Positions 1 through 37,660 of a DNA stretch of 37,660 bases are shown here, piece after piece (the first letter of the stretch is position 1; every line of letters starts with the position of its first letter). Both the position numbers and the translations under genes were made by a program. The notes under the pieces were generated by a model. It was not told where the DNA came from and ran no database searches. It saw only the letters and a list, made by a program, of their open reading frames with translations. The stretch covers positions 1-37,660 of the forward strand of contig JAESTH010000180.1 in NCBI GenBank assembly GCA_016763695.1, read 5' to 3'. This DNA comes from Alcanivoracaceae bacterium. GTDB lineage: Bacteria > Pseudomonadota > Gammaproteobacteria > Xanthomonadales > Marinicellaceae.

Positions 1-495
1 CTCTTCATCTGATTCAAAAAACAAAAATTGTGCAACACCTTCATTGGCATATATTTTGGCAGGTAGTGGCGTGGTATTTGAGAACTCCAGTGTGACGTGT
101 CCTTCCCACTCTGGCTCTAATGGTGTGACATTTACTATGATTCCACAACGTGCGTAGGTTGATTTGCCCAAACAGATGGTTAGTACATTTCTTGGTATTT
201 TAATGTATTCAACAGTTCTGGCTAAACAGAATGAATTGGGGGGAATGATACAGACATCAGATTTTATGTCGACAAAACTGTCAGGATCAAAATTTTTGGG
301 GTCAACAATGGTGGAATTTATATTGGTGAAGATTTTAAACTCATCAGCACATCTGACATCATAGCCATAACTGGATGTACCATAGGAAATTATTTTGTGG
401 TCTTTATCTGAGGTGATTTGCCCATCTTCAAAGGGGCTGATCATGGCCTGCTCTAGTGCCATGCGGCGAATCCATTTGTCTGATTTTATACTCAT
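1..495 (-). CDS. dcd: dCTP deaminase, 3' end cut by window edge
   Basis: Deaminates dCTP to dUTP in the cytosol, feeding dTMP synthesis. Translating the minus strand from the ATG at 495 gives 165 codons without a stop before the window edge. Family hallmarks are visible: [13 protein letters not shown] near residue 40, the phosphate-binding [10 protein letters not shown] near residue 110, and HVTLEFSN with the catalytic Glu near residue 138. The family is usually about 188 residues, so roughly the last 23 are outside the window. It lies 11 bp downstream of apbC on the same strand and is probably co-transcribed with it; apbC-dcd adjacency is familiar in gammaproteobacteria. Identity is secure. 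Confidence 0.95.
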
Positions 496-506
496 GATTT
501 TACCCT

Positions 507-1550
507 TTATATGTTATGTAATTTAAGCTGTGGTATATCAAGGTTAATATTTACAGGGAGTTTTGCCAGTAGTTGTGCTGTTTTTAGTGCGATTTTCATG
601 CCTTTATCGGAGATCTCACTATCAACTCCCCATACATTTTCTGGCTTTCCGGTATCCATTTCCTGTCTTATATTAATATTTAATGGTAGTTGGCCCAATA
701 GGTGTGTATCAAATTTTTTCAACATTTTATCAGCAGCACCCTGTCCAAATATATGTGACTCATGTTGACAATTTGGACATTGGAAAACACTCATGTTTTC
801 AATGACGCCAAGTACAGGTATTTCAACTTTTTCAAACATGGCAAAAGCTTTTTGTGCATCAATCATGGAAATGTCCTGTGGTGTGGTCACAACAACTGTG
901 GCCGTAACTGGTATTTTTTGCACCATGGTTAATTGAATATCACCAGTGCCTGGTGGCAAGTCGATCAATAAGTAATCAACATTATTCCAACGGGTTTCCT
1001 CAACCATTTGCATCAATGCTTTGGTAATCATCGAGCCTCGCCATATGGCAGGTGATTCTTCATCTATCATGTAACCCAAGGACATACTTTGAATGCCATC
1101 AGCATTAACCGGGGTGAAACTTTTGTTATCTGGTGAACCCGGCTTACCATAATCCCCCAGCATTCTTGGCATGCTTGGGCCATATATGTCTGCATCCAAA
1201 ATAGCAACATTCGCGCCTAGCTTCTGTAAAGATTTTGCCAACATCACTGTCACTGTAGATTTTCCTACTCCACCTTTACCAGAGGCTATGGCTATTATGT
1301 TTTTAACACCATTAATTGGCTTAATGCCCTTTTTGCTTTTGTGAGTGCGAATAATTGATTGAAGCTGAAAGTCACTGTCATTGAGGCAATTCTTAATCAC
1401 TTCCTGCTGCTGTTGCTCGTAACCTTTGAAGGGGAATCTTAATTTTATTTTTAATTCAGGGTTCTCTAACACCTCAACGGCTGACTCATAGTTTAAATCT
1501 GTTAATGGATTGATGCTTGATTCTATGCATTTTTTGATTTTATTCGACAT
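507..1550 (-). CDS. apbC: Mrp/ApbC iron-sulfur cluster carrier P-loop ATPase
   Basis: Cytosolic ATPase of the Mrp/NBP35 family that carries [4Fe-4S] clusters to apo-proteins. The 347-residue product has a short N-terminal domain of about 85 residues resembling MIP18/DUF59. The deviant Walker [10 protein letters not shown] follows at residues 91-99, then [13 protein letters not shown] near 118-130 and DLPPGTGD near 197-204. The cluster-bridging CPNC is at C258/C261. The start is the ATG at 1550: GGAG lies six bases upstream, inside the last codons of pgi, which it overlaps by 11 bp. Translational coupling with pgi is therefore likely. The window carries many FeS proteins (FdxA, NifJ, the GltD-like enzyme) that could be clients; that link is inference. 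Confidence 0.94.
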
Positions 1551-3102
1551 TGCTGGCTCCTAGCACTCTGGATAAGAGTTGTTCGGTTGATTGATCTAAA
1601 TTCATGTATTTTATATTATCTTGTTGCATATGCTCAACAATATTTCTGGCAATTCTTTTTCCCAATTCAACACCTGGTTGATCGAAACAGTTGATGTTCC
1701 AGATAACTGATTGAACAAATATCATGTGTTCATACAGTGCTAACAATTGTCCCAGTGAACTGGCAGACATTTCTTTCAACAAGATGGTAGTACTTGGGCG
1801 GTTTCCTGGGCAATAACACTGTTTTTCATCACCATCATCATTGCCATTCATTAAAGCTGCCGATTGAGCTAACATGTTGATTAATAAAAAATCCTGTGAT
1901 TCTGATTTCTGTTCAATGACACCTATAAAATCAATTGGCAAGACATCTTTACCTTGATGAAATGCCTGAAAAAAAGCATGTTGAGAAAGCTGTCCATGTT
2001 CTCCAAATAACCAGGGTGAAGTAGAAAAGGACAGGTGTTTGCCATTAATATCAATCATTTTTCCATTACTTTCCATCATCAGCTGTTGTAGCCATGCAGG
2101 CAGGTTTTTCAATCTTATATCATAGGGGATAATCGCATAAGCAGACAGGTTCATAAAATTTCTGTACCAGACCGATATTAAGGCCATTAATACTGGTATA
2201 TTATTTTCTATTGATGTTTCTAAAAAGTGTTTGTCAATTTTTTCAGCTCCAGATAAAAATTCTGTAAATTTTTTCTTGCCTATTGCCATTAAAACGGGAA
2301 AACCAATGGATGACCAAACTGAAAATCGACCACCGGTGGCATGATCAAACATCATCACATGTGTCGCAGGGATATTAAAGTCTGCAGCTTTCTCTATGTT
2401 AGCTGTAGCAGCCACAAAGGATTGCTGGTTTGATTCTGGTTTATAACCATCGGTCTGTTGTAATAACTTATCAATGGACTCAGTATTGCGGATCGTCTCA
2501 ATGGTTCCCAGGCTTTTGGAACTGATACAAAATAGAGTCCGAGTCAGATCAATTGAGTTCAATATTGACTTGAGAGCCGTATCATCAACACAGGGATAAA
2601 AATAAATTTTTATATGATTATTGGTTTGTAGTTCACTCAGTGCCTGTACTGCCAGCTTTGGACCTAAGTAGGAGCCGCCAATACCAATATTGACTACGGC
2701 GGTAACTTTCTTACCAAAGGCCGTTAACCATTGGCCTGATGTGTATTTTTCGGCAACATCAAACATTGTTTGCCTGTCTTGTAAAATCTGTTTTGATGCC
2801 TGTTGTTTTCTTTGGGCGGTGTGAGTCGCTGGTTTATTTTCAGTGCTATTTATATTTTTACCAGCAAAGAGTGCATTTATCTTATCTTGTAAATTGGCAT
2901 ATTTCGATAAATCAAGGAGATGATTCAACACGGTTGAATTTAACCAGTTTTTGGAAAAATCAATAAAAATATCTTCAACCTCAAAACTGAAGTCGTTCAC
3001 TCTTTTTGAATCTTCTGCAAATAATGATTTTAAATCCATTAATGTTTCGTTGCTTGCCAGTTGTTTTAGTTTATTCCATTGTGCTAAGAAATTCTGATTC
3101 AT
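1540..3102 (-). CDS. pgi: Glucose-6-phosphate isomerase
   Basis: Interconverts glucose-6-phosphate and fructose-6-phosphate in glycolysis and gluconeogenesis. At 520 residues it is slightly shorter than the E. coli enzyme (549). The sugar-isomerase fold motifs are present: NIGIGGSYLGP at about 138-148, SSKSLGTIET at about 194-203, the signature GGRFSVWSSIG from 257, the catalytic-region ESNGK near 343, and QPGVELGK near the C-terminus. The start is the ATG at 3102, with no strong Shine-Dalgarno. The 3' end overlaps the start of apbC by 11 bp, making it the first gene of pgi-apbC-dcd. Its promoter should lie in 3103-3317, downstream of the folK terminator. Confidence 0.96.
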   Translation of the reverse strand: MNQNFLAQWNKLKQLASNETLMDLKSLFAEDSKRVNDFSFEVEDIFIDFSKNWLNSTVLNHLLDLSKYANLQDKINALFAGKNINSTENKPATHTAQRKQQASKQILQDRQTMFDVAEKYTSGQWLTAFGKKVTAVVNIGIGGSYLGPKLAVQALSELQTNNHIKIYFYPCVDDTALKSILNSIDLTRTLFCISSKSLGTIETIRNTESIDKLLQQTDGYKPESNQQSFVAATANIEKAADFNIPATHVMMFDHATGGRFSVWSSIGFPVLMAIGKKKFTEFLSGAEKIDKHFLETSIENNIPVLMALISVWYRNFMNLSAYAIIPYDIRLKNLPAWLQQLMMESNGKMIDINGKHLSFSTSPWLFGEHGQLSQHAFFQAFHQGKDVLPIDFIGVIEQKSESQDFLLINMLAQSAALMNGNDDGDEKQCYCPGNRPSTTILLKEMSASSLGQLLALYEHMIFVQSVIWNINCFDQPGVELGKRIARNIVEHMQQDNIKYMNLDQSTEQLLSRVLGASNVE

Positions 3103-3545
3103 ATTTTGAGTTTGTGTTATTTGCTAATGATTAATGTTTGACTGTCAATTAATTTCTCTCATGGAAAAGCTAGGTTTGACTAACTTCTTATATTAATCTC
3201 ATCAAACAACAGCTATTGTATGCAAACATCAAAGATAGGTCTAGGAGTCTATCCGAAAATAGAAAGTCTACTGCAAAAAAACTGGATTTGGAGCTATTTC
3301 CAAGGTTTTTATGCGCAATAAAAAAAACCCATCCAATTCCTGGATGGGTTCGAGTAATGCTATTTATTTGTTTATTTGCCCTGTAAGTGTTTTGTATGTG
3401 GAAATGAAAAGTAACCAATGACAAAACTTGATTGTATGTTAGCAACAGATTGACATTTATGCAACTTTTGTTTTGTTTTTAAGTAAAAACACCAAATTAG
3501 TGTAGCATAAATAATACTTATTGATATTTTGTTGTATTTTTACAA
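3103..3545. other. 443-bp gap between pgi and folK
   Basis: No convincing protein gene. An 85-codon minus-strand frame at 3188-3445 has unremarkable composition and runs straight through the terminator hairpin, so I treat it as chance. The part next to pgi (3103-3317) must hold the pgi promoter, but no clear -35/-10 pair stands out. The part between the folK stop and the hairpin (3351-3545) is about 195 bp of transcribed-looking sequence. It could be a long 3' UTR or host a small RNA that uses the hairpin as its terminator. Confidence 0.4.
3318..3350 (-). terminator. Rho-independent terminator after pcnB-folK
   Basis: On the minus strand the ten-base arms AACCCATCCA and TGGATGGGTT pair perfectly around a five-base loop. 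A run of T follows immediately (the A-run at 3321-3327 on the plus strand). Orientation fits the end of the folK transcript, although the hairpin sits about 200 bp past the folK stop. Confidence 0.88.
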
Positions 3546-4040
3546 CTAAATAATCGTAATTATATCGTTATCATGGGATTTACCCTCAACAAAATGTACC
3601 AATTGTCCTTGATTTGGAATGACCAGTGTTTTATCTAACTCAAAAAGTGGTACTAATACAAAGCTTCTTTCGGTTAAATATGGATGAGGAATGGTTAATT
3701 GTGGTTGTTTTACAACAATATCTTCATATAAAAGAATATCTATATCAATAGTCCTGGGTCCCCATTTTTCTTCCCTTACCCTGCCCATTTCGTTTTCTAT
3801 ATTTTGCAAAACCAATAAAAGTGCATTCGGTTCTAGTTTTGTCTTTATTGATATGACGGTATTGATGAAATCTTGCTGTCTGGTGTTACCCCATGCTTTT
3901 GTTAAATAAAAACTTGCCACCTTTATTAATTGAGTATCTTCAAGCAGTGAAATTTTTTTTATGGCCACATCAATGTTTTGTTTTAAATCACCAATATTGC
4001 TACCCAGTCCTAAATAACACTGAGTTGATTTACGTTTCAC
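3546..4040 (-). CDS. folK: 6-hydroxymethyl-7,8-dihydropterin pyrophosphokinase
   Basis: Transfers pyrophosphate from ATP to 6-hydroxymethyl-7,8-dihydropterin in folate synthesis. Motifs are YLGLGSNIGD at the N-terminus, the family signature KWGPRTIDIDILLYED, and IPHPYLTERSFVLVPLFEL. A longer frame opens at the ATG at 4118, but that adds 26 Lys/Gln-rich residues lying inside pcnB. I prefer the GTG at 4040: it forms a GTGA overlap with the pcnB stop (4037-4039) and gives 164 residues, the usual family size. There is no strong Shine-Dalgarno for the GTG, consistent with reinitiation after pcnB. The pcnB-folK pairing is common in gammaproteobacteria. Confidence 0.9.
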   Translation of the reverse strand: MKRKSTQCYLGLGSNIGDLKQNIDVAIKKISLLEDTQLIKVASFYLTKAWGNTRQQDFINTVISIKTKLEPNALLLVLQNIENEMGRVREEKWGPRTIDIDILLYEDIVVKQPQLTIPHPYLTERSFVLVPLFELDKTLVIPNQGQLVHFVEGKSHDNDIITII

Positions 4041-5281
4041 CTTTTGTTTTTGTGCTTTTTTTGAAATATTAACTCCCTCTGCTTGGTTTTTGTCAGGGTT
4101 TGGATATGTGTCCACCAATCCCCTAATGATTGCATCTCAGAACTTTCATGCTTGCGTAATAGTAAAAAATCATAAGCCGCCCTAAATCGCTGATGCTCCA
4201 GAGTAAAGAAAACTTTTTTACTCCTGATCTTGGTAAATCTAAATTGTAACAACCAAATATTACGGATGCCAATTTGCACGATTTTTGGGATGGTCAAATT
4301 TTTTCTGGATAATTCAAAAATCTCATTGGCTGCTTTATTCGTGGCATCATATTGCGGCATACCTTTGGTAAGAAACTTGTTGGTTTTAATAACTGCCAAA
4401 GGCCATAAAAAGCAGGCAAACAAAAAAATTGGTGTAACACTTTGACTGGCTTCAATTCTGGAATCAGTGCTTTTTAAGGCATTGTGTACAAATTTTATGT
4501 ATTGTGAGTCATTATTTATCTCCAGACAGGCTTGTGGAAATATATGTTGAAACAGTAACATTTCATTCATTAGTCCATAGGCTCCAAAGGCATTGCCACA
4601 ATGAAACAATTTGACTAGCTCATCAAACAACCGTGCAAGTGAGACGTTGGCTAGGGTGTGATGCTGTTCAAAAATGGCCTGTTTCATGCTCGTTGAAATC
4701 TTCATACCAAGTTTCACCTGAAACCTGATTGCCCTAATCATGCGAATAGGGTCTTCTATTATCCTTTGACTGTCATCTCCAATAAACTTCAGTTTTTGTC
4801 CTCTTATATCATCTACACCATCACAGTAGTCCAATATATTGGCATTTTCAATATCAAAATAAAGCGCATTACAGGTAAAATCTCTGCGCATAGCATCCTG
4901 GTCGATATTGCCAAAGACGTTATCCTTTATAATATGACCACGCTTGATGACTCTTTCGCTAGTTGCATCAATACCTCTAAAGGTAGCCACCTCATACATT
5001 TCTCTGTTGTGATAGACGTGCGCTAATCTAAAACGCCTGCCAATAATTCTACAATCGCGGTTGAAAATGGCTTTAATTTCATCTGGAGTGGCATTTGTGG
5101 CAATATCAAAATCTTTGGGATGTATCCCCAGAAGTAAATCCCTGACAGCACCACCAACAATATATGCCTGGTAATTATGATCCAGGAGTTTGGTAATAAT
5201 TGCTCTTGCAGAAGGCGAGATTTCATCGGTACTTATTCCATGTTCTGACTGGTTATAAGTTATAAGTTTGCTATTTATCAA
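4037..5281 (-). CDS. pcnB: Poly(A) polymerase I
   Basis: Adds 3' poly(A) tails to RNA and so promotes decay. The 414-residue class II nucleotidyltransferase carries YIVGGAVRDLLLG at 40-52 and DFD at 57-59 (the metal-binding Asp pair). Further along are GRRFRLAHVY at 81-90, RRDFTCNALYFD near 127 and DPIRMIRAIRF near 170. Poly(A) polymerase and CCA-adding enzymes look alike. The pairing with folK and the Lys/Arg-rich C-terminal tail favour PcnB. The only usable start is TTG at 5281, because an in-frame stop lies a few codons upstream and the next Met is internal. It aligns well with the E. coli N-terminus (SEHGIS versus EQHAIS). Confidence 0.92.
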   Translation of the reverse strand: MINSKLITYNQSEHGISTDEISPSARAIITKLLDHNYQAYIVGGAVRDLLLGIHPKDFDIATNATPDEIKAIFNRDCRIIGRRFRLAHVYHNREMYEVATFRGIDATSERVIKRGHIIKDNVFGNIDQDAMRRDFTCNALYFDIENANILDYCDGVDDIRGQKLKFIGDDSQRIIEDPIRMIRAIRFQVKLGMKISTSMKQAIFEQHHTLANVSLARLFDELVKLFHCGNAFGAYGLMNEMLLFQHIFPQACLEINNDSQYIKFVHNALKSTDSRIEASQSVTPIFLFACFLWPLAVIKTNKFLTKGMPQYDATNKAANEIFELSRKNLTIPKIVQIGIRNIWLLQFRFTKIRSKKVFFTLEHQRFRAAYDFLLLRKHESSEMQSLGDWWTHIQTLTKTKQRELIFQKKHKNKR

Positions 5282-5409
5282 TTTTTGTTTAAACTCTATA
5301 CTTTTTTCACTTTACCATTTGCTAATATAAGGCGATAATAGCATGCTAAAATTATTGAACTGTAAATTAAACCTTAATAAGGCTTGAGGCGAAACTGTTA
5401 CCATAACGA

Positions 5410-5425
5410 GGAAAATATATTTTCC
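5410..5425. promoter_or_regulatory. 16-bp perfect palindrome upstream of fdxA
   Basis: A perfectly self-complementary 16-mer (GGAAAATATATTTTCC) lies in the 220-bp divergent region between pcnB and fdxA, about 75 bp before the fdxA ATG. It could be an operator or a short hairpin. I do not recognise it as a named site. Confidence 0.4.
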
Positions 5426-5501
5426 GCTTTATATTAATTGTGACCATTCAAGTCTTAATTAACGCAAGTTTAACATTTCTAAAGAAGAATTGGAGAATTA
5501 A

Positions 5502-5825
5502 ATGACATTTGTGGTAACTGAAGCCTGCATAAAATGCAAATATACAGATTGTGTAGAAGTTTGTCCCGTTGACTGTTTTCATGAAGGGCCTAATTTTTTG
5601 GTTATTGATCCTGAAGAATGCATAGATTGCACCTTGTGTGAGCCTGAGTGTCCTATAGAGGCCATTTATCCTGAAGATGATTTGCCAGATGGTCAGGAGA
5701 AATTTATTCAAATAAATGCAGATTTATCTGAACAATGGCCAGTTATTACTCATATGGTAGATGCGCCAGATGATGCTGAGGAATGGGAAGCTGTGGTAGA
5801 TAAGCTGCATCTATTGGAAAAATGA
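5502..5825 (+). CDS. fdxA: 7Fe ferredoxin FdxA
   Basis: Small soluble electron carrier with one [3Fe-4S] and one [4Fe-4S] cluster. In the 107 residues the cysteines fall as in Azotobacter FdI-type ferredoxins: C9, C17, C21, then C25, and [12 protein letters not shown] at C40/C43/C46/C50. A further C12 lies between the first ligands. The C-terminal half is acidic, as in the family. The start ATG has GGAG eight bases upstream. It stands alone, divergent from pcnB. It is a candidate partner for the pyruvate:ferredoxin oxidoreductase at 22763-26356, but that link is inference. Confidence 0.95.
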
Positions 5826-5888
5826 AAGCAGTAACGCCATCTATGTTCATCACAAGGGTGGGTTGTTGCACAAATTGTGAAATTTAGC

Positions 5889-7487
5889 TTAACCTAAAAT
5901 AGTATCACTGATTTTTTCAGCAATCATAATAGTTGGGGCGTTAGTATTGCCAGATACTAAATTTGGCATAATTGATGCATCAACCACTCTAAGATTCTCA
6001 ATCCCATGTACTCTTAATTGATGATCAACCACGGCATATTCATCATTGCCCATTTTGCAAGTACCCACAGGGTGGTAAATTGTTTCAGCTTTGCTACGAA
6101 TAAAATGTTCAATTTCGGCATCTGACTGTATTTCATCCCCAGGAAATATCTCTGCATCCCTGTATTCATCAAACGTCGAACTTGAAAATATTTTTCTTTG
6201 AATTTCAAAACCTTTTTTCATGTATTCGAGATCATTGCTCTCTGATAGATAATTGGCAAATATCTTTATAGGTTGCATGGGGTTGTTTGATGCCAGTTTT
6301 AAACTGCCGCGACTTTGCGGACGTAAATAACACATATGTAGTGTATAACCGTTACCTTTAAGTCGGTTTCTACCATGATCATCCAATATGGCTGGAACAA
6401 AATGAAATTGCAAATCGGGCCATTGTTCTGACTTCGAATGGGTCTTTACATTGACGTTTAAAAAGCCACCTGCTTCAGCAGCATTGGAGGTTCCTGGGCC
6501 TGATTTATATAATAGATATTGTAAGCCTGCTTTTAATTCATTAATTCTGTCGTAGCTGACATTTTTTGAGCATCGCTGAACCAAGCAGATATCGAGATGA
6601 TCCTGTAAATTCTCGCCGACACCTTTTAAATCCAGTTTGGTTTTTATCGCATGCTGCTCAAGTTCTGCTGCATTACCGATTCCAGATAGCATTAGTATAT
6701 GTGGGGAATTCAGCGCACCACCACTAAGAATGACTTCTTGGTTAGCATAAATATTTTCAGTTTTACCTTTTCTTATCACCTCTACACCTTTGGCTATGGT
6801 GTCTTGCATGATGACCTTCTGGCAATAACTCTTTGTCCAGACAGTTAAATTTTTTCGTGTTTTGACTTCTGGAGTTAAGTAAGCTGTGGCCGATGAGTTT
6901 CTGACGCCGTTATTTTGGGTAACCTGATATAAACCAAATCCTCGCTGACGCTGACCATTAAAATCATCGCTTAAATCATAACCTTGTTGTTGACAGGCAG
7001 ATAAAAAGGCATCGGTAAGTTCGTTATGATGTTTTAAATCACTGACTTGCAAAGGCCCTGCATTGCCATGGTAATCGTTATTTATTCTGTGATTATTTTC
7101 ACTCTTGATAAAATAGGGTAAAACATCATCATAGCTCCAGCCATCATTACCCAGTTGCTGCCATAAATCATAATCTTCTCTATGGCCCCGGCAATAGCAC
7201 ATGGCATTGATCGAGCTAGAGCCCCCTAGCACCTTGCCCCGTGGCCAATAAAGCTTACGGTTATTGAGATGCGGTTCGGTTTCGGTATTATAGTCCCAGT
7301 TAAGGGATTTGATATTAACTATTTTCGAGATGCCCGCTGGCATATGTATAAAAGGGTGCCAGTCTTTATTGCCCGCTTCTAACAATAATACTTTACAATC
7401 TGGATTTGCAGATAATCTATTGGCAAGCACACAGCCAGCTGAACCCGCACCAACAATAATGTAATCAAAAGTTTTTTTTGTAGACAT
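5889..7487 (-). CDS. GMC-family FAD alcohol/choline dehydrogenase
   Basis: FAD-dependent oxidation of a primary alcohol, in the choline dehydrogenase branch of the GMC family. In 532 residues the ADP-binding GAGSAG is at 13-18, followed by WPRGKVLGGSSSINAM near 80-95 and SGGALNSPHILMLSGIG near 255-270 (both GMC signatures). The active-site HPVGTCKMG is near residue 470, and SGNTNAPTIMIAEKI is at the C-terminus. No betB or betI neighbours are present, so a glycine-betaine role is unsupported; the substrate could be another aliphatic alcohol. The Shine-Dalgarno before the ATG at 7487 is weak. The gene ends 60 bp from the convergent fdxA stop. Confidence 0.9.
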   Translation of the reverse strand: MSTKKTFDYIIVGAGSAGCVLANRLSANPDCKVLLLEAGNKDWHPFIHMPAGISKIVNIKSLNWDYNTETEPHLNNRKLYWPRGKVLGGSSSINAMCYCRGHREDYDLWQQLGNDGWSYDDVLPYFIKSENNHRINNDYHGNAGPLQVSDLKHHNELTDAFLSACQQQGYDLSDDFNGQRQRGFGLYQVTQNNGVRNSSATAYLTPEVKTRKNLTVWTKSYCQKVIMQDTIAKGVEVIRKGKTENIYANQEVILSGGALNSPHILMLSGIGNAAELEQHAIKTKLDLKGVGENLQDHLDICLVQRCSKNVSYDRINELKAGLQYLLYKSGPGTSNAAEAGGFLNVNVKTHSKSEQWPDLQFHFVPAILDDHGRNRLKGNGYTLHMCYLRPQSRGSLKLASNNPMQPIKIFANYLSESNDLEYMKKGFEIQRKIFSSSTFDEYRDAEIFPGDEIQSDAEIEHFIRSKAETIYHPVGTCKMGNDEYAVVDHQLRVHGIENLRVVDASIMPNLVSGNTNAPTIMIAEKISDTILG

Positions 7488-7526
7488 GTTATATTTAATT
7501 AATATTGATTAATTTTTATTCATAAG

Positions 7527-8264
7527 TTATTTGGCTATAAGCCCCATTTCTTTCGCTTCTTGTTCGATCAAATACTTCATTATATTGATAATTTCATCTC
7601 TGTTGCGGATTTTGGTTGAGATCTTATATTTGCCATTGACAACCAATGTTGGTGTGCCTGTGACTTGCATTTGAAAGCCCATTTTATCTGCTTTTCTTTG
7701 TTTTGAATCTAAGATAAAGGAATTGGCTGTACTTAAAAACTCGCCTTTATCAATCGCCAATACTTGAGAGTACCATTCCGCCAACTCATCAATTGAGTTG
7801 AATCTTTTATGTTCGTTATGAATGGCCTCAAATAATTTTGTATGGGACTTTTCTGTTATCCCCATCACTTCCGCTGTTAAATAAGCTTGCTGCAGGTTTG
7901 CCCAGCCTTGCTGAAAATTTAATGGGACTCTTTGTAATTTCGCGTGTTGTGGTATTGTTTCTAACCACTTATCCATAAAGGGTTCAAAATAAAAACAATG
8001 TGGGCAAGTGTAACCAAAAAACTCATAAACCACGACCTGCTCAGTATTTTCTGTTGCATATGGACTCTTTAAAAGATCATAATCTTTCCCTAATTTATAT
8101 GGCGATCCCTCAGGCTCTTCTTGTGGTTCAATTGTTGTTTCTTCACTTGTTTGCTTGGATTTTAGCAAATCATATTCAGCGTTCAGCTCATCTGCATCAT
8201 TATCCTTGTTTCCACAAGAAGACAAAACAACAGCAAGAAAAAATATTACCAATAAAAATTTCAC
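7527..8264 (-). CDS. DsbA-like thiol oxidoreductase, predicted lipoprotein
   Basis: Thioredoxin-fold disulfide oxidoreductase, predicted to be membrane-anchored in the envelope. I take the GTG at 8264 as start: GAGG sits six bases upstream, and the product then opens with a classic lipoprotein signal (MKFLLVIFFLAVVLSSC, lipidated Cys at 17). An ATG at 8300 would add 12 residues before the signal. A spacer of about 60 acidic residues follows, then FFGYTCPHC (active-site CPHC at 87-90) and the cis-Pro loop TGTPTLVV, 245 residues in all. It is a paralogue of the next upstream gene, sharing the YEFFGY.CPHC, EHKRF and STANSF blocks. The lipid anchor and acidic linker distinguish it from that soluble copy. 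Confidence 0.86.
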   Translation of the reverse strand: MKFLLVIFFLAVVLSSCGNKDNDADELNAEYDLLKSKQTSEETTIEPQEEPEGSPYKLGKDYDLLKSPYATENTEQVVVYEFFGYTCPHCFYFEPFMDKWLETIPQHAKLQRVPLNFQQGWANLQQAYLTAEVMGITEKSHTKLFEAIHNEHKRFNSIDELAEWYSQVLAIDKGEFLSTANSFILDSKQRKADKMGFQMQVTGTPTLVVNGKYKISTKIRNRDEIINIMKYLIEQEAKEMGLIAK

Positions 8265-8384
8265 ATCACACCTCAATATATTTCTTAAATTATTACCCAT
8301 TCATCACATGAAGAGGCTTTGGCCCATGCATGTTTTATTGGGCAGTTGAACTGGCATCAACTACCCATTTATATGTTTTTGAGC

Positions 8385-9038
8385 CTATTTAACCAGTCCC
8401 ATGTTCATTGCTTCCTGATTAGATAAAAAACTTGCCACATCCAACACTGCATTATGGGTTCCTAGTTCCTTAACATTGGGTTTGTATTTGCCATTAATCA
8501 CCAATGATGGCGTTGATGATATTTTCATTTTTTGCATGAGGTTATTTGACTGGCGTACTTTAGAGTCAATCATAAAAGAGTTGGCAGTAGAAAGAAAAGC
8601 ATCTCTGTCTATTGAAAACTTGTCGGCATACCAACTGGCAATATCTTCTATTGTTCTAAAGCGTTTATGTTCTTTATGCAGTGCATCAAACATGGCTTGA
8701 TGAGTTTTTTCTGCAATACCCATGGTTTCAGAAGTGTAATAAGCTTTAGCAAAAATATCCCAACCTGGTTGAAAAACCACAGGAATTCTAACTAGCTTTA
8801 CATGTTTTGGTAATTTTTTGTGCCAAGGCTTAACAAAAGCCTGAAAACTGGAACAATGAGGGCATTTGTAACCAAAAAATTCATAAACAATCACCTGCTC
8901 CTGGTTTGCGGTTTCATAGGCAGGGTTAAGCTCAGTGTAGTGTTTGCCATTGATGAATGTTTGTGTACTAGCCTGATTATTTTGACTAAATACAGCAAAA
9001 ACACTAAACATTAATAATACTAAAACTAATTTTTTCAT
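8385..9038 (-). CDS. dsbA: Thiol:disulfide interchange protein DsbA
   Basis: Periplasmic disulfide-bond oxidase. The 217-residue product has a cleavable signal peptide (hydrophobic residues 4-18), the active site CPHC at 59-62 inside YEFFGYKCPHC, an inserted helical domain, and the cis-Pro loop SSTPSLVING. It lies between cytochrome c4 and the lipoprotein DsbA on the same strand, with gaps of 63 and 120 bp, so the three are probably one transcription unit. The c4-dsbA-dsbA order is familiar from Xanthomonadales-like genomes (recollection). No dsbB is visible in the window. Confidence 0.92.
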   Translation of the reverse strand: MKKLVLVLLMFSVFAVFSQNNQASTQTFINGKHYTELNPAYETANQEQVIVYEFFGYKCPHCSSFQAFVKPWHKKLPKHVKLVRIPVVFQPGWDIFAKAYYTSETMGIAEKTHQAMFDALHKEHKRFRTIEDIASWYADKFSIDRDAFLSTANSFMIDSKVRQSNNLMQKMKISSTPSLVINGKYKPNVKELGTHNAVLDVASFLSNQEAMNMGLVK

Positions 9039-9101
9039 TTATAAATCTCGACTTTTTTTATTGAATTTTTTTGACCGTTATTTTGTTGTAAAGTTCAAAT
9101 A

Positions 9102-9722
9102 TTAATCTGAATACAGTCCCTGAATATAACTGGCCACAGCTTTAATTTCTTCATCACTTAAGTATTCAGCCACATCGGCCATTATTTTGCCATTAACATC
9201 ATCGTCATTGGCAATTTTTTCACCAGCTCTATAGTCATTTAAACGTTGTTCAGTGTAGGCAGCATGTTGTCCCGCTAACACAGGGTAGCCTGACAATGGA
9301 TTACCCTTACCAGTTACGCCATGACATGACATACAAGCAGGGATTTTCATTTTTGTCTGGCCACCTTGATATAATGCCTTGCCTAGTTCAAGCAGGTTTT
9401 CATCTGCTGAACCAATGGTTGATTTTTGGCTGGCAAAATATGTACCAAGATTGATCATATCCTCTTCACTTAAGCCTGCAACCATACCGCCCATGACTGT
9501 GGCTTTTCTTTCACCACTTTTAAAAAGTGACAATTGTCTTGTGGTGTATTCTTCATGTTGACCAGCCAACTTTGGCCATACAGGGTTAACGCTGTTTCCA
9601 TCAGCGCCATGACAGGCTGCACATAGGCCTGAGGCTGCTTTGCCAAGTTCTGCATCTCCAGCGTTCGCAAATGACGCAAATAATAAAGACATAAAAGACA
9701 CACACATAAAAACTTTTTTCAT
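9102..9722 (-). CDS. Diheme cytochrome c4
   Basis: Periplasmic di-heme electron carrier, typically delivering electrons to terminal oxidases. The start is the ATG at 9722, with GGAAG five bases upstream; a GTG at 9734 adds only four residues. The Sec signal ends at SFANA (residue 21). Two heme sites follow, CAACH at 34-38 and CMSCH at 130-134, each in a repeated class I cytochrome c domain with a GMV-type or GKIM-type distal methionine region. The length of 206 residues fits c4. It precedes the two dsbA genes on the same strand, consistent with a shared envelope role. Confidence 0.92.
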   Translation of the reverse strand: MKKVFMCVSFMSLLFASFANAGDAELGKAASGLCAACHGADGNSVNPVWPKLAGQHEEYTTRQLSLFKSGERKATVMGGMVAGLSEEDMINLGTYFASQKSTIGSADENLLELGKALYQGGQTKMKIPACMSCHGVTGKGNPLSGYPVLAGQHAAYTEQRLNDYRAGEKIANDDDVNGKIMADVAEYLSDEEIKAVASYIQGLYSD

Positions 9723-9765
9723 AACTGCTTCCACTTATCGTATAATTTTGTAAATACCAACGGCT

Positions 9766-9771
9766 ATTATA
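9766..9771 (-). promoter_or_regulatory. Possible -10 box for the cytochrome c4 gene
   Basis: A TATAAT hexamer on the minus strand lies 44 bp before the cytochrome c4 ATG. A weak -35-like TTAAGC sits 17 bp upstream of it. Only the -10 is convincing. Confidence 0.35.
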
Positions 9772-9837
9772 AATCTAAAACACCTTTAGCTTAAAGTGAA
9801 TATTGTTGTTAACTGAGATTATTAAGCAATTCTTAAT

Positions 9838-10083
9838 TTATTGGCTGTTTTTGCTATCATTTAATAAAAGTTGTGAGATAGCGACCGATTGGGGCAATGC
9901 GGATAAAAATTCTGCCTCTTTGAGGTGTTTGGCACAAAACCAAGCCAGGCCATCTGGATGACCTGTTATTTGCTCGGATGGTTCTTTGAAATCTGCAAAT
10001 CTAACCAAGCCCCCAGAAGATTTATCGCCTTCTAGTTCATGCCGAAAATCTAAATCACATACTTCACATATTGGCGGTAACAT
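9838..10083 (-). CDS. Small hypothetical protein with CxxC/CxxH pattern
   Basis: An 81-residue protein I cannot assign. C6/C9 (MLPPICEVC) and C50/H53 (WFCAKH) form a CxxC...CxxH pattern that could bind zinc, while the middle is acidic and polar (GGLVRF, TGHPDGLAWF). There is no signal peptide or membrane segment. It starts 10 bp after the stop of the VCBS-repeat gene on the same strand, so co-transcription is likely, though a functional link is not implied. The metal-ligand-like spacing makes it more credible than a chance frame. Confidence 0.6.
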   Translation of the reverse strand: MLPPICEVCDLDFRHELEGDKSSGGLVRFADFKEPSEQITGHPDGLAWFCAKHLKEAEFLSALPQSVAISQLLLNDSKNSQ

Positions 10084-10093
10084 TTATTTTTGA

Positions 10094-11392
10094 CTATTCG
10101 AAGCCATTAAGATATATTAAATCAACAGGTACTTGTAAAAACATTCTATTACCAGTACAAGTTCCTGACCAGATATCATTATAACCGTCTCCATTATAGT
10201 CTGCAATGGCAATATCAAAAGTACCTTGGGTAAGCCACGGACGATTTGCACCATTAAAAGGATCGGTTAATGATGCTCCAGCATTATTTTTTAATACCAC
10301 CAGATTTCTATTACAACCCTGAATATCTGTATCTACATCTGCAATAAACATGTCCAGAAAACCATCTTTATTGAGATCAACGCTAAAGGTATTACCACCA
10401 AAAGACAGCGTATTTGGACTATTGCTTATATCATTTATGTCAAACAGTGCTCTTTGGTCAACATCATTGCCTGTATTCAGCATAACTTTGTCCTGATCAT
10501 CACTCACCACAAATATATCTTTTCTGCCATTGTTATCTACATCAATAAGCTCCATCATATAGGGAGTAAGATTATTAAATGTGGACATTTGGGTAAATTG
10601 ACCACTGCCATTATTGTATAATATTCGTACCTGAGGAACGGTGCTGCCAGGTGGCGGACTACTGCCTGATGACGATACTTTGATGATATCGTTAAAGCCA
10701 TCGTTATTTATATCATATATTTCTGTTGACGTGCCAAATACAGATTCCGACATGGCTGCTGTCATTCTTGTATCTGTTTCATCTATAAAGAAGCCATTAC
10801 CATCATTGATTAATAAGCGGTCTTCGAGTTGATTGGCATAATCAACCAAAAAAAGATCGGGGAAGGTGTCTCCGTTAATATCTCCTGCTGCGATTGCACA
10901 AAATTGGGGAGGGATTGCAAAGGGTAAAATGCGATTGTCATCACTAATATATTCCAGCCCTTGCCAAATATTATTAACTTCACCACGGTTCATATAGACC
11001 CTAGGTATGTGACCAAATGTCGTGGCTGTAATGACATCCAGCCAGCCGTCATTATTAACATCAACAGCAATTACATCCCTGTCATCAGTCTCATCTAAAA
11101 ATTGTGGTGCCAAAGTAGTCGTTCTATCGACCATCACACCTGATTCATTCATCACCAGCACATTTGGTTTACCACCTGGAGTGGAAAATCTTACTTTACG
11201 AACAATGATAATGTCCTGATCCCCATCATTGTCTAAGTCTGCTGTCAATAAATCTTTTTCGAATGTATCATTGACCCCAAGATCCAGGCTGATCTGAATA
11301 TTAGTCATTGTTACTTCTTCAAACTCTACCCAATCCTGAGCAGATGCCCCAATACTCAATATTAAGCAAACTATAATCGCGATCTTTAACAT
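10094..11392 (-). CDS. Secreted VCBS/FG-GAP repeat protein ending in NGFE
   Basis: Predicted secreted beta-propeller protein. The ATG at 11392 gives a clean signal peptide (MLKIAIIVCLILSIGASA) and 432 residues; a TTG at 11404 is less likely. At least seven Ca-binding DxDxDG-type blocks are visible: DLDNDGDQDI, DVNNDGWLDV, DINGDTFPDL, DINNDGFNDI, DVDNNGRKDI, DLNKDGFLDM and DYNGDGYNDI. No enzymatic domain is seen, so adhesion or surface binding is plausible but not shown. The last residues, DLIYLNGFE, look like the short conserved tail I recall at the end of many exported proteins in Lysobacter- and Marinicella-type bacteria; that recollection is unverified. Confidence 0.88.
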   Translation of the reverse strand: MLKIAIIVCLILSIGASAQDWVEFEEVTMTNIQISLDLGVNDTFEKDLLTADLDNDGDQDIIIVRKVRFSTPGGKPNVLVMNESGVMVDRTTTLAPQFLDETDDRDVIAVDVNNDGWLDVITATTFGHIPRVYMNRGEVNNIWQGLEYISDDNRILPFAIPPQFCAIAAGDINGDTFPDLFLVDYANQLEDRLLINDGNGFFIDETDTRMTAAMSESVFGTSTEIYDINNDGFNDIIKVSSSGSSPPPGSTVPQVRILYNNGSGQFTQMSTFNNLTPYMMELIDVDNNGRKDIFVVSDDQDKVMLNTGNDVDQRALFDINDISNSPNTLSFGGNTFSVDLNKDGFLDMFIADVDTDIQGCNRNLVVLKNNAGASLTDPFNGANRPWLTQGTFDIAIADYNGDGYNDIWSGTCTGNRMFLQVPVDLIYLNGFE

Positions 11393-11498
11393 GTTTAAAC
11401 TCAAAAAAGTGGTTTGTGATCGTCAATACTACATCCCTGAGTTTTAAGTGTCAAAATAAAACTGTTAATTTAGTGATTGCCGTTTATCCAACAGATAG

Positions 11499-11752
11499 AC
11501 GGCATTTGCCATATTGGGCCAGGCAATAAGGCAAATTAATAAATTAATACTGAAATATTGCCCCCAAATACTTGTACTACTCAGCAACCGCGTACAGGTT
11601 AATTTATCAGTTGCAGTTGGTTTATGGGTGACAGCTACAACTACCGTGGCAAGTGTAAGTACCTTATATGATTAAAAGCACAAAATAAAGCCAAAGCCAA
11701 TCAGTTCTGGACAACCAAAGATCAGATTGTGCTGGAAGAATATCAGCAGTAG
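11499..11752 (+). pseudogene. Possible decayed gene fragment, membrane-protein-like
   Basis: The 357-bp space between the VCBS gene and the cyclotransferase has protein-like content on the plus strand. An open stretch from 11499 includes QVNLSVAVGLWVTATTTV, which looks like a transmembrane segment, and stops after STLYD. Shifting by one base, the reading continues with KAQNKAKANQFWTTKDQIVL to the TAG at 11750-11752. No start codon is available. This looks like the C-terminal part of a frameshifted, truncated membrane protein. I could not name the family, and chance cannot be excluded. Confidence 0.3.
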
Positions 11753-11761
11753 GCATAAGGC

Positions 11762-12493
11762 TTATAATTCAAACAATAGTGGCCAGTTTTTACCCGTAAC
11801 CCATATTTTTTTTTGTATTTTATCATAGGCAATACCATTTAAAACCCCGGGTTTTCTACCTTTGAGCAAATGTGGTAAATAATAATTTCTTACAACAATA
11901 CCAGTTTCAGGATCAATAACAACAATATAATCAGTTTGATAGATATTGGCCCAGATCATGCCATTTATCCATTCAAGTTCATTGAGATTACGTATGGCGG
12001 CATCATCTACATGTACATGTATTGTTTTTTCTACCTTAAACGTTTGGGGATTGATAAACTGCAAACTTTCAGAACCATTAGACATTATCAATTGTTTACC
12101 ATTGGTGGTTAGGCCCCACCCCTCACCGGTATAGTGGTGCTTTTTAATGGTTTCAAGAGTGTCCTGGTTAATTTCAAATGCCACACCTGCTTTCCATGTT
12201 AATAAAAACAAATTGCCATTCAATTCAGTTAAGCCTTCTGCAAAATATCTTTTTTCTATTTTTTTCTGTTTTAATATCTTACCCGTGTTTAAATCCCATT
12301 GGGTCAATAACGATTTGCCATATAAACCACTGCTTTCCCAAACGATATTATCTCTTATGATCAAACCCTGGGTGAAAACTCTGGAAAAATGAGGCTTGCT
12401 TTTGATCTCAGGCAATGATTGAGCATTGATTATAAATGAAAACCACAACAAAAATAATATTGTCAGTCTGTAAAATTTATCATGAAAAAGCAT
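11762..12493 (-). CDS. Glutaminyl-peptide cyclotransferase (QC, beta-propeller type)
   Basis: Converts N-terminal Gln of exported peptides to pyroglutamate. The ATG at 12493, with AAGGG eight bases upstream, gives a signal peptide (hydrophobic block LTILFLLWFSFI before NAQS) and 243 residues. A frame from 12562 would prefix an unlikely extension. Plant/bacterial QC propeller motifs are present: FTQGL, ESSGLYGKS, YFAEGLT, LTWKAGVAF, GEGWGLT, LNELEWINGMIWANIYQTD, LNGIAYD and VTGKNWP. It is divergent from the TetM-like gene with a 150-bp gap. The assignment rests on several family blocks in the right order. Confidence 0.88.
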   Translation of the reverse strand: MLFHDKFYRLTILFLLWFSFIINAQSLPEIKSKPHFSRVFTQGLIIRDNIVWESSGLYGKSLLTQWDLNTGKILKQKKIEKRYFAEGLTELNGNLFLLTWKAGVAFEINQDTLETIKKHHYTGEGWGLTTNGKQLIMSNGSESLQFINPQTFKVEKTIHVHVDDAAIRNLNELEWINGMIWANIYQTDYIVVIDPETGIVVRNYYLPHLLKGRKPGVLNGIAYDKIQKKIWVTGKNWPLLFEL

Positions 12494-12643
12494 TGAGTAA
12501 ACCCTTATAGTTTTAGTTTGAACGACAATTATAGAAGAAAATATGCCAAAAAAGCTATCCATAATACCTTTTTCACAGTAGATTAACGGCTTTAAAGTAA
12601 CAGCAACTATTCATAAATAATATTGAGTCAATAGAACTGAAAA

Positions 12644-14593
12644 ATGAAATACCCAACAAGAAATATTGGCATACTTGCCCATGTAGATGCTGGTAAAACC
12701 ACCATTACCGAACAAATTCTGTTTCAGTCAGGAGCATTACGTACAATTGGCAGTGTCGATAAAGGCACATCAATAACCGATAATCTAAAAGTGGAACGGG
12801 AACGTGGTATTTCTGTACGTCTGGCAACAGCATCTTTCCTTTACAGAAATACAAAAATCAATCTTATCGATACACCTGGACATGTGGACTTTTGTGCTGA
12901 AGTTGAATATTCTTTACGGGCAATGGATGCAGTTATTTTGGTTGTTAGTGCTCTCGAAGGCGTTCAGGGGCATACAGTTTCACTGTTTCAGGCCATAAAA
13001 CAACTGCAGATTCCCTGTGTTATTTTTATTAACAAAATTGATAGAGTCGGTGTTGACATTGATGTTGTTATGGAAGACATTAATCAGTTGCTAACAAAAA
13101 ATAGCCTGCTCATTCAACAGACAACTAATCCTGGCAGCAATGATGCAAGCATAGAGCCTATATCATTTCAGACGGAACAAATTGTTGAACAGATAGTAGA
13201 GTTTGATGATGAACTTCTGGAATCATATCTGCAAGGCAAAACACCGAGCTCTTCACAACTACAAAATTCACTAAAAAATAGTGTTACCAACTGCAAGCTT
13301 ATTCCTGTAGTGATGGGCGTGGCAAAAAATGGTCTCGGCATTCTGGAATTATTAGATACAGTGATAACATACCTGCCAGAGACCATAGGCAGCGATACAA
13401 AACCTTTGTCGGCACTGGTTTTTAAAATTGAACACGATAAGTCTTTAGGCAAGATGTGTTATCTGCGTTTATTTGATGGCAATATCAGCCCAAGAGACAC
13501 GGTGCATAATGCCAGTAGGAAATTGGATAAGGGACAAAAAATTGGACAATTAAAAGAAATCCATCAGGGCAAATACAAAGACATCAGCAACCTTGTTGCT
13601 GGCGACATCGGTGTGGCAAGTGGATTAAGCCATGCTAAAGTGGGTGACATTTATGGTGTGGCTGACAAAATCCCTGATGTTTTTAGCCTATCATCGCCTA
13701 TGTTAACCGTACAAGTTAAACCGCAAAATGAAGCCCAAATTATGGATCTGGTGCGTGCTCTTAATGAGTTATGTGACGAGGATCCGTTGCTGGATATGCA
13801 GTGGTTAACACCATTACGTGAATTACATATAAAAATAACGGGCATGATACAGGTAGAAATCTTACAAACAGTCATACAGGACAGGTTTAATTTAGCTACA
13901 GAGTTTTCATCACCATCCGTTATTTATAAAGAAATACCCGCAAAAACTGCCTATGGATTTGAGCGATACTGGATGCCAAAACCCTGCTGGGCGATATTAA
14001 AACTAAAAATAGAGCCAGCAGAACTCGGTAGTGGTATCAGCTACACATCACAAGTCAGCGTCAACGATGTGGCGGCAAAATACCAAAAAGAAATTGCAGA
14101 GACCATTGATAAAGCTTTGATACAGGGAATCAAAGGCTGGCAAGTCACAGACTTAAAAATCACCCTGATTGAAGGTGAAGATCACAATATTCATTCACGC
14201 TCTGGCGATTTCATCATTGCCACACCTATGGCCATAATGAATGGTCTACTGGAAGCAGGTACGAACTTATTAGAGCCGATTCTATCTTTCCAAATATCCG
14301 CAGCAATAGATTTGTTAGGAACAATCACCAGCGATATCATTAAAATGCGTGGAAGCTACCAAAGCCCGCAAATATACAAAGACAGCTTTATCTTAAAAGG
14401 TAAAGTCCCAGCCTCAACTTCAATGAAGTACCCCATAACACTGGCTTCCTTAAGTGCTGGCAAAGCGAAATTCACCAGTACTTTATATGCGTATGAACCC
14501 TGTGCAGTTACACACGGAAAAACCACCCCATACCGTGGCATCAGTCCACTGGATAGAGATAAATGGATACTACAGGCGCGCGGCGCCATGTGA
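12644..14593 (+). CDS. TetM-like ribosomal-protection translation GTPase
   Basis: EF-G-like GTPase of the tetracycline ribosomal-protection type, acting on the ribosome. At 649 residues it is close to TetM (639). G-motifs are AHVDAGKTT at 12-20, DTPGH at 76-80 and NKID at 130-133. GSVDKGTSITDNLKVERERGI resembles the TetM switch I. The domain IV/V blocks LGSGISYTSQVSV and GWQVTDLKITL match TetM order. The domain IV tip loop differs (HNIHSRSGDF where TetM has YSPVSTPADF), so resistance cannot be assumed. The C-terminal TTPYRGISPLDRDKWI recalls TetM-like GTPases of Gram-positives. No leader peptide or resistance genes are adjacent. The Shine-Dalgarno is weak. Confidence 0.87.
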   Translation: MKYPTRNIGILAHVDAGKTTITEQILFQSGALRTIGSVDKGTSITDNLKVERERGISVRLATASFLYRNTKINLIDTPGHVDFCAEVEYSLRAMDAVILVVSALEGVQGHTVSLFQAIKQLQIPCVIFINKIDRVGVDIDVVMEDINQLLTKNSLLIQQTTNPGSNDASIEPISFQTEQIVEQIVEFDDELLESYLQGKTPSSSQLQNSLKNSVTNCKLIPVVMGVAKNGLGILELLDTVITYLPETIGSDTKPLSALVFKIEHDKSLGKMCYLRLFDGNISPRDTVHNASRKLDKGQKIGQLKEIHQGKYKDISNLVAGDIGVASGLSHAKVGDIYGVADKIPDVFSLSSPMLTVQVKPQNEAQIMDLVRALNELCDEDPLLDMQWLTPLRELHIKITGMIQVEILQTVIQDRFNLATEFSSPSVIYKEIPAKTAYGFERYWMPKPCWAILKLKIEPAELGSGISYTSQVSVNDVAAKYQKEIAETIDKALIQGIKGWQVTDLKITLIEGEDHNIHSRSGDFIIATPMAIMNGLLEAGTNLLEPILSFQISAAIDLLGTITSDIIKMRGSYQSPQIYKDSFILKGKVPASTSMKYPITLASLSAGKAKFTSTLYAYEPCAVTHGKTTPYRGISPLDRDKWILQARGAM

Positions 14594-14726
14594 TTTAATA
14601 ACTTTTGTTATGCCTGTTCTTTTGGTAGTGGTCTACGGTTTGCCTGTTGTTTTAAGAATCAACTTCAAAAATTCTGGCACCATATATTCAGCATGAATTC
14701 AGTAGATTTTGTCTATGATGAAGCCA

Positions 14727-14753
14727 ATTGAAGAACGCTGTTACTTCTTCAAT
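14727..14753. other. Hairpin 25 bp before the cysteine-rich gene
   Basis: Perfect nine-base arms (ATTGAAGAA / TTCTTCAAT) surround a nine-base loop. No T-run follows, so it is not a typical terminator. It could be a leader structure of the gene at 14779 or the 3' end of the GTPase transcript. Confidence 0.4.
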
Positions 14754-14778
14754 ACATCTTACTTAAGGGGAATTTATT

Positions 14779-15198
14779 ATGAAAAAAATGATATATAGAA
14801 TCAGAGGAAAATTGAGTCGTTTGTTGGCTGTCAAGGCACCAAATTTTAAAAACCAGGCTGGCAGTTATGAGTTTCCGGATGTGGTCTTAAACGGTCCCAA
14901 CAACCCTCCGCCACCACCGAGACCGCTTATCAACAATAACTGCAAAAAATACCACGTAATTTATTCAGTGGTGGCAAATAATGTGCTCGGCAAGTGTACT
15001 TTTAGAGATAAAGTACAAGCCCTGATTGATGCTTACCAACAGGCACTGGATTATTTTGAAAATCACTTTGAATGCAGAAATAAATGTTGTATCAGAAAAG
15101 AAGGTGAAATTATCTGGATGGGCTGTGAATGCTGGAAAGACCCAGATGCCGCAGCTGCTGCAATTGAAGTCAGATTTCATTGTAAAGTTGAATTATAA
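14779..15198 (+). CDS. Cysteine-rich hypothetical protein with polyproline linker
   Basis: I do not recognise this 139-residue protein. It has a basic, amphipathic N-terminus (residues 1-20) that is not a clear signal peptide and a proline run at 43-47. The C-terminal domain carries eight cysteines (C55, C73, C99, C103, C104, C116, C118, C135), including CRNKCC and GCECW. The start has a strong AGGGG Shine-Dalgarno about nine bases upstream, which supports real expression. It precedes an Imm22-like gene in the same direction with an inverted repeat between them. A toxin, peptide precursor or metal-binding protein are all possible; none is shown. Confidence 0.65.
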   Translation: MKKMIYRIRGKLSRLLAVKAPNFKNQAGSYEFPDVVLNGPNNPPPPPRPLINNNCKKYHVIYSVVANNVLGKCTFRDKVQALIDAYQQALDYFENHFECRNKCCIRKEGEIIWMGCECWKDPDAAAAAIEVRFHCKVEL

Positions 15199-15203
15199 AT
15201 ATC

Positions 15204-15258
15204 TATTCAGTGTATTTAGGCATATGATTACAAGTTATTTTGAAAAATACACTGAATA
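15204..15258. repeat. Inverted repeat, 14-bp perfect arms
   Basis: TATTCAGTGTATTT at 15204-15217 and its exact reverse complement at 15245-15258 flank 27 bases. The structure fills most of the gap between the cysteine-rich gene and the Imm22-like gene. It could form a stem that limits read-through or processes the transcript. No T-run follows it. Confidence 0.6.
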
Positions 15259-15270
15259 TAGAATATAGAA

Positions 15271-15723
15271 ATGAAATCAAAAGAAAAAAATAACGAAGCC
15301 ACAAAAGGTTATCTTTTCCAGAAAAAAAACAAGGTCTCTGTGTGGGTATCTCAACATCCTTATGCTGATATCCCTGATGAGTATTTTGAAGAAACTTTTT
15401 ACAAAAATAATACGCGGGCAAAAAATACCTGGTCAGAAAATTTTAAAATACGCTATTTTTCTCCAGAATATCTAGAAACCAATGGCGCCATGACAGGTAC
15501 CGTTAATATCAAGCAAGCTGTAAGTGAATGCTCTTATGCAGATTCTTATATTGATGTGTTGATGAGCAAAGCCAAAAAGAAAAAACTGCAAGAAGTCACT
15601 TGGGTCATTTTATTGTTTGAATATGAATACAGTGCAAAAATTTCTGGTATTGAAAAAGACAAATATGTGACCTTATTGGGGGCGTTTAATTATGACGCTG
15701 AAGAAGACTTTGACAAGGAATGA
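15271..15723 (+). CDS. Imm22 (DUF4284)-like immunity protein
   Basis: A 150-residue cytosolic protein. The opening KVSVWVSQHP near residues 21-30, the acidic Tyr-rich DEYFEETFY, the aromatic FKIRYFSPEYLE and the late VTWVILLFEYEY strand follow the pattern I associate with immunity protein 22 / DUF4284, found beside polymorphic toxins. No large toxin or secretion gene is seen here, so it may be an orphan immunity gene. Alternatively, the upstream cysteine-rich protein could be its partner. The YgjP-like gene follows after 15 bp, suggesting an operon. The family call is from pattern memory and moderate in strength. Confidence 0.55.
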   Translation: MKSKEKNNEATKGYLFQKKNKVSVWVSQHPYADIPDEYFEETFYKNNTRAKNTWSENFKIRYFSPEYLETNGAMTGTVNIKQAVSECSYADSYIDVLMSKAKKKKLQEVTWVILLFEYEYSAKISGIEKDKYVTLLGAFNYDAEEDFDKE

Positions 15724-15738
15724 TTTTCTTGTCATAGC

Positions 15739-16245
15739 ATGAAACCACATTTTAAATACATCGGTTCCTACCCTGAAAGCCTACAAAACCAGGTAAAAAA
15801 GATGCTTGATGAGAATCGTCTGGCTGATTTTTTATTAAAAAAATACCCAAAGCCGCATGCTATTGGTAATGACAAAGACTTGCGTGACTATGTTCTGGGG
15901 CTAAAAAACCGTTACATGAAAAAATCATCACCATTGAGTAAAATTATTTATGATACAAAAATCCATGTGATCAATAATGCCCTTGGTTTACACAGCTACG
16001 TACCAAGAATGCAAGGCAATAAAGTTAAAATGAAAAATGAATTGCGAGTAAGTTCAGTCTTTAAAAAAGCACCCGAACCATTACTCAACATGATTGTGGT
16101 ACACGAACTTGCACACCTTAAAGAAAAACAACACGACAAAGCTTTTTACAAACTCTGTCAACACATGCTGCCAGATTATCATCAACTAGAATTTGACATG
16201 CGTTTGTATATGACCCAGCTGGAAATAGCAGCAATTTATGATTGA
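15739..16245 (+). CDS. YgjP-like M48-type metalloprotein
   Basis: A 168-residue protein of the YgjP/WLM-like group. The zinc motif HELAH is at 122-126 with a further His at 132 (HDKAF), giving the HELAHLxxxxHDxxF layout of YgjP proteins. These were long called metallopeptidases; E. coli YgjP has been reported as a UTP pyrophosphatase. The N-terminal half, with LRDYVLGLKNRYMKK and the strand IHVINNALGLHSY, is less typical. It has no signal peptide, so is cytosolic. It follows the Imm22-like gene by 15 bp and precedes the toxin-antitoxin promoter by about 30 bp. Confidence 0.83.
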   Translation: MKPHFKYIGSYPESLQNQVKKMLDENRLADFLLKKYPKPHAIGNDKDLRDYVLGLKNRYMKKSSPLSKIIYDTKIHVINNALGLHSYVPRMQGNKVKMKNELRVSSVFKKAPEPLLNMIVVHELAHLKEKQHDKAFYKLCQHMLPDYHQLEFDMRLYMTQLEIAAIYD

Positions 16246-16273
16246 CCCATATATTCCATAACAATTTCATTGA

Positions 16274-16309
16274 TTGACAATGATGAAATATATGTGTAAT
16301 AATATCATT
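16274..16309 (+). promoter_or_regulatory. Promoter and probable operator of the toxin-antitoxin pair
   Basis: A perfect TTGACA -35 at 16274-16279 is followed by a 17-bp spacer and TAATAA at 16297-16302, 26 bp before the antitoxin ATG. Inverted half-sites AATGAT (16279-16284) and ATCATT (16304-16309) flank the spacer and the -10. This is the kind of place where an autorepressing antitoxin would bind. The promoter call is strong; the operator call is inference. Confidence 0.7.
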
Positions 16310-16328
16310 ATACATTGAGGATAAAATC

Positions 16329-16667
16329 ATGAGTACTGCATTAGCTTCTGTAATTAATCAAATTAATCAATCCAGCACCCTAAAAGGTGTCGATTTGGCA
16401 AATATTACAGATGTTTCTACTGCAACTTTCTCTCGCTGGAAATCAGGGAAATCCTTACCAAATACCAGTACGCAGTTAATACTGTCAGATCTGCGTTATG
16501 TTATTGATTCGCTTTCTGAATTTTACAATCCTGATGAAATCAGATTATGGCTGTATGCAAATAATCATCTCTTAGATGGGCAAAAAGCTATTGACCTCAT
16601 CAATAATCAGCAAACAGAAGTGGTACTTGATGCTATTGAACGTCTAGCCTCTGCCTCATATATTTAA
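16329..16667 (+). CDS. Xre/MbcA/ParS-type antitoxin
   Basis: A 112-residue antitoxin neutralising the RES toxin encoded four bases downstream. The N-terminal part contains a helix-turn-helix-like stretch (ITDVSTATFSRWKSGKSLP, residues 26-44). The C-terminal half is the DUF2384 toxin-binding domain: PDEIRLWLYANNHLLDGQKAIDLI, where W and the LLDG turn are the family landmarks. GAGG lies eight bases before the ATG. The pair is expected to repress its own promoter at 16274-16302. Confidence 0.9.
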   Translation: MSTALASVINQINQSSTLKGVDLANITDVSTATFSRWKSGKSLPNTSTQLILSDLRYVIDSLSEFYNPDEIRLWLYANNHLLDGQKAIDLINNQQTEVVLDAIERLASASYI

Positions 16668-16671
16668 TAGC

Positions 16672-17196
16672 ATGTCACATGATAGGGAAATACTTGATAT
16701 ACTAGACCAACTAAAAGCCCTCGAATTTTCAGGAACACTTTGGCGTACCAGTTGGAAAACGCGAGATCCATTACAGGGAGGTATTGGTGGTGGCAGATGG
16801 AGTCCCAGCAATAAGTTTATGGCTTTATACACAAGCCTGGATAAAAATATCTCAATTACTGAATTGCACTATCATTTATCTCAAGCTCCTGTATTTTCAT
16901 CCTGTGCAATGATTATTTGCAAATTAAAGGTGACTCAATTAAGCCTGCTGGATTTATCTACAAAAGATAGACTCAAAACACTAAAACTTGACCTCAGAAA
17001 CAAAAAACAGATCTCACGAAGCCAGGATATTGGTGCTGCTGTACAATTTTTAGGCTATCAAGGTTTCATTGTTCCCAGTTTTCGCACTTCAGGAAAAAAC
17101 TGTGTATTATTTTCAGATGAGATTGGACAGCAGCAAATCACACTTGAATCCAGTCAAAACATTAATTGGCCTGCATGGATTAAAAGGAAAATATAG
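16672..17196 (+). CDS. RES-domain toxin (NAD+-degrading)
   Basis: RES-family toxins cleave or phosphorolyse NAD+ and stop growth when free of antitoxin. The 174-residue protein has the RES landmarks: TLWRTSW (R25), GGRWSP (R42), ALYTS (Y53), ITELHYH (E64), and the late blocks IGAAVQFLGYQGFIVPSFR and KNCVLF. These match the Arg/Tyr/Glu set required in ParT/MbcT-type toxins. It starts four bases after the antitoxin stop and looks intact, so the system is probably functional. Convergent rep follows after a palindromic element. Confidence 0.9.
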   Translation: MSHDREILDILDQLKALEFSGTLWRTSWKTRDPLQGGIGGGRWSPSNKFMALYTSLDKNISITELHYHLSQAPVFSSCAMIICKLKVTQLSLLDLSTKDRLKTLKLDLRNKKQISRSQDIGAAVQFLGYQGFIVPSFRTSGKNCVLFSDEIGQQQITLESSQNINWPAWIKRKI

Positions 17197-17229
17197 TTTA
17201 ATTTGTTGAATCCAATGACTTGATTACTT

Positions 17230-17291
17230 CGGATGCGAGGCGTTAGTCTTGCCGATGCTGGTAGAAAGGCAAGGTTAAAACCTCGCATCCG
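17230..17291. repeat. 62-bp nested palindromic element between toxin and rep
   Basis: Perfect 11-bp outer arms (CGGATGCGAGG at 17230-17240, CCTCGCATCCG at 17281-17291) enclose 7-base side bulges. A second stem (CTTGCC at 17248-17253, GGCAAG at 17268-17273) closes on a 14-base loop. It is more G+C-rich than its surroundings and has no T-run. It lies between convergent genes. It could be a REP/MITE-like element or a structured 3' end. No second copy was noticed in this window. Confidence 0.6.
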
Positions 17292-17346
17292 TTTATCTTG
17301 GGACAATAATCCTCTTGCTTGTCTCAGTACTACTGTGAAAACTAAC

Positions 17347-19326
17347 TTAATCCAACATAGCCCTCAAAGCTGCCAAATGGCCCATCTTTTTTTCTTTTTG
17401 TTTTTCTTCTGACTCTTTTGTTACTTTGCCATAGCCACTGATATATTTAGAAGGTAATTCATCCAAAAAACGACTGGGACCAGTTTCACAATCATCATCT
17501 CCAGCTGCGAATCGATTTTTGCGTTTTTTGACATAACTAATGGTGAGATTACGCATGGCACGGGTCATGCCTACATACATTAAGCGGCGTTCTTCTTCTA
17601 CAGTTTCCTCTTCTATAGAATTACGGTGAGGTAAAATACCTTCTTCAACGCCAATCATAAAGACATTGGTAAATTCCAAGCCTTTGGCGGCATGCAAAGT
17701 CATCATATGTACGGCATCATCGCTGTTGGTATCTTCTTTATTGGTTTGCAAGGTGATTTGCGCGGCGGCATCAATCAGGTTCATATCCTTGCTTTTGGTA
17801 AAAGCCCGCAACCATTTCTGAAAATCATAAACCAGTTTAGTACGGTTGTGCTTGCTGGTCTTATCTTTGCTGGTTTGTGCAATCCAGGCAATGTAGTCAA
17901 TTTCTGTCACCAGTTCATCGACTATCTTATCGGCATTAACATGTGCCAAAACCTTTTTTTGTAATTTAAGCATGGTTTGCTGAAACTCTTTGAGCTTTTG
18001 TGCTGCTCTTGTTGGCAAAAGTGACAAAATGGCATCATTACCCGCGGCTTTGAAATAACTGATGTGACTGCTTTCGGCACTTTGTGCTAATTTTGCCAAG
18101 GAAGACGAACCAATGCCGCGCCTGGGAACATTAACAATACGCAAGAAGGCCGAATTATCTTTTGGGTTACATAAGATACGGATATACGCCATGAGATCCT
18201 TGATTTCCACATAATCAAAAAATGATCGACCACCACTCATTACATAGGGCGTGCCTTTACTGCGAAAAACTTGCTCAATTAATTTTGCCTGTCGATTAGA
18301 GCGATACAATACTGCATAATCGGCAAACATGGTGTTTTTTAAAATTTTATGATAATCAATCTCGGCACTGAGCTGCATCGCTTCTTCTTCTGGCGAATTA
18401 AAAGGGCTAATTTTAATCAATTCACCAGAGCCTAAGTCACTCCATAATTTTTTCTCAAACTCATGTGGATTATTTTTGATCACATCATAAGCTGCCCCCA
18501 ATATAATTTGGGTAGAGCGGTAGTTTTGCTCCAGCTTAACCACATTAAGCTCTGGGAAATCATGTTGCAGGATACTCAGGTTTTCTGCCTGCGCTCCTCG
18601 CCAACCATAGATGGACTGGTCATCATCACCAACACAGATAATATTTCGGTATTTACTTACCAACTGTTTTAGCAGCCGATATTGGCTGCCATTGGTGTCC
18701 TGGTATTCATCAACCAACACATATTGCATTTTGTCTTGCCAACGATTAAGCACTTCCGGACAGTTTTCTAACAAGAACAGGGTTTGTAAAATCAGGTCGT
18801 CAAAATCCAAGGCATTAAAGTCAATTAAACGCTGTTGATATTGTTGATAAACCTCTTGAGCCAGCATAAATTGAGTATCCAACTCTTCTGCTTTTAAGCC
18901 TTCATTTTTCCATGCGGATATTTGCCATTGAATGGTATTTATTTGTTCACGATTGCTGCCTTTTGGCAGTAAATCTTTAATAATATTATGTGTTTCCGAG
19001 CTATCAAAAATACTGAAACCAAACCTATATGGTGTATGTTTGATTTCCTCACGTATGATGCGCATGCCTAAAGCATGAAAGGTAGAAATATTCAGTCGTT
19101 CACCTTCTGGTAGATGAACCATTTTTCTGGCACGGGCAGCCATTTCCTTGGCGGCTTTATTGGTAAAGGTGATGGCAAAAATATTGTGGTGATTTACCTT
19201 TTTTGTGCCTATCAAGTAAGCTATTTTCTCCGTAATCACCCGTGTTTTCCCACAACCTGCACCTGCTAATACCAATAAAGGACCATCACAATAAATAACA
19301 GCGGACTGTTGTTGAGGATTTAACAC
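17347..19326 (-). CDS. rep: ATP-dependent DNA helicase Rep
   Basis: SF1A 3'-5' helicase that helps replication forks past protein roadblocks. At 659 residues it is close to E. coli Rep (673), with an N-terminus similar to Rep rather than UvrD (LNPQQQSAV). Motifs in order: Walker A GAGCGKT at 22-28, TFTNKAAKEM, VDEYQDTN, GDDDQSIYGWRGA, LEQNYRSTQIIL, TLHAAKGLEF and EEERRLMYVGMTRA. The start is GTG at 19326 with a weak ribosome site. The C-terminus is short and Lys-rich (EKQKEKK), as in Rep. It is convergent with the RES toxin gene and downstream of msrA on the same strand with a 63-bp gap. Confidence 0.93.
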   Translation of the reverse strand: MLNPQQQSAVIYCDGPLLVLAGAGCGKTRVITEKIAYLIGTKKVNHHNIFAITFTNKAAKEMAARARKMVHLPEGERLNISTFHALGMRIIREEIKHTPYRFGFSIFDSSETHNIIKDLLPKGSNREQINTIQWQISAWKNEGLKAEELDTQFMLAQEVYQQYQQRLIDFNALDFDDLILQTLFLLENCPEVLNRWQDKMQYVLVDEYQDTNGSQYRLLKQLVSKYRNIICVGDDDQSIYGWRGAQAENLSILQHDFPELNVVKLEQNYRSTQIILGAAYDVIKNNPHEFEKKLWSDLGSGELIKISPFNSPEEEAMQLSAEIDYHKILKNTMFADYAVLYRSNRQAKLIEQVFRSKGTPYVMSGGRSFFDYVEIKDLMAYIRILCNPKDNSAFLRIVNVPRRGIGSSSLAKLAQSAESSHISYFKAAGNDAILSLLPTRAAQKLKEFQQTMLKLQKKVLAHVNADKIVDELVTEIDYIAWIAQTSKDKTSKHNRTKLVYDFQKWLRAFTKSKDMNLIDAAAQITLQTNKEDTNSDDAVHMMTLHAAKGLEFTNVFMIGVEEGILPHRNSIEEETVEEERRLMYVGMTRAMRNLTISYVKKRKNRFAAGDDDCETGPSRFLDELPSKYISGYGKVTKESEEKQKEKKMGHLAALRAMLD

Positions 19327-19389
19327 GGTTTTATCTATTTGAAAATGAAAGCAGCAGATTATAACAGATGATTGTTCACAATATTTAGC

Positions 19390-19893
19390 TCAATCTTGCG
19401 AATGTGGCAAAACCCAGTCAGGTCGCGGAAAATGGCAGGTATAACCATTAGGTGTATGTTGCAAATAGTCCTGATGCTCGATTTCTGCCTGCCAAAACGC
19501 TGTTGCTGCATTAACTTTCGTGACAGCAGGGCCAGGCCATAAACCAGATGCATTAACATCGGCTATGGTTTTTAGCGCCATGGCTTTTTGCTCTTCACTG
19601 GTATAAAAAATTTCCGAACGATAGGATTCACCACTATCATTACCTTGGCGGTCTACTGTAGAAGGGTCGTGAATTTGGAAAAAATAGGCAAGAATATCTC
19701 GATAACTGATAATTTTATTATCAAATTCAATTTCCAGCGCCTCAGCATGACTTCCATGGTTTTTGTATGTGGCATTTTTCACATCTCCACCAGTGTAACC
19801 CACACGTGTTGATGTGACGCCATCAAGTTTGCGGATCAATCCCTGTGTTCCCCAAAAACAGCCTCCTGCTAATACTGCACGTTCTATTGACAT
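19390..19893 (-). CDS. msrA: Peptide methionine sulfoxide reductase MsrA
   Basis: Reduces methionine-S-sulfoxide in proteins. The 167-residue product has the catalytic GGCFWG with C12, followed by [16 protein letters not shown]-type [11 protein letters not shown] and [17 protein letters not shown] cysteine in GYTCHF near the C-terminus could serve as resolving Cys. No signal peptide, so cytosolic. The ATG overlaps the msrB stop as TAATG at 19891-19895, implying translational coupling with msrB. Confidence 0.95.
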
Positions 19894-20345
19894 TATTGTT
19901 TTCTCTCTTTTATTTGTTTAATATAATCCTCGTATCCTTCCTTTTCCATATCATCTCTATGAATAAATCGTAAAGAAGCAGAATTGATACAATATCGCAA
20001 CCCACCTGACTCCTTTGGACCATCTGGGAAAACATGTCCCAAGTGACTGTCACCATGATTTGAGCGTACTTCAGTACGAATCATGGCATGTGAAGTATCA
20101 CGAATTTCATTGACAAAGTTTTTTGCAACAGGTTGACTAAAACTGGGCCAACCACAGCCAGAATCAAATTTATCTGATGAAACAAATAATGGTTCACCAG
20201 AAACTATATCAACGTAGATTCCTGGTTCATTGTTTTGCAGATACTCGCCAGTACCAGGAGGTTCTGTACCATTTTCCTGCGTTACTCTAAATTGTTCTGA
20301 ATTTAATGAGTCAATAGCTATTTGATTTTTGTTATACTTCTTCAT
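19893..20345 (-). CDS. msrB: Peptide methionine-R-sulfoxide reductase MsrB
   Basis: Reduces methionine-R-sulfoxide and complements MsrA. In 150 residues the motif SGCGWPSF (C64, probable resolving Cys), the [10 protein letters not shown] block and the catalytic [11 protein letters not shown] (C119) are present. The two CxxC zinc pairs of many MsrB enzymes are absent (IVSGEPLF where Cys residues often occur), so this is the zinc-free type. GAGGAAC just before the ATG is a good ribosome site. It is first gene of msrB-msrA. The 5' gap to the P460 terminator (20346-20402) must hold the promoter. Confidence 0.94.
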
Positions 20346-20402
20346 AGTTCCTCATAATGTACGCACTTTTAGATTATTCAAGTGAATCTTTTAAATATAT
20401 AT

Positions 20403-20466
20403 AAAAAAATGATACCACTTTGTTTGATGTTCTGAAATTATTTCATTCGAATCATAAGCGGTATCA
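20403..20466 (-). terminator. Terminator after the cytochrome P460 pair
   Basis: On the minus strand an 11-base stem with one mismatch (20456-20466 pairing with 20410-20420) closes a 35-base loop. It is followed directly by seven T (A-run 20403-20409 on plus). The position 14 bp after the P460 stop fits. Confidence 0.8.
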
Positions 20467-20479
20467 AGTATTATATCTG

Positions 20480-21025
20480 CTATTTGTTCAATAATGGATA
20501 GGCTTCAGTATAAACCCAATCTTTGTCTTTGGCAGGTATATGACAGCCCAGACAATCAGATTTATAATTTTTCACCAAATTAACATTTTTATCATCTGGT
20601 TTAAATAATGCCCAGCCCCATTCATCGCCCCATGCAGAATTGTCTTTAAATCGATTTTTCGAATCTTTTATCATTACGAACCATTGCTTTATGCCGTTTG
20701 TGGAGAATTTGACACCTTTACCTGTCGTATAGTCACCCACATCTGAGCCACGTAACTCTTTGACAAGAGTTGCACCATCAGGAAATTTCCCGGTTTTTTT
20801 AAAAGCTTCAGTACTTTCTTTTTCTGTATAAACACCATGAAAGCCACTGGCTCCACCCTCTGGTACAAACCATGAGCCAATATGCGTCATTGAATTAATA
20901 AAGTCAGAAGGGAAACCAATGTTCCCTTCATGATCAACATAATCTGAAAACTCCATAACTTCGTGAGACATCGATAGTCCCGATGAACACAGCAACCCAA
21001 GGAGTAAAATTTTTGTTATTTTCAT
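20480..21025 (-). CDS. Cytochrome P460-family heme protein (second of pair)
   Basis: Predicted periplasmic c-type heme protein. The 181-residue product has a signal peptide (MKITKILLLGLLCSSGLSMS). The fold blocks are IGSWFVPEG, FKKTGKFPDGATLVKEL, VKQWF-like IKQWFVMIKD, and WGWALFKPD. A single heme site, CLGCH, lies near residue 157, before DWVYTEAYPLL. P460-type proteins include hydroxylamine- or NO-handling enzymes and cytochrome c'-beta; which activity applies cannot be read here. Its ATG overlaps the upstream paralogue's stop as TAATG at 21023-21027, so the two are translationally coupled. Confidence 0.82.
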   Translation of the reverse strand: MKITKILLLGLLCSSGLSMSHEVMEFSDYVDHEGNIGFPSDFINSMTHIGSWFVPEGGASGFHGVYTEKESTEAFKKTGKFPDGATLVKELRGSDVGDYTTGKGVKFSTNGIKQWFVMIKDSKNRFKDNSAWGDEWGWALFKPDDKNVNLVKNYKSDCLGCHIPAKDKDWVYTEAYPLLNK

Positions 21026-21672
21026 TATTTTGGTTCTACATATTTATTGTTTAAATCAGAATCATATCCACCAGTAGCCTTTTTACCTTTGGCCTTACCA
21101 GCACTTAGAACTGGATAATATTGGGTAAAAACAAAGTCATCTGCCGCAGATGCTGCGTGGCAGGAATTACAGGAAGATGCAGGAAAGGGTTTAGCTTTTT
21201 TTGATAATGTTTTGTGGTTTTTGCTTGAAAAGCTAAAATATGCCCAATTTCCAGGCTCATCAGGAAACTCAGATTTACTCTTTATAGTGGCTTCTAAACC
21301 AACAAATTCGCCCTGGAAGTATCCCTTACCACTCACCCCAGCTTTAGAACCATTGCTTACAAGTTCCTTCATAATGATTGTGCCATCACGAAATTTTCCT
21401 GTTTTTTTCCACTCCTTCCAACTTCTTGGGTCGATATACACATTATGGTGTTCTGGAAATGCGGCCTTACCATTATTCATGTCATTTGGTGTAACGGGTG
21501 TACCAACATAGATCCACTCGCGGTAGCCAGTTGGGCGCACTAACTCTCCATTCTCATACTTATATGCTTTTTTCCCATGTGCAGCAGCAGTTGCGGTAAT
21601 GAGGAGTTGTATAATCATTCCGATTAATATGACTTTACTCAAATTAAAAAGTTTGTTTTTATTAATAATCAT
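21025..21672 (-). CDS. Cytochrome P460-family heme protein (first of pair)
   Basis: Paralogue of the next gene. The ATG at 21672, with AGGG ten bases upstream, gives a normal signal peptide ending near TATAAAHG and 215 residues. A frame from 21747 would put 25 odd residues in the promoter region. It shares with its neighbour WKKTGKFRDGTIIMKEL, the GYFQGEFVGLEATIK region and one heme site, CNSCH, near residue 167, followed by DDFVFTQYYPVL. The mature N-terminus carries GYREWIYVGTP, typical of the P460 fold. It is divergent from an AraC-type regulator with a 92-bp gap, so regulation by that protein is a fair guess. Confidence 0.84.
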   Translation of the reverse strand: MIINKNKLFNLSKVILIGMIIQLLITATAAAHGKKAYKYENGELVRPTGYREWIYVGTPVTPNDMNNGKAAFPEHHNVYIDPRSWKEWKKTGKFRDGTIIMKELVSNGSKAGVSGKGYFQGEFVGLEATIKSKSEFPDEPGNWAYFSFSSKNHKTLSKKAKPFPASSCNSCHAASAADDFVFTQYYPVLSAGKAKGKKATGGYDSDLNNKYVEPK

Positions 21673-21764
21673 TGTTATTCTACCCTGTATAAAATAAGCA
21701 AAAAATACATTTGCTTTTGAGATAATTATTATAAATTGTATTATCAAAAAAACAGGTATCTGAA

Positions 21765-22714
21765 ATGTCCGAAATAGTATCTAAAAGTGTCAAAACTGAT
21801 GATCAATCATTAAATGTCCTCAATGATGTATTAAATACTCTGCGTTTTCGGGGTAATATCTTTTTTCGTTCCAAACTAGCCGCGCCCTGGGGCTTTTCTT
21901 TTGCTAAAGTAAAATCCCCCCGTTTTCATATTGCATTAAATGGTGATTTCTATATTGGAGCAGGGGGGCATATGGGTCAAACAGTCAATGTAAAACACAT
22001 GGACATAGTCATGGTTCCACATGGTGACATGCACTGGATTGCTGATCAGTCCAATAGTCCATTAAAAGCAAGTCAAGATGCTAACATAGCATGCGAACTT
22101 GGCTCACCTTTTTTTCAAAATGGAAAAATAACCAATAAACTTATCTGTGGAATTGTCCATTATGAAAAAGACATTCTGCATCCTATAATTGATTCATTGC
22201 CATCGGTTCTGCATTTTTCTAATATAGAATCCCATGATCCAATTTGGATGACTGTCATGTTAATTGATGCTGAGATGCAAGATGATTTTTCTGGTAAAAC
22301 TTTGATTATTGATCGTCTTACTGAAGTATTATTTCTGCAATTATTAAATAGGTATGTCAGTGGAAGCAATGAAAAAAGTGTTTCTTTGCAGCAATAAACA
22401 ATAAGAAAATTAATACTGTACTTAAGTTGATCCATCAAAACCCGCAATTCCACTGGTCATTGCAACAATTAGGAAAACATGCAGGAATGTCCCGCTCTAC
22501 TTTATTAAGACAATTTAAAACCATGCTTGGAATGAGCCCTATCACTTATATAAAAAACTGGCGTATGATGAGGGCTTATTATTTACTAAAATACTCTACT
22601 AAGTCTCTAGAACAAATCGCTGAGCTTATTGGTTTTTCATCTGCAAGAACCATGAATAAAGCTTTTAAACAGCACTATGGATTAACGCCCAATGAGTTAA
22701 GACAAAAACAATAA
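21765..22714 (+). pseudogene. AraC-family regulator interrupted by a one-base frameshift
   Basis: Together the two frames make one AraC-type regulator of about 316 residues. The first (21765-22397) holds the N-terminal cupin_6-like sensor domain with HGDMHWIAD. The second, open from 22373 to 22714, holds the double helix-turn-helix domain (HWSLQQLGKHAGMSRSTLLR; LEQIAELIGFSSARTMNKAF; HYGLTPNELR). Restoring one A in the A6 run at 22372-22377 joins them through KKCFFAAINNKKINTVLKLI, exactly the usual linker. It may be a real mutation, a sequencing error, or a slippage-controlled gene. It faces away from the P460 genes and probably once controlled them. Confidence 0.85.
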
Positions 22715-22762
22715 CTTTTACCCGAATATTTCATACAACAAACTCTATTCTTGGACAGCTTC

Positions 22763-25700
22763 CTAGCACGGTTGTCCCGATCGGGTATCTGGTATAAACT
22801 CGGATGCGTCTCTGGTCGCCATTTCTTCATATACTGCCCATTTTTGATTGACAACGATTTGTGCCATTTCCATTAAGTGTTCAGCTTGCTCGGGATTAGA
22901 TTTGGTTAAACTAAGATAACGGTTTTCTTTATAGGCGTAATCTTTTACGCTAATTTTGGGACGCAGGGAATCCAGCATAAAGGGGTTTCTGTGCGCTGAC
23001 CGTAACTCTGGGTTATAACGATACAAAGGCCAGTAACCTGATTTTACCGCAGCTTGTTGTTGTCTCAGGCTTTGCTCCATTGGGTAGCCATGTTCAATAC
23101 AGGGGCTATAGGCAATAATAAGGCTGGGGCCATTATAAGCTTCCGCTTCTCTAAATGCCTGAAGTGTCTGCTGTGGACTGGCACCCATTGCGACTCTAGC
23201 CACATAAACATTACCATAGGCAATAGCCTGTAAGGCTAAATCTTTTTGTGGAACAACTTTGCCACCAGCAGCAAACTTAGCCACGGCGCCAATTGGCGTT
23301 GCTTTTGATGCCTGTCCCCCGGTATTAGAATATACTTCTGTATCCATGACTAAAATATTGACATCACGTCCAGAAGCCAATACATGGTCAACACCACCAT
23401 AACCAATATCATAGGCCCAGCCATCACCACCAACAATCCAGATCGAACGTCTGACCATATGATCAAGCACCGATAATAACTCGCGGGCGTCATGTGTATC
23501 TAATGCTTTTAATGTACTTTTTATTTCTGTAATTCTGACCCGCTGTTTGCGAATTTCAGACTCCCTGACCTGTGGTGCATTGAGCACCTCTATAACCAAA
23601 TCTTCATCCAGTAGTTGCTTATCAAAACCCCTTAATAATTGCCTTGCCACTTCAATGTGCTTGTCAGCAGTTAAACGGTAACCAAATCCAAATTCTGCGT
23701 TATCTTCAAATAATGAATTGGACCAGGCAGGTCCACGTCCTTCGGCATTTTTTGCCCAGGGAGTTGTCGGTAGATTACCTCCAAAAATAGAAGAGCAACC
23801 AGTGGCATTGGCAACCAGCAATCGATCACCAAATATTTGGCTGATGAGTTTTAAATAGGGCGTTTCACCACAACCCGAACAGGCACCAGAAAACTCAAAC
23901 AATGGCTCCAGAAACTGAACGCCGCGCACATTTGAAAAGTCAACACGGTCTCTGTCCTGATACGGAAGCTGTTGATAATGTTTTAAATTGGCTTTTTCAG
24001 CTTGCAAATGCTCGGTTTTTTCTCGCATATTAATGGCAAAATGGTGCTCATCATTGGGGTCTTGTGCGGGACAGGCTTTGACACACAATTGACATCCTGT
24101 GCAATCTTCAGGGTAAACTTGTAAGGTATAACGTACATCAGGAAAACCTCGTGATGTGACGTGAGTTGACCTGAAAGAATCAGGAGCGCCTTGCAATTCA
24201 CCGATATTATAGAACTTAGCTCTAATTGCAGCATGTGGACAGACGATAGAACAATTACCACACTGAATACATAAATCAGGTTCCCAAATAGGTATTTCAT
24301 GGGCAATATCGCGCTTTTCCCACTGGCTGGTGCCTGTTGGATAAGTGCCATCATCAGGAAGAATACTAACAGGGATAGAATCACCTCTACCATGAAACAT
24401 TTCTGCCGTGACCTTTCTGGCAAACTCTGGTGCGTTATCAAAATCACCATAACCCATGCTTTTATTGTTATCAGAAACTTTTTCTGGCACTTCAACCTGA
24501 TACAGATGGGTGACAGCCTGATCAATTGCAGCAAAATTACGGCGTACTATTTCTTCACCTTTTTTGGCATAACTCTTTTGAGCAGCTTGTTTAATTTTTT
24601 CTATGGCCTGCTCTTTTGGCATCACCCCTGATAAGGCAAAAAAGCAGGTTTGCATGACTGTATTGATCCTTCGGCCCATGCCGACAGAACGGGCTACTTT
24701 GGCACCATCAATGACATAAAATTGCAATTCTTTATCGATAATATCCTGCTGTATGGGGACTGGGAGTTGCTCCCATACCGCTGTTTTATCATATGGGCTA
24801 TTTAACAGAAATATGGCACCCTGTTTTGCTCTGCTGAGCATGTCTACATGGTTAATAAAATTAAATTGGTGGCAGGCAATAAAGTTTGCTGATTCAATCA
24901 GGTATGGTGCTCTGATGGGTTCGGGGCCAAAACGCAAATGTGAGATGGTTTGAGAACCCGCTTTTTTGGAATCATAAACAAAATAGCCCTGGGCGTAAAA
25001 TCCTTGCTCGGCACCGATTATTTTAATGCTATTTTTATTGGCGCCGACTGTACCATCTGACCCCAGTCCAAAAAATAGGGCACGAACCACTAAATCCGAT
25101 TCAATATTTATCTTTTTGGTTACTTCCAGGCTTGAAAAAGACACATCATCATTGATACCAATGGTGAAATCATTTTTTGGTATGCTTTCGTTGAGCTCAT
25201 CAAAAATACGCGCAACCATAGAAGGGGTAAACTCCTTACTACTTAAACCATATCGGCCGCCAATCACCTTTGGCATATGGACTAACTCACCATTTGTAAA
25301 AGCCTGCCCCAACTCAGTTAATACATCTTTATAAAGTGGCTCTCCACTGTTGCCGGGTTCTTTGGTTCTGTCCAATACAGCTATTTTTTCTACCGTATCT
25401 GGTAAGGCTGCTAGAAAATGTTTGGCACTAAATGGGCGATAGAGCCTCACTCTAAGCACGCCTAAATTAGCGCCCGTTTTGTTGAGATGATCAATGGTTG
25501 TTATGGCCGTTTCAGAACCAGAACCCATGATAATCATCACATGTCTGGCATCTTTTGCACCATAGTATTCAAATAGCTGGTATTGTCTGCCTGTTAATTG
25601 GGCAAACTCATTAAGTGTATTCTCTACTTCTGCTATTGTTTTAACATAATAGGGACTGGCTGATTCTCGCGACTGAAAATAGGTGTCAGGGTTTTGTGCA

Positions 25701-26356
25701 GTACCACGCATAAAGGGTTTGTCTGGATTTAAGGCACGGGAACGGTGATCAAAAACCAATTGATCATCTATCATCGCTCGTATCTCTTCATCACTAAGCA
25801 AGGTAATCTTACTGATCTCATGTGAAGTTCTAAAACCATCAAAAAAATGGATAAAAGGAATACGGGACTTTAAGGTTGTCGCTTGTGTCACCAATGCCAT
25901 GTCATGACACTCTTGCACTGATGCCGATGCCAACAAAGCAAATCCTGTCATGCGTACCGCCATAACATCCTGATGATCTCCAAAAATAGATAAACCCTGA
26001 GTAGACAAAGCTCTGGCAGCCACATGAAAAACAGTTGGCGTGAGTTCTCCTGCTATTTTATACATGTTTGGAATCATCAGCATTAGCCCTTGAGAAGCAG
26101 TAAAGGTGGTGGTTAATGCCCCTGTCTGTAATGCCCCATGCACACTGCCTGCTGCACCCGCCTCACTTTGCATTTCTGCGATCAGTGGAATATTGCCCCA
26201 AATATTTTTGGTGTTTTCACTGGACCATTGATCGGCCAGTTCTGCCATGGTTGATGAAGGGGTAATGGGGTAAATGGCACAGACTTCGTTGGTTCGATAA
26301 GCCACATAAGCTGTTGCTTCGCCACCGTCTATTGTTTTCTCGATCTTATTTGTCAT
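22763..26356 (-). CDS. nifJ: Pyruvate:ferredoxin (flavodoxin) oxidoreductase
   Basis: Oxidises pyruvate and CoA to acetyl-CoA and CO2 with reduction of ferredoxin or flavodoxin. The single 1197-residue chain matches fused bacterial enzymes (E. coli YdbK 1174). Visible parts are the N-terminal GGEATAYVAYRTNEVCAIYP core, two [4Fe-4S] sites (CIQCGNCSIVCP near 695 and CTGCQLCVKACP near 752), GACSGCGETPYLKL and the TPP region ATGCSSIFGG near 849. GGDGWAYDIGYGG follows near 980. It begins 11 bp after the GltD-like gene and is clearly co-transcribed with it. No nif genes are nearby, so nitrogen fixation is not implied; the symbol follows the enzyme family. Confidence 0.95.
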   Translation of the reverse strand: MTNKIEKTIDGGEATAYVAYRTNEVCAIYPITPSSTMAELADQWSSENTKNIWGNIPLIAEMQSEAGAAGSVHGALQTGALTTTFTASQGLMLMIPNMYKIAGELTPTVFHVAARALSTQGLSIFGDHQDVMAVRMTGFALLASASVQECHDMALVTQATTLKSRIPFIHFFDGFRTSHEISKITLLSDEEIRAMIDDQLVFDHRSRALNPDKPFMRGTAQNPDTYFQSRESASPYYVKTIAEVENTLNEFAQLTGRQYQLFEYYGAKDARHVMIIMGSGSETAITTIDHLNKTGANLGVLRVRLYRPFSAKHFLAALPDTVEKIAVLDRTKEPGNSGEPLYKDVLTELGQAFTNGELVHMPKVIGGRYGLSSKEFTPSMVARIFDELNESIPKNDFTIGINDDVSFSSLEVTKKINIESDLVVRALFFGLGSDGTVGANKNSIKIIGAEQGFYAQGYFVYDSKKAGSQTISHLRFGPEPIRAPYLIESANFIACHQFNFINHVDMLSRAKQGAIFLLNSPYDKTAVWEQLPVPIQQDIIDKELQFYVIDGAKVARSVGMGRRINTVMQTCFFALSGVMPKEQAIEKIKQAAQKSYAKKGEEIVRRNFAAIDQAVTHLYQVEVPEKVSDNNKSMGYGDFDNAPEFARKVTAEMFHGRGDSIPVSILPDDGTYPTGTSQWEKRDIAHEIPIWEPDLCIQCGNCSIVCPHAAIRAKFYNIGELQGAPDSFRSTHVTSRGFPDVRYTLQVYPEDCTGCQLCVKACPAQDPNDEHHFAINMREKTEHLQAEKANLKHYQQLPYQDRDRVDFSNVRGVQFLEPLFEFSGACSGCGETPYLKLISQIFGDRLLVANATGCSSIFGGNLPTTPWAKNAEGRGPAWSNSLFEDNAEFGFGYRLTADKHIEVARQLLRGFDKQLLDEDLVIEVLNAPQVRESEIRKQRVRITEIKSTLKALDTHDARELLSVLDHMVRRSIWIVGGDGWAYDIGYGGVDHVLASGRDVNILVMDTEVYSNTGGQASKATPIGAVAKFAAGGKVVPQKDLALQAIAYGNVYVARVAMGASPQQTLQAFREAEAYNGPSLIIAYSPCIEHGYPMEQSLRQQQAAVKSGYWPLYRYNPELRSAHRNPFMLDSLRPKISVKDYAYKENRYLSLTKSNPEQAEHLMEMAQIVVNQKWAVYEEMATRDASEFIPDTRSGQPC

Positions 26357-26367
26357 TTTGTTTCACA

Positions 26368-28017
26368 CTATAATTTGCTGTTATCAACCATGTGAATGGC
26401 TGCTGTTGGACATTGCAGAGCACAGGCACTACAACCAGTGCATTTGGAGTAATCAACCTGATAAAATCGACCTGGACCCAGTTTAATAATGGCATCTTCA
26501 GGACAGGCTCCATAACAGCCATCACATTCAAAACAGTTGCCACAACTGTAACAGCGACTGGCCTCATAGATGGTTTCGTCCGTGGATAAACCTCCTAAAA
26601 CCTCATCAAATGATTGGGTGCGTTTTTCCAGCGGAATAGCCGGTTGTTCTGAAACAGCCGCATCTGTGTGATACCACAGATGCAAGGCATCAAAGGGAAC
26701 AACTGGCGTTTTTTCTGGAGGCTCATAAACCGCACTGGATAAAAAAGCATGAATATATTTAGCGGCTTTTTTCCCATGTCCAGTAGCAATGGTGACAGTT
26801 CTTTCACTGGGTACCATGTCTCCACCAGCAAAAATACCAGATGATGATGTCATCATCTGATTGTTAACCACAACAGTACCTTCTTTTTCAAATTGAATTT
26901 CAGGGAAGCTGTTCAATAAATCTGAATCAATATTTTGACCCAGAGCTAAAATAAGTGCATCAGCTGCTAAGATTTCGAACTCTCCGGTTGGTACTGGGCG
27001 ACCATTTTTATCAAGGGCCATTTTCTCTACTTTTATCTGATCGACATCAATTTCCTTAATGGTGCGCAACCAATTGATTTTTACTCCTTCTTCCATGGCT
27101 TCTTCTGCTTCAAACTTAAGTGCTGGCATATTGTCCATGTCTCTGCGATAAATAATGATGGTTTCCTCGGCTCCCAATCGCTTGGCAGTTCTTGCGGCAT
27201 CCATTGCGGTATTACCACCACCATAAATGGCCACTCTACGACCCAGTTGTAATTTTTTCCCTTCTCCAACATCTCGCAAATAACTTACTGCATCCATAAT
27301 ACGTCCTGCTTCACGTGCTGGTATATTTATTTTTTTACTAACATGTGCACCAACAGCAACAAAAACGGCATCAAACAAGCCTTCTTCTTTTTCTTTACGA
27401 AGGTCATCAACTTTATGATCAAGAGTAAACTTCACTCCCATGTCTTCGATGCGTTTAATTTCATGGGCTAAAACATCACGTGGTAATCTGTAAGCAGGAA
27501 TACCAAAATGCAACATTCCACCCGCAATAGGTCCAGCATCACGCACTTCCACGTCATGACCCAATCGACATAGGTGATAGGCGGCAGAAATACCACTGGG
27601 GCCAGCACCAACAATAAGCACTTTTTTATCTGACTTACGATTTTTTATTCTGGGAACCCAACCGTTTTCAATCGCCAAGTCACCAAGGTGGCGTTCAACC
27701 TGATGAATACTAACAGCATTGTCTACATTTTCACGGTTGCACCCCGTTTCACAGGGATGATAACAAACACGTCCGTGTACCGCAGGCATTGGGTTGTTTT
27801 CTATCAATAATTGCCAGGCGTCTTCAAACTGTTTTTTATAAACTAGATCTAGCCAGCCCTGAATATTTTCTCCAGCTGGACATTGCTGATTACACGGTGG
27901 CATATAATTTTTATACAGAGGTCGTTTATGCGAAATAGGTCCAGTACCATCGCTTTTTTTCAGATCAGGAGGCGCGGTTAAATCACGTTGTTTTATTGAA
28001 AACTTGGGTGTGTTCAT
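26368..28017 (-). CDS. GltD-like FAD/NAD(P) oxidoreductase with C-terminal 2x[4Fe-4S] domain
   Basis: A 549-residue flavoprotein of the glutamate synthase small-subunit family fused to a bacterial ferredoxin domain. The N-terminal FeS region has C42/C46 (PPCNQQCPAGENIQ) and GRVCYHPCETGCNRE. FAD binding is by GAGPSGISAAYHL near 136 and NAD(P) binding by YGGGNTAMDAARTAKRLGA near 265. The C-terminal domain has CGNCFECDGCYGACP and CTGCSACALQCP. It is first in the operon with nifJ, with AGAGGAAG seven bases before the ATG. The likely role is to pass electrons between NAD(P)H and the pyruvate oxidoreductase, comparable to the flavoprotein subunit described for 2-oxoglutarate:NADP+ oxidoreductase of Azoarcus. 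The direction of flow is not known. Confidence 0.9.
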   Translation of the reverse strand: MNTPKFSIKQRDLTAPPDLKKSDGTGPISHKRPLYKNYMPPCNQQCPAGENIQGWLDLVYKKQFEDAWQLLIENNPMPAVHGRVCYHPCETGCNRENVDNAVSIHQVERHLGDLAIENGWVPRIKNRKSDKKVLIVGAGPSGISAAYHLCRLGHDVEVRDAGPIAGGMLHFGIPAYRLPRDVLAHEIKRIEDMGVKFTLDHKVDDLRKEKEEGLFDAVFVAVGAHVSKKINIPAREAGRIMDAVSYLRDVGEGKKLQLGRRVAIYGGGNTAMDAARTAKRLGAEETIIIYRRDMDNMPALKFEAEEAMEEGVKINWLRTIKEIDVDQIKVEKMALDKNGRPVPTGEFEILAADALILALGQNIDSDLLNSFPEIQFEKEGTVVVNNQMMTSSSGIFAGGDMVPSERTVTIATGHGKKAAKYIHAFLSSAVYEPPEKTPVVPFDALHLWYHTDAAVSEQPAIPLEKRTQSFDEVLGGLSTDETIYEASRCYSCGNCFECDGCYGACPEDAIIKLGPGRFYQVDYSKCTGCSACALQCPTAAIHMVDNSKL

Positions 28018-28170
28018 TGTTTACTTCCTCTAACTCATTAAACGGTGTGCCCAAAATGGGCTCATATTCGAGGTATGTTCGTTAAACTGTTTTTTACATT
28101 CAGTCAATGATTATATAATAATTTCAATATTAAAACAGGGAATAAATAATAAATATGTTATGCTCAACTG

Positions 28171-29148
28171 ATGAATAAAATACTACTAATACTGATAATA
28201 TCCGCTTTTTTAATAGCGTGCCAACACAAAGCCAGCAGCAGCTTTGAGCTGTCAACTGAAGCAAAGTCATATTTGGCACCTGATTCAATCCTGTATAAAT
28301 ATCCACAAAAAGTGGCAGAGAATGTATATTCTGCTATTGGTGCAACAGCTGCTCCGACCTATGAGAACTCTGGTCACAATAATAACTTATCTTTTATTAT
28401 CACCCCTGAAGGTGTGGTAGTGATTAACGCTGGTGCCAGTTATTTATTGGCACAGGCGCTGCATAATGAAATTAAGAAGTTAACTGATCAAGTAGTCGAG
28501 TTTGTGATTTTGGAAAATGCCCAAGGCCATGCCATGCTGGGATCTAATTATTGGCAGCAACAGGGAGCAAAAATCGTTTCACAAAAAGATGGTGCTGCGG
28601 TAATGAAAAGATTTGCCAAATCTTCAGTTGAACGAATGAAAGCAAGACAAAAAGAAAAAGGACTATTCACTGAGCCCACTACTGCTGACATTATCTTCGA
28701 TGCTAAATACGAGATCAACCTGGGTGGCACCATCATTCAAGCCTTACATCTTGGCCCTGCTCATTCCCCAGGTGATATTGTTGTATGGTTACCACAGCAA
28801 AAAGTAGTCATAGCTGGCGATATGGCATTTCACCAACGTCTATTACCCGTAACAGACCATACAGACACCGCAGCATGGATAGATACATGGAATAATGAAT
28901 TCGAAACCCTGGGAGCAGAAATTGTGGTGCCAGGTCATGGTACTCCAACCAATATGGTCGAAGTACGCAAGTACACCCGTGATTATTTATTATATGTCAG
29001 AGCAGAAGTCACTCGCATCATTGCTGAAGATGGTGATTTACAACAAGCCTATGAAATGGACTTATCTGCCTATGAGCATCTGCATACTTTTAGTGACTTG
29101 GCTAAACAGAATATTGGCAGAATTTTTCGGGCAATGGAGTTTGAGTAA
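28171..29148 (+). CDS. MBL-fold lipoprotein with degenerate zinc motif
   Basis: A 325-residue metallo-beta-lactamase-fold protein with a lipoprotein signal (lipobox LIAC, Cys at 17). The fold is clear: NNLSFIITPEGVVVINAG, then the motif position ENAQGHAMLGSNYW, then GPAHSPGDIVVWLP, KVVIAGDMAFHQ and VPGHGTPT. Where canonical members have HxHxDH, this one reads NAQGH, so most first-site zinc ligands are missing while the later His/Asp positions remain. It resembles the SoxH/quinoprotein-relay MBL group, possibly a subfamily with this altered motif; the substrate is unknown. It is divergent from the nifJ operon, with no clear Shine-Dalgarno. Confidence 0.85.
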   Translation: MNKILLILIISAFLIACQHKASSSFELSTEAKSYLAPDSILYKYPQKVAENVYSAIGATAAPTYENSGHNNNLSFIITPEGVVVINAGASYLLAQALHNEIKKLTDQVVEFVILENAQGHAMLGSNYWQQQGAKIVSQKDGAAVMKRFAKSSVERMKARQKEKGLFTEPTTADIIFDAKYEINLGGTIIQALHLGPAHSPGDIVVWLPQQKVVIAGDMAFHQRLLPVTDHTDTAAWIDTWNNEFETLGAEIVVPGHGTPTNMVEVRKYTRDYLLYVRAEVTRIIAEDGDLQQAYEMDLSAYEHLHTFSDLAKQNIGRIFRAMEFE

Positions 29149-29181
29149 TATTTTAGATTTATTCAGCGTATTTTGAAGAGT

Positions 29182-29281
29182 AGCTGTAAGTCATTGATTT
29201 ATAAGAACGTGTGAATACCTCCATGTAAACTCCCAATAACATCCATGTTATTGCAGGCTTATAAATCAACAACTTACAGCT
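29182..29281. repeat. 100-bp element with 24-bp imperfect terminal inverted repeats
   Basis: The ends (29182-29205 and 29258-29281) are reverse complements at 22 of 24 positions. Inside lies a second hairpin with nine-base arms (CAATAACAT at 29234-29242, ATGTTATTG at 29245-29253). It sits between convergent genes. The architecture suggests a miniature palindromic element or a bidirectional transcript end. No obvious target-site duplication flanks it. Confidence 0.6.
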
Positions 29282-29306
29282 GCCAGCTTAATCTCGGGAT
29301 TAGGGT

Positions 29307-29834
29307 TCAACTCAGTTCACACACTTCACAACCAAAAAACAGACTGTGCATCCAGCAACCCACACAAAATCCTAATACAGCCTCTAGCCATGTTAGGGCA
29401 AAACAAACAGCCAATACACTCAACATCCATATATCTGGAAGTTCTAGCAATCTAAAGGCTAGGCAGGTAATCCCCAATACGGAACCAAGAATCCAGGCAA
29501 AACGTTTAGGCTTGGTTGGTTTCCAAACGGGTTTGATTTTCATGGTGATGGCAGTACCTAGCAATCCTGCGGGGCTCAGTGGAGTGAGACCAAATAAAGC
29601 GGCAACTGACATGTCAAAAATAACAAATGGACCAACATAAATAATGGGATCCAGTTCAGGCATAAAAATAATAATGACCATGGTCACAATGGATAAGATG
29701 TTCAATAGTCCTGCTCTGGCACGGGTTGCCACTTCATTGATTCTTAACCCGCTTTCACCTGCTATATCTTGGCCCATGGCAAAAACAGGTGTGGTAAAGA
29801 AGCGGTGGTATTTTTTAGTGTCTAAATGATTCAT
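29307..29834 (-). CDS. DUF4395 membrane protein
   Basis: A 175-residue inner-membrane protein with about four hydrophobic segments: residues ~44-60, ~65-92, ~115-128 and ~135-160. Its C-terminal cysteine set FCVGCWMHSLFFGCEVC is typical of DUF4395, whose function is unknown but which often sits near thiol or sulfur-relay proteins. The N-terminal half includes INEVATRARAGLLNIL, the start of the domain. The ATG at 29834 has AAGAG upstream. The gene is convergent with the MBL lipoprotein across the palindromic element. The family call is from motif memory. Confidence 0.8.
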   Translation of the reverse strand: MNHLDTKKYHRFFTTPVFAMGQDIAGESGLRINEVATRARAGLLNILSIVTMVIIIFMPELDPIIYVGPFVIFDMSVAALFGLTPLSPAGLLGTAITMKIKPVWKPTKPKRFAWILGSVLGITCLAFRLLELPDIWMLSVLAVCFALTWLEAVLGFCVGCWMHSLFFGCEVCELS

Positions 29835-29903
29835 ACAATGGCTCTTAAATAAAAGCCATAAAGCATATATTAGAAATATCTAATATGCAACGAGAATACA
29901 GTA

Positions 29904-30194
29904 TTAATCACAAGATCTTGAAATCACCTGACAGCTGCTATCTCGATAATAGGTACAACCATCAGCATAAAATGTAGCACTGCAATCTGACGAATCAACC
30001 TCGCTATCCGTACCATTGTTACCCAAAACCAGAGTCCAAATCAGCAAGATAAGAGTAATCATCCAACGTAAGTCCTTATTAAAATGTTCGCCCTTCCACA
30101 TTAAATACACACCTAAGGGATAAACAAAAATCAGGGTAACAATAACAATTGTCCTGTTCTTAGACCATTTTGACAGTGTTTTTTTTATTTGCAT
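29904..30194 (-). CDS. Small two-TM membrane protein with cysteine tail
   Basis: A 96-residue protein I cannot name. Two hydrophobic segments (about 16-32, VIVTLIFVYPLGVYLMW, and 43-58) are joined by a short basic loop (FNKDLRW). The YPLGxYLMWK...FNK pattern recurs in small bacterial membrane proteins. The C-terminal tail after a DSEVDSSD spacer has four cysteines (C71, C80, C88, C95), probably outside the cytosol, where they could pair. GAGG five bases before the ATG supports expression. It lies 26 bp after the aspartoacylase-like gene on the same strand, possibly in one transcript. Confidence 0.65.
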   Translation of the reverse strand: MQIKKTLSKWSKNRTIVIVTLIFVYPLGVYLMWKGEHFNKDLRWMITLILLIWTLVLGNNGTDSEVDSSDCSATFYADGCTYYRDSSCQVISRSCD

Positions 30195-30220
30195 TTTTTC
30201 CTCGGAAGTAGGATGATTAA

Positions 30221-31150
30221 TTAATCATAGGCGATTTGCATGATGGCATCACCACGATTAACCATAGGATTATTATTTAAACTGATCACGTGGGCATTTT
30301 TTGGAGAGATACAATCATCTTCATAATCGGCAAATGGGCCATCAATTGTGCTAACAATTTGTTTGGCTCTGACTTTCTCACCTATTTTAATTGTTGGATG
30401 AAAAAAACCAGAACTGGGAGCCCTCAACCATTTTCGATGATGTTTGACGAGACTGCTAATCTGTGTATGTTTGTGTTGTTTCATCTGCAAATAATGCAGT
30501 ACATTTTGTATACCAGTGATGGCAATCTCTTTGGCCTTGTTATCAAAGCGTTGTGCTTCACCACCTTCATAGACAATAATGGTTTTGCCCTGATTAAAAG
30601 CCGTTTCACGCAGGGTTTTGTGGATTAAATCGGAGTGTAGAGTAAACGGTGCATTAAATGCCTGTGCCAGTTGTTTACACCTTTCATCGCTTAAGACGGC
30701 TCTTGTTTGTGGGCTATTAAAGCGGCTCTTGCCACCCGTGTGAAAATCGATGATATAATCACAATGAGGTAATATTATTTTACGTAAATGGTAAGCAATT
30801 TGACTGGCAAGCGAACCTTTTGCGTGACCAGGAAAGCTGCGATTGACATCTTTTCCATCCGGTACTTCACGGGAAAAATTGATAAAACCAAAAATATTCA
30901 ATATTGGCACACAAATAACGGTGCCACTTTCTACCCTATTAATCTTGTGTTTGATAATACTGCGCAACACATCGACCGAATTGATTTCATCACCGTGCAA
31001 ACCAGCCATCAATAACAACACTGGGCCGTCATTATTACCTCTTGAGACAAACACAGGTACTTCAATTTTAGTACCTGAGATCAATCTGGCAATATCCAGT
31101 TTTACCTGTTTGGTTTCTCCTTTTGCTATATTTGTTCCTGCTATTTTCAT
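30221..31150 (-). CDS. Succinylglutamate desuccinylase/aspartoacylase-family zinc hydrolase
   Basis: A 309-residue M14-like zinc amidohydrolase of the AstE/AspA group. Zinc ligands are visible in GLHGDE (H52, E55) and DYIIDFHTGG (H136). KDVNRSFPG near 100-107 is the substrate carboxylate-binding region, and TIIVYEGGEA contributes the catalytic Glu. No arginine-succinyl pathway genes are present, so it is not AstE. It lies 233 bp downstream of rimK on the same strand. Such hydrolases often accompany RimK-like ligases, suggesting paired addition and removal of amino-acyl groups; that is inference. The start ATG has a weak ribosome site. Confidence 0.88.
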   Translation of the reverse strand: MKIAGTNIAKGETKQVKLDIARLISGTKIEVPVFVSRGNNDGPVLLLMAGLHGDEINSVDVLRSIIKHKINRVESGTVICVPILNIFGFINFSREVPDGKDVNRSFPGHAKGSLASQIAYHLRKIILPHCDYIIDFHTGGKSRFNSPQTRAVLSDERCKQLAQAFNAPFTLHSDLIHKTLRETAFNQGKTIIVYEGGEAQRFDNKAKEIAITGIQNVLHYLQMKQHKHTQISSLVKHHRKWLRAPSSGFFHPTIKIGEKVRAKQIVSTIDGPFADYEDDCISPKNAHVISLNNNPMVNRGDAIMQIAYD

Positions 31151-31383
31151 GTGCTTTTTAAAATATCATTATTGTAACTTATTCAGCATGTCTAAAATTA
31201 GTAGCTGTGTTAGTTTATTTTTAAACAGTAAAGCTATTTGAGCAATAATATCTTGAACAAATACTAATAAACATGATCAAAATCAGCAATTTTTAAAACA
31301 AAATAAACTAAAGCGAGTTTTTTACTGATTAAAAATAAGTTAATACAGCTGAGGTATATGCTGAATGATTATTCTTTCTTCAG

Positions 31384-32250
31384 TTAACTTTCAAGCAGTT
31401 TTAAAATATGTTCAGCTATATTAACTTTAGTAATCTTTTCTATGCCTTCCAAACCTGGTGAGGCATTAACTTCCAAAACCAACGGGCCTCGTTTTGATTG
31501 TAACATATCAACACCAGCAACAGATAAGCCCATGGCTTGAGCTGATTTGATGGCTGTCTCGGTTTCAATGGTTGTGAGTTCAATTTTTTGTGCTGTTCCT
31601 CCCTGATGTAAGTTTGATCGAAACTCTCCATTTTTGGCTTGGCGTTTCATCGCCGCAACCACCTTATTACCAACCACAAAAGCACGGATATCTGCCCCTT
31701 TCGATTCGGTTACAAACTCCTGAATGATAAACTTCTTATTGGCACTTAGGTGTGCATTAATAATTTCGCTGGCATGCTTACGGTCTTTGACCAAAAATAC
31801 ACCATGTCCCTGAGTACTTTCCAACTGCTTTATCACAAATGGATAACCACCGACCGCAGTAATGATTTCATCGGTATTGTAAAAATAATGGGTAAAATAG
31901 GTTTTTGGCATGCCCACATCTTCACATGTTAAGGCCTGTAAACAGTGCAACTTGTCTCTGGCCTTTAACAAGGCTTGAGATGTAACCATGGTTGGAATAT
32001 TTTGCATCTCAAACTGACGAATCAAGGCCGCTCCATAAAAGGTAAAAGTTGAGCCAATCCTGGGGATTATTGTCTCGACATAACGCAATGATTGACCATT
32101 ATAATAGACCACGGGATTTTTCTTCTCGTTGATAATATTACAGTGCATATAATCAACAATAGCGGTATTATGCCCGGCCTTATTTGCTTCTTCAAATAAT
32201 CTTTTGGTTGAATACAGTTGCTTGTTACGAGATAAGATGAGGATATTCAA
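31384..32250 (-). CDS. rimK: RimK-type ATP-grasp alpha-L-glutamate ligase
   Basis: ATP-grasp ligase that in E. coli adds Glu residues to ribosomal protein S6 and makes poly-alpha-glutamate. In 288 residues: MNILILSRN at the N-terminus, IIPRIGSTFTFYGAALIRQFE, KARDKLHCLQAL, GYPFVIKQLESTQGHGVFLV (ATP binding), GADIRAFVVGNKVVAAMKR and the metal/ATP motif LEVNASPGLEGIEK. The start is TTG at 32250, one base after the miaA stop, and no ATG fits the family N-terminus, so translational coupling to miaA is likely. E. coli RimK is 300 residues. Whether the substrate is S6 or something else is unknown. Confidence 0.9.
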   Translation of the reverse strand: MNILILSRNKQLYSTKRLFEEANKAGHNTAIVDYMHCNIINEKKNPVVYYNGQSLRYVETIIPRIGSTFTFYGAALIRQFEMQNIPTMVTSQALLKARDKLHCLQALTCEDVGMPKTYFTHYFYNTDEIITAVGGYPFVIKQLESTQGHGVFLVKDRKHASEIINAHLSANKKFIIQEFVTESKGADIRAFVVGNKVVAAMKRQAKNGEFRSNLHQGGTAQKIELTTIETETAIKSAQAMGLSVAGVDMLQSKRGPLVLEVNASPGLEGIEKITKVNIAEHILKLLES

Positions 32251-32251
32251 T

Positions 32252-33181
32252 TTAAGCTGCTATAAAGTCACGGGTCAATTGCTGAATTTCTGCTAGATAC
32301 CCCTCTTTGGTGGAATCCAGCCAAATGGCATTTTGCTCTTTTCTTAACCAGGTCCACTGTCTCTTTGCCAACTGTCTAGTGGCAACAATACCTTTAAAAA
32401 TCATGTCATCATAACTCAGGTCACCAGCAAGGTATTGCCACACCTGTCTATAGCCCACACAGCGCATGGATGGCATGTCAATTTGGATTTTTGGATTGTT
32501 TTTTAACCCTTCAACTTCCTGAATAAAGCCTTGCTCCAGCATCAAATGAAAGCGTTGTTCTATGCGCTTATGTAACAATGCCCGATCTGGTGCAATAATG
32601 ATTTTTAAAACCTTATAGTCTAGTGCATTGCCCTGGTCTTCCTGATAAAACGCTGTCATGGTTTTACCCGAAATATGATACACCTCAAGTGCCCGCTGAA
32701 TACGTTGTGGGTCATTTTTATTGATTCGTGCTGCTGATTGAGGATCTATTTTTCCTAGATTTTGGTGCATGTATTCCCAACCCTTGTCCTCAGCCTGAGC
32801 TGTGAGTATTTTACGTATCTCAGCATCAGCATCAGGTAAAGGTGAAAGACCATTTTGCAAACTGTTATAATACATCATGGTTCCTCCTGCCAATAGTGGT
32901 ACATTGCCACTTGCCTGATATTTTTCCATCAGCTTATAAGCATCGGCACAAAAATTAGCTGCTGAATAGGACTGCCAGGGATCAATAATATCAACCAATT
33001 CATGTGGTGCTCTGAGCAATGTTTCTGCATCAGGTTTGGCTGTGCCAATATCCATGCCTCTATAAACCAGAGCAGAGTCCACGGAGATAATATCACAGCC
33101 ATATTTTTCATGTAGAAAAATAGCTGCATCCGTTTTACCCGCAGCAGTTGGTCCCATTAAAAATATCGCTTTCTTTGTCAA
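32252..33181 (-). CDS. miaA: tRNA dimethylallyltransferase
   Basis: Adds a dimethylallyl group to A37 of tRNAs reading UNN codons. The 309-residue protein has the P-loop GPTAAGKT at 10-17, [16 protein letters not shown] near 36-51, HELVDIIDP and [11 protein letters not shown]. It also has [15 protein letters not shown] and [12 protein letters not shown]. The start is TTG at 33181; the next Met (residue 9) would delete the first strand, and an in-frame stop lies four codons upstream. The usual hfq partner is not downstream; rimK follows instead. A TATAAT -10 is about 26 bp upstream. Confidence 0.95.
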
Positions 33182-33206
33182 TGAATCAGTCTAATAAAAA
33201 ACTGAC

Positions 33207-33212
33207 ATTATA
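33207..33212 (-). promoter_or_regulatory. Possible -10 box for miaA-rimK
   Basis: TATAAT on the minus strand, 26 bp before the miaA TTG start. No good -35 is seen at 16-18 bp. It is the best promoter candidate in the 194-bp divergent gap 33182-33375. Confidence 0.35.
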
Positions 33213-33375
33213 CCCTAATCTCGAAATAGAAACGTGAATTAGACTGTAAACAATTGGGGCGTAAAGTGAATAAAAAAATACTAAGTCACCTTATTGATGA
33301 TGTAGTATTTTCTCCTATTCTCAGATAGACTCCTGATATAGACTTCAGGCTCGCCAAGAGAAAACAGTTAAAACC

Positions 33376-33570
33376 ATGAACAAGCATCAAAAAGAAATCA
33401 AAAACCTGATTCAGGCATTTTGTTTGGCAGAACTGGATAAAGCGCAAAATCATTTTGCTATTGAATTACTGAAATTCATCATTGCAGAGCCAATTCTTGA
33501 CATTGACCGTGGTAAAGCACATATCTGGGCAGCATCAAATCTACCACTAAAAACAAAACCACCAAAATGA
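33376..33570 (+). CDS. Small hypothetical protein
   Basis: A 64-residue protein without recognised family. It is mostly helical, with EIKNLIQAFCLAELDKAQNH and an acidic/hydrophobic FIIAEPILDIDRGK. No signal peptide or membrane segment. Its stop overlaps the ATG of the next small gene (ATGA at 33567-33570), which supports a real two-gene unit. A promoter candidate upstream is TTGATG (33294-33299), a 16-bp spacer and TATTCT (33316-33321). The ribosome site is weak. Confidence 0.45.
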   Translation: MNKHQKEIKNLIQAFCLAELDKAQNHFAIELLKFIIAEPILDIDRGKAHIWAASNLPLKTKPPK

Positions 33571-33856
33571 GCAGGTTTATTATATAACGGCAGGTGATGA
33601 AGACTTAACAAAACCAGAGATTGCTGAAATATTTAAAATGTATGTCACAGAAGAAGGGCTTGTCATTCCCACTTCTATGATTAATGGTAAACGTCTAACA
33701 CTCGGAACCCTTTCTCCTGAACAGGGAGCAGAATTTAAAAGGCTAGAGCAGCAAAAACGACAAAAACACCAGGGCGAGATGGAAGCCAAAGAAAAAATCC
33801 GTCAGGAAGAAGCTCGTTTAAAGAAAATAAACCCTAATCAAATAGACTTGTTTTAA
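33567..33856 (+). pseudogene. Small hypothetical gene, apparently frameshifted after codon 2
   Basis: The ATG at 33567 overlaps the previous stop but meets a stop after six codons. One base out of phase, a long frame runs from about 33573 to 33856: QVYYITAGDEDLTKPEIAEI, later MINGKRLTLGTLSPEQG, then a Lys/Glu/Gln-rich coiled-coil-like helix ending NPNQIDLF. Adding one base near 33572 would give a 96-residue protein. The first in-frame ATG otherwise is at 33638 (72 residues), without a Shine-Dalgarno. So it is a mutated gene, a sequence error, or a gene with an internal start. Function unknown. Confidence 0.45.
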
Positions 33857-33906
33857 AGGTTTCACATAGGTGCTTGAAACAATAGAAGGTTTATTTTCTT
33901 AAGCCA

Positions 33907-34032
33907 ATGATAAAATTAGGCTCAAAGTCCTTAGTTTCGATGATTTTACATGGCAAAAGAAAGCTGATAAAAGAACACCTTAATAAACAGTCTAAAAGAT
34001 TTAAACTGAGCCCTGCTATATTTTATAAATGA
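33907..34032 (+). CDS. Doubtful 41-codon basic ORF
   Basis: In the 290 bp between the small gene pair and the ATP-grasp gene there is one short ATG-initiated frame rich in Lys/Arg (HGKRKLIKEHLNKQSKRF). It ends 12 bp before the inverted repeat starts. The ribosome site is weak and the A+T-rich context makes chance quite possible. Nothing else was seen in this stretch. Confidence 0.2.
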   Translation: MIKLGSKSLVSMILHGKRKLIKEHLNKQSKRFKLSPAIFYK

Positions 34033-34044
34033 TGTAACTATTTA

Positions 34045-34153
34045 GTGTGGCCAAGGTTTATATTTGCAATAACGTACAATAAATATGGTGTTTTTTTATT
34101 ATATAACTTATAGTAAGTAACAATTAAATAATCATAACTAGGAATTATGGATA
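34045..34153 (+). repeat. Left copy of a perfect inverted repeat of at least 109 bp
   Basis: Base for base the reverse complement of 37552-37660, checked by hand with no mismatch or gap. It contains the upstream region, a TTTTTTTATTATATAAC stretch suitable for a -10, a small dyad (ACTTA/TAAGT at 34106-34118), an AGGA Shine-Dalgarno at 34140-34143 and the start ATG plus four bases of the ATP-grasp gene. Identity stops at 34154. The outer limit is unknown because the right copy is cut by the window edge. Confidence 0.97.
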
Positions 34154-35172
34154 GAAATAAAAAATTTTCTGGACTATTAGTTCTCGTTTCAGAAAATAAA
34201 AATGTAGATACTTCAGGTCTCAATATTGATAATCGAAATTTAGAGATACATAATAAGTCATACACTCAGTACCTTTTCTCATTATTTTTAGAGTTTTGTA
34301 ATGAAACTGTAATGATTGACGATCTTACTAACTTAGCAAAGTTTCTTCCTAAGAAAAAAGATGTAGTGGTTTTTTCGATTTGGAGTGGGGCAAAGTCAAG
34401 AAATAGAATGATGCTTGTTCCAGCTATTTGCGAGAGTTTAAATATACCATATATTGGAGCTGACAGTTATGCAAAAACCATTTGCCAAGATAAGTTTATT
34501 TCACGAATTTTTGCAAAAAGAATGGGGTTTGAAGTACCAAACGCTGCCTTAATAGAAAAAATAAGTGACCTTGAAATCATTGACTGGATACTTTTTCCCA
34601 TAATAGTTAAACCAAATATGGAAGGAACATCAATTGGTGTTCGATTATTCCAGAAAGGCATGGTTGCACAAGCTAAATCAGCAATTAAAACAATGTTTGA
34701 TCTATATGATAAATCTATTTTGGTTGAAGAATTCATACCAGGCAAAGAAATATCAATACTTGTATACGGAACAAGTGAAAAACCTGAAATATTAGGGGCT
34801 GTTGAATTAATTAATACTACAGACTCAGAATATTTTTATAATAATATAGCGAGTTATCAAGGAAAAAGAAAGTTATATAAACAAGGTCATATAAAAAGAG
34901 TGGATATCAGTCATACTATTAAACAACATATCTATGATATTGCTAAAAAAACTTTTTCATGTTTTGGTAAAATGGACTTTTTGCGTATTGATGGAAGGTT
35001 AGATGGAGATAACTTTACTTTTATCGAATTTTCACCATTGCCAAACTTCAAACCCTTTGGTCAAATAGCAACCTTACTTGATAATGATAAAAATAAAATC
35101 CAAGATTTTGCTTATACATTATTGAAATATAATATCAATCAAACTCAATTGCCCAATACGCAAGATACATAG
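34147..35172 (+). CDS. ATP-grasp ligase, D-Ala-D-Ala-ligase-like, unknown substrate
   Basis: A 341-residue ATP-grasp enzyme with the Ddl domain order. NIPYIGADSYAK (99-110) and DKFISRIFAKRMGFEVP (115-131) match the pre-ATP region. FPIIVKPNMEGTSIGVRLF (150-168) is the ATP-binding lysine and glycine loop, ILVEEFIPGKEISILVYG (191-208) the adenine-side strand, and FLRIDGRL with FIEFSPLPNF the metal site. Two things deviate: the N-terminal HGxxGEDG of true Ddl is replaced by FSIWSGAKSRNR, and the usual ExN reads EFS. A peptide or amino-acid ligase with another substrate is likely. It starts inside the inverted repeat and converges with the ATPase gene; codon use is very A/T-rich. Confidence 0.85.
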   Translation: MDRNKKFSGLLVLVSENKNVDTSGLNIDNRNLEIHNKSYTQYLFSLFLEFCNETVMIDDLTNLAKFLPKKKDVVVFSIWSGAKSRNRMMLVPAICESLNIPYIGADSYAKTICQDKFISRIFAKRMGFEVPNAALIEKISDLEIIDWILFPIIVKPNMEGTSIGVRLFQKGMVAQAKSAIKTMFDLYDKSILVEEFIPGKEISILVYGTSEKPEILGAVELINTTDSEYFYNNIASYQGKRKLYKQGHIKRVDISHTIKQHIYDIAKKTFSCFGKMDFLRIDGRLDGDNFTFIEFSPLPNFKPFGQIATLLDNDKNKIQDFAYTLLKYNINQTQLPNTQDT

Positions 35173-37558
35173 GCCTATAAGTCATTCTTGCAAAGTGTAG
35201 CTCGTATTTACACTTAATTTTCTTAGGGAATTTACTAATTGCCGCAAGTAATTTGTGTTTTCGCAATTTTGTTAATACGAATTTAGGAATTTTTTGACTC
35301 AAATAACCTTTATTGTACCCTAATGCTATTTCAGTATATTCCATATTCTTTTTAATTGTCCAGTACATTCCAACATCAAGATTAGGGTTTGTTTTCACTA
35401 GCTCAATAACTTCATTTGCGTACTGAATAGCGGTCTTATCATCGTTTATCATCACAGAGGCCAACATAAGATTAGTGGTAATAACAGCTACTTCGTAAGG
35501 CTTGGTATAAATAAGTAAAAGCTCTTCCAAATTAGAAAAAAGTTCTGGGTCGACTATCTTCTCATGTAATTTCAAAGCCTCCTGATTATTTATAACAATA
35601 TTGTGATCGGTATTGCGATTAATTAATTCTTTCTTTGCCTCATTGAAATACATTTTGCTTTTTTCTATGTGCTCTGTCTTTGCTAGCGCAATAGAAAGTT
35701 TTATTTTTGTTCTAGCCAATGATAAATGCATTTTTTTCTCGGAAAAGATTCTAATGGCCTCAGATAAGTCAATGATTGATTTGTTAATTGAGTTAAACAT
35801 TGGAGAACATCTTAATAAAAATGCATAGGCTGCATGATCATTTTGTGATGTATCTTTTCTAAGGCTATAATAAATTTTTGAAGATTCTGAAAATTTTGAA
35901 AGATAATAATGAGCTGTCAACGCTACAATCTCAAATAACATTTGAGTCTCTTTATTTATATAATCTGCTTCCATCTCAAATAATTGATTGATTTTTTTTA
36001 AAGCTTTTGTAGGCATATTCATTTTAAGCAAGATTAATGATAGCTTAAGTTCATTGTTAATATCCCAATATTTTGTAAATTCAATACATTTTAATAATGA
36101 ATGTGACAACTCAAGCAAACCAAAACGGATTGCAGCATTGAGTATCTCATTCATCACAAGGCACCAAGCAGGCGATGTTTTTTCCTTAATAATCCAATCT
36201 GCAAGTGGTTGAAGATATATAATAGGGGACAAGCTATGTTTTGCATAGAATAGAACCTCTTTTATCATAGCTAAAAGGCTTGCTTTATCTTCAAGGCGAC
36301 ATAAAATTTTTAATCTGCGCAAGGTAATTTCATTTGATGCTAAATCTAAACTATTTTTGTTGGAATCATCATACACTTTTTTCCATATTCTTAACGCTAA
36401 CACGTCATATTTGCCAAGAAAATCAGAACTACCTACAATTCTAAAACTCACATCATCAGCCGTATTAACACTTCCAGAACAAATTTTAATAAAATCTTTC
36501 TTTTCAAGTGTGTTCAGACAATGCCTTAGTTGACGTGAATCCATTTTTCCTAGTGAATGAGAGGCTGCAATTTGTAGAAGACTTAATGGAAAGCTACCAT
36601 CACTAGTAATAATTAAAGCTAAAATTAGCTTTTCATCATCATTGAGTAAATTAAACTCATTTACTGTTACTGATTCAATTCCATATTTACTTTTAGAAAT
36701 GGATTGTAATGTAGATGAAAGTACTTTTCCTCGATAATTGGCCATTTGATTTAGAGGTTTCAAGTTCCCATCTGAGTCATTATAGTAACGACCTATAACT
36801 TCTAATGAATCTACATCTTTACTTGATACAATTTCCAAAGCATAATTTGTTGGTAATCTCATTAACTCAATGGATTCTCGATGTTTAGCTACGCCAGAAA
36901 ACTCATTTAATAAATCTTCTTCGTTTTCTATGGAGTTAACATTTTTAGTATATTCTAAAATACAATATATGGTCCTTGTTTTTTTTATTATCATTCGTAA
37001 AAAATTGATAAATTCATCATCTATACTGTGTGCATTTTCAACGATGATAAGTACTTGTTTATTTTTTATGGAATCAATTAGATATGAACTAAATTGAATT
37101 TGCCCTTCCAAATATGGTGAAGACATGAGCATTCCTAGCTCTCTGTCTGTAAAATCGGATACGTTTTCTGCAAAGCTCACCAGCTTTTTGGAAATTGGAT
37201 CAAATTTACTAAATGCTTTAATTGCACCTAATGAGATTTTTTTTAGTGTTTCTTTAGGCTTACTCTTAAAATAATCTATTAAGCTGGGAAGTTTTCCTTC
37301 AAGCTTTAAAGCAATGGTATTTTCAACAAATGATTTATAATGTACTCCTTTAGATACCTTTCTATTACTGCAAAAATTTGTAGATACCCTGAATGTTAAA
37401 TGAGAATCAACTTTTTTTGTTATCTCTTCAGTTAATGCTGATTTTCCTATTCCTTGCCCTGCATATAAAATCAATACCTTCTTATGGATATTTAAATCTT
37501 TTATGTCATTTATTATCTGATTTTTGATAACTTTTCGGTCTACAAAAGATTTATCCAT
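35135..37558 (-). CDS. STAND/AAA16-type ATPase with helical-repeat C-terminus
   Basis: An 807-residue predicted signalling ATPase. SFVDRK at 4-9 is the short motif that precedes the NTPase in STAND/LuxR-type proteins. The P-loop AGQGIGKS is at 33-40. The Walker B region is VLIIVENAHSIDDEF (168-182), with Glu-Asn where Asp-Asp is usual but keeping the AHxxD pattern. A winged-helix-like segment follows (LNDDEKLILALI to LNTLEKKDFIKI, about 305-365), then some 400 residues of TPR-like helices. No DNA-binding LuxR domain or known effector is visible. The last 12 codons lie antisense to the ATP-grasp gene. It starts in the right copy of the inverted repeat. Confidence 0.8.
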   Translation of the reverse strand: MDKSFVDRKVIKNQIINDIKDLNIHKKVLILYAGQGIGKSALTEEITKKVDSHLTFRVSTNFCSNRKVSKGVHYKSFVENTIALKLEGKLPSLIDYFKSKPKETLKKISLGAIKAFSKFDPISKKLVSFAENVSDFTDRELGMLMSSPYLEGQIQFSSYLIDSIKNKQVLIIVENAHSIDDEFINFLRMIIKKTRTIYCILEYTKNVNSIENEEDLLNEFSGVAKHRESIELMRLPTNYALEIVSSKDVDSLEVIGRYYNDSDGNLKPLNQMANYRGKVLSSTLQSISKSKYGIESVTVNEFNLLNDDEKLILALIITSDGSFPLSLLQIAASHSLGKMDSRQLRHCLNTLEKKDFIKICSGSVNTADDVSFRIVGSSDFLGKYDVLALRIWKKVYDDSNKNSLDLASNEITLRRLKILCRLEDKASLLAMIKEVLFYAKHSLSPIIYLQPLADWIIKEKTSPAWCLVMNEILNAAIRFGLLELSHSLLKCIEFTKYWDINNELKLSLILLKMNMPTKALKKINQLFEMEADYINKETQMLFEIVALTAHYYLSKFSESSKIYYSLRKDTSQNDHAAYAFLLRCSPMFNSINKSIIDLSEAIRIFSEKKMHLSLARTKIKLSIALAKTEHIEKSKMYFNEAKKELINRNTDHNIVINNQEALKLHEKIVDPELFSNLEELLLIYTKPYEVAVITTNLMLASVMINDDKTAIQYANEVIELVKTNPNLDVGMYWTIKKNMEYTEIALGYNKGYLSQKIPKFVLTKLRKHKLLAAISKFPKKIKCKYELHFARMTYRPMYLAYWAIEFD

Positions 37559-37660
37559 AATTCCTAGTTATGATTATTTAATTGTTACTTACTATAAGTT
37601 ATATAATAAAAAAACACCATATTTATTGTACGTTATTGCAAATATAAACCTTGGCCACAC
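37552..37660 (-). repeat. Right copy of the inverted repeat, cut by the window end
   Basis: Exact reverse complement of 34045-34153. In this orientation it provides the upstream region, Shine-Dalgarno and start codon of the ATPase gene. Identity ends at 37552, after ATGGATA. It continues to the last base of the window, so its true length is not known. Confidence 0.97.

Follow-up and report, generated by a model that had tools for sequence, protein, structure and literature searches.

An ATP-grasp/STAND gene pair between inverted sites as a probable invertible two-gene switch

Why should two convergent genes of unrelated sequence each begin inside one arm of the same perfect inverted repeat? 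The question is raised by the right-hand end of the window, as we call the whole analysed stretch of 37,660 nucleotides, which is one entire contig (C111). The locus comprises:

33857-34133, forward strand: flank A, non-coding, upstream of the left site, presumed to carry a promoter
34045-34153, forward strand: left arm of the perfect inverted repeat of 109 bp, made up of 89 bp of flank A, the core and 5 bp of coding start
34134-34148, forward strand: putative left recombination site core, ATAACTAGGAATTAT, continuing into the ATP-grasp start codon
34147-35172, forward strand: gene for an ATP-grasp ligase of 341 aa whose fold resembles that of D-Ala-D-Ala ligases, with an altered substrate loop
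35135-37558, reverse strand: STAND-like ATPase gene, 807 aa, N-terminal P-loop domain and helical TPR-like C-terminus
37552-37660, reverse strand: right arm of the 109-bp repeat, ending at the last base of the contig
37557-37571, reverse strand: putative right recombination site core, the left 15-mer inverted, continuing into the STAND ATG

The perfect inverted repeat with both gene starts inside it, as originally predicted, was recovered: the arms (34045-34153 and 37552-37660) are 109 nt long, 100% complementary and spaced 3398 nt apart, ATGGATA within the repeat is the start of both open reading frames, and the frames converge with a 38-bp overlap. The repeat had been given as at least 109 bp, which cannot be extended because the right arm ends exactly at the last base of the contig. 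The impression that the module is more A/T-rich than its surroundings also proved right, with a G+C content of 29.8% (34045-37660) against 38.4% (1-33200), below every 3.6-kb window of 1-33200, the lowest of which has 34.9%. A dispersed element was rejected as an explanation of the repeat, the 109-mer having just two copies in the whole 3.88-Mb assembly, both of them the window arms. Weak matches of 34-61 bp to the repeat were seen in three of 100 relatives, and miaA is conserved in relatives. A promoter scan of the window gave 19 promoter-like matches and no excess over shuffled sequence (mean 23.3), a terminator scan of the window gave none, and a recombinase C-terminus was not found in the three forward frames of flank A (33857-34133). 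Flank A probably carries a promoter serving the gene turned towards it.

Both original assignments, an ATP-grasp ligase and a STAND-type ATPase, agree with the predicted structures. The model of the ATP-grasp protein (pLDDT 85.9) has a fold like that of D-alanine-D-alanine ligases (Ddl; Foldseek E 1.2e-18), and Pfam Dala_Dala_lig_C (PF07478) scored 73.4 bits against a cut-off of 24. The protein shares with Ddl the ATP-grasp fold and the C-terminal domain, but it is only ~17% identical to Ddl, its family has IELSPD... where the MEVNTLPGMT stretch of Ddl aligns, and NCBIfam Ddl models reached 94 bits, well short of the cut-off of 243. With neither the NTxPGMT-like substrate segment nor the equivalog score of a Ddl, it is predicted to work as an ATP-grasp ligase and is not classed as a Ddl. 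The STAND-like model, of moderate confidence (pLDDT 75.5, pTM 0.54), had the STAND-TPR protein 6mfv as its best PDB match (E 2e-10), with Avs3 at E 3.2e-6. Its P-loop, GQGIGKS, begins near residue 33, with G36, G38 and K39 invariant in 10 homologues; Pfam AAA_22 stayed below cut-off on the window protein, and AAA_16 exceeded its cut-off in the STAND homologue of locus L110. Where STAND NTPases are recognised by a P-loop, a STAND-like fold and C-terminal repeats, membership of this protein is by modelled fold only. Like 6mfv and the Avs-type antiviral STAND proteins, it combines a STAND ATPase with a TPR-like helical C-terminus, but in contrast to the Avs-type proteins no N-terminal effector domain was recognised in it and it has no PADLOC match at E 0.1.

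Scanning genome contigs with an ATP-grasp alignment retrieved eight loci in other genomes (a scan with the window ATP-grasp alone as query gave no match), and a STAND partner was present at all eight. Together with two Aliarcobacter plasmids, this gives 11 modules with the convergent pair, three of them on plasmids; the expectation that the two genes occur together as convergent pairs was thus confirmed, and the comparison establishes a conserved architecture. The exception is one S. meliloti ATP-grasp homologue with no STAND gene within the 14.9 kb seen. The STAND gene was absent from 100 relatives, and a STAND profile run on 398 genomes from the phylum, in each of which a small number of candidates were scored, recovered the source genome only. 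Viral carriage of the module was rejected: scans of viral contigs, including one with an exact DNA pattern, found no relatives of it, no phage record matched the STAND protein, and the 16 phage records matching the ATP-grasp protein did so at 21-29% identity, the level of ordinary Ddl ligases.

The site is likewise conserved: ATAA-N7-TTAT within an exact repeat of 17-30 bp, positioned at each start codon or immediately before it, with the window's 15-mer core identical in Amphritea (L116) and Ralstonia (L117). Searched for as ATAA-N7-TTAT with an identical core, inverted and with arms 0.8-6 kb apart, the site pair bounds the window segment and 14 of 14 resolved segments of relatives (1.7-5.4 kb between sites; segment L236 is decayed), and none was found in 1.23 Mb of the source genome's other contigs, in Markov-shuffled sequences or at three control Xer loci of 20 kb each. 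With up to two mismatches, the source genome has 18 matching places, a total not above that of the reversed control pattern (36); two are exact, both in the window, and the other 16 carry one or two mismatches. Outside the site, the flanks are unrelated in all 14 resolved segments (26-47% identity over the 90 bp compared).

A tyrosine recombinase adjoins eight of the 11 modules (five of the eight genome loci, one as a split gene, and all three plasmid modules). The contigs of the remaining three stop at the repeat; two of these loci have a recombinase with the site on the end of another contig, and the third is L111. In 12 of 14 segments the recombinase gene runs in the same direction and its stop codon lies 3-38 bp from the site; the recombinase of L110 is divergent from the module (1 of 14), and the second segment of L214 is on the recombinase 5' side, where recombinase read-through cannot apply. 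The catalytic motifs of tyrosine recombinases are Arg, His-x-x-Arg, Gly-His and Tyr, and TGxRVSE, TPHxFRH, LGH and IYT are visible in the alignment of the relatives' enzymes, except in the incomplete L114 row and for variants in L116. With Phage_integrase (Pfam) at E 6e-43 for two of them, the module recombinases are classed from their sequences as tyrosine recombinases. They share Phage_integrase and SAM-like N-terminal domains with XerC/XerD-type enzymes, but the tree sets them apart (16 rows, against 23 other Xer-type recombinases, SH-aLRT 99) and they adjoin an inverted site pair that the Xer control loci lack. This clade appears to flip other convergent gene pairs too, as sister cassettes with other cargo were found at six of seven new high-scoring recombinase loci, and one sister cargo pair (proteins 50% and 47% identical) was seen in both orientations. 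Since the contig ends at the site, no recombinase was found beside the window copy. Its own assembly has five Xer-type matches, none with the site: three were placed in the tree, outside the module clade, and the other two are C268, cut by the contig start, and C115, an open frame of ~297 aa, neither with a site in the stretch covered.

Two Aliarcobacter plasmids carry a 3.46-kb segment in opposite orientation, 99.9% identical, with collinear flanks and breakpoints inside AATAATAGGATATTATA; as read from the two records, this demonstrates a completed inversion. The recombinase-proximal gene was ATP-grasp in four and STAND in four of eight modules, and inversion in the relatives is well supported. 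The claim that recombination inverts the module thus held for the kind of element, but the accompanying claim that both expression units are left intact did not, because the unrelated sequences outside the 17-30-bp repeat mean that inversion would swap what lies upstream of each gene. We consider it probable that the segment 34134-37571 is an invertible either/or switch of two genes, with ATAA-N7-TTAT sites and a XerC/D-like tyrosine recombinase. This dedicated recombinase, adjoining the module in relatives and expected just past the contig end for the window copy, would recombine the two sites at the starts of the ATP-grasp and the convergent STAND gene. Inversion would then determine which gene follows the recombinase gene and its transcript and which follows flank A, and expression at any time would be limited to the gene that the active promoter faces. 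We infer that the module recombinase is the enzyme doing the inversion and that the two genes are expressed alternately, and since both genes adjoin flank A sequence in the contig, the window copy presumably inverts in its own population.

Inversion could also occur without an either/or outcome, if promoters in both flanks kept both genes always on and the flip exchanged promoter strength or was a by-product of a mobile-element recombinase. The variety of flank A, whose neighbours are codirectional and close by in L110, L112 and L237 and divergent in L102/L103 and L235, would fit this, and with a promoter of its own in flank A both genes may be on. However, the site is at the start codons with the recombinase stop close by, and because this layout is kept across phyla with unrelated cargo, coupling to the upstream transcript is suggested to matter, leaving this alternative doubtful.

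A genuine duplication of a control region, which would place the same promoter on both genes, co-regulate them and make any inversion neutral for expression, is an unlikely origin of the 109-bp repeat. Such a duplication would give the 100% identity seen across all 109 bp, of which 89 bp lie upstream of the core, and it is compatible with the contig itself, whereas all 14 resolved relatives have the short exact repeat between unrelated flanks, and the contig stops exactly at the outer edge of the arm. Moreover, 109 fits the 10n+9 lengths of five of nine contig-end matches elsewhere in the assembly (chance ~9e-4 at 1 in 10 each, for a pattern noticed afterwards), and L111, the only case comparable to the window, has recombinase C-terminal codons at both contig ends and is best read as two junctions. 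Returning to the switch, the 109 bp of the window probably arose in assembly, as a k-mer-long trace of flank A being joined to each of the two genes, because the site of the relatives is short and their outer flanks are unrelated, and a population of mixed orientation probably stands behind the repeat. In the right arm, the outer 89 bp are probably the trace of inverted molecules in which flank A adjoins the STAND gene, and may come from the assembly of two real junctions. Hence the assembly fold-back that the original prediction had named against itself is partly right, in that these 89 bp may be an assembly join, but such a join needs reads of the inverted molecule.

A transposon-like unit with terminal inverted repeats, two passenger genes and incidental inversion would be in keeping with the A/T-rich segment, the missing STAND gene in 100 relatives and the carriage on plasmids, but is very improbable, since the recombinase of the relatives lies outside the repeats and not between them, and the plasmid pair is an inversion in place with no movement. 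A pure fold-back artefact with no biological repeat, to which the end of the right arm at the contig end might point, was rejected as highly unlikely, since two distinct, intact genes lie between the arms and start inside them, and since unrelated assemblies, as well as two plasmid records labelled complete sequence, show the arrangement again with a short repeat.

Inversion of Moraxella pilin genes is carried out by Piv, a recombinase of the Piv/MooV family. Salmonella Hin and the tail-fibre segments of phages Mu and P1 are outlined as serine recombinase systems in which inversion links alternative genes to one promoter (PMC8987985). As far as these outlines go, the window module resembles all of them in that a segment between short inverted sites flips and attaches one or the other gene to a fixed upstream region; their cargo, however, consists of flagellin, tail-fibre or pilin genes moved by serine or Piv/MooV enzymes, whereas here a tyrosine recombinase clade, whole unrelated genes of different function and a site at both start codons are found. 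RecV of C. difficile is described as a tyrosine recombinase inverting short regulatory switches upstream of operons (PMC5903667), and on that description it shares with our module the enzyme class, inverted repeats and, probably, both orientations within one population, but here a 1.7-5.4-kb segment containing coding genes inverts. Inversion of the P-segment by PinQ, reported as a serine recombinase of a cryptic prophage, yields a chimeric tail-fibre-like protein and blocks phage T2 (PMC12529663), which, in that account, ties DNA inversion to phage resistance, but with a serine recombinase and unrelated genes. A search of titles and abstract beginnings, with most subscription papers and preprints outside its scope and thus weak evidence of absence, found the module unreported, and no description of the module recombinase clade was found in the literature searched.

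A defence or signalling role of the pair, as first proposed, would fit a conflict or surface-chemistry function of the ATP-grasp product and the STAND protein. PADLOC defence models gave no match to four window proteins at E 0.1, and their matches among eight proteins of relatives were confined to mad2 on a methyltransferase domain (E 2.6e-8) and, weakly, PDC-S47 on a tRNA-editing protein (E 8e-4). Tentatively, and at somewhat less than an even chance, the recombinase clade may keep exchangeable toggle cassettes across phyla, each with two unrelated convergent genes, sites at the start codons and one gene expressed per cell, so that 'enzyme' and 'sensor' cells would coexist as bet-hedging immunity or surface change. 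Within that same possible reading, several cassettes would pair a small-molecule or surface-chemistry enzyme with a facing conflict-type protein, either STAND or Mrr-AAA.

If the switch is real, it would be a new design of programmed DNA inversion, in which whole unrelated genes change places downstream of fixed regions, next to a tyrosine recombinase and with cargo exchanged between lineages. It would also be a caution for short-read assembly, which can break at such switches or add a false repeat of k-mer length, and it would unite in one switchable unit a ligase and a sensor ATPase whose class is known from immunity.

The two convergent genes at the right end of the window both start with ATGGATA, each within one arm of an inverted repeat:
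34147-35172, plus strand, ATP-grasp ligase gene
35135-37558, minus strand, STAND-like ATPase gene
The perfect inverted repeat predicted to hold both gene starts was confirmed at 109 bp in the final 3.6 kb of the window, and the A/T-richness of the module that the original prediction had judged by eye was borne out (29.8% G+C versus 38.4% for 1-33200). The window is the complete contig C111 of a 3.88-Mb assembly (312 contigs, 85% complete); the right arm of the repeat finishes on its last base, and no third copy was present in the assembly. Between miaA and the module lie two short ORFs (33376-33856), one with a sub-threshold DUF6398 match, which are possibly remnants. A MITE-like dispersed repeat of about 105 bp at 33206-33313 recurs six more times, as copies or pieces, within this genome and is also found in genomes of the same genus, at 71-91% identity and with some of the matches being partial.

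The convergent ATP-grasp/STAND pairing is conserved as a unit and is rare. When the STAND protein was searched by tblastn against plasmids, 2 of 72,556 records matched, both from Aliarcobacter (pM830MA and pACRY43158), and these were also the top two matches in the ATP-grasp search. They carry three modules in which the two genes are adjacent, convergent and adjoin a tyrosine recombinase gene. When one genome per species (84,980 species) was scanned using an alignment of five ATP-grasp sequences, eight loci were returned, from Mucilaginibacter, three other Bacteroidota, an Ignavibacteria bacterium, Magnetospirillum, Amphritea and Ralstonia, and all eight had the STAND partner in convergent orientation, one of them cut by a contig end. 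The STAND gene was absent from 100 relatives and, at limited scoring depth, from the other 397 genomes of the phylum sample. In the second Aliarcobacter module, as in three scan loci (L111, L112 and L113), the ATP-grasp gene is preceded by a third gene, which encodes an aminoacyl-tRNA editing domain. As a side observation on annotation, the pM830MA STAND gene (L102:1937-4407) is given as a pair of overlapping CDS, and scan locus L114 has its recombinase in two pieces (L114:5935-6600).

Comparison of the two Aliarcobacter plasmids showed that the ATP-grasp/STAND segment inverts. In both plasmids the segment lies between a shared recombinase gene and a shared DUF4172 gene. One plasmid carries 3.46 kb as the reverse complement of the other (99.9% identity), within flanks that match in the forward direction at 99.0% and 99.9%, and the switch of orientation is located in AATAATAGGATATTATA. 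Among the eight modules having a recombinase on the same contig, the ATP-grasp side faces the recombinase in four (pM830MA, L110, L113 and L114) and the STAND side in four (pACRY43158 twice, L112 and the Amphritea locus L116).

The resolved segments have, at their outer start codons, an ATAA-N7-TTAT 15-mer, present as an inverted pair identical within each segment, which runs into the start codon or stops shortly ahead of it. The window 15-mer, ATAACTAGGAATTAT, is identical in Amphritea and Ralstonia. With arms 0.8-6 kb apart, the pair was found once per segment in the window and in 14 resolved segments (one Aliarcobacter locus being counted twice, once per orientation), and was found neither in three control Xer loci, nor in 1.23 Mb of other contigs of the window's genome, nor in shuffled sequences (30 Markov shuffles per locus). 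In all 14 resolved segments the two ends share an exact repeat of 17-30 bp, beyond which the adjoining 90 bp are 26-47% identical.

For the 109 bp of the window, a true long repeat is the less likely alternative; we prefer the explanation that reads from inverted molecules led the assembler from the STAND gene into the non-coding flank outside the left site (33857-34133), where it stopped after one k-mer. Across 121 contigs (224 ends) of the assembly, nine further matches of 60 bp or more were found at contig ends (119, 93, 89, 89, 89, 79, 78, 72 and 68 bp), and five of these belong to the 10n+9 series that includes 109, with a chance of about 9e-4 if each length has a 1 in 10 probability, a post hoc value as the series was noticed afterwards. 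The end repeat of L111 is parallel to that of the window, with 82 bp and apparent last recombinase codons (EKHPRHELAFELS-stop) at both ends. Three contigs of Ralstonia sp. A12 come together at the site, where a repeat of about 23 bp alone should not stop an assembler; in Magnetospirillum the recombinase contig begins and the module contig finishes within the site, and the G583 contig finishes just beyond it. Such repeated breaks are what a population of mixed orientation would give.

The recombinases form a clade carrying varied cargo. In a quick, midpoint-rooted tree that left out the split L114 gene, all 16 module recombinases fell on one side of one branch versus 23 other Xer-type recombinases (SH-aLRT 99). 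The recombinase alignment, searched against 395 Bacteroidota genomes (E <= 1e-70), gave 13 matches, eight above 320 bits, including the known Mucilaginibacter one, and five at 239-252 bits; 10 of the 12 new matches were examined, comprising all seven high-scoring and three of the five low-scoring ones. Site pairs surrounded a convergent gene set in five of the seven new high-scoring loci and a decayed stretch in one, the seventh contig ending at a single site, and were found in none of the three low-scoring loci. The cargo consisted of an FAD oxidoreductase opposite a membrane protein at two loci (proteins 50% and 47% identical, cassettes in opposite orientations relative to the recombinase), an EamA transporter opposite a methyltransferase, glycosyltransferases facing an Mrr-type nuclease whose AAA match is sub-threshold, and a spermidine-synthase-like protein facing an unknown one. 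Mucilaginibacter carries a second segment that looks invertible (L214:2598-7537), bounded by another inverted site pair and located 5' of the recombinase that also adjoins its ATP-grasp/STAND module. In it, a 1048-aa protein lies opposite a methyltransferase and a glycosyltransferase; this protein had no Pfam or PADLOC match and by eye is nuclease- and STAND-like. The decayed stretch (L236:7631-9414) adjoins an intact recombinase, has no ORF of at least 90 aa between its sites and is possibly a dead or replaceable cassette.

The ATP-grasp structure model was confident (pLDDT 85.9) and matched D-Ala-D-Ala ligases, the top match having an E of 1.2e-18 and 17% identity. ATP-grasp residues, K155, E194, R280, D282 and E294 among them, are invariant in an 11-member alignment. 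In contrast to Ddl, the stretch aligned with its EVNTLPGMT segment is replaced, and the substrate is therefore probably not D-Ala-D-Ala. A homologue about 30% identical (L104:6992-7990) lies within an NRPS cluster of an S. meliloti plasmid, where the 14.9 kb covered hold no STAND gene, indicating that the enzyme can occur without STAND and hinting that its product is one part of a small peptide-like molecule. The STAND model (pLDDT 75.5, pTM 0.54) matched the STAND-TPR protein 6mfv (E 2e-10) better than Avs3 (E 3.2e-6) or Apaf-1 (E 1.6e-4); no effector domain was recognized in the window protein, nor any match to PADLOC models.

DNA inversion switches are already well known (PMC8987985). What appears to be new here is the combination of a clade of tyrosine recombinases, convergent genes that are unrelated to each other, sites placed at start codons and exchangeable cargo; no prior description of such a cassette was found in a literature search that covered few subscription papers or preprints. 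In 12 of 14 segments the recombinase gene points toward the site with its stop codon 3-38 bp away, and its transcript could therefore continue into the proximal gene. A crossover within the site would swap the DNA upstream of the two coding regions; the flank outside the left site of the window may carry its own promoter. Simple read-through does not account for L110, where the recombinase is divergent, or for the second Mucilaginibacter segment. The only hints of a possible role in defense are the STAND fold, the Mrr nuclease of a sister cassette and neighbors that look TIR-like by eye. The simplest reading of these sequences is that the module would act as an either/or, phase-variable switch.
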